A DNA stretch of 50,192 bases from an uncultured Eubacteriales bacterium (lineage in GTDB: Bacteria > Bacillota > Clostridia > Christensenellales > CAG-138): positions 1 through 50,192 of the forward strand of contig ONNZ01000016.1 of assembly GCA_900319345.1 (NCBI GenBank). Reading direction: 5' to 3'. The notes beneath the pieces were generated by a model, which saw only the letters and a program-made list of their open reading frames with translations, was not told where the DNA came from and made no database searches. A program made the position numbers and the translations under genes. Below are positions 1-50,192 of the stretch, one piece after another (position 1 is the stretch's first letter; each line of letters starts with the position of its first letter).

Positions 1-2
1 AG

Positions 3-1208
3 GACGCCTCCTTCCTGGAGGGGTTCCGGGGCGTGTATCTGCCCTACTGGAACATCGACGTGCAGATTCCGGAGAAGGAACTGAAGTTGGACGGGAGCCG
101 AAACTACACCCAGGGGCAGTATGATTACCACGAGACCTACGACGTCAAGGCCCAGATCGGCGGGCAGGTGGAGGGGGCCGTGTACGACGCCTCCGCCGCC
201 TTCGACGACACCCTGGCCGCCCAGATCGCCCCCTTCGATCAGAAGGGCGCCAAACCCTTCGACGAGGCGTATTTGGCCGGTTTCTACGCGGACAAGGTGA
301 CCTCCTCTCCGGAGGTCTACACCACCTTGGCCACGGAGCAGGCGGCCGACAAGGTCTTCGATACCATCAAACAAAAGGCGGGGAAGGTCAGCGTCTCCGT
401 GCCCGCCAGCCGGGAGAAGCGGGTGGAGCAGATCGGCGCCAAGGCCACGGGCTATGAGGTGTCCTTGTTCCCCGTGTGGTTTTTGACCTGGCGCAGGAAG
501 GACAGGGTGGCCTATTCGGTCATGAACGGCCAGTCCGGGAAGATCACGGTGGACCTGCCGGTGGATCTAAAGCAGTTTTTCCTCTATTCGGCCGCGGCCG
601 CGGCGGTCCTGTTCCTGGTGCTGAGCCTCCTGCCGGCCTTCATCCAGCCCATGACTATGGCGGCCCTGTGCGCCGTGCTGCTGGTGCTGTCCGGGCGGCT
701 CCTCAACGGGGAGCTGAAGCAGATCCGGCTCCAGGAGCGCCATGTCTACGACTATGGCGACAACTCCGGGGAGAAGAAGGGGAAGCCCAAGACGAAGGCC
801 GTCTCCTGCCTGGGGACGGGGCTGGCGTACGTGTTCTACGGGATGACGGCGCTCATGGCCTTTGCTACCACCACCGGCAGCAACGGCACCGTGGGCCCCG
901 CCTTCCTGTTGGCCCTCATCGGACAGATCGTATTGAGCGTGAAGCTCATCCGCAACGCCGCCGGGGCGAAGAACAAGTCCGGCATGGTGCCTGCCCTGGT
1001 GGCGCCCGTCATCCTGCTGCTGGGGACCTACGTGGGCATCAACCCAGAGGTGTTCCCCAACGACGCCTGGTACTACGGCCTGGCCACCGGATGCCTGGCG
1101 GGGATATTGATCAACGCCCTGTTCGTCATCGGGCGGTACAACGATCTGGCCACCCGGCCGGTCCCCAATTTCTTCAGAAGGGAGGGCGCCAACAATGCAA
1201 GATCGTAA
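3..1208 (+). CDS. Membrane protein, 5'-truncated by the window edge
   Basis: The reading frame is open from the first bases, so the true start lies upstream; the GTG at 33 is internal. The visible part has a soluble stretch of about 190 residues starting near YLPYWN, followed by at least four hydrophobic segments (roughly residues 185-205, 208-225, 265-300 and 315-365 counted from the GTG). A YxPYW motif followed by a long beta-rich region and then membrane helices is typical of clostridial proteins that carry an N-terminal zinc ribbon; that ribbon, if present, is outside the window. Its stop overlaps the TPM gene by 14 nt, so the two are translationally coupled. The exact function is unknown; a cell-envelope role is inferred from topology and neighbour. 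Confidence 0.7.
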   Translation, partial: DASFLEGFRGVYLPYWNIDVQIPEKELKLDGSRNYTQGQYDYHETYDVKAQIGGQVEGAVYDASAAFDDTLAAQIAPFDQKGAKPFDEAYLAGFYADKVTSSPEVYTTLATEQAADKVFDTIKQKAGKVSVSVPASREKRVEQIGAKATGYEVSLFPVWFLTWRRKDRVAYSVMNGQSGKITVDLPVDLKQFFLYSAAAAAVLFLVLSLLPAFIQPMTMAALCAVLLVLSGRLLNGELKQIRLQERHVYDYGDNSGEKKGKPKTKAVSCLGTGLAYVFYGMTALMAFATTTGSNGTVGPAFLLALIGQIVLSVKLIRNAAGAKNKSGMVPALVAPVILLLGTYVGINPEVFPNDAWYYGLATGCLAGILINALFVIGRYNDLATRPVPNFFRREGANNARS

Positions 1209-1992
1209 ACGGTTCCTGGCGGCGCTGCTGTGCCTGTGCGCGCTGCTGATGGCCCTGCCTCAGAGCGCGCTGGCCGCAGAGACGGGGGAGAGCGCCTATC
1301 GGGTGGTCATCGACGACGAGGCTGACCTGCTCACCGAGGCGCAGGAGGCGGATCTGCACGCGATCATGGAGAAGGTGCTGCCCTACGGCAACGCCGCCTT
1401 CGTGTCCGTGGACCAGAATGCCACCACCACGGAGCGGCTGGCGGAGACGAAGTTCCTGGAGTTCTTCGGGGACACCTCCGGCGCGCTGCTCATCATCGAC
1501 ATGGACAATCGCTACATCCAGCTCATCGCGGACGGGGCGGTGTATAAGACCGTCAACAAGACCCGCTGCAACGAGATCACCGACAACATCTATCGGTACG
1601 CCTCCCAGAAGGACTACTACACCTGCGCCGCTAAGGCCTTCGAGCAGGTGACCAGGCTCCTGGAGGGCGGAAAGATCGCGGCTCCCTTCCGGTACGTGAC
1701 CAACGCCTTCCTGGCCGTGTGCCTGGCGCTGATCGGCAACTTCGCCGTCATGAGCCTCCAGCGGCGCAAGAAGGTGGCGCCGGAGAACGCCCTCAACGTG
1801 AAGGTGGCCGTGAACACCGCCGGGTCCGTGGCAAAGTCCGCCATCGTGGCGGGCGTGGTGCTGAAGATGCTGTCCCAGCGGAAGACCAAGCACGTGGAGA
1901 GCTCCGGCGGCGGGCGTTCCGGCGGCGGCTTCTCGGGCGGCGGCCATTCCGGCGGCGGCTTCTCGGGCGGCGGCGGCGGACACCGGTTCTAA
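1195..1992 (+). CDS. TPM-domain protein with Gly-rich tail
   Basis: The 265-residue protein has a clear signal peptide (about residues 1-27, ending LAA), a TPM-type domain (about 38-155, with the VIDDEADLLT start typical of YgcG/TPM proteins), one membrane helix near 170-190, and a C-terminal tail of SGGGFSGGGH-type repeats. The tail is encoded by a near-perfect tandem DNA repeat around 1915-1985. TPM domains are exported and have been linked to photosystem repair in plants and to acid phosphatase activity; in Firmicutes their role is not settled. The start overlaps the previous gene by 14 nt. The function is not established here; envelope location is well supported. Confidence 0.85.
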   Translation: MQDRKRFLAALLCLCALLMALPQSALAAETGESAYRVVIDDEADLLTEAQEADLHAIMEKVLPYGNAAFVSVDQNATTTERLAETKFLEFFGDTSGALLIIDMDNRYIQLIADGAVYKTVNKTRCNEITDNIYRYASQKDYYTCAAKAFEQVTRLLEGGKIAAPFRYVTNAFLAVCLALIGNFAVMSLQRRKKVAPENALNVKVAVNTAGSVAKSAIVAGVVLKMLSQRKTKHVESSGGGRSGGGFSGGGHSGGGFSGGGGGHRF

Positions 1993-2022
1993 GTTCTTAT
2001 CCCATGATATAGGAGGCGTCCT

Positions 2023-2727
2023 TTGATCCACGGAAGAAAAGTCATCGGCATCATCGGGGGCATGGGCCCCATGGCCACGGCGGACCTGTTCATCAAGATC
2101 GTCGAGAACACCGCGGCCAAGACCGATCAGGAGCACCTGCACGTGCTCATCGACAACAATACGGACATCCCGGACCGCACCGCCTGCATCCTGGCGGGGA
2201 GCGACGCGCCTCTCGCGCCCATGGTGGAGAGCGCCCGGCGGCTGGTGGACCAGGGGGCGGATGTGCTTATCATCCCCTGCAACACCGCCCACTACTTCCA
2301 TCAGGGCGTACAGGCGGCGGTGGACGTGCCCGTGCTGAACATGCCCCAGATCTCCGCCCAGTACTGCGCCGACCGGGGCCTTGGCTGCGTGGGGCTGCTG
2401 TCCACGTCCGGCACCGCCCGCGCTCGGATCTACGAGCCCTACTTCGAGGCGCTGGGCATCGACCTGCTCCATCCCACGGAGGTGGGCATCCAGAACCTCA
2501 TGTACCTCATCTATGACGAGATCAAGGCGGGACGGACGCCCCACCCGGAGCGGCTCTACCCGGAGATCGTGGCCCTGGAGCAGCAGGGGGCCCAGGCCTT
2601 TCTGCTGGCCTGCACGGAGCTGCCCCTGGTCTTCCACGACGGGGGCCGGGTGCCCTTCATCGACCCCACGCGGCTCCTCGCCAGGGCGGCCGTAGCGGCA
2701 GCCGGTGGCAAATTGAAAGAGGAATAG
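2023..2727 (+). CDS. Aspartate/glutamate racemase family protein
   Basis: The 234-residue protein matches the cofactor-independent Asp/Glu racemase family: GIIGGMGPMAT at the N-terminus, PCNTAHYF with Cys86, and ACTELPL with Cys197. These are the two catalytic cysteines that shuttle the alpha proton. The family interconverts L- and D-aspartate or glutamate, and some members act on other amino acids. The start is TTG at 2023, chosen because AGGAGG at 2011-2016 sits 6 nt upstream and the family motif begins within ten residues. It lies just upstream of two membrane proteins and an M20 peptidase, which suggests work on amino acids taken up or released from peptides. Confidence 0.85.
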   Translation: MIHGRKVIGIIGGMGPMATADLFIKIVENTAAKTDQEHLHVLIDNNTDIPDRTACILAGSDAPLAPMVESARRLVDQGADVLIIPCNTAHYFHQGVQAAVDVPVLNMPQISAQYCADRGLGCVGLLSTSGTARARIYEPYFEALGIDLLHPTEVGIQNLMYLIYDEIKAGRTPHPERLYPEIVALEQQGAQAFLLACTELPLVFHDGGRVPFIDPTRLLARAAVAAAGGKLKEE

Positions 2728-2788
2728 AGGATAGACTGAAATAAACTGTCCTCTCCAGTCCGTTTTCTTCTTGTGTTTCTCTTTTTCC

Positions 2789-2823
2789 GCCGCTTTTTCT
2801 CTTTATTAAAGAGAAAAAGCGGC
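2789..2823. terminator. Perfect T-tract hairpin (copy A of a repeat family)
   Basis: A 16-bp perfect stem (GCCGCTTTTTCTCTTT at 2789-2804 pairing with 2808-2823) with a 3-nt loop lies between the racemase and DUF5058 genes. It resembles hairpins at 20933-20967 and 25378-25414 in stem composition and length. It could end racemase transcription or separate the two genes. Confidence 0.6.
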
Positions 2824-2842
2824 AAAATAAAAGGAGGCCTAT

Positions 2843-3595
2843 ATGACCATTCTCACCCAGCTCAACGCCCCGCCCATCTACCTCATCTGCGGCGGGATCA
2901 TCGCCTTCGTGGCGATCCTGTGCGTGATCTTCCTCATCCGCGCCTGGCGGGCGGGCATCGCCCTGGGCATGGACAAAACGAAGATGAAGCGGGCCATAAC
3001 CGCCAGCGCCACCTTCTCCCTCCTGCCCAGCGTGGGCATCCTCCTGGGCGTCATCGCCCTCTCCGGGAGCCTCGGCATCCCCTGGCCCTGGCTGCGCCTT
3101 TCGGTCATCGGCGCGCTGCACTACGAGACCCAGGTGGCCCAGGCGGCGGCGGAGCAGGTGGGTATGGGCACCCTATCCGCGGCCAAGATGACCCCCGGAA
3201 GCTTCGCCACCATCGCCCTGCTCATGAGCATCTGCATCATGTGGGGCATGGTCCTGTCCATCTTCTTCAATAAAAAGTACACCCAAAAGCTCACCGTCAA
3301 GGAGAACAAGGCGGGCGGCGGCTTCGGGGACGTGGCCATGACCGCCATGTTCATCGGCCTGGTCTCCGCCTACATGGGCAGCTACATCGGCGGCTTTGTG
3401 TCCGGGAACGGGCTGTTCACCTTCTCCGGCGATTGGACGCCCATCGCCGTGGCGGCGGTCAGCGCCCTGGTCATGGCGGGGTTCGTGTACCTGGCCGAGC
3501 AGAAGAAGAAAGCCTGGGTGGAGAGCTTCTCCGTGGCGGGCAGTATGATCGTGGGCATGGCCGCGGCGGTGGTCATTGGCCTGCTGGTGAAATAG
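2843..3595 (+). CDS. DUF5058-type integral membrane protein
   Basis: The 250-residue protein is almost entirely membrane helices, with about six segments (near residues 15-32, 52-75, 115-137, 163-190, 200-217, 232-249). It matches my recollection of the DUF5058 family, which has no assigned function. AAAGGAGG precedes the ATG. The adjacent gene at 3609 is a second membrane protein starting 13 nt after this stop, then an M20 peptidase follows 1 nt later. That tight order suggests a two-subunit permease or channel coupled to a hydrolase. Substrate is unknown; an amino acid or small peptide is an inference from the flanking racemase and peptidase. Confidence 0.7.
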   Translation: MTILTQLNAPPIYLICGGIIAFVAILCVIFLIRAWRAGIALGMDKTKMKRAITASATFSLLPSVGILLGVIALSGSLGIPWPWLRLSVIGALHYETQVAQAAAEQVGMGTLSAAKMTPGSFATIALLMSICIMWGMVLSIFFNKKYTQKLTVKENKAGGGFGDVAMTAMFIGLVSAYMGSYIGGFVSGNGLFTFSGDWTPIAVAAVSALVMAGFVYLAEQKKKAWVESFSVAGSMIVGMAAAVVIGLLVK

Positions 3596-3608
3596 GGAGG
3601 GGAGCGCT

Positions 3609-4292
3609 ATGGAAAACAAGCACAACGAAAGCTGGGCCGCCTACACCCGGGGTACCCATCGCATCGGCCGCATCTGCACCCTGATCACCCTCTGCCTGCT
3701 GGTGGGCGCGCCCTTCCTCATGGGCTCCTACCTGGGCGCCCTGCCGGATCTCGGCGCGGTGGCGAAAGCCTTCCTGTCCGTGGGCCTCGTGTGGACCGTC
3801 AGCAGCGTGGTGGAGTTCCTCATCTACACCCCCATGCTGGGCGCCGGCGGCGGATACCTCGCCTTCATCACCGGCAACCTCATCAACATGAAGATCCCCT
3901 GCGCCGTCAACGCCCGGGACATCGTGGGCGCCAAGACCGGCACCCCGGAGAACGAGATCATCTCCACGCTGTCCATCGCCACCTCGTCGTTGGTGACCAT
4001 CCTGGTGCTGGCCTTCGGCGTGCTGCTGCTGACGCCCCTGCAGCCCATCCTCCAGAGCGAAGCCCTGCAGCCCGCCTTCTCCAACGTGGTCCCCGCCCTG
4101 TTCGGGGCCATGGCCTATAAGTACTATCGCAACCATATGAACATCGCCGTGGCGCCCCTGGTGCTCATGAGCCTGCTGTTCATCCTGGTGCCCAGCCTCA
4201 TCTCCTCCACCAGCATGATGATCATCCCCTCGGGCGCCCTGGCCATCGGGATCGCCTGGCTCCTCTATCGCAAGCAACAGAAAGGAAACTGA
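3609..4292 (+). CDS. Integral membrane protein, partner of DUF5058 gene
   Basis: The 227-residue protein has about six hydrophobic segments (near residues 23-42, 52-80, 120-143, 158-170, 180-197, 203-218) and a short charged N-terminus. I do not recognise a named family with certainty. A Gly-rich loop (GAGGGYLAFITGN, about 77-89) and the conserved-looking KTGTPENE stretch between helices could line a transport path. Its position between the DUF5058 gene and the M20 peptidase, with gaps of 13 and 1 nt, makes co-expression almost certain. It is probably the second half of a heteromeric membrane complex. Confidence 0.65.
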   Translation: MENKHNESWAAYTRGTHRIGRICTLITLCLLVGAPFLMGSYLGALPDLGAVAKAFLSVGLVWTVSSVVEFLIYTPMLGAGGGYLAFITGNLINMKIPCAVNARDIVGAKTGTPENEIISTLSIATSSLVTILVLAFGVLLLTPLQPILQSEALQPAFSNVVPALFGAMAYKYYRNHMNIAVAPLVLMSLLFILVPSLISSTSMMIIPSGALAIGIAWLLYRKQQKGN

Positions 4293-4293
4293 T

Positions 4294-5721
4294 ATGCTGT
4301 ACGTTGGCATCCTCCTGGGGATCGTGGTCCTGCTGCTCCTCGTCGCCCTCGTCAAAACCCTGCTGACCCCCACGCTCAAGAGCACCTACGTGGCCGACGA
4401 GCCGGAGGAGGTATCGCTGCCCCTCGCAGAAAAGCTGTCGAAGATGGTCCAGTGCGACACCACCTCCTTCGAGGCCCAGAACGACCCGGCGCGGTGGGAA
4501 GCCTTCCACCAGGTCCTCCAAGAGCTCTTTCCCCTGGTCCATGAAAAGCTGGAGGTCACGGACATCGACGGGAACCTCCTCTATTACTGGCAGGGCAAGA
4601 GCCGGGAGAAGCCCATCCTGCTCATGAGCCATCAGGACGTGGTCCCCGCGGGCGGCGAGTGGAAGCACCCGCCCTTCTCCGGCCTCATCGAGGACGGCAA
4701 GGTCTGGGGCCGGGGCACCTCCGACACCAAGTGCTCCGTCATGGCCTTCCTGCAGGCCGTGGAGGAACTGCTCAGCGAGGGCTACACTCCCGACTGCGAC
4801 GTGTACCTGTCCTCCTCCTGCACCGAGGAGTGGGGCGGCGACGGCTGCCCCAAGCTGGTGGAGGAGATCCGCCGCCGGGGCGTGGATTTGTTCCTGGTCA
4901 TGGACGAGGGCGGCGGCATCATCCGGGAGCCCATCGGCGGCATCCCCGGCAACTTCGCCATGATGGGCGTCTTCGAGAAGGGCTGCGCCGACGTGACCTT
5001 CACCGCCCGGGGCAAGGGCGGCCACGCCAGCGCCCCGGGGAAGGATACCCCCATCGACCGGCTCTCCGCCTTCGTGCGGGACGTGAACAAATACCCCTTT
5101 AAGAAGAAGCTGCTGCCGGAGGTCAGCGCCATGTTCGGCCGCCTCTCCGCCTACGGCTCCTTCCCCCTGAAGCTCCTGCTGGGGAACCTGTGGCTCTTCG
5201 GGCCCCTCCTGAAGCTGGCCCTGCCCGCCATCAGCCCCACCGCCGCCGCCATGCTGAAGACCACCGTAGCCTTCACCATGTCCTCCGGCTCCGCTGCCTT
5301 CAACGTGCTGCCCCGATCCGCCACCGTCAGCGCCAACCTCCGGTACATCCCTCATCAGGGGGAGAAGGAGACCTTGGCCATCCTCGAAAAGCTGGCGAAA
5401 AAGCACGACCTGGAGATGACCGTGGTCCACAGCGACGACTTCTCGCCCTCCTGCGACATCCAGGGCGAAGCCTTCCGGTCCGTGGAGACCGCCATTCGGG
5501 AGACCTTCCCGGGCCTGCCCGCCATCCCCTACGTGGTCACCGGCGCCACCGACGCCCGCTTCTATCAGCGGTACTTCCAAAACTGCGTCCGCTTCGCCCC
5601 CGTGATCTACGGCCCCGAGCAGATGGCCGGCATGCACGCCCCCAACGAGAACATCGAATACAACTGCCTCCCCGGCGCCGTCCGCCTCTACAAGAACCTT
5701 ATCAAGGGCCAAAAGCGGTAA
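4294..5721 (+). CDS. M20 family metallopeptidase
   Basis: The 475-residue protein has an N-terminal membrane helix (about 2-22) and an M20 catalytic domain. Metal-binding motifs are visible: SHQDVVP (His then Asp), GRGTSDTK (bridging Asp), TEEWGGDG (catalytic Glu plus ligand Glu) and a DEGG motif. The dimerisation insert runs from about residue 230 to 360. This layout matches membrane-anchored carboxypeptidase- or aminoacylase-type M20 enzymes that hydrolyse dipeptides or N-acyl amino acids. It begins 1 nt after the upstream membrane-protein gene, so it is the likely enzymatic partner of that pair. Substrate cannot be told from sequence. Confidence 0.85.
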   Translation: MLYVGILLGIVVLLLLVALVKTLLTPTLKSTYVADEPEEVSLPLAEKLSKMVQCDTTSFEAQNDPARWEAFHQVLQELFPLVHEKLEVTDIDGNLLYYWQGKSREKPILLMSHQDVVPAGGEWKHPPFSGLIEDGKVWGRGTSDTKCSVMAFLQAVEELLSEGYTPDCDVYLSSSCTEEWGGDGCPKLVEEIRRRGVDLFLVMDEGGGIIREPIGGIPGNFAMMGVFEKGCADVTFTARGKGGHASAPGKDTPIDRLSAFVRDVNKYPFKKKLLPEVSAMFGRLSAYGSFPLKLLLGNLWLFGPLLKLALPAISPTAAAMLKTTVAFTMSSGSAAFNVLPRSATVSANLRYIPHQGEKETLAILEKLAKKHDLEMTVVHSDDFSPSCDIQGEAFRSVETAIRETFPGLPAIPYVVTGATDARFYQRYFQNCVRFAPVIYGPEQMAGMHAPNENIEYNCLPGAVRLYKNLIKGQKR

Positions 5722-5724
5722 GCC

Positions 5725-5754
5725 TTGCCACAACCCCACGGATCGTGCTATACT
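5725..5754 (+). promoter_or_regulatory. Promoter of the dCMP deaminase gene
   Basis: TTGCCA at 5725-5730 and TATACT at 5749-5754 are 18 nt apart, just after the M20 stop codon, and 28 nt before the deaminase start. The pair resembles a vegetative sigma-A promoter. Confidence 0.65.
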
Positions 5755-5781
5755 AAACAAAACCACATCGGAGGAAACGCT

Positions 5782-6201
5782 ATGGAACGGGTCAGCAAGC
5801 GGCAATACTATCTGGACATCGCGGCGGAGGTGGCGCGGCGGTCCACCTGCCTTCGGCGGCAGTACGGGGCCGTCATCGTGAAGAACGACGAGATCGTGGC
5901 CACCGGCTACAACGGCGCGCCCCGGGGCGACGAGAACTGCTGCGACGTGGGCGTCTGCTGGCGGGAGGCCCACGGCATCCCCCACGGGGAGCAGTACGAG
6001 AAGTGCGTGGCCGTCCACGCCGAGTGCAACGCCATCATTTCGGCCAGCCGCAACGAGATGCTGGGCTCCACCCTGTACCTCTACGGCTTTGAGAACGGCA
6101 AGCCCCTCGAAAAAGCCGAGCCCTGCGTCATGTGCTCCCGGATGATCAAGAACGCGGGCATCACCATGGTCATCAACCAGACCGAGGACCGCCCCGTCTG
6201 A
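5782..6201 (+). CDS. dCMP deaminase / zinc cytidine deaminase family
   Basis: The 139-residue protein has the deoxycytidylate deaminase signature: HAECNAI (zinc His and catalytic Glu) and PCVMCSRMI (two zinc Cys), preceded by STCLRRQYGAVIV. The family converts dCMP to dUMP for dTTP synthesis. The ATG at 5782 is preferred because GGAGGA lies 6-11 nt upstream; an upstream in-frame ATG at 5725 would overlap the promoter and has no ribosome site. It appears to be a monocistronic gene with its own promoter. ComE-type competence deaminases are close relatives, but no competence genes are nearby. Confidence 0.88.
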   Translation: MERVSKRQYYLDIAAEVARRSTCLRRQYGAVIVKNDEIVATGYNGAPRGDENCCDVGVCWREAHGIPHGEQYEKCVAVHAECNAIISASRNEMLGSTLYLYGFENGKPLEKAEPCVMCSRMIKNAGITMVINQTEDRPV

Positions 6202-6240
6202 ATCCCCTGATAATTCCGGCCGAAAATCCCGTTTTTCCTC

Positions 6241-6269
6241 TTGACATTTCGGCCGCAGATGGCTACAAT
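6241..6269 (+). promoter_or_regulatory. Strong promoter of tRNA-Arg
   Basis: Consensus TTGACA (6241-6246) and TACAAT (6264-6269) are separated by exactly 17 nt and end 32 nt before the tRNA. Confidence 0.85.
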
Positions 6270-6301
6270 AGATAAGCGTTCCGGGTCATCCGGGACGAAA
6301 T

Positions 6302-6377
6302 GCGCCCATAGCTCAGCGGATAGAGTGCCCGGCTACGAACCGGTAGGTCGAGAGTTCGAATCTCCCTGGGCGCGCCA
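6302..6377 (+). tRNA. tRNA-Arg (anticodon ACG), CCA encoded
   Basis: The 76-nt sequence folds as a cloverleaf: acceptor GCGCCCA pairs with TGGGCGC, D stem GCTC/GAGT, anticodon loop CTACGAA giving ACG (read CGN through A34 to inosine), T loop TTCGAAT, discriminator G and encoded CCA. Two stem positions do not pair (27-43 C/T and 50-64 A/C), which is slightly unusual. A strong promoter lies upstream and a terminator starts on the last base. The 3' half is also one arm of a large palindrome with the DNA downstream. Confidence 0.92.
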
Positions 6378-6441
6378 ACAAAACAGACACCCCAACGGGG
6401 TGTCTGTTTTGTTATTCGGCGCAGCCCATGGAGATTCGAAC
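6354..6441. repeat. Inverted duplication of the tRNA-Arg 3' end plus terminator
   Basis: Bases 6397-6441, read on the minus strand, repeat the tRNA T loop, acceptor 3' strand and terminator arm (GTTCGAATCTCC then TGGGC, GCGCC and AACAAAACAGACACCCC) seen on the plus strand at 6354-6393. Only single substitutions and two small insertions separate the arms, and the loop is AAC. The result is a near-perfect hairpin of about 40 bp in which half the tRNA could pair with its own downstream copy. Confidence 0.8.
6377..6413 (+). terminator. tRNA-Arg terminator, 17-bp stem
   Basis: A 17-bp perfect stem (arms 6377-6393 and 6397-6413) with an AAC loop ends in a run of T. It begins on the final A of the tRNA CCA end. 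Confidence 0.88.
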
Positions 6442-6627
6442 TGGGTTCGGTAGTGAATCAGGCCACAGTGTGGCCTGAGAGCCGAACCCTGAGCGAGGCC
6501 GCAGCCGAGTGTTCGAATCTCGAGAGAAGACCCCAACGGGGTGTCTGTTTTGTTATTCAGCGCGTCCGGGGGAAGAGCCGAGCCCCGAGCAAGCCCGTAG
6601 GCGCGTGCTCGAATCTCCCCGGGCTGC
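6442..6627. repeat. tRNA-derived degenerate repeats
   Basis: No gene is seen here. A 47-nt imperfect hairpin (GGGTTCGG at 6443-6450 with CCGAACCC at 6482-6489, inner CAGGCCAC/GTGGCCTG) is followed by a second copy of a 28-nt unit at 6531-6558 identical to 6390-6417. T-loop-like pieces (GTTCGAATCTC near 6511, CTCGAATCTCC near 6608) are each preceded by related GC-rich tracts (AGAGCCGAACCC and AGAGCCGAGCCC). The tract ends against the hemolysin III stop codon. Confidence 0.7.
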
Positions 6628-7302
6628 TTATTTCAGCACATACCACAATATCGCTATCGCCTGCAGAACGCTCCCCAGGATCACGAACAGGTGGAAGACG
6701 GAGTGAAACCAGCGGCGCTTGCTGCCGATGCCGTAGAGGACGGCGCCCACGGTGTAAGCGATGCCCCCCGCCAGGAGCCAGTAGAACCCAGCCTGGGTCA
6801 TGGCTTCGATGGTCTGGGGCACGGCCAGGATGATGAGCCAGCCCATGGCGATGTAGCAGATCATGGACAGCACGTCGTATTTATCGAGGTCGATGGCGGT
6901 CAGCGTGGTGGCCAGGGCCAGCAGCGCCCATTCGAGGCCGAAGAAGACCCAGGCGAGGACCGGGTGCAGGGGCCGGATGCCCGCCAGCAGGATGGGCGTA
7001 TAGGTGCTCGCGATCAGGGCGTAGATGGTGCAGTGGTCCAGCACCTGCAGGACCTTCTTGGCCCGGCTGGGCTTTAGTCCGTGGTAGACGCTGCTCATGG
7101 TGTAGAGCCAGATCATGGTGAGGCCGTAGATGGCGGCGCTGACGATGCCCCAGGCGTCCCGCTTGAGGGCGGAGAGGATGACGCCGGCGATCAGCACCAG
7201 CACCCCGATCCCGCCGCCCACGATGTGGGTGACCATGTTCATGATCTCCTCGCCCCGGGTATAGTCCGGCAGCTCCCGCTGGTCGATGGGCGTCCGTTTC
7301 AT
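6628..7302 (-). CDS. Hemolysin III family (TrhA/YqfA-like) membrane protein
   Basis: The 224-residue protein has seven hydrophobic segments and the family hallmarks: an N-terminal YTRGEEIMNMVTHIVGG with the conserved Glu and His, SSVYHGL after helix 3, and a C-terminal FHSVFHLFVILGS. These His/Asp residues bind metal in the wider PAQR superfamily. Members are implicated in membrane homeostasis; the haemolysin name is historical. The start at 7302 is chosen over an upstream ATG because AGGTGA lies 6 nt before it. It is convergent with the tRNA repeat tract and divergent from the polymerase gene. Confidence 0.88.
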   Translation of the reverse strand: MKRTPIDQRELPDYTRGEEIMNMVTHIVGGGIGVLVLIAGVILSALKRDAWGIVSAAIYGLTMIWLYTMSSVYHGLKPSRAKKVLQVLDHCTIYALIASTYTPILLAGIRPLHPVLAWVFFGLEWALLALATTLTAIDLDKYDVLSMICYIAMGWLIILAVPQTIEAMTQAGFYWLLAGGIAYTVGAVLYGIGSKRRWFHSVFHLFVILGSVLQAIAILWYVLK

Positions 7303-7419
7303 GGCGTTCACCTGCCTTTCCACACCAGTATAGCACATTTATCGGACAGTTTACAGCTTTTTCTCCTGTACCCGGCGGCTGGGATGTGGTATGCTATAAG
7401 CAGGAAAGGAGGCGCGGAT

Positions 7420-8916
7420 ATGGAGGAGCGCTGGTATGCGGCCATCGATCTCAAGTCCTTCTACGCCTCCGTGGAGTGCGTGGAGCGGGGCTTGGACCCC
7501 CTGGACACCCTCTTGGTGGTGGCGGACCGGAGCCGGACGGAGAAGACCATCTGCCTGGCCGTGTCCCCGGCCCTGAAGGCCCACGGCATCTCCGGCCGGG
7601 CCCGGCTTTTCGAGGTGGAGGAGGGCATGCGCCGGATCAACACCCTGCGGCGGATGGCGGCCCCCCGACATCGACTCCAGGGCAGCTCCACCTTCGCCCG
7701 CGAGCTGGCGGCGGACCCGGCCCTCCAGGCGGACTATATCACCGCCCCGCCCCAGATGAAGAAGTACATGGCCTACAGCGCCCGGATATACAGCGTCTAC
7801 CTGCGCTACGTGGCCCCGGAGGACATCCAGGTCTATTCCATAGACGAGGTGTTCATCGACCTGACGCCCTATTTGAAGACCTATGGCCTCACGCCCCGGG
7901 CGCTGACGGAGAGGATGATGGAGGAGGTGCTGCGGGAGACCGGCATCACCGCCACGGCGGGGGTGGGCACCAACCTGTACCTCGCCAAGGTGGCCATGGA
8001 CATCGTGGCCAAGCATGCCGAACCCAACGAGCACGGGGCCCGGATGGCGGAGCTCACGGAGCAGACCTATCGGGAACAGCTGTGGGACCATCGGCCTCTC
8101 ACCGACTTCTGGCGGGTGGGTATGGGCACGGCCAGGCGCCTGGCCAGCCGGGGCGTGTACACCATGGGGGACCTGGCCCGCATGTCCCTGAGCAGCGAGG
8201 ACGCCCTCTACAAGATCTTCGGCGTGAACGCGGAGCTGCTCATCGACCACGCCTGGGGCCACGAGCCCTGCACCCTGGCGGCCGTCAAGGCCTACACGCC
8301 GGAGTCCAGGAGCGTGGGCAGCGGCCAGGTGCTGATGCGGCCCTACGCCTTTTCGGAGGCTCGGCTCATCGTCCGGGAGATGGCGGAGAACCTGTCGTTG
8401 GACCTGGTCCATCGGGGCCTGCTGGCGGGGGAGGTGTACCTGTATATCGGGTACGACGTGGAGAACCTGGCCCAGGGCACCCCGTACAAGGGGGAGGTGG
8501 TGGTGGACTACTACGGCCGCTCCGCCCCCAAGCCCACCCACGGCAGCCACCGCTTCCGGGAGCCCACCGCCTCCACCAAGGACATCGCGGCGGCCCTGGT
8601 GGCCGTCTTCGATAGGGTGGCGGATCAAAGCCTCACGGTGCGCCGGGTCCAGGTGGCGGCCGGGCGGCTGGAGGAGATGGGCATGGACCCGGCAGGCGGC
8701 AAGAGCGAGCAGCTGGACCTGTTCAGCGACCCGGCGGCGGAGGAGCAGGCCCGTCAGGCCCGCCAGAACCAGCTGCAGCGGGAGCGGCAGGCCCAGCAGG
8801 CGGTGCTGGACATCCGCAAGAAATTCGGCGGCAACGCCATCCTGAAGGGAATGGACCTGAAGGACGGGGCCACCACCAAGGACAGGAACGCCCAGATCGG
8901 CGGCCACAAGGCCTGA
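7420..8916 (+). CDS. Y-family DNA polymerase, UvrX/DinB-like
   Basis: The 498-residue protein has Y-family motifs: AAIDLKSFYASVEC (first catalytic Asp), YSIDEVFID (Asp-Glu pair, about 145-153), and a TATAGVGTNLYLAK palm motif. A little-finger domain follows (about 300-420). QLDLF near residue 429 is a consensus beta-clamp binding motif. The C-terminus ends in a basic RNAQIGGHK tail, as in Bacillus UvrX/YqjW-type polymerases rather than short DinB. The ATG at 7420 follows AAGGAGG. It performs translesion synthesis, usually under DNA-damage control, but I see no convincing LexA box. A YolD-like gene follows two genes later, which matches the UvrX-YolD pairing known in Bacillus. Confidence 0.9.
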   Translation: MEERWYAAIDLKSFYASVECVERGLDPLDTLLVVADRSRTEKTICLAVSPALKAHGISGRARLFEVEEGMRRINTLRRMAAPRHRLQGSSTFARELAADPALQADYITAPPQMKKYMAYSARIYSVYLRYVAPEDIQVYSIDEVFIDLTPYLKTYGLTPRALTERMMEEVLRETGITATAGVGTNLYLAKVAMDIVAKHAEPNEHGARMAELTEQTYREQLWDHRPLTDFWRVGMGTARRLASRGVYTMGDLARMSLSSEDALYKIFGVNAELLIDHAWGHEPCTLAAVKAYTPESRSVGSGQVLMRPYAFSEARLIVREMAENLSLDLVHRGLLAGEVYLYIGYDVENLAQGTPYKGEVVVDYYGRSAPKPTHGSHRFREPTASTKDIAAALVAVFDRVADQSLTVRRVQVAAGRLEEMGMDPAGGKSEQLDLFSDPAAEEQARQARQNQLQRERQAQQAVLDIRKKFGGNAILKGMDLKDGATTKDRNAQIGGHKA

Positions 8917-8966
8917 TGAAGTGAATATATGCAGCATAAACGCATAATCATACATGGAGGTACCAG

Positions 8967-9590
8967 ATGAAAGTATTGATGCTCAACGGCAGCGCCCGGC
9001 CCACGGGCAACACCTATGTGGCCCTCAGGGAGATCGGCGAACAGCTGAAGCGGGAGGGGATCGACTACGAGATCGTGAACGTGGGCAACGACCCCCTCCG
9101 GGATTGCCTGGGCTGCGGCAAGTGCACCGCGGCGGGCTGCGCCTTCGGGGCGGACGACGGGGTTAACGACTTCATCGCCAAGGCCAAGGCGGCGGACGGC
9201 TTCGTCTTCGGCACCCCGGTCTACTATGCCCATCCCTCCGGCCGCATCCTCAGCTTCCTGGACAGGGTCTTCTACAGCGGCAGCGGGGCCTTCGCCTTTA
9301 AGCCCGGGGCGGCGGTGGCCGTGGCCCGGCGGGGCGGCACCTCGGCCAGCTTCGACGTGCTCAACAAGTATTTCGGCATCTCCCGCATGCCCGTGGTGGG
9401 GGCCACCTACTGGAACCTTATGCACGGCGCCAAGGCGGGGGAGGCGGCGGAGGACGCCGAGGGGCTCCAGACCATGCGGAACCTTGCCCGGAACATGGCC
9501 TACCTCCTCAAGTGCCAGGAGGCGGGGCGCCTGGCCGGCGTGCCCCTGCCCGAGACGGAGCGGGGCAACCGCACCAACTTCATCCGCTGA
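8967..9590 (+). CDS. Flavodoxin-like NAD(P)H reductase
   Basis: The 207-residue protein begins MKVLMLNGSARPTGNT, the phosphate-binding loop of NADPH-dependent FMN reductases, and has CLGCGKCTAAGC (about 48-59), a Cys cluster common in clostridial iron-sulfur flavoproteins, then a GTPVYYAHPSG flavin-ring loop. It probably binds FMN and reduces quinones, metals or iron-sulfur partners. GGAGG lies 8 nt before the ATG. It sits between the polymerase and YolD-like genes, spacing 50 nt and 1 nt, so it may share transcription with the YolD-like gene. Confidence 0.82.
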   Translation: MKVLMLNGSARPTGNTYVALREIGEQLKREGIDYEIVNVGNDPLRDCLGCGKCTAAGCAFGADDGVNDFIAKAKAADGFVFGTPVYYAHPSGRILSFLDRVFYSGSGAFAFKPGAAVAVARRGGTSASFDVLNKYFGISRMPVVGATYWNLMHGAKAGEAAEDAEGLQTMRNLARNMAYLLKCQEAGRLAGVPLPETERGNRTNFIR

Positions 9591-9591
9591 T

Positions 9592-9999
9592 ATGCCCGGC
9601 CCGTACGACGACATCATAAACCTGCCTCGGCCTGTGTCGAAGAAGCACCCGCCCATGCCCATGGGCAAGCGGGCGGCTCAGTTCTTGCCCTTCGCGGCCC
9701 TGACCGGCTTCGAGGGGGAGATCGCCGAGACGGGGCGGCTGACGGAAGCGGCTCCCGAGCTGGGGGAGGACGCCCTCGTTGCCCTGGACCGGCAGCTGGC
9801 CCTGCTGCGCCAGCGATTGCCGGAGCAGCCGGAGGTCACGATCACCCGCTTCGTCCCCGACGAGAAGAAGGACGGCGGCCAGTACGAGACCCTCACCGGC
9901 CGTGTCCGCCGCCTGGACGAGCCCAATCGCGTCCTGATCCTCACCGACGGCGTCAAGATCGACCTGGACGCCGTGGTGGAGCTGACGCTGGGGGCGTAG
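9592..9999 (+). CDS. YolD-like protein
   Basis: The 135-residue protein has the features of the YolD-like family: an N-terminal YDDIINLPRPVSKKHPPM region, GKRAAQFLPFAALTGFE, and a C-terminal small beta-barrel-like segment (TGRVRRLDEPNRVLILTDG). YolD proteins are found beside UvrX-type Y-family polymerases in Bacillus and are thought to be accessory factors. The ATG starts 1 nt after the flavodoxin stop, so translation is probably coupled. There is a weak GC-rich hairpin at 9999-10018 over the stop codon. Confidence 0.75.
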   Translation: MPGPYDDIINLPRPVSKKHPPMPMGKRAAQFLPFAALTGFEGEIAETGRLTEAAPELGEDALVALDRQLALLRQRLPEQPEVTITRFVPDEKKDGGQYETLTGRVRRLDEPNRVLILTDGVKIDLDAVVELTLGA

Positions 10000-10023
10000 G
10001 CGGCAAAAACTTGTCGCCGAGTG

Positions 10024-10053
10024 TTGACAGAGGGGCGGGGGATAACTTACAAT
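10024..10053 (+). promoter_or_regulatory. Promoter of the rubrerythrin locus
   Basis: TTGACA at 10024-10029 and TACAAT at 10048-10053 with an 18-nt spacer. The transcript would have a ~60-nt leader ending in AGGAGG before the ATG at 10119. Confidence 0.75.
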
Positions 10054-10118
10054 ATAAAGGATGAGTACCCGCGAACGGGCGGGGAAACACCGATAAAAAC
10101 ATATCAGGAGGATCTATC

Positions 10119-10636
10119 ATGGCAAAGTTCGTATGCAGCATCTGCGGTTACGTGTATGAAGGCGACAAGGCTCCCGAGCAGTGCCCCATCTGCAAGGCCC
10201 CCGCTTCCAAGTTCATCGAGCAGGCCGGGGAAATGACCTGGGCCGCCGAGCATGTGGTGGGCGTGGCCCAGTGCGCAAGAACTTCACCGGCGAGTGCACC
10301 GAGGTGGGCATGTACCTGGCCATGGCCCGGGTGGCCTATCGTGAGGGCTATCCCGAGATCGGCGAATACTGGGTGAAGGCGGGCCTGGAGGAGGCCGAGC
10401 ACGCCGCCAAGTTCGCGGAGCTGCTGGGCGAGGTCCTGACCGATTCCACCGAGAAGAACCTGAAGATGCGGGTGGAGGCCGAGAACGGCGCCACCGCCGG
10501 CAAGACCGCCCTGGCCAAGCGCGCCAAGGAGCTGAACCTCGACGCCATCCACGACACCGTCCACGAAATGGCTCGCGATGAGGCAAGGCATGGAAAGGCC
10601 TTCGCCGGCCTTCTCAAGCGCTACTTCGGGAAATAA
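10119..10636 (+). pseudogene. Reverse rubrerythrin, frameshifted by an internal deletion
   Basis: The first 51 codons (frame of 10119) encode a rubredoxin-like domain with Cys6, Cys9, Cys22 and Cys25 followed by [14 protein letters not shown]. The rest of the gene, from [19 protein letters not shown] to the stop at 10636, is in another frame and encodes the ferritin-like di-iron domain ([28 protein letters not shown]). The frame switches near 10271-10274. Relatives have about ten more residues (GVDPEVVEGL-like) between VAQ and RKNFTGE, so a short deletion with a net frame change fits. The intact family reduces hydrogen peroxide in anaerobes. Whether the deletion is real or an assembly error cannot be decided here. 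Confidence 0.85.
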
Positions 10637-10663
10637 GAAACCCAGATAAACAGGGATTTTTTG

Positions 10664-10700
10664 GAGAGAGGGACTTAAGCCCTTCTCTCTTTCTTTTCGC
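10664..10700 (+). terminator. Terminator after rubrerythrin
   Basis: An 11-bp stem (GAGAGAGGGAC at 10664-10674 with 10679-10689, one G-U and one A-C) and TTAA loop is followed by a T-rich tract. It may also serve the convergent SGNH gene. Confidence 0.65.
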
Positions 10701-10786
10701 TTTCTTTCCCATCAAAAGTGTACAAAAAGCGTATTACTGGGCGACGTCTTCGGCGACGATGACAACGAGTACGATAAGAAGCTTTT

Positions 10787-11887
10787 TTAGTCTTGTGCCT
10801 GCTCCTCCGGCTTCCAGATTCCAGCATAGTATTCGTCCCTGGCGCAGGTGCGCAGCAGCCTCACCCAGATGGCTTTGGCGATATCGTTCGGGTGGAAGGA
10901 GTAGTCCGGCCCGCTGTATTCGTATTTCAAAAAGCCGTCCTCGTCGCGGACCAGGTCCGCCAGTTCGATGTAGGTATAGCCGTTCTCCTCGCAAAAAGCG
11001 CGCAGCAGCTCGTTCGCCTTTTTGTTTCCCGCATAGGTCAGATTGACGCCTTCGGCGTAGAACTTGAGGGTCGGCATGATGGAATGGATGTATATCTTGA
11101 GGTCGGGATAGTTCGCCTTGACGATGGAGAGGATCCTGTTGTAGACGTCGATCAGCCTTTCCGGCGAATACCACTCCAAATCTCGCACGCCCATCATGAG
11201 GAACAGGCGCTTGGCGTGGGTGATCTCCACCACCTCGGAAATGGTCATGAACCGGGAGCGGAACAGCACCTGACCGGTCGTATCCTTCGTTTCGCCGGTC
11301 AGGGCCTTTTGCAAAGTCAGCCCGCTGACGCCCACGATGCGCATACTGCCGAGGCAGGGGCGATCGTTCGCCCTCTCGTTCATCACGTACACGCGTAGCC
11401 CTCCGGCGATGGAATCCCCGATCATCAAAGAATCGTCGAACCAGGCGTCCAGGTACCCTTCGTCCAGCTGCTCGTCGCTGACGGGCGGGATGGTCGGGTC
11501 GGGTTCGGCTGTGGGGGCTTCGGTGGGGGCTTCGGTGGGAAGGGAGACCGTGGCTTCTGCTGTCGCCTTCGTCGCGGCCGGTGTCTCCGCGGAGGATTCG
11601 GCGGGGGATGCGGTTTCGGTGGCGGCGGGGGCAGGCGTGTCAGCAGGGGCAGGCGTGGCGGTGGGCACAGGCGTGGCGGCGGGGGCGGAGGTGGCAGAGA
11701 CGGTCGAGACCGGGGCGGCAGGTTCAGCCGTGGGCCGGAGGTTCGAGGCGATCATGAGAAGGAGACAGCACACCGCCAGCGCGATGGCGGGGACTTTCCT
11801 GGACCGCCCCTTGCGCGTTTGGACGAATATGCTGATCAGCGATGCTATGGCCCCCAGCGATCCCACGAGGCCCAACGGTGCATACAT
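10787..11887 (-). CDS. Membrane-anchored SGNH/GDSL-type hydrolase with Ala/Thr/Pro linker
   Basis: The 366-residue protein has two N-terminal hydrophobic segments (about 5-22 and 33-50), a linker of about 90 residues rich in Ala, Thr, Pro and Glu, then a hydrolase-like domain. SLMIGDSIAGGL supplies the GDS nucleophile motif, MGVRDLEW the middle block, and DYSFHPNDIAK the C-terminal His block. Such proteins often deacetylate or acetylate cell-wall sugars; the substrate here is unknown. ATG at 11887 has AGGAG 9 nt upstream, which decides against longer starts. The linker's template strand carries a G-quadruplex-type motif at 11513-11544. Confidence 0.8.
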   Translation of the reverse strand: MYAPLGLVGSLGAIASLISIFVQTRKGRSRKVPAIALAVCCLLLMIASNLRPTAEPAAPVSTVSATSAPAATPVPTATPAPADTPAPAATETASPAESSAETPAATKATAEATVSLPTEAPTEAPTAEPDPTIPPVSDEQLDEGYLDAWFDDSLMIGDSIAGGLRVYVMNERANDRPCLGSMRIVGVSGLTLQKALTGETKDTTGQVLFRSRFMTISEVVEITHAKRLFLMMGVRDLEWYSPERLIDVYNRILSIVKANYPDLKIYIHSIMPTLKFYAEGVNLTYAGNKKANELLRAFCEENGYTYIELADLVRDEDGFLKYEYSGPDYSFHPNDIAKAIWVRLLRTCARDEYYAGIWKPEEQAQD

Positions 11888-11938
11888 GATTCCCGACTCC
11901 TGAACCGATTCTTCGGCGTATCTTTGCGTAGTACGTTC

Positions 11939-11967
11939 ATAATACCATAACGCTCCCCGGTTTTCAA
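11939..11967 (-). promoter_or_regulatory. Promoter of the SGNH gene
   Basis: Read on the minus strand, TTGAAA (11967-11962) and TATTAT (11944-11939) are 17 nt apart, about 50 nt before the start codon. Confidence 0.7.
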
Positions 11968-12036
11968 TAATCGCCTTGGCTTTTCGTTTCCCTTCCAACC
12001 GTTTTACGATAAATGGAAATTCTCCTGTTTTTTATA

Positions 12037-12065
12037 TTGAAACGCGACCCAAAACGGGCTATAAT
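12037..12065 (+). promoter_or_regulatory. Promoter of the secreted two-repeat protein
   Basis: TTGAAA (12037-12042), 17-nt spacer, TATAAT (12060-12065). It is divergent from the SGNH promoter about 70 bp away. Confidence 0.8.
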
Positions 12066-12099
12066 GTGAACAGAATATTAAGAAAGGGAATGAACTCAA

Positions 12100-12789
12100 A
12101 TGAAAAAGGTGGTTTCTATTCTTCTTGTTGTGCTGCTGCTCTCCGTGAGCACGGCGACGTATGCGGCGGGAAAGCTGACCGTCGATCAGGAGAATTTCCA
12201 TGTGGTCAGCAGCTATTGGACGTACGGCTACGCCTACGCCAAGGTCAGCAATGCAGGGGATAAGGCGACGAAGATCAATGCCGGCGTGCTGGAGATCTAT
12301 GACGAAGCGGGCGACGTCCTCACGTCCAGCGATTATTTGACCGCCTATGCCGAGTATCTGGAGCCCGGCGAATATACATACGTGAAGATGTACAGCGAGA
12401 TCACGTCCGGAAAGGCCGCCGACTACAATCTGACGCTGACCCAGAAGACGGACAACTCCAAGCGGACGCTGCGCCTGCCCGTCGAGACCGATCTGCAGAT
12501 GGATGTCAAATCCGGCTGGTGGACCTACAACTATATGTATGCCACGGTGACCAACAACACGGACAAGCCGATCTACGGCATCCGGGTGGTGCTTGTCCTG
12601 CTGGATGCGGAAGGGAACATCCTGGATATCGAGGATGAGAGCATGTATGACAACAAGGCGCTGACGCCGGGCAGCAGCATGATCGTCCGCAAGGACATCC
12701 CGTCCGCCCATATGGATTATTTCAAGGCGAACGGCATCGTGCCCGCTTCCGTGGACGCCATCGCGTATGTCATCGAGGGCGCGGAATGA
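12100..12789 (+). CDS. Secreted protein with two FxLYD-like beta repeats
   Basis: The 229-residue protein has a signal peptide (residues 1-23, ATYAAG) and two similar domains of about 95 residues, each with a YWTYGYAYAKVSNAGDKATK- or WWTYNYMYATVTNNTDKPIY-type start. Aromatic W-Y repeats followed by VxVxNxxDKxI resemble FxLYD-type immunoglobulin-like domains that bind or decorate cell-wall components. No catalytic residues are evident. It is followed by two small membrane proteins. The function is unknown; extracellular location is well supported. Confidence 0.75.
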   Translation: MKKVVSILLVVLLLSVSTATYAAGKLTVDQENFHVVSSYWTYGYAYAKVSNAGDKATKINAGVLEIYDEAGDVLTSSDYLTAYAEYLEPGEYTYVKMYSEITSGKAADYNLTLTQKTDNSKRTLRLPVETDLQMDVKSGWWTYNYMYATVTNNTDKPIYGIRVVLVLLDAEGNILDIEDESMYDNKALTPGSSMIVRKDIPSAHMDYFKANGIVPASVDAIAYVIEGAE

Positions 12790-12848
12790 TCTCTTGACGG
12801 TGGGCTGAAGCACTGCTTTCAGGATCCATCGAGGAGAGGAGGATGGCC

Positions 12849-13061
12849 ATGGGCTTCTTTGGAAAACTCTTCATCGGGTTTATCGCCGCTGTCGTCCTAC
12901 TGGGCATCGTCGGATGGATCGTTTCGAAGCGGAACGCCGGGAGAAAGGGCTCCGGTTCCGATCAAGCAGATGAGATCCTGCCCGAAAAGACGGTAAACAA
13001 CGTCCTCGACGTGAGGGACCGTTTCAATCGGGCCCGGTACATGGACGAGGACGGCAAGTGA
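12849..13061 (+). CDS. Small single-pass membrane protein
   Basis: The 70-residue protein has one helix (about 4-25) followed by a basic KRNAGRKG stretch and a charged cytoplasmic tail ending in MDEDGK. I do not recognise a family. The ATG at 12849 is preferred over 12843 because AGGAGG (12837-12842) is then 6 nt upstream. It is probably co-transcribed with the upstream secreted protein, 59 nt away. Confidence 0.6.
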   Translation: MGFFGKLFIGFIAAVVLLGIVGWIVSKRNAGRKGSGSDQADEILPEKTVNNVLDVRDRFNRARYMDEDGK

Positions 13062-13100
13062 TCCCGGCGGCGAAAAGCGGAAAGCATCGGGGATAGAGAT

Positions 13101-13274
13101 ATGGCAAGGGAACGGCATACCACGCAATCCGTGTTCTTTCTGGTGGCGGCCGCCATCCTGGCAGCAGCCGGCCTGTTCATGCTCGTAAAGGGCGCGGTGG
13201 GCGGCGGCGTCGGCTGCCTGGCGGTGGGGCTCCTGGGGGTGCTGGTCCACTTCCACAGCAAGAGGAGCGCGTAA
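13101..13274 (+). CDS. Tiny two-helix membrane protein (57 aa)
   Basis: ATG at 13101 begins a 57-codon frame with a basic N-terminus (MARERH), two hydrophobic helices (about 10-29 and 33-50) and a HSKRSA end. A terminator follows 12 nt after the stop, which supports it as the last gene of the 12.1-13.3 kb unit. The ribosome site is weak (GGGGATAGAG). No family is recognised. Confidence 0.5.
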   Translation: MARERHTTQSVFFLVAAAILAAAGLFMLVKGAVGGGVGCLAVGLLGVLVHFHSKRSA

Positions 13275-13286
13275 CGGAAACAGAGA

Positions 13287-13316
13287 AAGGAGGGCCGGCA
13301 GCGGCCTTCCTTTTGT
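13287..13316 (+). terminator. Terminator of the small-membrane-protein unit
   Basis: An 11-bp stem with one G-U pair (13287-13297 with 13302-13312), GCAG loop, followed by TTGT. Confidence 0.65.
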
Positions 13317-13327
13317 ATAGAACCGTT

Positions 13328-13356
13328 CCTTGAGTATTTTACCCCGGCGCTCAAGG
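13328..13356. promoter_or_regulatory. Dyad upstream of the XRE gene, possible operator
   Basis: CCTTGAG (13328-13334) and CTCAAGG (13350-13356) form an inverted repeat 63 nt before the regulator's start. An XRE protein often binds such dyads at its own promoter; that is inference. Confidence 0.4.
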
Positions 13357-13418
13357 AGCGTTCGATTGTCAGGGGCGCTCTTCGGTGGTATCCTTGCTTT
13401 GGAAAGGAGATGAAGATC

Positions 13419-13952
13419 ATGTATTTGGATTTGGAAAGGATCGGCGCGTTCATCCAGATGGGCCGCAAAGAGGTGGGCCTGACCCAGGCGAAGCTGGGGG
13501 AACGGCTAGGGGTCAGCGCCCAGTCCGTCTCCAACTGGGAGCGGGGGGAGACTCTGCCCGACGTGTCGCTGCTGCCGGATCTGGCGGTGCTGCTCCACTG
13601 TTCCGTGGACGCCATCCTGACGGGCGGAGAGGGCACGGGCGGCTATCGGCGGCACGTGCTGGTCGCTCAGGTGCAGGAGGCCCTCAACAGCCTGGATCGG
13701 CTGGGAGAACTGCTGGGACGGGATCACTTTATCTACACCTGCATCCTGGAAGCGCTGAACACCCGCATGAACACCACCGTGGAGCAGGCTTTCTCCAACC
13801 CCCATATCTTCGACGTGTTCACCGTCGAGTTTCTGTTGGCCTGCGTGGACAACGGGGACTATGTGGACCCGCGGGACGTGCAAGCTCACCTGCCGCCCAG
13901 CAAGGCTCGGGACTTCCTGCTGAAGTCCATGACCGAGCACGGCATCCGATAA
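13419..13952 (+). CDS. XRE-family transcriptional regulator
   Basis: The 177-residue protein has a helix-turn-helix of the Cro/CI type (about 8-62): IGAFIQMGRKEVGLTQAKLGERLGVSAQSVSNWERGETLPDV in overview, with the recognition segment SAQSVSNWERG. The remaining 110 residues form an unrecognised, mostly helical domain that could sense a ligand or oligomerise. ATG 13419 is chosen because AAAGGAG lies 9 nt upstream; ATG 13410 would abut the ribosome site. It faces proC convergently and shares a terminator with it. Targets are unknown. Confidence 0.85.
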   Translation: MYLDLERIGAFIQMGRKEVGLTQAKLGERLGVSAQSVSNWERGETLPDVSLLPDLAVLLHCSVDAILTGGEGTGGYRRHVLVAQVQEALNSLDRLGELLGRDHFIYTCILEALNTRMNTTVEQAFSNPHIFDVFTVEFLLACVDNGDYVDPRDVQAHLPPSKARDFLLKSMTEHGIR

Positions 13953-13962
13953 CGCACAAAAG

Positions 13963-13986
13963 AAGAGGGCCTCGGCCCTCTTTTGC
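13963..13986. terminator. Bidirectional terminator between XRE gene and proC
   Basis: AAGAGGGC (13963-13970), CTCG loop, GCCCTCTT (13975-13982), with T-rich flank on both strands (CAAAAG and CTTTTG). Confidence 0.75.
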
Positions 13987-14001
13987 TATGCGCAAGAAAC
14001 G

Positions 14002-14799
14002 CTATTTTCCCAACTGCCTGTCCTTTTCGATGACGGCCCGGATGGCCTGCTGGACGGCGGATTCGAAGCCCAGGCGCTTCAGGGTGTGGACCCCTTCGAT
14101 GGTGGTGCCGCCGGGGGAGCAGACCTGGTCCATAAGGGCCACGGGATGATCCTTGCTTTCGGCGGTGAGCCGGGCGCTCCCCTCCACCACTCGGCAGGCG
14201 ATCTCCTGGCTCAGGGGGCGGGGGATGCCCGCCTGGACCCCGGCGGAGGCCAGGGCGTCGATATACAGGTGGACGAAGGCGCCGGAGGCCCCGCCGATGG
14301 CGGAGAAGGCGGAGAAGAGCCGCTCCTCCACGTCGTAGACCGTGCCCACGGTCTCGAACATCTCCCGGGCGATCGCAAGGTGCTCGGGCCTGGCCCATCT
14401 GCCGCCGCAGAGGGCGCTGACGGACAGGCCCACCCGGGCGTTGATGTTGGGCATGACCCGGACCACGGGCGTCTCCTTCAGCCTCGCCTCGTACCAGCCC
14501 GTCTCCTTGCCCGCGGCGATGGTGACGATGAGCTTGTCGGGGCCGACCGCCGGCGCGATCCTTTTCAAAACGCCCTCCAGCATCTGGGGCTTCACGGCCA
14601 GCACCACCACATCCGCCCGTTCGGCCACGGCCCGCTCGCTGTCGCAGGGCACGAGGCCCATCTCCGCCTGCAGCGCCAAGGTCTTGGCGGGGGTCCGGTT
14701 GTAGCCGCAAAGGCTCCCCTGGGGGAAGCGGCCCGACTGGGCCATGCCCCGGAGGATGGCGGAGGCCATGTTCCCCACGCCGATGAATCCGTAGATCAT
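14002..14799 (-). CDS. proC: Pyrroline-5-carboxylate reductase
   Basis: The 265-residue protein begins MIYGFIGVGNMASAILRG, the NADP-binding GxGxMA loop of ProC, has VVVLAVKPQ after beta-4, and the C-terminal signature near residues 215-240 (PVALMDQVCSPGGTTIEG). It reduces 1-pyrroline-5-carboxylate to L-proline, the last step of proline synthesis. Length fits the family (260-280). RBS AGAAAGGAAA lies 6 nt upstream. It is a single gene between an XRE regulator and a VanW gene. Confidence 0.95.
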   Translation of the reverse strand: MIYGFIGVGNMASAILRGMAQSGRFPQGSLCGYNRTPAKTLALQAEMGLVPCDSERAVAERADVVVLAVKPQMLEGVLKRIAPAVGPDKLIVTIAAGKETGWYEARLKETPVVRVMPNINARVGLSVSALCGGRWARPEHLAIAREMFETVGTVYDVEERLFSAFSAIGGASGAFVHLYIDALASAGVQAGIPRPLSQEIACRVVEGSARLTAESKDHPVALMDQVCSPGGTTIEGVHTLKRLGFESAVQQAIRAVIEKDRQLGK

Positions 14800-14868
14800 A
14801 TCCGTTTCCTTTCTCTACACGCTGAGATCAAAAAGGCGGGCCGCTGTTTCGGTCCGCCTTCAACAGGC

Positions 14869-16647
14869 TTAGTACCCTGGCTCGTAGGACTCCGCTGTGG
14901 GCGTGGTCTTGGGCGTCTTGGTGGGTTTGGGGGTCTTGGTGGGGGAGGGGGTAGGCGTGGGCTTGGTGCCGTAGACCCACTGCTCCTCGATCTTGTCGTA
15001 GGTAGCGGTATAGCTGTAGATGGTCTGGGGATTGGCCTTGTTGGTGTACATGTCCACGTAGGTGGTCACCACGTAGCCGTCGTGGGCGTTGCGGGTCTTC
15101 TCCTGATATCCCTCGTACTGCTTCTTGTCGTACTTGATCTCCGGGTTGTTGGCCTTGTCCTCGGAGATGAGCTCGGACCGGGTCTTGTAGGTGATGCCGG
15201 GCTCCTCCATGCCGTACACGTCCACGTGGATCTCCTTCTTCCGGGTGCTGTCCTTGTTCTTGGTGATGTATACGAACAGGTAGATGGTGTTCTTCTTGTT
15301 GTTCTTGAACTTGAAGTCGATATGATTGGAGTCCACCGTGGCGTCCCAACCCAGGTCCACATAGTCCGAAGGGATGGAATGGGGCCGATGATAGGTGATC
15401 TCTACACCGGCCAACAGCAGAGCGTTGTACATGGTGGTGCTCACCTGGCAGATGCCGCCGCCAGGCTCCGGCCGGTGATCCTTGCCGTAGATGGCGGGGG
15501 CCATGGCCCAGCCCTTCTTCTCGGTCCTATCGCCGGTCTTCTTGTTGAAGCTGAAGCTTTCGCCGGGCTTCAGGGTGATCACGTTCATGATGCCCACGCC
15601 CTTGCTGATGTTGGCGTCCCGACCCTGGCGGGTCTCCATCACGTCCTTGTCGGTGGAGCTGGTGCCGGTGAAATAGTACAGCGTATGGTAGGAGGACAGC
15701 TTGGTGGTGGCCTTCTTCAGGCTCTCCACGGTCACCGCCGGTTCGGACACGGTCACGCTGGGGGAGAAGGACAGCTGGTAGGTGCCCGCCTGCAGCGCGC
15801 TCTCGATCTGGCTCGCCACCGCCGCCGTATCGAGCTGCATGCCGTTGGTGCCCTCGGTGTAGACGAATTTGGGCTTCTGGTAGGTGGTCTTGCCCACGGT
15901 GTAGCTGTCGTAGGCGATGGACATGGTGGCGTTGGTGGCGTGGCCGGGGACCTTCTCGTTGAGGGCGGTCAGGGCATCCATCAGCACCTCGCCGTCGTAG
16001 AGCATGGTGGCCTTCACCTGCGCGCCGCTGCCGGAGGCGGCTGCGGTAGCCAAAGCGGCGTCCACGTCGAAGGAAGCGCCGATGTCGCTGCGGTTCAAGG
16101 TGGCGTTGAAGTATTCGCTGTTCAGCGTGATGGCCACGCTGTTCAAATCGTTTTCAAGGCCCTGCACCAGGACGGGACGAGCCTGGTCCACGGTCATGTC
16201 GCCCACCGCTACACCGTTCACCGTGACGCCGTGAGCGATGACGGTGGAGGCGGGGAGGACGGAGCCGGGGTCGCCGCTCTGGTTCGTGGGCTCCGAGCCG
16301 CTTTGCGCGGGCGCCGTGTAGGCGGAGGCGCCGGGGCTGGCATCCACCATGGTCACTTCGGAGCGGCTGCGCTTCACCATCAGCACCACGGCCCATACCA
16401 GCACCACCACAGCGGTCAGGAACATGCCTGCCGCCACCATGAAGATGCGCTTTTGCCGCTGGCGCTCCTTCTCCTTCCGACGGGCGGCGGCGCGCTTGCG
16501 GGCGGCGGCCCGGCGGGCCTTCTCCTCCTCGGTCAGCTCTGCCGCCGGGGCAGACGAAGAGGACCGGGCGGCGGCGCTGTCGGCGGAGCGTTTTGCGGAT
16601 GCAGTTTTGGATGCCTCCTTCTCAGGGACATTCTTTCGCGTATACAT
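14869..16647 (-). CDS. VanW family surface protein with peptidoglycan-binding-like domains
   Basis: The 592-residue protein has a charged Lys/Arg/Glu/Ala-rich cytoplasmic N-terminus (1-68), one membrane helix (about 70-90), an external region with two YoaR/PG-binding-4-like segments (about 130-340), the VanW domain (about 350-500, containing GESFSFNKKTGDR and EPGGGICQVSTTMYNALL), and a Thr-Pro-Lys tail. VanW proteins accompany some glycopeptide resistance clusters but most, as here, lie outside them and have no proven reaction. The start at 16647 is chosen from the promoter: the -10 box is only 6 nt upstream, and there is no ribosome site, so a leaderless mRNA is likely. The 3' end contains a template-strand G-quadruplex motif (14923-14951). 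Confidence 0.85.
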   Translation of the reverse strand: MYTRKNVPEKEASKTASAKRSADSAAARSSSSAPAAELTEEEKARRAAARKRAAARRKEKERQRQKRIFMVAAGMFLTAVVVLVWAVVLMVKRSRSEVTMVDASPGASAYTAPAQSGSEPTNQSGDPGSVLPASTVIAHGVTVNGVAVGDMTVDQARPVLVQGLENDLNSVAITLNSEYFNATLNRSDIGASFDVDAALATAAASGSGAQVKATMLYDGEVLMDALTALNEKVPGHATNATMSIAYDSYTVGKTTYQKPKFVYTEGTNGMQLDTAAVASQIESALQAGTYQLSFSPSVTVSEPAVTVESLKKATTKLSSYHTLYYFTGTSSTDKDVMETRQGRDANISKGVGIMNVITLKPGESFSFNKKTGDRTEKKGWAMAPAIYGKDHRPEPGGGICQVSTTMYNALLLAGVEITYHRPHSIPSDYVDLGWDATVDSNHIDFKFKNNKKNTIYLFVYITKNKDSTRKKEIHVDVYGMEEPGITYKTRSELISEDKANNPEIKYDKKQYEGYQEKTRNAHDGYVVTTYVDMYTNKANPQTIYSYTATYDKIEEQWVYGTKPTPTPSPTKTPKPTKTPKTTPTAESYEPGY

Positions 16648-16653
16648 GCTTGC

Positions 16654-16682
16654 ATTATACCGTCTATTCACAGATTGTTCAA
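16654..16682 (-). promoter_or_regulatory. VanW promoter, 6 nt from the start codon
   Basis: On the minus strand TTGAAC (16682-16677), 17-nt spacer, TATAAT (16659-16654), then 6 nt to ATG. Transcription would start at or next to the A of ATG. Confidence 0.75.
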
Positions 16683-16747
16683 CCGCTGTCACAAAAATTA
16701 TGCTAAAATTTTACGTAAAAGAGAGCAGTCGGAGGAAAGATCGGCCT

Positions 16748-17209
16748 ATGTTTCATATCGTCATGGTGGAGCCGGAGATACCCCAGAACACGGGGAACGT
16801 GGCCCGGACCTGTTCGGTCACCGGCTCCAGTTTGCATCTCATCCGTCCCCTGGGGTTTTCCGTGGACGACAAGCACCTGAAGCGGGCGGGCCTCGATTAC
16901 TGGCACACCCTGGACATCAGCTATTTCGACAGCCTGGAGGAGCTACAGGCCCTGTACCCGGAGGCCCGGTTCTTCTACGCCTCCACCCACGCCCGGAACA
17001 GGTACACGGACACGGCCTTTCGGGACGGGGACTTCCTGGTCTTCGGCAAGGAGACGGCGGGCCTGCCCAAGAAGCTGCTGGCGAAAAACGCCGATCATGC
17101 CATCCGCATCCCCATGGGGGAGGGCCAGCGGTCCTTGAATCTGAGCAACTCGGTGGCCATCGTCCTCTACGAAGCCCTGCGGCAAAATAATTTTTTAGAT
17201 TTGGCCTAA
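16748..17209 (+). CDS. trmL: tRNA (cytidine/uridine-34-2'-O)-methyltransferase
   Basis: The 153-residue SPOUT protein has the TrmL motifs: EPEIPQNTGNVARTC (motif 1), LVFGKETAGLP (motif 2) and IPMGEGQRSLNLSNSVAIVLYEALRQ (motif 3 region, SAM-binding knot). It methylates the ribose of position 34 in tRNA-Leu isoacceptors. GGAGGA lies upstream of the ATG at 16748. Length fits the minimal TrmL/YibK form without an extra RNA-binding domain. It is divergent from VanW. Confidence 0.93.
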   Translation: MFHIVMVEPEIPQNTGNVARTCSVTGSSLHLIRPLGFSVDDKHLKRAGLDYWHTLDISYFDSLEELQALYPEARFFYASTHARNRYTDTAFRDGDFLVFGKETAGLPKKLLAKNADHAIRIPMGEGQRSLNLSNSVAIVLYEALRQNNFLDLA

Positions 17210-17216
17210 AAAAAGC

Positions 17217-17245
17217 TTGCATTATCAGAATGTGTATGGTAATAT
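17217..17245 (+). promoter_or_regulatory. rpmB promoter
   Basis: TTGCAT (17217-17222), 17-nt spacer, TAATAT (17240-17245); 36 nt before the rpmB ATG. Confidence 0.75.
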
Positions 17246-17281
17246 AGCTCCGTTCGATTTTTGCAAAGGAGGTGGACTTGA

Positions 17282-17473
17282 ATGGGTAAGTTCTGTGAAG
17301 TCTGCGGAAAGGGCAAGATGTCCGGAAATAATGTCAGCCATTCCAATCGCAAGACCAAGCGCAGCTGGGCTCCCAATGTGCAGCGCGTCCATGTGATCGT
17401 TGATGGCAAGACTCAGATCATGAACGTTTGCACGCGTTGCCTCCGTTCCGGCAAGATCGTCCGCAGCGTCTGA
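17282..17473 (+). CDS. rpmB: 50S ribosomal protein L28
   Basis: The 63-residue protein is L28 of the zinc-binding type: CEVCGK at the N-terminus and CTRCLRSGKIVRSV at the C-terminus provide two CxxC pairs, with SHSNRKTKRSWAPNVQRV between. It binds 23S rRNA near the E site. An AAAGGAGGTG site precedes the ATG. It has its own promoter and terminator, as is usual for rpmB in Firmicutes. Confidence 0.97.
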   Translation: MGKFCEVCGKGKMSGNNVSHSNRKTKRSWAPNVQRVHVIVDGKTQIMNVCTRCLRSGKIVRSV

Positions 17474-17491
17474 GCGACTGACACAAAACAG

Positions 17492-17514
17492 GCCACCTGA
17501 AAGGTGGCTTTTTT
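17492..17514 (+). terminator. rpmB terminator
   Basis: GCCACCT (17492-17498), GAA loop, AGGTGGC (17502-17508), then TTTTTT. Confidence 0.9.
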
Positions 17515-17538
17515 CATTCATTCTGTTGAGGTAGAACT

Positions 17539-18226
17539 ATGGAGCGCATCACCAGCCGCACCAATCCCCGCGTCCAGCGGGCCCGCTCCCTTCGGGAGAG
17601 CAAGTATCGGAAGGAGACCGGCTGCCACTTCATCGAGGGGGACAAGCTGGTCCGGGAGGCTCTGTCCTCTGGGGTGGAGCTGGAGACCGTCCTCGGGCAG
17701 CGTCATGGACGCCCTCGCCACCGCGGGCACGCCCCAAAGCCTGTGCGCCGTGGCGAAGACCCCCGCCGCCCCGCTGCCGGAAGCCTTCCAGGGTATGGTG
17801 CTGCTGCTGGAGGACGTGCAGGACCCGGGCAACGTGGGAACCCTCATCCGCACGGCGGACGCCCTGGGCGCGTCGGCGGTGATCCTGTCCCCCCAGTGCG
17901 CCGACCCCTTCTCGCCCAAGACCCTCCGGGCCTCCATGGGCTCCGTCTACCATCTGCCCGTCTACGTGACGGACGTTCCTGCCGCCCTCCGCGCCCTGAA
18001 CGCCCAGGGCTACACCTGCCTCTGCGGCCACCTTCGCGGCAGCGAGACCCTGCCGCCCAAAACGGACAAGATGGCCCTGCTGGTGGGGAACGAGGGCAAC
18101 GGAGTCACGGACGAAGCCGCCGCCCTCTGCTATGCCTATCGCCTCCCCATGCCGGGCCGGGCTGAGTCCCTCAACGCCGCCGTCTTCGGGGCCATCATGC
18201 TATACGAGCTGACGAGAGAGGGATGA
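17539..18226 (+). pseudogene. TrmH/RlmB-type rRNA 2'-O-methyltransferase, frameshifted
   Basis: Codons from 17539 to about 17694 encode an N-terminal substrate-binding part (SRTNPRVQRARSLRESKY, FIEGDKLVREAL, SGVELETVL). From about 17696 the homologous continuation is in another frame: VMDALATAGTPQSLCAV, then the SPOUT motifs VLLLEDVQDPGNVGTLIRTA, LLVGNEGNGV and PMPGRAESLNAAVFGAIMLYE, ending at 18226. Relatives have roughly 20-25 residues between VL and VMDAL, so a small deletion that also shifts the frame is the simplest reading. The intact family methylates a ribose in 23S rRNA. It lies between rpmB and the rplT terminator. Confidence 0.85.
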
Positions 18227-18242
18227 ACCTTTCCCTTCGCCG

Positions 18243-18290
18243 CTTTTTCGTAACGAAAAAAAGAGCCTCCGCTTGGAAGCTCTTTTCTTT
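18243..18290. terminator. Double hairpin between TrmH-like gene and rplT (copy B, partial)
   Basis: A short T-tract hairpin (CTTTTTCG/CGAAAAA, 18243-18260) abuts a second hairpin (AAAAGAGC at 18259-18266 with GCTCTTTT at 18279-18286). Convergent genes on both sides make it a bidirectional terminator. It is a reduced relative of the paired hairpins at 20875-20967 and 25327-25414. Confidence 0.7.
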
Positions 18291-18301
18291 TTGCTTTCGG
18301 C

Positions 18302-18661
18302 TTACGCTTTCTTGGCGGCCAGGGCGGTGTCCACCAGGGCCTTGAAGGCGTTCATGTCGGTGACGGCCAGGTCAGCCAGGACCTTCCGATTCACTTCGAC
18401 GCCGGCCAGCTTGAGACCGTTGATCAGGTTGGAGTAGTTGGTGCCGCAGATACGGGCGCCGGCGTTGATACGGGCGATCCAGAGGCGGCGATACTCACGC
18501 TTCTTGTTCTTGCGGCCCACGTAGGCGTAGGCCATGGACTTCATCACCTGCTGGGAGGCTGCCCTATACTGCTTGGACTTGGCTCCGAAATAGCCCTTAG
18601 CCAGGCGCAGGACCTTCCGGCGCTTCTTGATGGAATTGACGCTTCTCTTAATTCTTGCCAT
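18302..18661 (-). CDS. rplT: 50S ribosomal protein L20
   Basis: The 119-residue protein shows the L20 signature: [26 protein letters not shown] at the start region and [12 protein letters not shown] in the middle. It is an early 23S rRNA-binding assembly protein and in Firmicutes also represses its own operon. It is last in infC-rpmI-rplT, 13 nt after rpmI, and length is standard. Confidence 0.98.
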
Positions 18662-18674
18662 GGTTCACATCTCC

Positions 18675-18872
18675 TTACTTATAGGGAATCAGCTCGCGGA
18701 TCTTCTTCTGCTCTTCCTCGGCGATATAGCCGGTCTGGCGCAGGCCGCGCAGCCTCTTGGTGGTCTTCTTGGTGAGGATGTGGCTCTTGTAAGCCTTGCC
18801 GCGCTTGATTTTGCCGGACTTGGTCACGTCAAAACGCTTAGCAGCGCCGCGATGGGTCTTGATCTTTGGCAT
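18675..18872 (-). CDS. rpmI: 50S ribosomal protein L35
   Basis: The 65-residue protein begins [20 protein letters not shown] and ends RELIPYK, a textbook L35. It lies 22 nt after infC with AGGAGGAAAG upstream of the ATG. Confidence 0.98.
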
Positions 18873-18894
18873 GTTCTTTCCTCCTGATAGATTT

Positions 18895-19404
18895 TTAATT
18901 CTTCGGTGCCAGCACCATGTACATGTTCCTGCCCTCCTGTTTGGGCGCCCTCTCCTGGACGGCCTTGTCGGAGACCATGTTGTAGAAGGTGGTCATGACC
19001 TCCTCGCCGATATCGCCCCGGGTGATCTGGCGGCCCCTGAAGCGGATGCTCACCTTCACCTTGTTGCCGTCCTGCAGGAACCGGGAGCAGGCCTTGGACT
19101 TGACTTCCATGTCGTGCTGGTCGATGGTGGCGGAGAGGCGGATCTCCTTGATCTCGATGATCTTCTGGTTCTTCCGCTGCTCCTTTTCCCGCTTCATCAT
19201 GTCGTAGCGGTGCTTGCTGTAGTCCATGAGCTTGCAGGTGGGGGGATTGGCGTTGGAGAGCTTGACCAGATCCAGCTCCCGCTCGTCGGCCAGACGCTGG
19301 GCGGCCCGGACATCCATGATGCCCAGCTGGACGCCGTTTTCATCGATCAGACGGACTTCCGGGTCCCGAATCTCCTCATTGATAGGCAGTTCTTGGGTAG
19401 CGAT
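18895..19404 (-). CDS. infC: Translation initiation factor IF-3 (AUC start)
   Basis: The 169-residue protein has the IF3-N domain ([32 protein letters not shown]) and IF3-C domain ([31 protein letters not shown]). It binds the 30S subunit and proofreads start codons. No ATG, GTG or TTG opens the conserved N-terminus: an in-frame TGA lies at 19410-19408, and ATC at 19404-19402 is the first plausible start, 9 nt after a perfect AGGAGG. A non-AUG start is the known basis of infC autoregulation in E. coli (AUU), so ATC here is assigned with good confidence. First gene of infC-rpmI-rplT. Confidence 0.95.
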
Positions 19405-19419
19405 GGGTCAACACCTCCT

Positions 19420-19446
19420 AAAAAAATAGCGGACGCAAATGCGCCC
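19420..19446 (-). terminator. Attenuator-like hairpin in the infC leader
   Basis: On the minus strand GGGCGC-ATTT-GCGTCC (19446-19431, one G-U) is followed closely by seven T (19426-19420) directly before the AGGAGG of infC. This is the form of a leader terminator; in B. subtilis the same operon is controlled by L20-dependent attenuation. Confidence 0.6.
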
Positions 19447-19528
19447 ACCACGAAATAATCCCATCATACCGTGCCTGATCCTTTTCGATCGGCAGGTGAG
19501 AGGCGGGCGCCTCTGCTTAAGCGTACTT

Positions 19529-19557
19529 ATTATAGCGACCGACCCCGCCCCTGTCAA
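19529..19557 (-). promoter_or_regulatory. infC operon promoter, full consensus
   Basis: On the minus strand TTGACA (19557-19552), 17-nt spacer, TATAAT (19534-19529). It gives a leader of about 115 nt containing an AGAGGC/GCCTCT hairpin and the attenuator-like hairpin. Confidence 0.92.
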
Positions 19558-19587
19558 GGCCTTTTTTGCGGGTTTTTCAACCTTTTT

Positions 19588-19863
19588 TCAGGGCAGCAGC
19601 CCGCGTTTGACCATGTATACGGCCAGGGCGATATGCAGGATCAAAAACAGGGGGACCAGGATCCTGAACTTCGCGTGCCTGGTCTTGTGGCGAAAGACCT
19701 CCATGCCAAGGAGCGCGCCCACCGACCCGCCCAGGAAGGCGACGAGCAGGAGCGTCGCTTCCGGGATGCGCCAGGCGCCCTTCTTCGCCTTTACCTTATC
19801 GACGCCGTAGAGGGCGAAGGCCAAGAGGTTCACAGCGGCCAGGATCAATAAAACCCATTTCAT
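19588..19863 (-). CDS. DUF1294 family membrane protein
   Basis: The 91-residue protein has three hydrophobic segments and the DUF1294 motifs YGVDKVKAKKGAWRIPE and GGSVGALLGMEVFRHKTRHAKFRI. The family is common but of unknown function; some members are fused to cold-shock domains. An AGGAGG site lies 8 nt upstream of the ATG, and the start overlaps the upstream gene's stop by 4 nt, so both belong to one transcript. Confidence 0.88.
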   Translation of the reverse strand: MKWVLLILAAVNLLAFALYGVDKVKAKKGAWRIPEATLLLVAFLGGSVGALLGMEVFRHKTRHAKFRILVPLFLILHIALAVYMVKRGLLP

Positions 19864-20321
19864 ACGCGTTCCTCCTGTTCCGAGGGGCGGGGGAGGGGCC
19901 AGGCCTTGGGAAAGTGCTTGTGGCCCAGCTTTTCCGCCCAGTTCTCCGGGTAGTGGGCTTCGTAGGGGATGTGCCGCAGGGAGCGCTTCTGCACGTTCCG
20001 GGGCAGGTTGGCCCAGAGGAAGGAGGGCACGCCCACCAGGAGCAGGTACAGCGGCCCCAGCAGGGCGGATTGGAAGGTGTGGCCGTACTCGTGGGAGAGG
20101 AGCTCCGCCTCCCGATCCGGCCGCAGACCTTTGGGCACGAAGATGAACATGCCCAGCGACACGCCGCCCCAATCCCCGTCGTGGAGGGTGGCCACGGCGC
20201 CGCCCACCCGTTTGCGGGGGCAGCGGTGGTATTTGAGGGCCATGGCAAGGCCCACCAGGGTCTGAGGCAGGCCCCAGGTCCATTGCCAAAGCCGATATAG
20301 CGCTATCTTCCAGCCGTTCAT
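19860..20321 (-). CDS. Putative HExxH metalloprotein
   Basis: The 153-residue protein contains ELLSHEYGHTFQS (about 81-93), a HExxH zinc-binding motif, followed by a hydrophobic segment (LLGPLYLLLVGVPSFLWAN) and a basic C-terminus. This suggests a small membrane-associated metallopeptidase; a third ligand is not obvious. The start at 20321 is supported by a promoter whose -10 box lies 6 nt upstream, giving a probable leaderless mRNA; a start at 20384 would precede the promoter. It is followed with 4-nt overlap by the DUF1294 gene. Confidence 0.65.
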   Translation of the reverse strand: MNGWKIALYRLWQWTWGLPQTLVGLAMALKYHRCPRKRVGGAVATLHDGDWGGVSLGMFIFVPKGLRPDREAELLSHEYGHTFQSALLGPLYLLLVGVPSFLWANLPRNVQKRSLRHIPYEAHYPENWAEKLGHKHFPKAWPLPRPSEQEERV

Positions 20322-20327
20322 GCCACC

Positions 20328-20356
20328 ATGATAGCATGGCCGCCAGATCGCGTCAA
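20328..20356 (-). promoter_or_regulatory. Promoter of the HEYGH gene, 6 nt from the start
   Basis: On the minus strand TTGACG (20356-20351), 17-nt spacer, TATCAT (20333-20328), then 6 nt to ATG. Confidence 0.7.
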
Positions 20357-20383
20357 GAAAGCATACTTTTTCCGGAAAGTCCA

Positions 20384-20389
20384 TACAAT
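20384..20389 (+). promoter_or_regulatory. -10 box of tspO, 6 nt from the start
   Basis: TACAAT at 20384-20389 is followed by 6 nt and the tspO ATG. The -35 region (CATACT, 16 nt away) is weak, so this call is less secure than the other three of this type. Confidence 0.45.
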
Positions 20390-20395
20390 AGGATC

Positions 20396-20869
20396 ATGGA
20401 ACGCAAAAACAACTTTTGGCCCTACGCCATCTTCATCGTCCTCTCGCTGCTGACGGGAGGTCTCGCCACCCTGGTGTCCATGGACGGGATGAAAGCCTTT
20501 CAATACCTGCCCCAGTCGCCGCTAACGCCGCCGCCGGTGGTGTTCTCCATCGTCTGGTCCGTCCTGTACATCCTCATGGGCGTGTCCGCGGCCCTCATCT
20601 ATGTGGCCCCGCCTCGGGGCCTGAAGGACCAGCATCTCTTCTACACGGGGACGCTGCTCCTCAACTTCCTGTGGCCGGTGCTGTTCTTCGCTTTGGGGCT
20701 GCGGCTTGCGGCGCTGGTGACCCTTCTCGTGATGCTGGCCCTGGCCATCGGCACGGTGCTCCGCTACCGGCCCGTCAGCAAGCCCGCCTCCTGGCTCCAG
20801 CTCCCCTACACCCTGTGGCTCTGCTTCGCCTTCTATCTCAATTTGACGGCGTACCAATTGAACGGATAA
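20396..20869 (+). CDS. tspO: TspO/MBR family protein
   Basis: The 157-residue protein has five membrane helices and TspO landmarks: PLTPPPVVFSIVWSVLYILMG in overview (the PPxxxFxxVWxxLY motif), LLNFLWPVLFF, and a final LWLCFAFYLNLTAYQLN. TspO binds tetrapyrroles and cholesterol-like ligands and is linked to porphyrin and stress responses. Length is typical. It is divergent from the HEYGH gene, with the two start codons only 74 bp apart. Confidence 0.9.
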   Translation: MERKNNFWPYAIFIVLSLLTGGLATLVSMDGMKAFQYLPQSPLTPPPVVFSIVWSVLYILMGVSAALIYVAPPRGLKDQHLFYTGTLLLNFLWPVLFFALGLRLAALVTLLVMLALAIGTVLRYRPVSKPASWLQLPYTLWLCFAFYLNLTAYQLNG

Positions 20870-20874
20870 AAAAC

Positions 20875-20914
20875 GAAGGGGAAGACGGCTCCTGACCGAA
20901 CCATCTTCCCCTTC
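20875..20914. terminator. Bidirectional terminator between tspO and pepF
   Basis: GAAGGGGAAGA (20875-20885) pairs perfectly with 20904-20914; T-rich DNA follows on the plus side and A-rich DNA precedes it. It is the first half of a paired-hairpin element. Confidence 0.8.
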
Positions 20915-20932
20915 TTGAGCTTTTCTTTTTGG

Positions 20933-20967
20933 GCGACTTTTTCTTTTCACCGAAAAGAAAAAGTCGC
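20933..20967. repeat. T-tract hairpin (copy C of the repeat family)
   Basis: A 16-bp perfect stem, GCGACTTTTTCTTTTC (20933-20948) with 20952-20967, loop ACC. It lies 19 nt after the terminator hairpin. The same arrangement and the same TTC-ACC-GAA tip occur at 25378-25414. Confidence 0.8.
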
Positions 20968-20978
20968 AAAGAAAAAGG

Positions 20979-22748
20979 TTATAACAGCTTTTCCAGCTCG
21001 TCCACGGTATCCGCGAAGACCTTCAGGGCGTTTTTCACCGTGTCGGGCTTGGTGAGATCCACCCCCGCGATCCTGAGCTCGTTCAGCGGATAGTCGCTGC
21101 CGCCGGTGGTGAGGAACTTCAGATACCCGGAGGAGTCGCCGGTGGCGAGGATCCGATCCGCGATGGCCACGGCGGAGGAGAAGCCGGTGGCGTACTGGTA
21201 CACGTAGAATCCCCGGTAGAAGTGGGGGATGTAGCTCCACTCGGGGTCGATGTCCGGGTCGATCTCGGCCCCGTCGTAGTAGAGGGCCACCAGGTCGTGA
21301 TAGACCTTGTTCAGCGTGGACGCGGTCAGCGGCGTGCCGGCGGCGGCCAGCTCATGGGCCTTGCGCTCGAACTCCGCGAACAGGGTCTGGCGGAACAGGG
21401 TGGTGCGGAACCCCTCCAGGAAGTGGTTCAGCACGTAGGCCCGGCGTTTGGGGTCCGTCTCCGTCTTCAACAGGTACTTGGTGAGCAGCACCTCGTTCAC
21501 CGTGGAGGCCACCTCCGCCACCATGATCTTGTAGTCGTGGAGGGGGTAGGGCTGGGCCCGATCGGAGAAGAAGGAGTGCATGGAGTGGCCCAGCTCGTGG
21601 GCCACGGTGAAGGCGTCGTCCAGGGTGTCCGTGTAGTTCAGGAGCACGTAGGGGTGCACGCCGAACACGCCCATGGAAAAGGCGCCGCTGCGCTTGCCCT
21701 CGTTCTCGTACACGTCCATCCAGTTCTCCGCAAAGGCCCGATCGAGAAGCTGCCCGTACTCCTGGCCCAGGGGCTCGGTGGCCCCCTTCACCAGCGCCTT
21801 CACGTCGGCAAAGGGCACCGGGAAGTCTACGTCCTCCACCATGGGCGTGTACAGGTCGAACACGTCGATCTTCTCGAGACCCAGCACCCGCTGCCGGAGC
21901 TTCAGATACTTCTTCATAGCGGGCAGACTTTCATGGACCGCCTCGATGAGGCTGTCGTACACGCTGACGGGCACGTTGCCGCCGTCGAGAGCCGCCTCGC
22001 AGGCGGAGGAGTACCCCCGGACCGTGGCCTGGAAGTTGTCCATCTTCACCGCGCCGCCGTAGAGGGCCGCGAAGGTGTCCCCGAACTGGCGATAGGCGCC
22101 GAACATGGCCCGAAACGCCTCCTCCCGGACCTTCCGATCCCGGCTCTCCCGGAACACGCCGAAGTTCCCCTGGGTGAGCTGGACCTCCTTCCCCTGCTCG
22201 TCGTGGACCAGGGGCAGCTTCATGTTCACGTTGGTGAGCATGGAATAGGCGTTAGAGGGGGTCTGGGCCGCTTCGCCCAGCATGGCCAGCATCTTCTCCC
22301 GCGCCTCGTCAAGGATGTGGGCCCGGCCCCGGGTGATGTCCGCCACGATGAACCGGTACACCGCCATGTCCTCTTCAGCCATCCAGGCGGCGAGGTCGTT
22401 TTCGGGGATGGACAAAATCTCCGGGTTCATGAAGGCCAGCATGGACATGCCCTTGACCAGCAGGGTCATGGCCCGGGCGTCCATGTTCTGGTGCTCCGGC
22501 TCGCTGCCGTCGGCGCACTTGTGGAGGTTGGCGTAGATGAAGGGCAACTCCAGCTTTTCCATGGCGGCATAGGCCGCGTCCAGCCCCTTCTTCAAGCCCT
22601 CCTTGCTGACCTTCAGGGTCCCGGGCAGGGCGGCGAGCCCCGCCACAGCCTGCTCAGCCTCGGCCATGGCCGCCTCCCAGGCCGCTTTGTCGGGATAGAT
22701 GTGGGTGAAGTCCCACTGATACTTGGGGTCCATTTCCTTGCGCTTCAT
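20979..22748 (-). CDS. pepF: Oligoendopeptidase F (M3B)
   Basis: The 589-residue protein has the M3 thermolysin-like motif VAHELGHSMHS (about 380-390) with the downstream Glu in VAEVASTVNEVL as third zinc ligand. The N-terminal oligopeptidase F domain (about 110-180) is present. It cleaves cytoplasmic oligopeptides of roughly 7-17 residues. Length matches PepF (590-605). AGGAAGC lies upstream of the ATG. It is 37 nt downstream of the P-loop kinase gene on the same strand, so it may be transcribed with it. Confidence 0.93.
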   Translation of the reverse strand: MKRKEMDPKYQWDFTHIYPDKAAWEAAMAEAEQAVAGLAALPGTLKVSKEGLKKGLDAAYAAMEKLELPFIYANLHKCADGSEPEHQNMDARAMTLLVKGMSMLAFMNPEILSIPENDLAAWMAEEDMAVYRFIVADITRGRAHILDEAREKMLAMLGEAAQTPSNAYSMLTNVNMKLPLVHDEQGKEVQLTQGNFGVFRESRDRKVREEAFRAMFGAYRQFGDTFAALYGGAVKMDNFQATVRGYSSACEAALDGGNVPVSVYDSLIEAVHESLPAMKKYLKLRQRVLGLEKIDVFDLYTPMVEDVDFPVPFADVKALVKGATEPLGQEYGQLLDRAFAENWMDVYENEGKRSGAFSMGVFGVHPYVLLNYTDTLDDAFTVAHELGHSMHSFFSDRAQPYPLHDYKIMVAEVASTVNEVLLTKYLLKTETDPKRRAYVLNHFLEGFRTTLFRQTLFAEFERKAHELAAAGTPLTASTLNKVYHDLVALYYDGAEIDPDIDPEWSYIPHFYRGFYVYQYATGFSSAVAIADRILATGDSSGYLKFLTTGGSDYPLNELRIAGVDLTKPDTVKNALKVFADTVDELEKLL

Positions 22749-22785
22749 TTGGTTGCTTCCTTTCCTGTTGAGATTTCGTATAGAT

Positions 22786-23388
22786 TCACACGCCGTAGCG
22801 GTATTCCCATGCTTCCTTCTCGTTGGGGACGAGCCCGAAGGCCTCGATGATCCGGTCCGCCACCTCGTCGGGGGTCAGGTCCGTGTTGTCGATCTTCAGG
22901 TGATGCGGGAACCAGACCTCCCCCTCCTCGGAGTTCAGCCGATGCGCCCGGGCGTCCTTCAAAAGGTTCCGGCGGCTCCATGCCACGTCCCGCTTGGAGG
23001 GCTTGCGCTCCATCCGATGGGGCGTCTCGTTCCGCTGGAGCCGGGCGTCCAAACTGGCGCAAAGCTCCACGAAGAAGAACCGGCCCCCGTGCTCCGTGAA
23101 CAGGTGGTGGAGCCCCGTGAGATAGTCCCGCTCCTCCTGCATCTCGAAGGCGCAGACGTAGGTGAAGATCAGGTCCACTCCGTGCTGGACGGCGAGATCG
23201 AAGGCGCTCTTGCGGATGGCTTCGTTGAAGGCCCGTTGGGCGGGAGTGCCGAAGCCGAAGATCCGGTCCGACAGCTCGATGCTGTCGTGGTTCATCATCA
23301 GTTTGTATTTGAGCTTGTCCCTGAGACTCTCCGCCACCGTCATCTTGCCCACGGCCTGAGGCCCGCAGACCACGATCAGATCCGCCAT
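22786..23388 (-). CDS. P-loop kinase-like ATPase
   Basis: The 200-residue protein has a Walker A motif GPQAVGKMTVA (about 8-18) and the fold outline of small nucleoside/shikimate-type kinases, including an LCASLDARLQRN region and a HLKIDNTDLTPDEVADRI C-terminus typical of AAA-17/33 kinase-like proteins. The substrate is unknown. The start at 23388 is chosen over 23394 because GGGAGAG then lies 6 nt upstream. Catalytic details beyond the P-loop are not certain. Confidence 0.72.
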   Translation of the reverse strand: MADLIVVCGPQAVGKMTVAESLRDKLKYKLMMNHDSIELSDRIFGFGTPAQRAFNEAIRKSAFDLAVQHGVDLIFTYVCAFEMQEERDYLTGLHHLFTEHGGRFFFVELCASLDARLQRNETPHRMERKPSKRDVAWSRRNLLKDARAHRLNSEEGEVWFPHHLKIDNTDLTPDEVADRIIEAFGLVPNEKEAWEYRYGV

Positions 23389-23478
23389 GTCCATCTCTCC
23401 CGTATTTGATACTTCTTTATATATACCACAAAACCGGCGGCCCTGTCACTATGGTTTGCTGGAAAACATGGCCCCCCT

Positions 23479-23507
23479 TTGCAAGGCCGGACGGCTTGTG
23501 GTATACT
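23479..23507 (+). promoter_or_regulatory. Promoter of the C-S lyase-pcp pair
   Basis: TTGCAA (23479-23484), 17-nt spacer, TATACT (23502-23507); 30 nt before the start codon. Confidence 0.75.
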
Positions 23508-23536
23508 TTTGTCAACGAACCGCAAGGAGGATGATC

Positions 23537-24712
23537 ATGATCTACGATTTCACCACCCTGCCCGATCGCTGGGACGCGGGCGCTTTCAAATACGAGCACA
23601 TGAAGGAGCTCAAGCCCGACGTGTCCCGGGACGCCGTGCCCCTGTCCGTGGCGGACATGGAGTTTCTGGACCCGCCCGAAGTGGTGGCGGGGCTCAAGGA
23701 CTACCTCGATCACAACGTGCTGGGCTATACCGGTCCTACGGCGGGGTATTTCGAAGCGGTCCAAAGCTGGATGGAGCGTCGCCACGGGTTCCGGCCCGAC
23801 AAGGATTGGTTCATCACCAGCCCCGGCATCGTGCCCGCCCTCTATGAGATCGTCAAGGCCCTGACGGCACCCGGGGACGGGGTGCTCATGCTGAGCCCGG
23901 TCTATCACCCCTTCCGCTTCGCCGCCCAGGAGCAGGGGAGGGAGGCGGTCTTCTGCCCCCTGATCGAACGGGAGCGGACCTACGACATCGACTTCGACTT
24001 ATTTGAAAAGCTGTGCGCTGAGCCCCAGGTGAAGCTGTTTTTGCTGTGCAGCCCCCACAACCCCGTGGGCCGCATCTGGACCCGGGCGGAGCTGCTGCGG
24101 CTCGCCGAAATCTGCCTCAACAACGGCGTCATCATGGTGGCCGACGAGATCCACGGAGACCTGATCCTGCCCGGATATACCTTCGTTTCCGTGGGCACCC
24201 TGCCGGAACCTTACGTGAAGAACGCCGTCCTCTGCACCGCCCCCAGCAAGACCTTCAACCTGGCGGGTATGCAGTGCTCCAACCTGTTCGTGGCGGACGA
24301 GGGGCTTCGGGAGAAGCTGCAGAAGGAGGGCCACTATCCCACGCTGACGGCCCTGGGCTACGAGAGCTGCAGCCTGGCCTACACCTACGGGGAAGGCTGG
24401 CTGGAAGCGCTGTTGACGGTCCTGGGGGAGAACAAGAAGCTGGTGGAGACGTATTTGGCGGAACATATCCCCGCTATACGGCCTTTCGAGCTCATGGGCA
24501 CCTACCTCATGTGGCTCGATTGCCGGGCCCTGGGCCTGGACAAGGAGGGCCTCGAAAAGGCCATGATCGACGGGGAGCTGTTCTTCGACGAGGGTTACAT
24601 CTTCGGTGAGGAAGGCGCGGGCTTCGAGCGCCTGAATCTCGCTTGCCCCACCTGGGTCCTCCAAAAGGCCCTGGACAAGCTGGCCGCCGTGGTGGGGAGG
24701 CTGGGCAAATGA
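23537..24712 (+). CDS. MalY/PatB-type PLP aminotransferase (cystathionine beta-lyase-like)
   Basis: The 391-residue protein is a fold-type I PLP enzyme: SVADMEFLDPPEV at the N-terminus, SPHNPVGRIWTRAEL, VADEIHGDL (Asp that contacts the pyridine N), and the PLP lysine in TAPSKTFNLAGMQCSN (about 235-250). The MalY/PatB branch cleaves C-S bonds in cystathionine or cysteine. AAGGAGG is 6 nt before the ATG at 23537, which decides against 23531. The next gene, pcp, overlaps its stop by 4 nt, tying amino-acid breakdown to peptide breakdown. Confidence 0.88.
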   Translation: MIYDFTTLPDRWDAGAFKYEHMKELKPDVSRDAVPLSVADMEFLDPPEVVAGLKDYLDHNVLGYTGPTAGYFEAVQSWMERRHGFRPDKDWFITSPGIVPALYEIVKALTAPGDGVLMLSPVYHPFRFAAQEQGREAVFCPLIERERTYDIDFDLFEKLCAEPQVKLFLLCSPHNPVGRIWTRAELLRLAEICLNNGVIMVADEIHGDLILPGYTFVSVGTLPEPYVKNAVLCTAPSKTFNLAGMQCSNLFVADEGLREKLQKEGHYPTLTALGYESCSLAYTYGEGWLEALLTVLGENKKLVETYLAEHIPAIRPFELMGTYLMWLDCRALGLDKEGLEKAMIDGELFFDEGYIFGEEGAGFERLNLACPTWVLQKALDKLAAVVGRLGK

Positions 24713-25305
24713 AGCGATTGCTGATCACCGGCTTCGCCCCCTTCGGCGGGGATAGAATCAACCCCTCCTGGCAGGCGGTCCAGGCTTTGCCCGAGACCGT
24801 GGGCGGGTGGGAGCTCTGTAAGCGGGAGCTGCCCGTCACCTTCCGGGGTGCGCCTGAAGCTTTGTTCGCCGCCGTAGAGGAGGCGGAGCCGGACGCGGTG
24901 CTGATGGTCGGTCTCGCCGCCAGCCGGGGCATGGTGACCCCGGAGCGGCAGGGGGTCAACGAGATGGCGGCCCGGATCCCCGATAACGCGGGGAACCAGC
25001 CCCAGAACGAGCCCGTGGTCCCCGGCGGGCCGGAGATCCTCTTTTCCACCCTGCCCGTGGAGGACATGACGGAGGCCATCCAGGCCGCCGACGTTTCCGC
25101 CCGGCTCTCCGACAGCGCGGGCCGGTTCGTGTGCAACGCCCTGCTCTATGCGGCGCTCTATCGCCTGGAGCAGGCGGACGATCCCGTTCCCGCCGCCTTC
25201 ATCCACGTGCCCGCCACGCCGGAGCTGGGGGAGGGGAAGGACTGGCCCACCCTGACCCTGGACGAGATCGTCACGGCCCTCACTGCCGCTATTAAAGCTA
25301 TCTGA
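24709..25305 (+). CDS. pcp: Pyroglutamyl-peptidase I (C15)
   Basis: The 198-residue protein has the Pcp motifs: LLITGFAPFGG at the N-terminus, the Glu in TPERQGVN, the catalytic Cys in SAGRFVCNALLYAAL, and the His in AAFIHVPATPE. It removes N-terminal pyroglutamate from peptides. Length is slightly below the usual 205-215. ATGA overlap with the upstream lyase gene indicates translational coupling. A paired-hairpin terminator follows. Confidence 0.93.
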   Translation: MKRLLITGFAPFGGDRINPSWQAVQALPETVGGWELCKRELPVTFRGAPEALFAAVEEAEPDAVLMVGLAASRGMVTPERQGVNEMAARIPDNAGNQPQNEPVVPGGPEILFSTLPVEDMTEAIQAADVSARLSDSAGRFVCNALLYAALYRLEQADDPVPAAFIHVPATPELGEGKDWPTLTLDEIVTALTAAIKAI

Positions 25306-25326
25306 TCCAAAATACAAGACCAACAA

Positions 25327-25372
25327 AAAAGCTTAAGAGGGATCAAGACGAATCCTTCTTAAGCTTTTCTTT
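25327..25372. terminator. Bidirectional terminator between pcp and the DUF1846 gene
   Basis: A 17-bp stem with one G-U (25327-25343 with 25352-25368), preceded by A and followed by T runs. First half of the paired-hairpin element. Confidence 0.85.
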
Positions 25373-25377
25373 TTTGC

Positions 25378-25414
25378 GCCGCTTTTTTCTCTTCACCGAA
25401 GAGAAAAAAGCGGC
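25378..25414. repeat. T-tract hairpin (copy D of the repeat family)
   Basis: A 17-bp perfect stem, GCCGCTTTTTTCTCTTC (25378-25394) with 25398-25414, loop ACC. Relative to copy C, several stem bases differ on both arms so that pairing is kept. Confidence 0.85.
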
Positions 25415-25426
25415 AAAATAATCCAA

Positions 25427-26911
25427 TTACTTGTGATACAGCTTCTTGGTCTGGTACACGGGCTCACAGGTCACGTGGATGCCCAGCTTTCTGAGGAGGT
25501 TCAGGTCCACCTCCGCCAGGATCACCGTGGAGTGCATCTCGCAGCCCTGCAGGTCGCTGAGGTGCTCCATGGCGATCTCCGCCGTGGGGTTGGTGGCGGC
25601 GCAGATACTGAGGGCCAGCAGCGTCTCGTCCGTGTGGAGCCGGGGGTTGTGGTTCCCCAGATGGTCCACCTTCAGGTGCTGGATGGGCTCGATGATGACG
25701 GGGGAGATGAGCTTCATATCGTGGCGGATGCCGCCCAGCTCCTTGAGGGCGTTCAGCAGCATGGCCGAAGCCGCGCCGAGGAGCGGCGTGGACTTGCCCG
25801 TGACCACCCGTCCGTCGGGCAGCTCGATGGCCGCGGCGGGGCCGCCGGTCTCCTGGGCCCGCTGGAGGGCGGGGCCTACGGGCGGCCGATCCTCCGGCTT
25901 CAATCCGGCCTGCTTCATGAGGATGCGGAGCTTGTCCACCTCCTCGTCGGTGGTGAAGCCCTTCTTCTTGCTCATCTGGGCGGCAAAGAACCGGCGGATG
26001 ATCTCCTGCTGGGCGGCGAAGCGGACCGCCTCGTCGTCGCTGATACAGAAGCCCACCATGTTCACGCCCATGTCCGTGGGGGACTTGTAGGGGGACTGGC
26101 CATAGATCTGCTCAAACATGGCGTTGAGCACGGGGAAGATCTCGATATCCCGGTTGTAGTTGACGGCGATCTTGCCGTAGGCCTCCAGGTGGAAGGGATC
26201 CACCATGTTCACGTCGCTAAGGTCCGTGGTGGCGGCCTCGTAGGCCAGGTTCACCGGGTGGTTGAGGGGCAGGTTCCAGATGGGGAAGGTCTCGAACTTG
26301 GCGTAGCCCGCCTTCACGCCCCGGAGGTTCTCGTGGTACAGCTGGGAGATGCAGGTGGCCATCTTGCCGCTGCCGGGGCCGGGGGCGGTGACCACCACCA
26401 GGGGCCGGGTGGTCTCCACATAGTCGTTCTTGCCGCAGCCCTGGTCGCTCATGATGAGCTGGGCGTCGGCGGGGTAGCCGGGGATGGAGTAGTGGTGGTA
26501 GCACTTGACGCCCAGGGCCTCCAGCCGGTTGGAGAAGTTCACCGCAGCCCGCTGCCGGGCGTAGCGGGTGATGACCACGCTCCCCACGTACAGGCCGAAA
26601 TCCCGGAAGATGTCGATGAGCCGCAGCACGTCCTGGTCGTAGGTGATGCCCAGGTCGCTCCTGACTTTGTTCTTCTCGATGTCCGAGGCGTTGATGACGA
26701 TGATGATCTCCACCTGGTCGCTGAGGGACCGGAGCATCTGCATCTTGCTGTCGGGCTGGAAGCCGGGCAGGACCCGGGACGCGTGATAGTCGTCGAAGAG
26801 CTTGCCGCCGAATTCCAGGTAGAGCTTGCCGCCGAAGGAGTCGATCCGCTGGCGGATGTGCTCGGACTGGAGCCTCACGTATTGGTCGTGGTCAAAACCG
26901 ATCCTCTGCAT
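25427..26911 (-). CDS. DUF1846 family protein
   Basis: The 494-residue protein matches the DUF1846 family in length and landmarks: MQRIGFDHDQYVRLQSEHI, TAPGPGSGKMATCISQLYHE (P-loop-like) and FETFPIWNLPLNHPVN. Structures exist for this family but no reaction is established; a nucleotide-binding role is suggested by the GPGSGK loop. ATG 26911 has GGGGAGG 8 nt upstream. It is divergent from the M3 peptidase with back-to-back promoters. Confidence 0.9.
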   Translation of the reverse strand: MQRIGFDHDQYVRLQSEHIRQRIDSFGGKLYLEFGGKLFDDYHASRVLPGFQPDSKMQMLRSLSDQVEIIIVINASDIEKNKVRSDLGITYDQDVLRLIDIFRDFGLYVGSVVITRYARQRAAVNFSNRLEALGVKCYHHYSIPGYPADAQLIMSDQGCGKNDYVETTRPLVVVTAPGPGSGKMATCISQLYHENLRGVKAGYAKFETFPIWNLPLNHPVNLAYEAATTDLSDVNMVDPFHLEAYGKIAVNYNRDIEIFPVLNAMFEQIYGQSPYKSPTDMGVNMVGFCISDDEAVRFAAQQEIIRRFFAAQMSKKKGFTTDEEVDKLRILMKQAGLKPEDRPPVGPALQRAQETGGPAAAIELPDGRVVTGKSTPLLGAASAMLLNALKELGGIRHDMKLISPVIIEPIQHLKVDHLGNHNPRLHTDETLLALSICAATNPTAEIAMEHLSDLQGCEMHSTVILAEVDLNLLRKLGIHVTCEPVYQTKKLYHK

Positions 26912-26939
26912 GTACCACACCTCCCCAAATATACAGCAC

Positions 26940-26968
26940 ATTATATACAAGTCCGACAATTTTTTCAA
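26940..26968 (-). promoter_or_regulatory. Promoter of the DUF1846 gene
   Basis: On the minus strand TTGAAA (26968-26963), 17-nt spacer, TATAAT (26945-26940). Confidence 0.8.
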
Positions 26969-26972
26969 GAAC

Positions 26973-27001
26973 TTGTCTTTAGTCTTTGGAAGGTGTATAC
27001 T
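26973..27001 (+). promoter_or_regulatory. Promoter of the M3 peptidase-pepT operon
   Basis: TTGTCT (26973-26978), 17-nt spacer, TATACT (26996-27001). Its -35 box is 5 bp from the divergent DUF1846 -35 box. Confidence 0.75.
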
Positions 27002-27050
27002 ATTTTACTACCCGAAGGAGACGGGGGACCATCAAAGAGGAGGAGTGACC

Positions 27051-28751
27051 ATGCTGTTTTCTGACATGCCCTATGTTCGTCCGGACGTGGATTTTCTCAG
27101 GGAGAAGATCGAGGAGCACACCGAGGAGCTGAAGAACGCTCAGAGCTTCGCCGAAGCGGACCGGGCCTACGTGGCCCTGGAGAAGGCTTTCTCCGGGGTG
27201 GAGACCGCCATGACCCTGTGCTACATCCGCCACTCCCTGAACACGGAGGACGAATTCTACGCCGCGGAGCAGGAGTACCTGGACGAGTTCTCCCCCGAGC
27301 TCCAGGAGATCCAGCAGAGCGTTTGCCTGGTCCTGTACCATTCCCCCTGGCGGCCCGATTTCGAACGGAAATACGGTTCCCTCCTGTTCAGGAACATGAC
27401 CATCAAGCTGCGCTCCTTCGATCCTAAGCTGATCCCGGACATGCAGGAGGAGAACAAGCTGGTCACCGCCTACGGCAAGCTCATCGCCTCCGCCCAGATC
27501 CCCTTCGAGGGGCAGGTGCTGAACCTGGCCCAGCTGGGGCCCTACAAGGAGAGCCCCGATCCCGCCATGCGTCGGAAGGCGTGGCTGGCCCAGGCGGGCT
27601 TCTACGTCGAGCATCAGGCGGAGCTGGACGAGATCTATGACAAGCTCACCGCCCTCAGGACCAAGATGGGCCGGGCCATGGGCTACGAGAACTTCGTGCC
27701 CCTGGGGTACGACCGCATGTGCCGCAACTGCTACACGGAAGCGGACGTGAAGAAGTTCCGGGAGGCCATCGTGCAATACGTGGTGCCCGTGGCGGACCGA
27801 CTCTATCGGGAGCAGGCCCAGCGCCTGGGCGTCAGCTACCCCCTGAGCTACGCGGACACGGCCCCCATGTTCCTCTCCGGAAACCCCAGGCCCAAGGGCA
27901 CGGCGGACGACATCCTGGCGGCGGGGAAGAAGTTTTATCACGAGCTGTCCCCGGAGGCGTCGGCCTTCATCGACGTCATGTTCAAGGACGAGCTCATGGA
28001 CGTGCTGAGCCGCAAGGGCAAGCAGGGGGGCGGCTATTGCGCCGGCATCCCCGACTACAAGGTGCCCTTCATCTTCGCCAACTTCAACGGCACCCAGGGG
28101 GACGTGGAGGTGCTGACCCACGAGGGCGGCCACGCCTTCGCCGGCTACACCGCCCGGGACATCTTCCCCGAGGAGCTTCAGAGCCCCACCCTGGAGAGCT
28201 GCGAGATCCACTCCATGAGCATGGAGTTCTTCGCCTGGCCCTGGGCCGAGGACTTCTTCGGCGATCAGGCGGACAAGTACCGCTATGCTCACCTGGCGGG
28301 GGCCCTCACGTTCCTGCCCTACGGCACCATGGTGGACCACTTCCAGCACATCGTCTACGAGCAGCCGGAGCTGACCCCCGATCAGCGGCATGAGAAGTGG
28401 GCGGAGCTGACGAAGGTCTACATGCCCTGGATCCAGCTGGGCGACATGCCCTTCTGGGGCGAGGGGAAGGCCTGGCAGCGGCAAAGCCACATCTACGAAG
28501 CCCCCTTCTACTATATCGACTACTGCCTGGCCCAGTCCGTGGCGCTCCAGTTCTGGGCCCTCATGCAGGCGGACCGGGAGAACGCCTGGCAGCGGTACTA
28601 CAAGCTCGTCAAGCTGGCCGGCACCCGGACCTATCGGGAGCTGGTGGCCGCCGCGGGTCTCAACGATCCCTTCGAGCCTGAGGGCCTGAAGGCGGCCTGC
28701 GAAGCTGCGGCCCAATGGCTGGACGGCTGTGATATGACCAAGATCAAATAA
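27051..28751 (+). CDS. M3 family oligoendopeptidase
   Basis: The 566-residue protein has VLTHEGGHAFAGY (HExxH, about 360-370) and a downstream ESCEIHSMSMEFF supplying the third zinc ligand Glu. It is a second M3 enzyme in the window, distinct from pepF in length and motif (HEGGH against HELGH). It probably cleaves medium-size peptides in the cytoplasm. AGGAGG lies 5 nt upstream of the ATG. It is followed 12 nt later by pepT, so the pair likely works in sequence: endopeptidase, then tripeptidase. Confidence 0.9.
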   Translation: MLFSDMPYVRPDVDFLREKIEEHTEELKNAQSFAEADRAYVALEKAFSGVETAMTLCYIRHSLNTEDEFYAAEQEYLDEFSPELQEIQQSVCLVLYHSPWRPDFERKYGSLLFRNMTIKLRSFDPKLIPDMQEENKLVTAYGKLIASAQIPFEGQVLNLAQLGPYKESPDPAMRRKAWLAQAGFYVEHQAELDEIYDKLTALRTKMGRAMGYENFVPLGYDRMCRNCYTEADVKKFREAIVQYVVPVADRLYREQAQRLGVSYPLSYADTAPMFLSGNPRPKGTADDILAAGKKFYHELSPEASAFIDVMFKDELMDVLSRKGKQGGGYCAGIPDYKVPFIFANFNGTQGDVEVLTHEGGHAFAGYTARDIFPEELQSPTLESCEIHSMSMEFFAWPWAEDFFGDQADKYRYAHLAGALTFLPYGTMVDHFQHIVYEQPELTPDQRHEKWAELTKVYMPWIQLGDMPFWGEGKAWQRQSHIYEAPFYYIDYCLAQSVALQFWALMQADRENAWQRYYKLVKLAGTRTYRELVAAAGLNDPFEPEGLKAACEAAAQWLDGCDMTKIK

Positions 28752-28763
28752 GGAGGACCGCCC

Positions 28764-29984
28764 ATGCGCGCCTACGAACGTTTCATCACCTATGCCAAGA
28801 TCCATACCGCCAGCAGCGAGGACTTCGTGCAGAACCCCTCCACGGAGCGCCAGTTCGACCTGGCCCGTCTGCTGGTGAAGGAGCTTCAGGAACTGGGCGT
28901 CAAGGACGCCCGGGTCAGCGACAAATGCTACGTCTACGGCTCCCTGCCCGCCACCCCCGGCTATGAGGACAAGCCCAAGCTGGGCTTCATCGCCCATATG
29001 GACACCATCCCCGACTTCTCCGGGGAGAACGTGAAGCCCACGTTGGTCCATGACTACGACGGCGGCGACATCCCCCTGGGGGATTCCGGCCGCGTCCTGT
29101 CCCCCAAGGATTTCCCCAGCCTCCGGGAGCTGAAGGGCAAGACCCTCATCACCACCGACGGCACCACCGTTCTGGGCGGCGACGACAAGGCGGGCGTGGC
29201 GGAGATCATGACCCTGGTGGAGATCCTTCAGCAGGGCGATATCCCCCACGGCTTCATCGGCGTGGCCTTCACCCCCGACGAGGAGATCGGCCACGGCCCC
29301 GACGGCTTCGACGTGCAGGGCTTCGGCTGTGACTTCGGGTACACCCTGGACGGTGGCAAGGCGGGGGAGATCGAGTTCGAGAACTTCAACGCCTGCGCCG
29401 CCAAGGTGACCGTCCACGGCCGGAACGTGCACCCCGGTGCCGCCAAGGGCGTCATGATCAACGCCCTGCAGGTGGCCATGGAGCTGAACGGCCTGCTGCC
29501 CGGGGCGGAGCGGCCAGAGCATACGGACATGTACGAGGGCTTCTTCCACCTGACCGACATGAGCGGGAACGTGGAGAAGGCCACCCTGTCCTACATCGTC
29601 CGGGATCACAGCGCCCCCCGGTTCGACAGCCGCAAGGCCACCCTGCGGCACATCGAGGCCTTCCTCAACGAGAAGTACGGCCCCGGCACCGTGGAGCTCG
29701 CTATCCGGGACCAGTATCGGAACATGGTGGAGAAGATCCGGCCCCACAACTACCATCTGATCGAGAACGCCATAGCGGCCTGTGAGCAGACGGGGGTGAA
29801 GCCCCTCATCCAGCCCATCCGGGGCGGCACCGATGGGGCCACCCTGTCCTTCATGGGTCTGCCCTGTCCCAACCTGGGCACCGGCGGCTACGCCTGCCAC
29901 GGCCCCTTCGAGCACGTGTGCGTGGAGGAGATGGACGCTTGCGTCGAGATCGCCCTGAACCTGGTCAAAGCCTACGCCAACTGA
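28764..29984 (+). CDS. pepT: Tripeptide aminopeptidase (peptidase T)
   Basis: The 406-residue M20B enzyme has GFIAHMDTIPDFSG (His and Asp), LGGDDKAGVAEI (bridging Asp), TPDEEIGHGPDGFD (catalytic Glu and ligand) and HGPFEHVCVEEM (last His). It removes the N-terminal residue from tripeptides. Length fits PepT (405-410). AAGGAGG lies upstream. Downstream MscS starts 22 nt later and could be co-transcribed. Confidence 0.96.
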   Translation: MRAYERFITYAKIHTASSEDFVQNPSTERQFDLARLLVKELQELGVKDARVSDKCYVYGSLPATPGYEDKPKLGFIAHMDTIPDFSGENVKPTLVHDYDGGDIPLGDSGRVLSPKDFPSLRELKGKTLITTDGTTVLGGDDKAGVAEIMTLVEILQQGDIPHGFIGVAFTPDEEIGHGPDGFDVQGFGCDFGYTLDGGKAGEIEFENFNACAAKVTVHGRNVHPGAAKGVMINALQVAMELNGLLPGAERPEHTDMYEGFFHLTDMSGNVEKATLSYIVRDHSAPRFDSRKATLRHIEAFLNEKYGPGTVELAIRDQYRNMVEKIRPHNYHLIENAIAACEQTGVKPLIQPIRGGTDGATLSFMGLPCPNLGTGGYACHGPFEHVCVEEMDACVEIALNLVKAYAN

Positions 29985-30006
29985 ACCGAACGAAAAGGAG
30001 ATTCCC

Positions 30007-30840
30007 ATGAAAAACCTGAAACCCCTGCTCACCTACCTGGTGGCCTTCGTCGCCTTTGCCCTGATCAACCGGTTCCTTTTCGCCCATCCCGTTATTGAGG
30101 TGCTGGCCATGGCGGCCATGGTCCTGTTCGCGGCCCAGCTCCTTCGCTTCCTGCTGAGCCTCATCAAGCCCAAGGAGCGCAAGGGCCTGACCCTCATCTC
30201 CCTGTTCTCCAGCCTCCTTCGCTACGTGGCGGCCCTGGTGATCCTCTGCTGGGGGCTCTCCATCCTGGGCGTCAACGTGAACGCCATCGTGGCCAGCGTG
30301 GGGATCGTGGCCTTGATCGTGGGCTTCGGCGCGGAGAGCCTGGTGGCCGACGTGGTCACGGGCATCTTCCTGCTCTTTGAGAACCAGTACAACGTGGGCG
30401 ACATCGTGGAGGTCAACGGCTTCCGCGGCACGGTGAAGGAGATCGGCATCCGCACCACCTCCATCATGGATGTGGGCGGCAACGTCAAGATCATCAATAA
30501 CTCCGAGATGAAGAGCATCCTGAACCGGTCCGACAACATCTCCCGGGCGGTCAGCGACATCGCCATCCCCTACGAGACGGACCTGGAGGCCCTGGAAGCT
30601 AAGCTCCCCGACCTCATGCAGGAGATCTACGAGCGGCGCGCCGACGTGATGCTGGCCGCGCCCCAGTACCTGGGGGTCCAGCAGCTGGCGGACTCCTCCG
30701 TGGTGCTCCGGTTCGTGGTGGAGGTGGCCGAGAAGGACATCTACACCGGCGCCCGCATCCTCAACCGGGATCTGTGGCTGGGCTTCCGCAAGCTGGGCGT
30801 GGAGTGCCCCTTCCCCCAGGTGGACGTGCACAGCAAGTAA
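30007..30840 (+). CDS. MscS-type mechanosensitive channel
   Basis: The 277-residue protein has three N-terminal helices (about 9-27, 31-50, 70-108), the pore-lining segment with VASVGIVALIVGFGAESLVADVVTG in overview, and the beta domain start NVGDIVEVNGFRGTVKEIGIRTT. It releases osmolytes under hypo-osmotic stress. AAGGAG precedes the ATG. It is a short MscS/YnaI-like form. Confidence 0.93.
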   Translation: MKNLKPLLTYLVAFVAFALINRFLFAHPVIEVLAMAAMVLFAAQLLRFLLSLIKPKERKGLTLISLFSSLLRYVAALVILCWGLSILGVNVNAIVASVGIVALIVGFGAESLVADVVTGIFLLFENQYNVGDIVEVNGFRGTVKEIGIRTTSIMDVGGNVKIINNSEMKSILNRSDNISRAVSDIAIPYETDLEALEAKLPDLMQEIYERRADVMLAAPQYLGVQQLADSSVVLRFVVEVAEKDIYTGARILNRDLWLGFRKLGVECPFPQVDVHSK

Positions 30841-30846
30841 GCTCCC

Positions 30847-31962
30847 ATGGGCCGTACCAGCAACGACAACGAATTCTGGCGTCCCCCGGAGGAGTTTCCC
30901 GCCCCGGCCGCCCAGATGACCCCGCCGCCGGAGGAGTTCGGCAGCGGTGGGGTGAGCGCGCCCGCGGCGAAGAAGAAGCGCAGACTCCACTGGCTGGCGG
31001 CGGCCGTGGCGATGGGGCTCCTGTCCACCGTTAGCCTCTTCAGCGGCGCTGTGAAGGCCGTCCCGGAGCCCGTCGTTTCCCCCACGCCCATGGCCGTGGT
31101 GGCGGCGGCGCCGACCCTGACCCCCAAGCCCCCGTTGGACCATACGCCGTCCCCCAGCCCCGTGCCCACGGCCGTGCCTGCGCCGACGGCGGAGCCTACG
31201 GTCACGCCCAAGCCCACGCCTGAACCGAAGACCGTCCCTGCCGCCAAGCTCACCTTCTACCGGACCAGCGAGGTCTATCACGGCACAGTGGTCCTGGAGG
31301 CCCAGGACAAGATGACGGCCGTCACAGCCCGCATATGGGACCGGGTGCTGGAGGAAACCATGTGGGAATACCCCTTCACGGCGGAGGACATCGCCCGAGG
31401 TTGGTATACCTTCCCGGAGTTTGATCTGGGCGCCAGCGAGTTTGCCAGGAACCATTGGGATCAGCTGATGGCCGGCTATGAGCCGGACCCCATATTGGAG
31501 GTCGTTTGCACCGCCCGTACCGACGACGGCGAAGAGACCTTCACAGAGCAGGCGGAGGCCGCCTACGAGCTGTGGATCAGCGACCGTTACGACCTGAAGA
31601 ATCCCGACGAGGATTTCCTCCACTATTTCCTGGAGGAGACCACCTATCCGGACTGCTTCGTGGTCCGCATGGACCCGTCGCCCTACGGTGAACTGAACAT
31701 GACCTATGGCGAGGACGTGGAGCTGCAGCCCGGCGACGTATCTGTGATCCTCAAGGCGGGCGGGCAGAGGCTTTCCGGCGACGGCTGGCACATGGAAAAG
31801 ACCGTGATCGTCCGCGAAGAGGGCACCTTCTATGCCTACGCCCTGGTGATCCCCCGGCCCGACAGCCTGCCGGAGCACGGTTCGGTAGAGATCGCCATCA
31901 CCCGGAAGTTCATCCATTATCCCACCAGCATGGCCACGAATATCCACGCCATCGAATACTGA
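30847..31962 (+). CDS. Membrane-anchored surface protein with Pro/Thr linker
   Basis: The 371-residue protein has a short cytoplasmic N-terminus with a PPxEEF repeat, basic KKKRR before one membrane helix (about 46-66), a linker of about 65 residues rich in Pro, Thr and Val, and a 235-residue extracellular beta-rich region. No catalytic motif is recognised. It starts 6 nt after the MscS stop. The linker style is shared with the SGNH and VanW proteins of this window, suggesting a common way of crossing the cell wall. Confidence 0.65.
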   Translation: MGRTSNDNEFWRPPEEFPAPAAQMTPPPEEFGSGGVSAPAAKKKRRLHWLAAAVAMGLLSTVSLFSGAVKAVPEPVVSPTPMAVVAAAPTLTPKPPLDHTPSPSPVPTAVPAPTAEPTVTPKPTPEPKTVPAAKLTFYRTSEVYHGTVVLEAQDKMTAVTARIWDRVLEETMWEYPFTAEDIARGWYTFPEFDLGASEFARNHWDQLMAGYEPDPILEVVCTARTDDGEETFTEQAEAAYELWISDRYDLKNPDEDFLHYFLEETTYPDCFVVRMDPSPYGELNMTYGEDVELQPGDVSVILKAGGQRLSGDGWHMEKTVIVREEGTFYAYALVIPRPDSLPEHGSVEIAITRKFIHYPTSMATNIHAIEY

Positions 31963-31977
31963 GATCATCCCATCCGT

Positions 31978-32009
31978 AAAGGAACGGGCAGATGCCCGTT
32001 CCTTTTTGC
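31978..32009 (+). terminator. Terminator of the M3-pepT-mscS unit
   Basis: A 12-bp perfect stem (31978-31989 with 31994-32005), AGAT loop, then TTTTT. Confidence 0.88.
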
Positions 32010-32062
32010 ATATGAGCGCCGCCTCAGTCATAGGTTGTACCATGATTTTACGGAGGTGCAAC

Positions 32063-32890
32063 ATGCCGATCATCGTGCTGACGAAGAAAAACCTGCTCAT
32101 CGCTCTCGCATGCGTGGCGCTGCTGGTAGGGGGCCTGTTTCTGTGGCTGCGGCTGCGGGAGGCGCCGAAGACGGGGGAGACCGCCTCCGTCATGGCCCCG
32201 GTGGAGAACTACGAGCTGAACGTGCTGCCCATGAAGAGCCGGGAGCTGCCCGTGTACGGGGTGGGCCGCAGCGACGATCGGATCGCCCTCACCATCGACG
32301 CCGCCTGGGACGCCGACAAGACCCCCTTCATCCTGGACACCCTGGATAAATACAATGTAAAGGCCACCTTCTTCCTCTGCGGCGTGTGGGTCAAGCAGTA
32401 CCCGGACTACGTGAAGGAGATCGCCCGGCGGGGCCACGAGATCGGCAACCACAGCCTGACCCATCCCCATATGAGCCGCATGGACAGCATCGCCATCCAG
32501 AAGGAGCTCTCCGACCTGGACGACATGCTCCAGGAGCTGACGGGCAAGCGCAGCACCCTCTTCCGGGCCCCCTTCGGCGAGTACAACGACACGGTCATCA
32601 AGGCCGCCCACGAGGCAGGCTACGAGGTGATCCAGTGGTCCCGGGACACGGTGGACTGGAAGCAGGACCGCAGCGCCCAGACCATCCTGGACGGGGTCCT
32701 GAAGAAGCTCCAAAGCGGTGACATCATCCTCTGTCACAACAACGGCTACAAGATCGAGACCTATCTCCCTGTGCTCATCGAGACCGCCCAGCAGAAGGGG
32801 TTCACCTTCGTCACCGTCAGCGAACTGCTGCTCTCCGGGGAGACCTCCATCGACAACAACGGCATCCAGCAGGCCAGAAAGCGGCCCTGA
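32063..32890 (+). CDS. Polysaccharide deacetylase (NodB domain)
   Basis: The 275-residue protein has an N-terminal membrane helix (about 9-30) and the NodB motifs: IALTIDAAWDADKT (Asp pair in the PdaB-like form), GNHSLTHPHMS (zinc His pair), RAPFGEYN, DTVDWKQ and ILCHNN. It most likely removes acetyl groups from peptidoglycan or another surface glycan. The DAAWD variant resembles sporulation deacetylase PdaB, which fits its place just before spoIVB. ATG 32063 follows GGAGGT at 5 nt. Confidence 0.88.
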   Translation: MPIIVLTKKNLLIALACVALLVGGLFLWLRLREAPKTGETASVMAPVENYELNVLPMKSRELPVYGVGRSDDRIALTIDAAWDADKTPFILDTLDKYNVKATFFLCGVWVKQYPDYVKEIARRGHEIGNHSLTHPHMSRMDSIAIQKELSDLDDMLQELTGKRSTLFRAPFGEYNDTVIKAAHEAGYEVIQWSRDTVDWKQDRSAQTILDGVLKKLQSGDIILCHNNGYKIETYLPVLIETAQQKGFTFVTVSELLLSGETSIDNNGIQQARKRP

Positions 32891-32920
32891 AGAATAGGAA
32901 GGGCTGCGGGCGGCCATCCT

Positions 32921-34099
32921 ATGGCCATGAAGCAGCGCGTGAAGAAGACCATGGCAGCGGGGCTCAGCGCCCTGCTGTTTTTCTGGTATTTTTCCCCAGC
33001 CATGGCCGCCCTCCGGGCCATGCCCCAGGCGGTGGAGCCGGGGACGGCGGCAGCAGCAGGCCCCCTGATCGAGGCCCGGCCCGTCCGGTCCAGCGGGGAC
33101 GAGCGATTGCCGGGCGGGGAGCGAACCTATGCCCTCCTGGGTTTGGTGCCCCTGAGGACGGTCCAGACGGCGCCTCGCCTCCCCACCGTGCGGCTGGGGG
33201 GACAGGCTGTGGGCGTGATCCTGTACACCAAGGGGGTCCAGGTGGTGGGCCTCACCGCGGTGGAGACGGCGGAGGGGGCCCTGTCGCCTGCTTCCGCCGC
33301 CGGGCTCAAAAAGGGGGACGCCATCTTGGCCGTGGACGGCCAGCCGGTGTCGGGGGCAGCGGGGCTTTCGAAGCTTTTGCAGGACAGGGTGCAGGCGGAG
33401 TTGACCGTCCAGCGGGGCGGGGAACGGCTGACCCTGTCCCTGCGGCCCGCCCTGGAGCGGGATACGGGCGCGCGGAAGCTGGGGGCCTGGGTCCGGGAGA
33501 GCACCTCGGGCATCGGCACCCTGTCCTTCTTGAAGGGGGACCGGTTCTGCGCCCTGGGCCACGGGGTGGCGGACGTGGACACGGGGCTCACCCTGCTGAC
33601 GGACCGGGGCTATATCACCCCCGCCGCCGTCACCGCCGCCCTGAAGGCGGAAGCGGGCCGGGTGGGGGAGCTGGCGGGGGAGTTCTCCACCCGGGAGAGC
33701 GACGCCGTGGGGACCGTGGACGTGAACGGGGACTACGGCGTGGCCGGGCTCTACCTGGGCAACGGGAGCCTGTGGGGGGCGGAGGTGCCTCTCGCGGCGG
33801 CGACTCAGGTGGAGACGGGGGACGCCACCCTCTACTCTGCGGCGGACGGGGCCTGGCGGGGGTACGGTTGCCGGATCATCCGATTGAAGGTCCAGAGCGC
33901 CCCGGGGGTCCAGGGCATGATGATCGAGGTCACGGACCGGGACCTGCTGGCCCTCACCGGCGGCATCGTCCCGGGCATGAGCGGCAGCCCCGTGGTCCAA
34001 AACGGCCGCCTGGTAGGCGTGGTGACCCACGTGTTCGTCAACGAGCCCAAAAGGGGCTACTGCGTCTACGCCCAGTGGATGCTGGAAAAACTGTTTTAG
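32921..34099 (+). CDS. spoIVB: SpoIVB-type S55 peptidase
   Basis: The 392-residue protein has a signal/anchor segment (about 11-30), a PDZ domain (about 95-175, GLKKGDAILAVDGQPV) and the S55 domain with His214 in CALGHGVAD, Asp339 in EVTDRDLL and Ser354 in PGMSGSPVVQNGRLVG. In Bacillus this protease is made in the forespore and triggers pro-sigma-K processing by cleaving SpoIVFA. Gene order spoIVB-spo0A is conserved in spore formers. The start (ATG at 32921, or 32927) has only a weak GGAAGG site. Confidence 0.92.
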   Translation: MAMKQRVKKTMAAGLSALLFFWYFSPAMAALRAMPQAVEPGTAAAAGPLIEARPVRSSGDERLPGGERTYALLGLVPLRTVQTAPRLPTVRLGGQAVGVILYTKGVQVVGLTAVETAEGALSPASAAGLKKGDAILAVDGQPVSGAAGLSKLLQDRVQAELTVQRGGERLTLSLRPALERDTGARKLGAWVRESTSGIGTLSFLKGDRFCALGHGVADVDTGLTLLTDRGYITPAAVTAALKAEAGRVGELAGEFSTRESDAVGTVDVNGDYGVAGLYLGNGSLWGAEVPLAAATQVETGDATLYSAADGAWRGYGCRIIRLKVQSAPGVQGMMIEVTDRDLLALTGGIVPGMSGSPVVQNGRLVGVVTHVFVNEPKRGYCVYAQWMLEKLF

Positions 34100-34139
34100 A
34101 AAAAAGCGAAATATATGCAAAATTGCGGAATTTCGTAAT

Positions 34140-34269
34140 ATTCATAAATTATTCATACAAATTGCGCGATTTTTGACGGTCCGCGTCTTGAAATACAGCG
34201 AAAATACGTGTATTATTCTAATCGAACCGGGGAATAATCCGGTTTCATATTTATTCATATCTATTCATA
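34140..34269. repeat. Phased ATTCATA boxes upstream of spo0A
   Basis: ATTCATA occurs at 34140-34146, 34151-34157, 34253-34259 and 34263-34269, and TTTCATA at 34243-34249. Within each group the spacing is 10-11 bp, one helical turn. The two groups flank the promoter. No consensus Spo0A box (TTTGTCRAA) is seen. This AT-rich stretch stands out against the GC-rich surroundings. Confidence 0.7.
34188..34216 (+). promoter_or_regulatory. spo0A promoter
   Basis: TTGAAA (34188-34193), 17-nt spacer, TATTAT (34211-34216). The leader then holds ACCGG/CCGGT inverted repeat (about 34225-34242) and three phased boxes before the start codon. Confidence 0.75.
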
Positions 34270-34287
34270 TCATAATCGGGAGGGCAT

Positions 34288-35079
34288 ATGAAGACACTTC
34301 GTATCGTCAGCGCGGACATGGAGGCGGCGGAAGGCCTGCAAACCATGCTGATCCGCAACAAGCAGTTTCGCGTTTTGCCGATCCTGCGGGACGGCAGAGA
34401 GCTTTTGGAACGGTATATGGAGGAGCGCACGGACGTGTTGCTCATCGACCTGGAGCTGCCGGGCATCGACGGCCTGGAGATCGTGGAAGCCGTTTCGTCC
34501 CTGCCCGTACTGCGGCGGCCCCAGCTGTTCGTCATGGCCGGGGCGGGCACCTCGTCCGTGCTGGAACGGATGGGGGACGAGATCGATTACTGCTTTTTGA
34601 AGCCCCTGGAACCCAAGAAGGCAGCCGCCCAGCTCTATGCCCTGACCCGGGGCGAAGCGCCCGTGGTCCGGCCCGATTACGGATATGTGGAATATTTGGT
34701 GACCCGCACCCTCTTCTCCCTGGGCGTGCCGCCCCACTTGCAGGGCTATCATCTGCTGCGGGAGGCCATCAAGCTGGTGAACTGCGCCGACCATCCGGCC
34801 CGGCTTTCCGTCATGAAGGACATCTATCCCGCCACCGCCCGGCTCTGCGGCACCTCCGTGTCCATGGCCGAGCACGCCATGCGCCACGCCATCGAGTGCG
34901 CCTGGATGCGGGCGGACATCAACACCATCCAGACCTTCTTCGGCTATACGGTGGAGGCCCACCGGGACACGCCCTCCAACTCCGCCTTCATCTACATGGT
35001 GGCGGACCGGGTCCGCATGCGCATGGACAGCCCCTGGGGCGAGGGCCTTTCCCTGCGGGAGGAGGCGCTGAGAGCATGA
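34288..35079 (+). CDS. spo0A: Stage 0 sporulation protein A
   Basis: The 263-residue protein has a receiver domain (1-120) and the Spo0A effector domain (about 140-245): SLGVPPHLQGYHLLREAI, then SMAEHAMRHAIECAW (recognition helix) and TFFGYTVEAHRDTPSNSAFI. Asp54 aligns with the phosphorylated Asp, and Lys105 (FLKP) is kept. The acidic pocket is reduced (SADM instead of ADDN, so one Asp is missing) and the conserved Thr/Ser is replaced around VMAGAG. It follows spoIVB, as expected. GGGAGGG lies only 3 nt before the ATG. Its stop overlaps the next gene (ATGA). Master regulator of sporulation entry. Confidence 0.93.
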   Translation: MKTLRIVSADMEAAEGLQTMLIRNKQFRVLPILRDGRELLERYMEERTDVLLIDLELPGIDGLEIVEAVSSLPVLRRPQLFVMAGAGTSSVLERMGDEIDYCFLKPLEPKKAAAQLYALTRGEAPVVRPDYGYVEYLVTRTLFSLGVPPHLQGYHLLREAIKLVNCADHPARLSVMKDIYPATARLCGTSVSMAEHAMRHAIECAWMRADINTIQTFFGYTVEAHRDTPSNSAFIYMVADRVRMRMDSPWGEGLSLREEALRA

Positions 35080-35864
35080 GCGAAAGGAAGAACGCCTGTC
35101 TCCTGCTCCGGCCCCAGGAGAGGGCCCGGGCGGCGGCCTACCTCACCGGCCGGGGCATGGCCGTGACGGACCGGCTGGACCAGGACACCTGTTTTCTTTT
35201 AGCGGAGGAGGAGCTGCTGCCCCGCCCGGCGGAGGCGCTGGCGGGCCGGTGCCTGTCGTCCAGCGTCCCCCTGTTCCTGCTGGCGGAGCGGGACAGCGCC
35301 CGGGCCGAGGGCCTGGACGCCGCCTTCGTGTTCTACAAGCCCCTGGTGCTGGAGCTGGTGCTGCGGCGGATCGCCCTGCTCCTGGGGGAAACGGACGACG
35401 AGGGCGGGCGCCAGGGCTGGTTCACCCTCCAGGCCCAGTGCTCCCTGGACGCCCTCAGCGTGCCCCGGCACCTGCTGGCCTTCCGCTACTTCTCCGACGG
35501 GGTGGGCTTGCTGTCAGAGATGCCGTACCCCTCCCGGATCAAGCTCATGCAGCAGCTCTATCCCGCCCTGTCCCAGCGCCACAACTCCTCCCCGGTCATG
35601 GTGGACCGGGCCATGCGCCACGGGGTGGAGAGCTGCTGGCGGCTGGCGGGGAAGGGGGTCCAGCGCCAGTACTTCGGCTACAGCGCTCAGGACAAGCAGG
35701 GCATGCCCACCAACGGGGAGTTTCTCTTCGCCGTCTACGAGCACGTGAAGCTCCTGCTGCCCTACGATCGGGGCCGGGACGCCTTTTTGCGGGAGCTGCG
35801 CCGGATCAACGAACGGGATATGGTCCCAAACGGTTGTCAATCGGCCCAGGATTTGATATACTGA
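35076..35864 (+). CDS. Degenerate Spo0A paralogue
   Basis: The 262-residue protein repeats the Spo0A layout. Residues 1-105 look like a decayed receiver: VPLFLLAERD and VFYKPLVLELVLRRIA mirror FVMAGAG and CFLKPLEPKKAAAQL of Spo0A, but no Asp sits at the phosphoacceptor position and the N-terminal acidic pocket is gone. Residues 125-230 match the effector domain: LSVPRHLLAFRYFSDGV, LMQQLYPALSQRHN, VMVDRAMRHGVESCW (recognition helix), QYFGY and MPTNGEFLFAVYEHVKL. It overlaps spo0A by 4 nt (ATGA), so both are made from one mRNA. It may be a phosphorylation-independent DNA-binding partner or antagonist of Spo0A; that is inference. Confidence 0.82.
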   Translation: MSERKNACLLLRPQERARAAAYLTGRGMAVTDRLDQDTCFLLAEEELLPRPAEALAGRCLSSSVPLFLLAERDSARAEGLDAAFVFYKPLVLELVLRRIALLLGETDDEGGRQGWFTLQAQCSLDALSVPRHLLAFRYFSDGVGLLSEMPYPSRIKLMQQLYPALSQRHNSSPVMVDRAMRHGVESCWRLAGKGVQRQYFGYSAQDKQGMPTNGEFLFAVYEHVKLLLPYDRGRDAFLRELRRINERDMVPNGCQSAQDLIY

Positions 35865-35872
35865 TATCAAAT
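35834..35872 (+). promoter_or_regulatory. deoB promoter with overlapping dyad
   Basis: TTGTCA (35834-35839), 17-nt spacer, TATACT (35857-35862) lie inside the 3' end of the upstream gene. A dyad, ATTTGATAT (35851-35859) and ATATCAAAT (35864-35872), covers the -10 box and the expected start point, an operator-like placement. Confidence 0.7.
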
Positions 35873-35893
35873 ATGGGAACAGGAGCATAGCGT

Positions 35894-37063
35894 ATGAGCA
35901 AGAGAGCTATTTTGATCGTTCTGGACAGCGTGGGCATTGGCGCCCTGCCCGATGCGGTGGAATTCGACGACGTGGGGGCCAACACCCTGGGGCATATCCA
36001 GGAGCGCCACCCCCTGCACATCCCCAACATGCGCCGCCTGGGCATCGGCCATATCGAGGGCAGCCCCCTGCCCAAGTGGGAGGGCCCCGTGGAGGGCGCC
36101 TACGGCAAGTGCATGGAGGTGACCCACGCCAAGGACACCACCTGCGGCCACTGGGAGATGGCGGGCCTCATCCAGAAGACCGCCTTCAAGACCTTCCCCA
36201 ACGGCTTCCCCCAGACCCTCATGGACGAGTTCGAAGCTAAGATCGGCCGGGGCACCCTGGGCAACGAGGTGGCCAGCGGCACCGAGATCATCGAGCGGCT
36301 GGGGGACGAGCACGTGAAGACCGGCAAGCCCATCGTTTACACCTCCGCGGACAGCGTGTTCCAGGTGGCGGCCTGCGAGGAAGTGATCCCCCTGGAGGAG
36401 CTCTACCGCATCTGCGAGATCGCCCGGGAGATGCTCCAGGGCGAATACCTGGTAGGCCGGGTCATCGCCCGCCCCTTTACGAAGAAGGACGGCAAATACG
36501 TCCGCACCGAAAACCGGAAGGACTACGCCATCCCGCCCTTCGAGGACACCATCCTGGACGGGCTCCACGCCAAGGGCCTCCCCGTGGTGGCCATCGGCAA
36601 GATCGAGGACATCTTCTGCCACCGGGGCATCGACCTGGTGGACCACACCAAGAACAACGAGACCGGCGTGGCGGCCACGGAGCGCTTCGTCGCCGAGGGC
36701 ACGGGCAGCTTCATCTTCACCAACCTGGTGGACTTCGACATGCTCTACGGCCATCGGCGGGACGTGGAGGGCTACGCCAAGGCTCTGGAGCGCTTCGATG
36801 AGCAGCTTCCCGACATCATGGGGCTCATGAAGGACGAGGACATCCTCATGATCACCGCGGACCACGGCTGCGACCCGGCCCATCACGGCACGGACCACAC
36901 CCGGGAGCACATCCCCCTGCTGGTGTGGGGCAAGCCCGTGAAGGGCGGCGTGGACCTGGGCGTCCGCCAGAGCTTCGCGGACATCGCCGCCACCATTTAC
37001 GACTACCTGACCGGCGCCCCCTGGCACGCGGGCACCTCCTTCCTGAAGGATATTCTTAAGTAA
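35894..37063 (+). CDS. deoB: Phosphopentomutase
   Basis: The 389-residue enzyme begins [21 protein letters not shown] with the metal-binding Asp, has [10 protein letters not shown] and [20 protein letters not shown] with the remaining metal ligands. It interconverts ribose- or deoxyribose-1-phosphate and -5-phosphate in nucleoside salvage. AGGAG lies 8-9 nt upstream. It has its own promoter within the previous gene and a probable operator; no other nucleoside gene is adjacent. Confidence 0.97.
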
Positions 37064-37080
37064 CTCATCTTTGCCCCCAT

Positions 37081-37131
37081 CGGCGCATAGGCTTATCCCA
37101 AAAGAGGTTTGGAGGGATAGCCTGTGCGCCG
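37081..37131 (+). promoter_or_regulatory. Hairpin covering the RBS and GTG start of the DacF-like gene
   Basis: Left arm 37081-37099 (CGGCGCATAGGCTTATCCC) pairs with right arm 37114-37131 (GGGATAGCCTGTGCGCCG) with one bulge and one mismatch. The right arm contains most of the GGAGGGA site (37111-37117) and the GTG start (37124-37126), and TTTTCTTTC follows. It can be read as a deoB terminator, a translation-blocking hairpin, or both. Confidence 0.7.
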
Positions 37132-38263
37132 TTTTCTTTCTGTGCTGTTGACCGTGTTCATCCTGCTCATGCCCCTGGGGACCTGGGGGGATGAGGACCC
37201 TGTGTCGGTGAACGTGCCCGCCTACTGCCTGTCCCTGCCGGGCCGGGAGGAGCCCCTGCTGGACAAGAAGGGGGCGGAGCCCATGGCCGTGGCGGGGCTT
37301 CGCAAGCTCCCCGCCGTGCTGACCCTCTGCCGGGCCTTCGACAAGGGGCTGATCTCCGAGAACGCCGGCATGCAGGTGTCCCCCCACGCCGCGTCCATCC
37401 CGGGGCCCACGGCCTTCCTGGAATCCGGGGAAAGGATCGACGCGGGGTCCCTGCTGATGGCCGCCGTCATGATCTCCGCCGGGGACGCCATCGTGACCCT
37501 GGGGGAGAACGCCTTCGGTTCCGAGAGCGTGTTCCTCAATAACATCCAGGTCACCCTGAAGGAGTTGGGGGTGGAGCGGACCCTCACGGACTGCCTGGGT
37601 TCGGGCACCGCCTTCTCCGCCCGGGACCTGTGCGCCCTGGGCACCGCCGCCGTGAAGAGCGAGCATTTCTGCCGCTGGTCCGGCCAGTACAGGGAGCATA
37701 TCGTCCATGCGGGCGGCCGGGAGACGGAGCTCGTCAACGCCAACCGCATGATCCGCAGCTATTCCGGCTGCTTCGGCCTCATGACCGGCTCCCAGAAGGA
37801 GGAGGGGTATACCGGCGTCTTCGCCGTGAAGCGGCAGGAGGTGGTCTACGTGGCCGCAATTATCGGCGCCAAGTCCAGCGAGGAGCGCTTCGCCGCCGCC
37901 GGGGCCCTGTTCGACTACGCCTTCGCCACCTTCCAGCCCGTGCGCCTCACGGAGGCGCAGGAGGTGGTGGCCCCCGATTGGCCCGTGCTCTACGGGGATC
38001 GGGACGCGGTGGATCTGGTGGCCCACGAGGACGCCTCCCTGCTCCTTGCCAAGCAGGCGGGGAAGGTGGAGCGGCGGCTGGACGTGCCCGATCCTTTGAT
38101 CGCGCCTCTGTTCACGGAGGACCCCGTGGGCAATGCCGTGTTCACTCTGGGCGGGGAGGAGGTCTACACCGTGGCCCTGTACCCGGCGGCGGACGTGGTC
38201 TCCCACTCCCTCCTGGACCTGCTGAGGCGTATCGGCGCCGATTACCTCCGCCGGGCCGGCTGA
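37124..38263 (+). CDS. DacF-like D,D-carboxypeptidase homologue without catalytic residues
   Basis: The 379-residue protein has a signal peptide (1-22) and the S11 (PBP5/DacF) fold outline, but all three active-site motifs are changed: SxxK reads GLRK (58-61, nucleophile Ser to Gly), SxN reads SAG (118-120), and KTG reads MTG (220-222). The flanking segments are clearly homologous (MAAVMISAGDAIVTLGENAFG; NANRMIRSYSGCFGLMTG). It should not hydrolyse D-Ala-D-Ala. It may bind peptidoglycan or a partner instead. GTG start lies inside a hairpin with its ribosome site. It follows deoB and precedes an M50 protease. Confidence 0.8.
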   Translation: MRRFLSVLLTVFILLMPLGTWGDEDPVSVNVPAYCLSLPGREEPLLDKKGAEPMAVAGLRKLPAVLTLCRAFDKGLISENAGMQVSPHAASIPGPTAFLESGERIDAGSLLMAAVMISAGDAIVTLGENAFGSESVFLNNIQVTLKELGVERTLTDCLGSGTAFSARDLCALGTAAVKSEHFCRWSGQYREHIVHAGGRETELVNANRMIRSYSGCFGLMTGSQKEEGYTGVFAVKRQEVVYVAAIIGAKSSEERFAAAGALFDYAFATFQPVRLTEAQEVVAPDWPVLYGDRDAVDLVAHEDASLLLAKQAGKVERRLDVPDPLIAPLFTEDPVGNAVFTLGGEEVYTVALYPAADVVSHSLLDLLRRIGADYLRRAG

Positions 38264-38273
38264 CAGCTGGGGC

Positions 38274-38303
38274 TTGCCAAAGGGGGTCTGCATGGGCTAT
38301 AAT
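38274..38303 (+). promoter_or_regulatory. Promoter of the M50 protease gene, 6 nt from the start
   Basis: TTGCCA (38274-38279), 18-nt spacer, TATAAT (38298-38303), then GGCCCC and ATG. Transcription would begin at or near the start codon. Confidence 0.8.
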
Positions 38304-38309
38304 GGCCCC

Positions 38310-38954
38310 ATGAGCAGAATCCGCTATTTTATCGACAACCCCCTGCAGCTCCTCTATCTGCTGCCCGCCCTGCTGTTGGGCCTGACCCTCCACGAGTGGG
38401 GCCATGCCTACGCGGCCTATCGCTGCGGCGATCCCACGGCCCGGAACCTGGGCCGCATGAGCCTGAACCCCCTCGATCACTTCGACATCCTGGGCACCCT
38501 GTGCCTGCTGTTTTTGGGCTTCGGCTGGGCCAAGCCCGTGCCGGTGAATCCCCGGAACTTCAAAAACTACAAGCGGGACGACATCATCGTCTCCCTGGCC
38601 GGGGTATTCATGAACCTGCTGCAGGTGGTCTTTTTCTCCGCCCTGTTCATCCTTCTGGTCCGGTGGGACAACCGGCTGTTCTTCAACGACGCCTTCTATT
38701 ATATCTTCCTGAACCTGATCGGCATCAACACCACCCTCATCATCTTCAACCTGATCCCCATCCCGCCCCTGGACGGCAGCCATGTGGCGGAGAACCTGCT
38801 GGCCCGCCGCGTGCCCTACCGGGTCTGGGCCTTCCTCCACCAGTACGGCAGGTACATCCTCTTGGCCCTGCTGTGGCTGGGGATACTGGATTACCCCATC
38901 TCCTGGGCCCACAACTGGGTCTTCGGCCTGATCGGCAAGCTCCTGGTGGCGTAG
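38310..38954 (+). CDS. Site-2 protease family (M50) membrane protein
   Basis: The 214-residue protein has the zinc motif TLHEWGHAYAAY (HExxH, about 27-38) and the second motif NLIPIPPLDGSHV (about 149-161) in four to six hydrophobic segments. It is a rhomboid-like-short S2P without PDZ domain, as commonly found just upstream of scpA in Clostridia. Its substrate is unknown. Start 38310 is chosen because a consensus -10 box sits 6 nt upstream; a longer start at 38274 would lie on the promoter. scpA follows with no gap. Confidence 0.88.
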   Translation: MSRIRYFIDNPLQLLYLLPALLLGLTLHEWGHAYAAYRCGDPTARNLGRMSLNPLDHFDILGTLCLLFLGFGWAKPVPVNPRNFKNYKRDDIIVSLAGVFMNLLQVVFFSALFILLVRWDNRLFFNDAFYYIFLNLIGINTTLIIFNLIPIPPLDGSHVAENLLARRVPYRVWAFLHQYGRYILLALLWLGILDYPISWAHNWVFGLIGKLLVA

Positions 38955-39770
38955 ATGGACGGGTATCGGGTACACATCCAGGATTTCGACGGACCCCTCG
39001 ATCTGCTTCTGCATCTCATTGAGAAAGCGGAGGTGAACATCGAGGATATCTTCGTGTCCGAGATCACGGCGGAGTATTTGGAATACATGCAGGACCTCAC
39101 AGAGGACGAGCTGGACGCGGCCAGCGACTTTCTCACCGTGGCGGCCCAGCTGGTATATTTGAAGTCCCGGCACCTGCTGCCCCGGCCCGCGCCTCTGGAG
39201 GAGGGGGAGGAGGAAGACCCGGAGGAGGCCTTCATCCGTCGGTTGAAGGAGTATAAGATCTACAAGGCCGCCGGCGAGGAATTGAACGAGCTCTACGAGC
39301 AGGCCCGGCTTCGGTTCGCCCGGCTTCCGGAGGAGCTGCCGCCTCCCAAGGAGGAGGCGGACCTACCTGACGCCACGGCGGAGGGGCTCCTCAAAGCCTT
39401 CCTGCAGGCCATGGCGGGGGCTCGGGAGCCGGAGGAGGGGCGGCGGGAGCAGCGGGTCCGCCAGGACACCTACACCGTGCGGGAGCGGTCCGGGCTCATC
39501 CGCAAGAAGCTCATGGAGAAGCAGCACCTGTCCTTTAGGGAGCTGCTCAGCGAAGCGCCCACCCGCATGGAGGTGGTGGTCACCTTCATGGCGGTGCTGG
39601 AGATGATGAACCGGGGGGAGATACACATCACCCAGGGGGACACCTTCGCCCCCATCCGCATCCACATGCGGACCCTCCGGGAGGACGGGGAGGACACGGT
39701 GTACATGGACGAGGAGGAAGCGCTGCCCACCGGCGAATCGTTTGAAAAACAGTTTTCAAACGATCTGTAG
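38955..39770 (+). CDS. scpA: Segregation and condensation protein A
   Basis: The 271-residue kleisin begins MDGYRVHIQDFDGPLDLLLHLIEKAEVNIEDI and ends in a winged-helix domain (VVTFMAVLEMMNRGEIHI). It bridges SMC heads and binds ScpB. It starts immediately after the M50 stop (TAG ATG). Its last codons and stop are part of a ~90-nt structured repeat. Confidence 0.96.
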   Translation: MDGYRVHIQDFDGPLDLLLHLIEKAEVNIEDIFVSEITAEYLEYMQDLTEDELDAASDFLTVAAQLVYLKSRHLLPRPAPLEEGEEEDPEEAFIRRLKEYKIYKAAGEELNELYEQARLRFARLPEELPPPKEEADLPDATAEGLLKAFLQAMAGAREPEEGRREQRVRQDTYTVRERSGLIRKKLMEKQHLSFRELLSEAPTRMEVVVTFMAVLEMMNRGEIHITQGDTFAPIRIHMRTLREDGEDTVYMDEEEALPTGESFEKQFSNDL

Positions 39771-39827
39771 TTTGTGCCTTTGCTGCGGACCGGCGCAGCA
39801 ATTTCGCAAGCGAAACCGGCAAAACTA
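39739..39827 (+). repeat. Structured repeat element, copy 1
   Basis: A 10-bp hairpin (39739-39748 with 39753-39762) inside the scpA 3' end is followed by a three-way-junction-like unit: P1 TAGTTTgTGCC (39768-39778) with GGCAAAACTA (39818-39827), P2 TGCTGCG/CGCAGCA (39781-39787 with 39794-39800), P3 TTTCG-CAAG-CGAAA (39802-39815). A 15-nt and a 35-nt segment are identical to copy 2 at 40803-40894. Confidence 0.8.
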
Positions 39828-39853
39828 CTATAAAAGGAATGGGATTATAGTAT

Positions 39854-40375
39854 ATGGATCGGATCACGTCAAAGATAGAAAGCATACTGTTCGTGGCCGG
39901 GGAGCCGGTGCTGTTGAGCGAGCTCTGCCGGGGCCTGGAGCTCACGGAAGGGGAGCTGAAGCAGAAGCTCTTCGAGCTGCAGCTCTCCTACGAGGCAGAG
40001 GATCGGGGCCTTCGGCTCTTCACCACGGCGGACACCGTGCAGCTTACCACCGCGGCGGAGAACGCCGACGCCGTGGAGGCGGTGCTGAACCCCACCCAGC
40101 AGCGGAGCCTCTCTACCTCCGTGCTGGAGACCCTGGCCATCGTGGCCTACCGGCAGCCCGTGACCCGGGGCGAGATCGAGGAGGTCCGGGGCGTCCGCTG
40201 CGAGTACGCGGTGGAGCGGCTGTTGAAGCTGGGCCTTATCGCCGTCTCCGGCCGCAAGGACGTGCCCGGCCGGCCCATGCTGCTGGTGACCACGGACACC
40301 TTCCTGCATAAGTTCAACCTGACCAGCCTTAGTGAGCTCCCCCAGCTCCCTCAGGAACTGTTCGAAACCGTCTAA
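39854..40375 (+). CDS. scpB: Segregation and condensation protein B
   Basis: The 173-residue protein begins MDRITSKIESILFVAGEPVLLSELCRGL and has the tandem winged helices of ScpB, with ETLAIVAYRQPVTRGEIEEVRGVRCEYAVERL in the second. It stabilises the SMC-ScpA complex. The ribosome site is weak and distant (AAGGAA about 15 nt upstream). It follows scpA by 83 nt, filled by repeat copy 1. Confidence 0.96.
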   Translation: MDRITSKIESILFVAGEPVLLSELCRGLELTEGELKQKLFELQLSYEAEDRGLRLFTTADTVQLTTAAENADAVEAVLNPTQQRSLSTSVLETLAIVAYRQPVTRGEIEEVRGVRCEYAVERLLKLGLIAVSGRKDVPGRPMLLVTTDTFLHKFNLTSLSELPQLPQELFETV

Positions 40376-40382
40376 ATAATTG

Positions 40383-40411
40383 TTGACAATTCCAACTGCA
40401 TAGGGTATACT
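40383..40411 (+). promoter_or_regulatory. ylxM-ffh promoter
   Basis: TTGACA (40383-40388), 17-nt spacer, TATACT (40406-40411), 7 nt after the scpB stop. Confidence 0.88.
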
Positions 40412-40416
40412 ACGTA

Positions 40417-40449
40417 GGCTGTAAAGTAAAAATACTTTACAGCCTTTTA
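40417..40449 (+). promoter_or_regulatory. 5'-terminal hairpin of the ylxM-ffh transcript
   Basis: GGCTGTAAAGTA (40417-40428) pairs perfectly with 40433-40444, loop AAAA, then TTTTATT. The expected transcription start (about 40418) lies on the first stem base. It could be a transcript-end stabiliser or a start-proximal terminator. Confidence 0.75.
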
Positions 40450-40460
40450 TTGAGGTGCGC

Positions 40461-40805
40461 ATGGATAAACTGATCGAGCTGGGCGAGCTTTTGGACTGGT
40501 ACGGCCTCCTGCTGACGGAAAAGCAGCGGGAGATCATGGCCCAGTACGCCAACGAAAACTGCTCCCTCTCCGAGATCGCCGAACGGGAGGGCATCTCCCG
40601 CCAGGGGGTCCGGGACACGCTGAAGCGGGCCGAGGAGCAGCTGCGGGGGTACGAGAAGACGTTGAAGCTGGTGGAGAAGTTCAACCGCCAGGAGAAGCTC
40701 ATGGCCGCCATGCGGCTGCTGGTGAAGGAGAGCCACGTCACGGACCGGGAGAAGGAGCTGCTGCAGCAGGGCCTGGACACGGTGGAAAGCGTTTGGGAAG
40801 AATAG
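40461..40805 (+). CDS. ylxM: YlxM/p13-like DNA-binding protein
   Basis: The 114-residue protein has the YlxM signature: a sigma-70-region-4-like helix-turn-helix (LTEKQREIMAQYANENCSLSEIAEREGISRQGVRDTLKRAEE in outline). It is always linked to ffh and was reported to stimulate SRP. ATG 40461 follows GAGGTG at 4 nt; ffh follows after repeat copy 2. Confidence 0.93.
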   Translation: MDKLIELGELLDWYGLLLTEKQREIMAQYANENCSLSEIAEREGISRQGVRDTLKRAEEQLRGYEKTLKLVEKFNRQEKLMAAMRLLVKESHVTDREKELLQQGLDTVESVWEE

Positions 40806-40894
40806 TTTGAAAAACTGCGTTTTTCAACTATGTGCAGTGTTTGCCTTTGCTGCGGAATGGCGCAGCAATTTCGCAAGCGAAACCGGCAAAACTG
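40803..40894 (+). repeat. Structured repeat element, copy 2
   Basis: A stem (TAGTT-t-GAAAAAC at 40803-40815 with 40819-40830) starting on the ylxM stop codon is followed by P1 CAGTgTTTGCC (40835-40845) with GGCAAAACTG (40885-40894), P2 GCTGCG/CGCAGC (40849-40854 with 40861-40866) and P3 TTTCG-CAAG-CGAAA. The outermost P1 pair is C-G here and T-A in copy 1, so pairing is preserved. Confidence 0.8.
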
Positions 40895-40915
40895 CCGGGA
40901 AAGGAAGCAGAGTAA

Positions 40916-42250
40916 ATGGCATTTGAGGGCATTTCCGGAGGTCTTCAGAACATCTTCAAAAAGCTGACGGGCCGCGGGCGCCTGTCCGAAAAGGACGTGA
41001 AGGACGCCATGCGGGAGATCCGTCTGGTCCTTTTGGAGGCGGACGTGAACTACCTGGTGGTGAAGGACTTCGTGAAGAAGGTCACCGAACGGGCCGTAGG
41101 CGCGGACGTGCTGGAGAGCCTGACCCCGGGCCAGCAGATCATCAAGATCGTCAACGAAGAGATGACGGCCCTCATGGGCGCCACCAACGCCAAGCTGGAT
41201 TTCGGCTCCACCAAGCCCGCCATCATCCTCATGGCCGGCCTTCAGGGCGCGGGCAAGACCACCATGTGCGGGAAGCTCGCTATGCTCCTCAAGAAGCAGT
41301 ACGGCAAGAACCCGCTCTTGTGCGCCTGCGACGTGTACCGGCCCGCCGCCATCGACCAGCTGAAGATCGTGGGGGAGAAGACCGGGGTGCCCGTCTTCGA
41401 GAAGGGCCAGATCGACCCGGTGAAGATCGCTTCGGAGGCCGTGGAGTACGCTCGTCGCAATTTCTACGACGTGCTCATCGTGGACACCGCGGGCCGCCTC
41501 CATGTGGACGAGGACATGATGGCCGAGCTCAAAAAGCTCCGGGACCTGCTGAACCCCGCCGAGGTGCTGCTGGTCATCGACGCCATGACCGGTCAGGACG
41601 CGGTGAACGCGGCCAAGGCCTTCCACGAGGCGGTGCCCCTCACCGGCGTGATCCTGACCAAGCTGGACGGCGACACCCGGGGCGGCGCGGCCCTGTCCGT
41701 GAAGGCGGTCACCGGCAAGCCAATCAAGTTCGCGGGCACCGGCGAGAAGCTGACGGACATCGAGCCCTTCCATCCGGACCGGATGGCCTCCCGCATTTTG
41801 GGCATGGGCGACGTGCTGACCCTCATCGAGAAGGCCCAGCAGGCCTTCGACGAGAAGAAGGCCGCCGAGATGGAGAAGAAGATGCGGACCGCGTCCTTCG
41901 ATCTCAACGACTTCCTCGACCAGATGGAGCAGATGCAGAACATGGGCTCCATGGAGGACATGCTCAAGATGATCCCCGGGGCGTCGAAGCTGGGGAACGT
42001 GCAGGTGGACGAGAAGCAGCTCGCCAGGACCAAGGCCATCATCCAGTCCATGACCAAAGCGGAGCGGGCGAACCCGGACCTGTTGAACGCCAGCCGGAGG
42101 AAGCGCATCGCCAAGGGCAGCGGCACCAGCGTCCAGGAGGTGAACCGGCTCATGAACCAGTTCAACCAGAGCCGCCAGCTCATGAAGCAGATGACCAACA
42201 AGAAGTTTCTGAAGCGGGCCGGCCGAGGCGGCTTCCCCTTCGGATTCTGA
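40916..42250 (+). CDS. ffh: Signal recognition particle protein Ffh
   Basis: The 444-residue GTPase has the N domain, G1 GLQGAGKTTMCGKL, G3 DTAGRLHVDEDM, G4 TKLDGDTRGGAAL and a methionine-rich M domain (MEQMQNMGSMEDMLKMIPG) with a KRIAKGSGTSVQEVNRL RNA-binding motif. It targets nascent membrane proteins with SRP RNA and FtsY. AAAGGAAG precedes the ATG. Second gene of the ylxM operon. Confidence 0.98.
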   Translation: MAFEGISGGLQNIFKKLTGRGRLSEKDVKDAMREIRLVLLEADVNYLVVKDFVKKVTERAVGADVLESLTPGQQIIKIVNEEMTALMGATNAKLDFGSTKPAIILMAGLQGAGKTTMCGKLAMLLKKQYGKNPLLCACDVYRPAAIDQLKIVGEKTGVPVFEKGQIDPVKIASEAVEYARRNFYDVLIVDTAGRLHVDEDMMAELKKLRDLLNPAEVLLVIDAMTGQDAVNAAKAFHEAVPLTGVILTKLDGDTRGGAALSVKAVTGKPIKFAGTGEKLTDIEPFHPDRMASRILGMGDVLTLIEKAQQAFDEKKAAEMEKKMRTASFDLNDFLDQMEQMQNMGSMEDMLKMIPGASKLGNVQVDEKQLARTKAIIQSMTKAERANPDLLNASRRKRIAKGSGTSVQEVNRLMNQFNQSRQLMKQMTNKKFLKRAGRGGFPFGF

Positions 42251-42257
42251 GAACAGA

Positions 42258-42280
42258 AAAAATGGGGACGACCCGTTTTT
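42258..42280 (+). terminator. Weak hairpin between ffh and rpsP
   Basis: AAAAATGGG (42258-42266) pairs with CCCGTTTTT (42272-42280), one T-G, 5-nt loop. It could attenuate read-through from ffh into rpsP. Confidence 0.5.
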
Positions 42281-42322
42281 CATACATCAAATAAGAAACA
42301 TAAAACAAGGAGAAAACAAACA

Positions 42323-42565
42323 ATGCTGAAGATCAGACTGCGCCGCATGGGCGCCAAGAAAGCCCCCTTCTACCGTATCATCGTGGCCGACTCCCGCGCG
42401 CCCCGCAACGGCGCCTTCGTGGAGGAGCTGGGTTACTACAATCCCGGCACCGAGCCTGTGGAGCTGAAGGTCGACAACGAGAAGGCCGCCGCCTGGATGA
42501 AGAACGGCGCCCAGCCCACCGACACCGTCCGCGCCCTGCTCAAGAAGTCCGGCGCCATCGAGTAA
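42323..42565 (+). CDS. rpsP: 30S ribosomal protein S16
   Basis: The 80-residue protein begins [30 protein letters not shown], a textbook S16. AAGGAG precedes the ATG. It leads the rpsP-khpA-rimM-trmD cluster. Confidence 0.98.
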
Positions 42566-42568
42566 GCC

Positions 42569-42796
42569 ATGGACCAGCTGGTACTGTTTATCGCGAAGAG
42601 CCTGGTGGACCAGCCCGACGCCGTGAAGGTGGAGATGCGGGAGGATGACGACGCCTTCGTCATCGAGCTCTCCGTGGACCCCTCCGATGTGGGCAAGGTC
42701 ATCGGCAAGCAGGGCCGCATCGCCAAGGCCATCCGCACCATCGTGAAGGCGGCCTCCGTGGACGCCCCCAAGAAGTACGTGGTGGACATCCTGTGA
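42569..42796 (+). CDS. khpA: KH-domain RNA-binding protein KhpA
   Basis: The 75-residue protein has a single KH domain with the GxxG loop VIGKQGRIAKAIRTI. KhpA pairs with KhpB in RNA binding and cell-size control. It starts 3 nt after the S16 stop. Confidence 0.94.
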   Translation: MDQLVLFIAKSLVDQPDAVKVEMREDDDAFVIELSVDPSDVGKVIGKQGRIAKAIRTIVKAASVDAPKKYVVDIL

Positions 42797-43308
42797 CGGA
42801 ATACCTGCGCGTCGGGTTCATCGCCCGGCCTCACGGCCTCAAGGGGGCCGTCAAGCTGGACCCCCTGACCGACGATGTGACCCGGTTCAAAGGCATGCAG
42901 GAAGCGTATCTCGAGCTGCACGGGGACCATGTCCCTGTGCGGCTTTCTGTGCTTTCCGTCCGGCCGGACGCGGTGGTGGTGCACCTCGATGGCTACGAGA
43001 CCGTGGAGGACGCCCAGACCCTGCGGGGCGGGTTCCTTTGCGTCGACCGGGCCCACGCAGCCCAGCTGCCGGAGTACACCTACTTCATCGCGGATTTGAT
43101 CGGCCTTTCCGTCTCCGACACGGAGGGGAAGGCCTACGGCAAGGTGACGGACGTGCTGTCCACCGGCGCCAACGACGTGTACGTGATCGACGGCGGCAAG
43201 CTCATGGTCCCCGCCCTCAAGAAGGTCATCGAACGGGTGGACGTAGCGGGCGGCCAGATGGTGTTCAAGGCGGACGTATTGCGGGAGGTGGGTCTCTTTG
43301 CGGATTGA
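42793..43308 (+). CDS. rimM: Ribosome maturation factor RimM
   Basis: The 171-residue protein begins MTEYLRVGFIARPHGLKGAVKL and has the PRC-barrel (FIADLIGLSVSDTEG) and final KVIERVDVAGGQMVF. It assists 30S assembly near S19. GTG start overlaps the khpA stop by 4 nt. Confidence 0.95.
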   Translation: MTEYLRVGFIARPHGLKGAVKLDPLTDDVTRFKGMQEAYLELHGDHVPVRLSVLSVRPDAVVVHLDGYETVEDAQTLRGGFLCVDRAHAAQLPEYTYFIADLIGLSVSDTEGKAYGKVTDVLSTGANDVYVIDGGKLMVPALKKVIERVDVAGGQMVFKADVLREVGLFAD

Positions 43309-43999
43309 CATCCTGACCCTGTTCCCGGAGATGTTCGCCGGGCCCTTCTCGGAGTCCATGCTGGGCCGGGCCCAGGAGAACGGGCTCCTGTCCATCGCCA
43401 TCCACGACATCCGCGATTGGGCCGACAACAAGCACAGCAAGGCTGACGACTATCCCTTCGGCGGTGGGGCGGGCCTCGTCATGATGGCTCAGCCCATCTT
43501 CGACGCCGTGGAAGCAGTGGACCCCGCCCATGAAGCCCATCGGGTCCTGCTGACCCCCCGGGGAAAGCTCCTGACCACGGCCCGAGCCCGGGAACTGGCC
43601 CGATGCCCCCGGCTGCTGCTCCTGTGCGGCCACTACGAGGGGGTGGACGAGCGGGTCATGGCCCTGATGGACGAGGAAGTGTCCATCGGCGACTACATCC
43701 TCACCGGCGGTGAACTGCCCGCCATGGTGCTCACCGACTGCGTGAGCCGCTTCGTGCCCGGCGTGTTGGGCAAGGGCGAGAGCGCGGAGGAGGAGAGCTT
43801 CACGAGGAGCCTCTTAGAGTACCCCCAGTACACCCGGCCCGCCGACTTTCGGGGCATGGCCGTGCCGGAGGTGCTGCTTTCCGGCCACGCGGCCAACATC
43901 GAGAAATGGCGGCACGAGCAAGCCCTCATGAAGACTAGGGAGAACCGGCCGGAGCTTCTCGGCACCTTCGGAAAATACTACGAAAATAAGGGAAAATAG
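43298..43999 (+). CDS. trmD: tRNA (guanine-37-N1)-methyltransferase
   Basis: The 233-residue SPOUT enzyme begins MRIDILTLFPEMFAGPFSESMLGRA and contains LLLLCGHYEGVDERVM and IGDYILTGGELPAMVL. It methylates G37 in tRNAs with G36, preventing frameshifts. TTG start at 43298 overlaps rimM by 11 nt and has GGGAGGTGGG upstream. Confidence 0.98.
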   Translation: MRIDILTLFPEMFAGPFSESMLGRAQENGLLSIAIHDIRDWADNKHSKADDYPFGGGAGLVMMAQPIFDAVEAVDPAHEAHRVLLTPRGKLLTTARARELARCPRLLLLCGHYEGVDERVMALMDEEVSIGDYILTGGELPAMVLTDCVSRFVPGVLGKGESAEEESFTRSLLEYPQYTRPADFRGMAVPEVLLSGHAANIEKWRHEQALMKTRENRPELLGTFGKYYENKGK

Positions 44000-44002
44000 G
44001 GC

Positions 44003-44031
44003 TTGCATTCCCAAATCATCCATGCTATAAT
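44003..44031 (+). promoter_or_regulatory. rplS promoter
   Basis: TTGCAT (44003-44008), 17-nt spacer, TATAAT (44026-44031), starting 4 nt after the trmD stop. It gives a leader of about 90 nt before rplS, which is long enough for L19 autoregulation, but no specific fold is assigned. Confidence 0.82.
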
Positions 44032-44127
44032 ACGCCCGTTGCGGCAATGGACGGTCCACTGTCATGCTTTTTGCGGTCATGAACGCCCGTATCGCTCAAA
44101 GGAATTGAACGAGAGGAGAAAATCAAA

Positions 44128-44481
44128 ATGTCCGACATCATCAAGGAATTGGAAAAAGAACAGCTGCGTACCGACCTGCCTGAGCTGGAGATCGGCGATC
44201 AGGTCCGGGTGTACGTGAAGGTCGTGGAAGGCACCCACGAGCGTCTGCAGAACTTCGAAGGCATCGTCATCAAGATGGAGGGCGGCGGCATCCGCAAGTC
44301 CTTCACCGTCCGCCGTATCTCCTACGGCGTGGGCGTGGAGCGCACCTTCCCCTATCACAGCCCCCGCATCGGCCGCATCGAGGTGGTCCGTCACGGCGTC
44401 GTCCGCCGGGCGAAGCTCTACTACCTCCGCGAGCGTTCCGGCAAGGCTGCCAAGATCCGCGAGCGCATCGTCACCAAATAA
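44128..44481 (+). CDS. rplS: 50S ribosomal protein L19
   Basis: The 117-residue protein has [27 protein letters not shown] and the [18 protein letters not shown] end, typical L19 at the subunit interface. AGAGGAG precedes the ATG, and a strong terminator follows. Confidence 0.98.
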
Positions 44482-44491
44482 GGAACCAACG

Positions 44492-44516
44492 AGCCCCGGT
44501 CAGCGGGGCTTTTTTG
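44492..44516 (+). terminator. rplS terminator
   Basis: AGCCCCG (44492-44498), GTCAG loop, CGGGGCT (44504-44510), then TTTTT. Confidence 0.9.
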
Positions 44517-44535
44517 TTTATTGAAAGGATAGACA

Positions 44536-45384
44536 ATGATCATCCAATGGTACCCGGGGCACATGGCCAAGGCCAAGCGCATGCTCCAGGAAAACTTGAA
44601 ACTGGTGGACGCGGTGCTGGAGATCGTGGACGCCCGGGCCCCCGAGGCTTCCCGGAACCCAGACTTCGACGCCCTGTTCACCAACAAGACCAGGCTGATC
44701 CTCCTCAACAAGGCGGACCTTGCGGACGAAGCTATGACCCGCCGGTTCGTGGAGTATTACAAGGGCCGGGGCTTTTTGGCCGCGCCCATGGTCTCCACCG
44801 GGGCCGCCGGGAAGAAGCAGGCCGTGTCCCTCATGGAGCGGGCCGTGGCCGACAAGGTCAAACGCATGGAGGAGAAGGGGGTCAAGAAGACCGTCCGGAT
44901 CATGGTGGTGGGCATCCCCAACGTGGGCAAATCCACCTTCATCAACCGGATCGCGGGGGAGAACCGGGCAAAGACCGGCGACACCCCCGGCGTCACCCGG
45001 TCGAAGCAGTGGGTGAAGGTCAACGCCTATCTGGAGCTCATGGACAGCCCCGGCCTCCTCTGGCCCAAGCTGGAGGACCAGGACAAGGCCCTGTCGCTAG
45101 CGTTCCTGGGCTCCATCAACGACGACATCCTGGACGGGGAGGAGCTGGCCCAGAAGCTCCTGGTCCGGCTCCGGGAGCTGGCGCCCCAGGCTTTGACGGA
45201 ACGATATAAGAAGATCACCGCCGACACCCCCGAAAACGAGCTGTTGGAAGCGGTGGCGAGAAGCCGGGGCTTCCTCCTGTCCGGCGGCGTGTTGGATACA
45301 GAGCGTGCTTCTCGTATCGTCCTGGACGAGTTCCGGGGCGGGAAGATAGCGAAAGTCACCCTGGACACCGTCCCGGAGGCATAG
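44536..45384 (+). CDS. rbgA: Ribosome biogenesis GTPase YlqF/RbgA
   Basis: The 282-residue protein is a circularly permuted GTPase: G4 LNKADLAD comes first, then G1 GIPNVGKSTF, G3 DSPGLLWPK. It is needed for late 50S assembly. It begins MIIQWYPGHMAKAKRML, as is typical. rnhB follows 3 nt later. Confidence 0.96.
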   Translation: MIIQWYPGHMAKAKRMLQENLKLVDAVLEIVDARAPEASRNPDFDALFTNKTRLILLNKADLADEAMTRRFVEYYKGRGFLAAPMVSTGAAGKKQAVSLMERAVADKVKRMEEKGVKKTVRIMVVGIPNVGKSTFINRIAGENRAKTGDTPGVTRSKQWVKVNAYLELMDSPGLLWPKLEDQDKALSLAFLGSINDDILDGEELAQKLLVRLRELAPQALTERYKKITADTPENELLEAVARSRGFLLSGGVLDTERASRIVLDEFRGGKIAKVTLDTVPEA

Positions 45385-45387
45385 GCC

Positions 45388-46017
45388 ATGAAGGTCAGTG
45401 AAAAGGAGCTCCTGCGCCTTACGGAGCTCTCCAAAATCGATAAAACCTATTGGGACCAGGGACTGATCCTTGCCGGCATGGACGAGGTGGGCCGAGGCCC
45501 CCTGGCCGGGCCGGTGGTGGTGGGCTGCGTGGTCATGCCCCCGGAACCCCTGCTCCCCTACGTCAACGATTCCAAAAAGCTCTCCGAGAAGCGCCGGGAA
45601 GCCCTCTACGAGCAGATCCTAGCCACGTCCCTGGCCCATTCGACCGCCTGGGTGGGGCCGGAGGTCATCGACGAGATCAACATCCTGGAGGCCACCAAGC
45701 GGGGCTTCGCGGAGGCGTTTTCCAAGATCGGCCTGCCCGTCACCGACGTGCTCATCGACGCCCTGCGGGGCCTGGACATCCCCGCCCGGCAGCATCCCCT
45801 GATCCACGGGGACGCCCTCACCTACTCCATCGGCGCGGCGTCGATCCTCGCTAAGGTGGCCCGGGACCGGTACATGATCGAGCAGGATGCCCTCTATCCC
45901 CAATACGGCTTCGCCCGGAACAAGGGCTACGGCACGGCGGAGCATATCGCCGCCCTGAGGGAGTACGGCCCTTGTCCCATCCATCGCCGGAGCTTCATCG
46001 GCCACTTCGTCCCATGA
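45388..46017 (+). CDS. rnhB: Ribonuclease HII
   Basis: The 209-residue enzyme has AGMDEVGRGPLAGPVV (first Asp-Glu), the catalytic Asp in VLIDALRG and SIGAASILAKVARDRYM. It removes ribonucleotides from DNA. It overlaps yraN by 4 nt (ATGA). Confidence 0.97.
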   Translation: MKVSEKELLRLTELSKIDKTYWDQGLILAGMDEVGRGPLAGPVVVGCVVMPPEPLLPYVNDSKKLSEKRREALYEQILATSLAHSTAWVGPEVIDEINILEATKRGFAEAFSKIGLPVTDVLIDALRGLDIPARQHPLIHGDALTYSIGAASILAKVARDRYMIEQDALYPQYGFARNKGYGTAEHIAALREYGPCPIHRRSFIGHFVP

Positions 46018-46355
46018 ACGCGGGCAGGTGGGGGGAACGGCTGGCCGCCGGGTATCTCTTTTTCCACGGCTGCCGCATACTGGATCGGAACTGGCGCTAC
46101 GGCCCCTACGAGATCGACATCGTGGCCCGGGAGCGCCGGACTGGCGTCCTCGTCTTCGTAGAGGTCAAGACCCGGTCCTCCACGGACCACGGCCTGCCCC
46201 GGGACGCCGTGACGCCGAAAAAGCAGCTCTTTCTCACCCGGGCTGCCCAGGGATACCTGAAGGCCCACCGGGCCCCGGACGCCCGCACCCGCTTCGACGT
46301 GGTGGAGGTCTACACCCGCCCCCTGCGCGTCGTCCATATCCCCAGCGCCTTTTAG
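46014..46355 (+). CDS. YraN family (UPF0102) endonuclease-like protein
   Basis: The 113-residue protein has the nuclease-fold motif YEIDIVARERRTGVLVFVEVKTR (Asp, Glu and Lys of a PD-(D/E)XK core) and begins GRWGERLAAGYL. The family is almost always next to rnhB; its role in nucleic-acid processing is not settled. Confidence 0.93.
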   Translation: MNAGRWGERLAAGYLFFHGCRILDRNWRYGPYEIDIVARERRTGVLVFVEVKTRSSTDHGLPRDAVTPKKQLFLTRAAQGYLKAHRAPDARTRFDVVEVYTRPLRVVHIPSAF

Positions 46356-46673
46356 CAAACCATAGCGAACTATAGCAAGGGATAGCCTGGCCATGCCCGA
46401 TATGGCCTGGCCATTTTTCCTATGGCAAACATGGCCAAGACAAAGACAAGGAAAAAGACAAAGAAAAGGACAAGGACAAAGACGAGGACAAAGACTTTCT
46501 CTCTCTTCGGCTGCGCCGGGGGAGAGAGAAAAAAGCCCCCCTTCGGCGGATGGATGCTGTCGTATCCTCGCACAATGTGAACCCTTTTTGACAATGGATT
46601 GCAATATGCAGGGCCTTTGTGCTATCATACATATGAGGAAATATATCCCTGTGAAGGGATCGGAGGATAGTTC
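46356..46673. repeat. Intergenic tract with hexamer tandem repeat and hairpins
   Basis: No convincing gene is seen in these 318 nt. A stem GGCCAT/ATGGCC (46389-46407) lies after yraN. Nine consecutive GACAAR-type hexamers plus GAC occupy 46439-46495. A 16-bp hairpin with CT/GA-rich arms follows (46496-46531, loop TGC). The promoter of the next gene starts at 46599. A 49-codon frame from ATG 46431 crosses the repeat but lacks a ribosome site. Confidence 0.7.
46599..46628 (+). promoter_or_regulatory. Promoter of the membrane glycosyltransferase gene
   Basis: TTGCAA (46599-46604), 18-nt spacer, TATCAT (46623-46628). A second TTGACA (46589-46594) is too far from it to pair. Confidence 0.6.
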
Positions 46674-48803
46674 GTGCAGAAGAAAACGCTGAGCGCCATC
46701 GTGGCGGTGCTGGCCGTGGCCTTGATCGTCGTGGCGGGGTTCTATTTCAAAAAACACCGGGGCGGCGGGGCCTCCCTTTCGGCCGTCTACGACCTGACCA
46801 GCGAGCCCGGGGGCCTGCCCGAGGGCTGGTACGTGAACTCCTATGAGAACCAGTACGAGGCCTTCGGGGACGGTTCCGGCGTCGTCACCCTCCGTTCCGA
46901 CGTGGCGGACGACCTCAGGCTCTGCAAGAAGGTGAAGGTGGAGGAGGGCTCCCTCTACGTGCTCACCGGCGAGATCGCCACGGAGGACGTGGCGGAGGGC
47001 CGGGGCGCCTCCCTGTCCATCGACAACTACGGCCTGGATCGAAGCTGCGTCTACACCGCGGGCCTCCAGGGCGACCACGATTTTGTGGAGGAAAAGCTTT
47101 TCTTCGAGACCAAGCCGGGCCAGACCGAGGTCATCTTGGCCCTGCGGCTGGGGGGCTACTCCGAGGCCAGTCGGGGCACGGTCCGCTTTCGGAACGTCTC
47201 TCTGCGCTCCGGGGCGGCGGACGAGGGCCGGTACCAGCTGCTGGAAGCCTGGGGCGGCGCCGACGACGACGGGGACGACGCCTTCCGGGACGAGGAGCAC
47301 TACAAATCCTTCTTCGCCGTCATCGTCTGGGCGGCGGTGCTCTCCGGCGTGCTGCTCCTGTTCGGGGTCTACCGGAATCGGAGGCTCCTCACGGGCAAGA
47401 CCCTGCCCGACAAGGCCTACTGGGGCGGCTTTGCCTTCATCGTGGTGGTGGGGTTGCTGCTTCGGCTGGTGCTCTGCGCCCTGTTCCGGGGCCACGACAG
47501 CGACATGGGCTGCTTCATCGGCTGGGGCCAGGACATCGCCCGCAACGGCACCCGGTCCTTCTACTGGGCGGCGGGCCACGACTGGTACGACTATCCTCCG
47601 GGCTACATGCTGTTCCTGGGCGGGTATTCGGCGGTGCTGAACCTGTTTCGGGTGGACACGGGCAGCGTTTTCGGCATCTTCCTCTACATGCTCCCCGCGG
47701 TGGCGGCGGACCTAGTTTTGAGCCTGCTCCTCATGGGCTACGCCCGGAAGCAGCGGATCAACAACTCCGGGGCTCTGATCCTGGGCGGCCTGGTGTTTTT
47801 GAACCCGGCGTTGCTGTTCCTCACGGGGGCCTGGGGCCAGATCGACTCCATCCTGACCCTGTGGCTCACCATCAGCTTCCTGCTGCTTCTCGACCGGAAG
47901 CCGGGGGCCTTGGATCGGAACCGCATCCTCTCCGGCGCCGTCTTCGGTCTGGCCGTCATGACCAAGTGGCAGGCCCTCATGTTCGGGCCGGTGTACGCCT
48001 TCGCCCACCTGTTCCTGGTCCGCTGGGGCGAGAAGGAGGCCTGGGAGGACCTGCGGGACACGGCGCTGGCAGCCCTGTCCGCCGTGGCGGTCCTGCTGCT
48101 CATCTCCCTGCCCTTCAAGGGCGATCAGGGCCTGCTGTGGTTCGTGGAACGGTTCTTGACCGCCTCCTCCCACTACGATTACGCTACCGTGGAGGCCTAC
48201 AACTACTTCGCCTTTTGCGGCGCCAACTGGAAGCGGGCGGGGGAGTACATCGTGCCCAAGCTTTTGACCTACAAGCAGTTCGGCACCGTCGCCATCGTCT
48301 TCGCCATCCTCTGTGGGTTCATGACCATCTATCGCCGGAACCAGGCCCAGCGGCGGCTCGACCAGCCCCTGGACCAGGACAAGGGCTTCCTGTTCCTGGC
48401 GGCGTCGGTGACCATGGCGCTGATCTTCACCTTCGGCCATTACATGCACGAGCGGTACGTGGTGCCCATCCTGGTCATGCTCCTGTTCGCCTACGCCTTC
48501 TATAAGGACAAGCGCCTGCTGCTGGTGGCGCTGCTGTTCACCGTGACCACCTTCCTCAACGAGATGATGGCCCAGTACGTGGTGAGCAACCAGGCCATGA
48601 GCGTCATCCGGGGCGGCCGGGAGCACAACACGGTGCTCCGGTTCTGGTCCGGGGTGGAGGTGCTGGTGTGCCTCTATTTCGGCTACGTGACGGCGGACAT
48701 GCTCCACGATCTGACCGGACGGATCAAGGGGGCCCTTTGCCGGGAGGAGGAGAAAAAGCCCTCCAAACTCTATGAGATCATCGAGGAGGGCCTGAAGAAA
48801 TGA
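46674..48803 (+). CDS. GT-C type membrane glycosyltransferase with external N-domain
   Basis: The 709-residue protein has one N-terminal helix (about 6-24), an external beta-rich domain (35-185) like a carbohydrate-binding module, then about eleven membrane helices (215-680). HDSDMGCFIGWG between the first helices is the acidic loop motif of GT-C enzymes that use lipid-linked sugars, and YDYPPGYMLFL follows. It probably transfers mannose or another sugar to a surface polymer or protein. The GTG start follows GGAGGA at 6 nt. It overlaps the next, probably related, glycosyltransferase gene by 4 nt. Confidence 0.8.
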   Translation: MQKKTLSAIVAVLAVALIVVAGFYFKKHRGGGASLSAVYDLTSEPGGLPEGWYVNSYENQYEAFGDGSGVVTLRSDVADDLRLCKKVKVEEGSLYVLTGEIATEDVAEGRGASLSIDNYGLDRSCVYTAGLQGDHDFVEEKLFFETKPGQTEVILALRLGGYSEASRGTVRFRNVSLRSGAADEGRYQLLEAWGGADDDGDDAFRDEEHYKSFFAVIVWAAVLSGVLLLFGVYRNRRLLTGKTLPDKAYWGGFAFIVVVGLLLRLVLCALFRGHDSDMGCFIGWGQDIARNGTRSFYWAAGHDWYDYPPGYMLFLGGYSAVLNLFRVDTGSVFGIFLYMLPAVAADLVLSLLLMGYARKQRINNSGALILGGLVFLNPALLFLTGAWGQIDSILTLWLTISFLLLLDRKPGALDRNRILSGAVFGLAVMTKWQALMFGPVYAFAHLFLVRWGEKEAWEDLRDTALAALSAVAVLLLISLPFKGDQGLLWFVERFLTASSHYDYATVEAYNYFAFCGANWKRAGEYIVPKLLTYKQFGTVAIVFAILCGFMTIYRRNQAQRRLDQPLDQDKGFLFLAASVTMALIFTFGHYMHERYVVPILVMLLFAYAFYKDKRLLLVALLFTVTTFLNEMMAQYVVSNQAMSVIRGGREHNTVLRFWSGVEVLVCLYFGYVTADMLHDLTGRIKGALCREEEKKPSKLYEIIEEGLKK

Positions 48804-50192
48804 AGCAGAACGCCTCTCCGAAATTTGAGATATTGAGCCTCTTCGAGAAGGGGCAGAGCGAACGGTTGCTGAAGCTGGACAAGCTCCTGCTGTGGGCGCT
48901 CACCCTCGTCTACGCCGTCATCGCCCTCCTGAACCTGGGCACCCTGTCCTTTCCCACCACGGTCTACCGGGGGGACCCCGGGGACCAGTTCACCCTGGAC
49001 TTCGGCATGACGGTGGACATCGACGAGATCTGGTTCAACGGGAACGTGGCCCAGGGGACCATCCGCTTCCTGGGGGACGACGATTCGGGGGAGCAGTACA
49101 CCATGGACCAGGGGGACATGTTCAAGTGGCAGAAGGCGTCCGTGAGCCTGACCACCCAGTATCTGCACGTCAGCGTGGCGGACAGGGCCGTGGCCATGAA
49201 CGAGGTGGCCTTCTTCTCGGACGGTCAGCTGCTGCCCGTCTCGGTGCTGGAGGTGTTCGACGATAACCAGACGGTCTTCAACCTGGTGGACGAGCAGGGA
49301 GTCGGCCTTTGGGGCACGCTGATGGTCCCGAAGGAAGGTATCACCTATACCTTCACCGCGGAAACCAATATGGAATTCTATGCGGAAGCGCCCGACGCTG
49401 ACTGGATTACGGTAACCAAGGAAGGAAACGTGGTCACCGTGACGATTCCCGAGAATGCGGATTCTCCCCGGACGGAATACATCTATATGGGGTGCTCCCT
49501 CCAGGGCGAGGATTACAGTGACTACGGCGCCATGATCCAGGTAAAGCAGAAGGGACTGGCCTCCCTGGAACAGACCTGGACGAAGGATTTCTACTGGGCC
49601 ATCTTCCCGAACAGTACCCGCGTTTCGATTGCTACCGCCGGAGATTACCTCGCCATGTACTCGCCCGGTGCGGTCACTCCGGGAATCCATCTGATCAACC
49701 GTTCGAATGGAAATGAGGAGAAGGTGCTGGAGGCGCCCGTTGCCCATGTTACGGGCATTACGAACGATGATGCCGGCCACGTGATCGTAACCACCGGCGG
49801 CAATTTCCCGCTGAAGGAAGACTGGTCGCTGGATGAGGCCGCGCAGATTCCGCTGCAGGTCTATGTCATGAGCGAAGCCGATTTCCTGGACGGGAACTAC
49901 GGGAATCCGATCCTGACCTATCGGGACGGCTTCTATGGATATGGGCTTGACAATGCCCGGGTGACGGGCGATGCGACCGGAGACGCCGTCCTGGCAATGA
50001 CTTCCGGTGCCGCCGGTGGCGGGACCTACTCCGTCGCCTGGGAAATCAAGGGAGGTGCGACGACGGACACCCCGACTGTCAGTGCCGTTTCTCCGTCCTC
50101 CGGCGGAGACCTTTGGGATTCCTTCCATGCCGTGACGCTGGGCTGCGGAACGACCGTGAACAACGGCTTCTATTTCGCCGGTTATGTCGGAG
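48800..50192 (+). CDS. Mannosyltransferase-like N-terminus running into a BACON-domain sequence; open at window end
   Basis: From ATG 48800 the frame is open to the last base (464 codons). Residues 1-165 have a helix (about 31-48) and a discoidin-like domain (TVYRGDPGDQFTLDFGMTVDID, MFKWQKASVSLTTQYL, MNEVAFFSDGQLLPV) typical of clostridial PMT-type glycosyltransferases, and fit the preceding gene. From about residue 168 the protein changes to a BACON-type domain (DWITVTKEGNVVTVTIPENA, AMIQVKQKG) and then a beta-propeller-like region (TNDDAGHVIV, TGDATGDAV), as in Bacteroidales surface lipoproteins. No membrane helices follow. Codon use changes at the same place. A chimeric join near 49300 is likelier than a natural fusion. 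Confidence 0.65.
   Translation, partial: MKQNASPKFEILSLFEKGQSERLLKLDKLLLWALTLVYAVIALLNLGTLSFPTTVYRGDPGDQFTLDFGMTVDIDEIWFNGNVAQGTIRFLGDDDSGEQYTMDQGDMFKWQKASVSLTTQYLHVSVADRAVAMNEVAFFSDGQLLPVSVLEVFDDNQTVFNLVDEQGVGLWGTLMVPKEGITYTFTAETNMEFYAEAPDADWITVTKEGNVVTVTIPENADSPRTEYIYMGCSLQGEDYSDYGAMIQVKQKGLASLEQTWTKDFYWAIFPNSTRVSIATAGDYLAMYSPGAVTPGIHLINRSNGNEEKVLEAPVAHVTGITNDDAGHVIVTTGGNFPLKEDWSLDEAAQIPLQVYVMSEADFLDGNYGNPILTYRDGFYGYGLDNARVTGDATGDAVLAMTSGAAGGGTYSVAWEIKGGATTDTPTVSAVSPSSGGDLWDSFHAVTLGCGTTVNNGFYFAGYVG
49285..49310. other. Probable chimeric junction
   Basis: Upstream codons end almost always in G or C; downstream GAA, AAT, ATT, GTT, GGA and TCG become common, and the domain type switches from clostridial glycosyltransferase to Bacteroidales BACON. 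The change is abrupt around 49290-49310. Confidence 0.6.

Follow-up and report, generated by a model that had tools for sequence, protein, structure and literature searches.

Textbooks describe phosphorylated Spo0A as the gate through which cells enter endospore formation, and phosphorylation acts by bringing two Spo0A effector domains together. One survey, on the initiation of sporulation, regards Spo0A as likely orthologous in distant species and detects it through Spo0A_C (PMC6136694); in surveys spo0A, or a response regulator with Spo0A_C, serves as a marker of sporulation potential (PMC6136694, PMC11536998). Species with two Spo0A proteins and phage proteins made up of Spo0A_C only are already known. 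Two Spo0A homologues are reported for Clostridium thermocellum, Clo1313_0637/Cthe_3087 and Clo1313_1409/Cthe_0812 (PMC4890492, PMC3804516), and phages encode Spo0A homologues without a receiver (PMC10294663). Pseudo-receivers, which lose catalytic residues and in which the Asp is often replaced by Glu, have also been described (PMC12632262, PMC4395418); Spo0A is named there among the regulators in which the Asp-to-Glu exchange alone is insufficient for constitutive activity (PMC4395418). Finally, two atypical response regulators of Streptomyces, BldM and WhiI, are described as forming a heterodimer that controls sporulation genes (PMC4125116). A literature search covering few subscription papers and no preprints returned, among the matches listed, neither an overlapping pair of Spo0A proteins with dead phosphorylation pockets nor a displacement of Spo0A.

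The window analysed here, a stretch of 50,192 nucleotides from an uncultured member of the Christensenellales, contains two genes of this family on its forward strand. A1 is a spoIVB-linked Spo0A descendant of 263 aa (34288..35079; Spo0A_C at 34699-35010) and A2 a second descendant of 262 aa (35076..35864; Spo0A_C at 35445-35744). The stop codon of the former and the start codon of the latter share the four nucleotides ATGA (35076..35079, forward strand), and a purine-rich stretch resembling a ribosome site lies inside A1 just 5' of the A2 start. This overlap recurs in all nine pairs of the genus, in the variant GTGA in G008. The original prediction of an overlapping same-strand pair of Spo0A_C proteins is therefore borne out: the profile PF08769 matches A1 with 100 bits and A2 with 66.9 bits, at a curated cut-off of 25. 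A2 also aligns with the solved Spo0A C-domain 1fc3 (E 1e-9), and its alignment to A1 covers 163 aa at 27% (E 8e-21). As for spo0A in Bacillus and Clostridium, the place of A1 is directly 3' of spoIVB, in the window as well as in relatives; the SpoIVB serine peptidase gene (32921..34099, forward strand) scores 205.7 bits with Peptidase_S55. The conserved neighbour 3' of A2 (35894..37063, forward strand; Metalloenzyme superfamily, 150 bits) is presumably deoB, for phosphopentomutase. Among outgroup Spo0A rows, SpoIVB was directly 5' in 22 of 47 and was not seen in the examined stretches of the others, which are partly second copies or short stretches.

Both proteins resemble the Spo0A of Bacillus and Clostridium in their Spo0A_C domain, and the receiver of A1 is complete in extent while A2 seems to keep a remnant. 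They differ from it in several respects: A1 lacks the acidic pair, A2 has no recognisable phosphorylation site, both fall below the cut-off of the Spo0A equivalog (TIGR02875; 147.6 and 57.6 bits against 200), and two overlapping genes occur here in addition to another Spo0A with an intact receiver. The receiver profile PF00072 does recognise A1 (39.9 bits, cut-off 30.2), and the pocket Asp and Lys are retained. The acidic pair, however, is Ser-Ala in all nine congeners, which together with the low equivalog score contradicts the earlier description of A1 as a normal-looking Spo0A. An Asp lies one residue past the acidic-pair site, so that one acid would be regained if the alignment were moved by a single residue; the Thr/Ser column holds Ala in five and Thr in four of the nine genus genomes.

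For A2, a receiver-like N-terminus had been proposed that keeps the Lys and has lost the phosphoacceptor Asp. Part of this stands. A search with PF00072 gave no Pfam receiver match in A2, but a comparison of its N-terminus with 97 Spo0A-family receivers by hhalign gave a probability of 68.7% over 65 columns in the second half, against 3.8% for reversed A2, 0.05% for SpoIVB, 0.15% for deoB and 0.33% for dacF. The best-conserved N-terminal block, [FY]VFYKPL.LELVLRR[IV], which includes the retained Lys of 'FYKP', corresponds in the alignment to the receiver's end. Since this weak match exceeds its controls, yet the comparison of the N-terminal part of A2 with that of A1 gives only 13%, a weak result, residues 1 to about 113 of A2 are likely, though not certain, to be a remnant receiver. 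The A2 of the window has Glu at the phosphoacceptor column and Pro-Gln in place of the acidic pair, which is missing from A2 in all nine genus genomes. The absence of Asp is not general: the column, in which the alignment is uncertain, holds Glu in five genomes, Asp in two (G003 and G011), Thr in one and Ala in one. Two further A2 proteins deviate in length, as that of G007 ends a few residues earlier and that of G012 (160 aa, Spo0A_C from residue 27) has no N-terminal domain.

When a complete receiver is defined by four positions, that is, the second pocket acid, the Asp, the Thr/Ser and the Lys, none of the nine A1 and none of the nine A2 proteins has one. By its residues A1 fits a pseudo-receiver; for A2 the 65-column match gives the fold partial support. 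Because A1 keeps the Asp and Lys and the A2 of G003 and G011 an aligned Asp, weak phosphorylation may occur. The loss of catalytic residues is shared with pseudo- and aspartate-less receivers, for which the portions of the sources at hand give no example from the Spo0A family. Like the phage Spo0A_C-only proteins, A1 and A2 have an effector domain and no working receiver; unlike these, they are encoded at a conserved chromosomal locus and have a receiver or its remnant. A2 does not have the phage-type architecture, since about 113 residues, including the conserved block, precede Spo0A_C. A recent phage origin of A2 was rejected, the 11 phage records that match it doing so at 24-29% identity alone.

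A1 had also been taken for the phosphorylation-driven Spo0A of the cell, a role for which its defective pocket speaks badly. The genome of the window (G000; 90% complete, 0.16% contaminated) encodes a third Spo0A_C protein on contig C62 that scores higher than A1 (139.7 bits). This gene, termed beta, is cut by the end of C62; its N-terminal part lies at the end of C56, the two contig ends sharing 99 identical bases, and there both pocket acids, the Asp, a Ser and the Lys are present. A1 as the Spo0A of the genome was therefore rejected. The two homologues of C. thermocellum likewise share a genome, but what the cited passages describe is one extra homologue and no overlapping pocket-dead pair. 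Beta occurs in all nine pair-bearing genomes of the genus, although it is fragmented in G000 and G008.

Across the order, genes were classed by their neighbours and their position in trees as alpha (the spoIVB-linked gene at the classical spo0A position), beta (the unlinked copy) or outgroup. Spo0A_C matches were found in 55 of 61 genomes, 46 of which have two or more. Outside the order this holds for 26 of 103 genomes, at least one of which (G105) has a single gene in two pieces. The assumption that Spo0A is usually a single gene is thus valid for most of the class, but not for the order itself. In a tree of 129 rows, from which proteins below 225 aa or 85 bits and the rows of G001, G002, G003, G004, G009, G010 and G011 were left out, there is a beta clade with an SH-aLRT of 100. 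Of the 57 unlinked rows in the order it takes in 45, and the outgroup contributes six: the second, unlinked Spo0A of G062, G096, G122 and G146 and both copies of G066. Rows linked to spoIVB are absent from it, both the 26 from the order and the 22 from the outgroup. The 12 unlinked rows that fall outside are mostly decayed copies, several of them adjoining deoB. Long branches meet among the decayed alpha rows, for which reason this quick tree was used for the beta clade alone. Trees of chosen C-domains (48 and 50 rows) recover the clade as well (7 rows, 100/100).

The neighbourhoods agree with the trees. Within the order, 13 of 48 beta loci have SipL nearby, as have three of four beta loci of the outgroup and none of 30 alpha loci; SpoIVB lies near none of the 48 beta loci. 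This agreement suggests an ancient duplication, with A1 at the classical spo0A position and beta as a separate, older copy. The C-domain trees, which are unrooted, run from A1, A2 and alpha rows through outgroup rows to beta; alpha is not one clade in them, nor do alpha and the spoIVB-linked Spo0A of the outgroup together form a separate clade. The identification of alpha as the orthologue of classical Spo0A consequently leans mainly on its place behind spoIVB.

The two kinds differ in the state of their receivers. A complete receiver was found in five of 26 alpha proteins (a set to which G012 contributes its A1 and G028 both members of its pair), in 28 of 49 beta proteins and in 17 of 21 spoIVB-linked outgroup proteins, the other four of which lack nothing but the N-terminus in their gene models. 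The table covers classed proteins of at least 200 aa in which the domain is preceded by at least 95 residues. Its figure for alpha may be too small because G024 and G057, at least, have no N-terminus in their gene models; start codons of fetched proteins were set by a simple rule, and some, such as those of G202 and G205, are probably wrong. In four other families (G038, G043, G044 and G045) the stretch beside spoIVB has only a short Spo0A_C frame of 115-133 aa. Taken as residues and lengths, these data suggest that alpha decays across most of the order while beta stays conserved. Beta itself has Glu for the phosphoacceptor Asp in 12 of 49 proteins.

More interesting than the pair itself is that alpha and beta contrast across the order, the former decaying and the latter conserved, and that alpha was apparently converted into A1-A2. 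It could be imagined that an order-wide handover has taken place, in which the ancient, unlinked beta is the conserved Spo0A and alpha was turned into phosphorylation-independent regulators, here an obligate A1:A2 assembly or a fused protein, and that, with Glu in the beta of many genera, entry into sporulation may even skip the phosphorylation of Spo0A. We put this forward tentatively, with somewhat more doubt than belief. If it is true, the gate to endospore formation has been rebuilt in these Clostridia, and a search for spo0A or Spo0A_C as a marker may land on the wrong gene in many of their uncultured members, which make up a large group.

Within the genus of the window (g1), nine of 12 genomes have the pair. 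The remaining three (G002, G006 and G010; 70-76% complete) have no match to SpoIVB either and, the neighbouring gene being absent too, the locus is probably unassembled there. Contamination or a one-off arrangement was rejected, as the nine genomes share the pair and the same neighbours. Altogether the pair is known from three genera: g1 (nine genomes), g2 (10) and g18 (two). The occurrence in related genomes, with the second gene present at all nine loci of g1, conforms to what had been expected of a functional partner. In g2, a genus of 23 genomes, it lies between spoIVB and deoB in 10 of the 15 examined, G012 among them; in the stretches examined from the other five, A1- or A2-like genes occur singly and both neighbours are missing. 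The g18 genes do not overlap, being separated by 2 nt in G233 and 55 nt in G028; the former pair sits behind spoIVB, and near the latter neither spoIVB nor deoB was found.

In two g2 genomes A1 and A2 are fused in a single open frame, of 400 codons in G210 and 398 in G211, each with two Spo0A_C domains (84-100 bits) and a junction at the A2 start codon. Both were read from draft assemblies, and an indel error behind both frames is unlikely. These natural fusions are the best evidence that the products of A1 and A2 act together.

As to the age of the pair, a first C-domain tree groups the A1 proteins of the three genera (95/91, 6 rows), their A2 proteins weakly (73/49) and A1 with A2 (91/94). 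In a larger tree the A1 group is retained (89/81, 11 rows), A1, A2 and A2-like rows come together (82/91), and A2 joins unlinked A2-like proteins in one clade from four genera (100/99, 16 rows). Once these unlinked rows are added, the linked A2 rows alone form no clade, one that is not rejected by the AU test (p-AU 0.19). Judging from these trees, A1 and A2 probably go back to a tandem duplication of alpha that preceded the split of the three genera. The evolutionary history of alpha, beta and the pair is supported but not proven.

Within the genus, the median dN/dS of A1 is 0.20, that of A2 0.35 (36 genome pairs each) and that of beta 0.05 (28 pairs from eight of the 12 genomes, the set being without G000 and G008, where beta is in pieces, G002, where the open frame is short, and G006, which has none); the neighbours spoIVB and deoB have 0.34 and 0.10. 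A1 and A2 are under purifying selection, as the low dN/dS proposed for a working pair would have it. That they are functionless, decaying leftovers would agree with the decay of the receivers and with the fast evolution of the N-terminal part of A2 (dN/dS 0.45, against 0.22 for its C-terminal part), but dN/dS is well below 1 in both halves, A1 is open in all nine genus genomes with the locus and A2 present in all nine, the recognition helices are invariant, A2-type proteins occur in four genera, and there are the two fusions; we regard this reading as very improbable. An interpretation as pseudogenes was rejected on the dN/dS values below 1 of both genes.

Of the original prediction, a partner that is translated together with A1, is conserved and has a receiver presumably beyond phosphorylation finds support in the distribution of the pair over nine of 12 genomes, in the selection on it and in the fusions. 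The coupling of the genes by their overlap, together with the two fused frames, leads us to infer that a DNA-binding A1:A2 heterodimer independent of phosphorylation is the most likely arrangement. A possible course of events is the following. Beta, probably as an ancient duplicate, would hold the role of the conserved Spo0A in the order; alpha, freed from that role, would have lost phosphorylation control and would have been duplicated in tandem, probably in an ancestor of the three genera. A1 and A2 would be made together from one mRNA through their overlapping stop and start codons and associate via the faces of the receiver and receiver remnant. The heterodimer would then bind direct-repeat sites, two effector domains being joined without phosphorylation, and its output might be a basal tone on, or a brake of, part of the Spo0A regulon, or a separate regulon. 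For this entire chain, from tandem alpha descendants freed by beta to a co-made heterodimer on direct repeats, we consider the chances evenly balanced. BldM-WhiI, whose effector family differs from that of Spo0A, is a comparable case in which a heterodimer has been shown directly, whereas for A1-A2 it is deduced. If the proposal is correct, the natural fusions are ready constructs to ask whether joined effector domains replace phosphorylation-driven dimerisation.

The recognition helices are three different sequences, each invariant within its kind: MAEHAMRHAIECAW in all nine A1 proteins, VMVDRAMRHGVESCW in all nine A2 proteins over their shared core and KVERAIRHAIEVAW in all eight beta proteins. 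They bear on a second reading, in which A1, A2 or both act as a brake or decoy, sitting on Spo0A boxes or pairing with beta and so keeping sporulation genes silent until there is enough phosphorylated beta. A2 does retain Arg-Ala-x-Arg-His, which is the core of the helix in beta, the pair adjoins spoIVB, and all nine pair-bearing genomes of the genus have, besides beta, sigF-like matches of at least 295 bits. The A1 helix, however, has His for Arg, and several residues set both helices apart from the invariant one of beta, suggesting a changed DNA specificity. Moreover, G021 has an alpha without SpoIVB or beta, its best sigF-like match being 115.5 bits. We consider such a brake rather unlikely, though worth keeping in mind.

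The divergent helices are equally in line with an independent regulator that controls non-sporulation genes and has retained the Spo0A fold alone. In G021 alpha adjoins deoB while sporulation markers are missing, and G056 likewise has Spo0A_C genes although SpoIVB is absent and no sigF-like match exceeds 152 bits. Against this, not one Spo0A_C match was obtained in four other genomes without SpoIVB (G016, G034, G039 and G040; best sigF-like matches of 117, 119, 153 and 133 bits), as is expected if these genes go with sporulation; since the curated sigF cut-off of 321 bits is reached by none of the 61 genomes, high and low sigF-like scores are our own reading. An independent role seems to us unlikely, slightly more so than the brake.

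The independent regulator would also be compatible with the control region, where a putative sigma-A-type promoter for A1-A2, TTGAAA-17-TATTAT, is located at 34188..34216 on the forward strand. The scanned region holds three promoter-like sites, against 0.6 in shuffles, and the pattern TTG[AT]AA-16/18-TANNNT occurs 5' of A1 in all nine genomes. Upstream of the promoter lies a direct repeat with a period of 11, ATTCAT-n5-ATTCAT (34140..34156, forward strand), which is a candidate operator for the heterodimer favoured here. Its first half is conserved as ATTCAY in seven of nine genomes, and G007 and G008 have no repeat at A1. The exact repeat has nine matches in five genomes, three before A1 and, by our reading, four of the other six inside genes; a reversed control pattern gave no site in the five. 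As a regulon-wide motif the period-11 repeats were rejected, with 0-3 exact sites per genome in these five, mostly intragenic away from A1. The beta promoter carries a different repeat, ATTCGY-n5-ATTCGC, with exactly one site in four of five whole genomes, each before beta by position; in the whole genome of G008, with beta in pieces, there is no exact ATTCGY-n5-ATTCGC. That the repeat before A1 (ATTCAT) is unlike the one before beta (ATTCGC) is a further point against the brake.

A hairpin at 34224..34245 (forward strand) lies close to where the A1-A2 mRNA is predicted to start. Such a leader hairpin is predicted in all seven distinct sequences (z -1.0 to -3.4), weakly in that of G001/G005, where 35 of 200 shuffles are equally good; its letters align poorly and compensating changes were judged by eye. 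At the other end of the pair, a promoter-like site before deoB lies inside the 3' end of A2 (35834..35862, forward strand), and the genes that follow are, as we read them, deoB, dacF, a site-2 protease gene, scpA and scpB, several of these names being presumptive.

The conserved Spo0A copy that is not linked to spoIVB (beta) does not always have an intact receiver site. According to the receiver residue table, the phosphoacceptor Asp is replaced by Glu in 12 of the 49 beta proteins (genome and locus: G014, L065; G020, L084; G022, L089; G024, L094; G026, L097; G031, L110; G032, L114; G033, L117; G035, L121; G045, L142; G054, L162; G064, L214) and by Val in one (G023). In all 13 of these the second pocket acid has gone as well, while the Asp is present in each of the 28 beta proteins that retain this acid; a further 8 of the 49 have the Asp without the second pocket acid. 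The searches for SpoIVB and sigF-like proteins covered 11 of the 12 genomes with a Glu-form beta, G064 being outside the set, and in all 11 SpoIVB is matched and the sigF-like matches reach 258 bits or more.

Spo0A-like genes and sporulation markers do not always occur together. In G021, the gene in the classical spo0A position (alpha) adjoins deoB (L087), and profile searches of this genome gave neither SpoIVB nor beta, the best sigF-like match being 115.5 bits. G056 retains two Spo0A_C genes (L165, L166) and is without SpoIVB; its best sigF-like match is 152 bits. The Spo0A-like genes of both genomes thus seem to outlive sporulation. The genome of G025 (genus g15, 94% complete) has a SpoIVB match and sigF-like matches of up to 298 bits, and a search of it for Spo0A_C gave no match; two other g15 genomes, G169 and G170, encode A2-like proteins.

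Many genomes of the order also encode small stand-alone Spo0A_C proteins (about 100-150 aa) distant from spoIVB (for example L078, L079, L083, L119, L120 and L156), with two per genome in several (G018, G026, G033, G050). In two genomes of the neighbouring genus g2, A1 and A2 form a single open frame with two Spo0A_C domains (G210, L243 1942-3144; G211, L247 1245-2441). The tandem of two closely related Spo0A-like genes behind spoIVB in G102, from another order (L212; 101 and 96 bits), is separate from and younger than that of A1-A2, its members being sisters in the tree.

A hairpin (34224-34245), close to where the A1-A2 transcript is predicted to begin, is predicted in all seven distinct sequences of the genus, among which the stem changes, judged by eye, look compensating. 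At the other end of the gene pair, a promoter-like site before deoB (35834-35862) overlaps the final codons of A2, and perhaps for this reason 7 of 9 genomes have in common a C-terminal tail that ends in DLIY, DLVY or DVVY.
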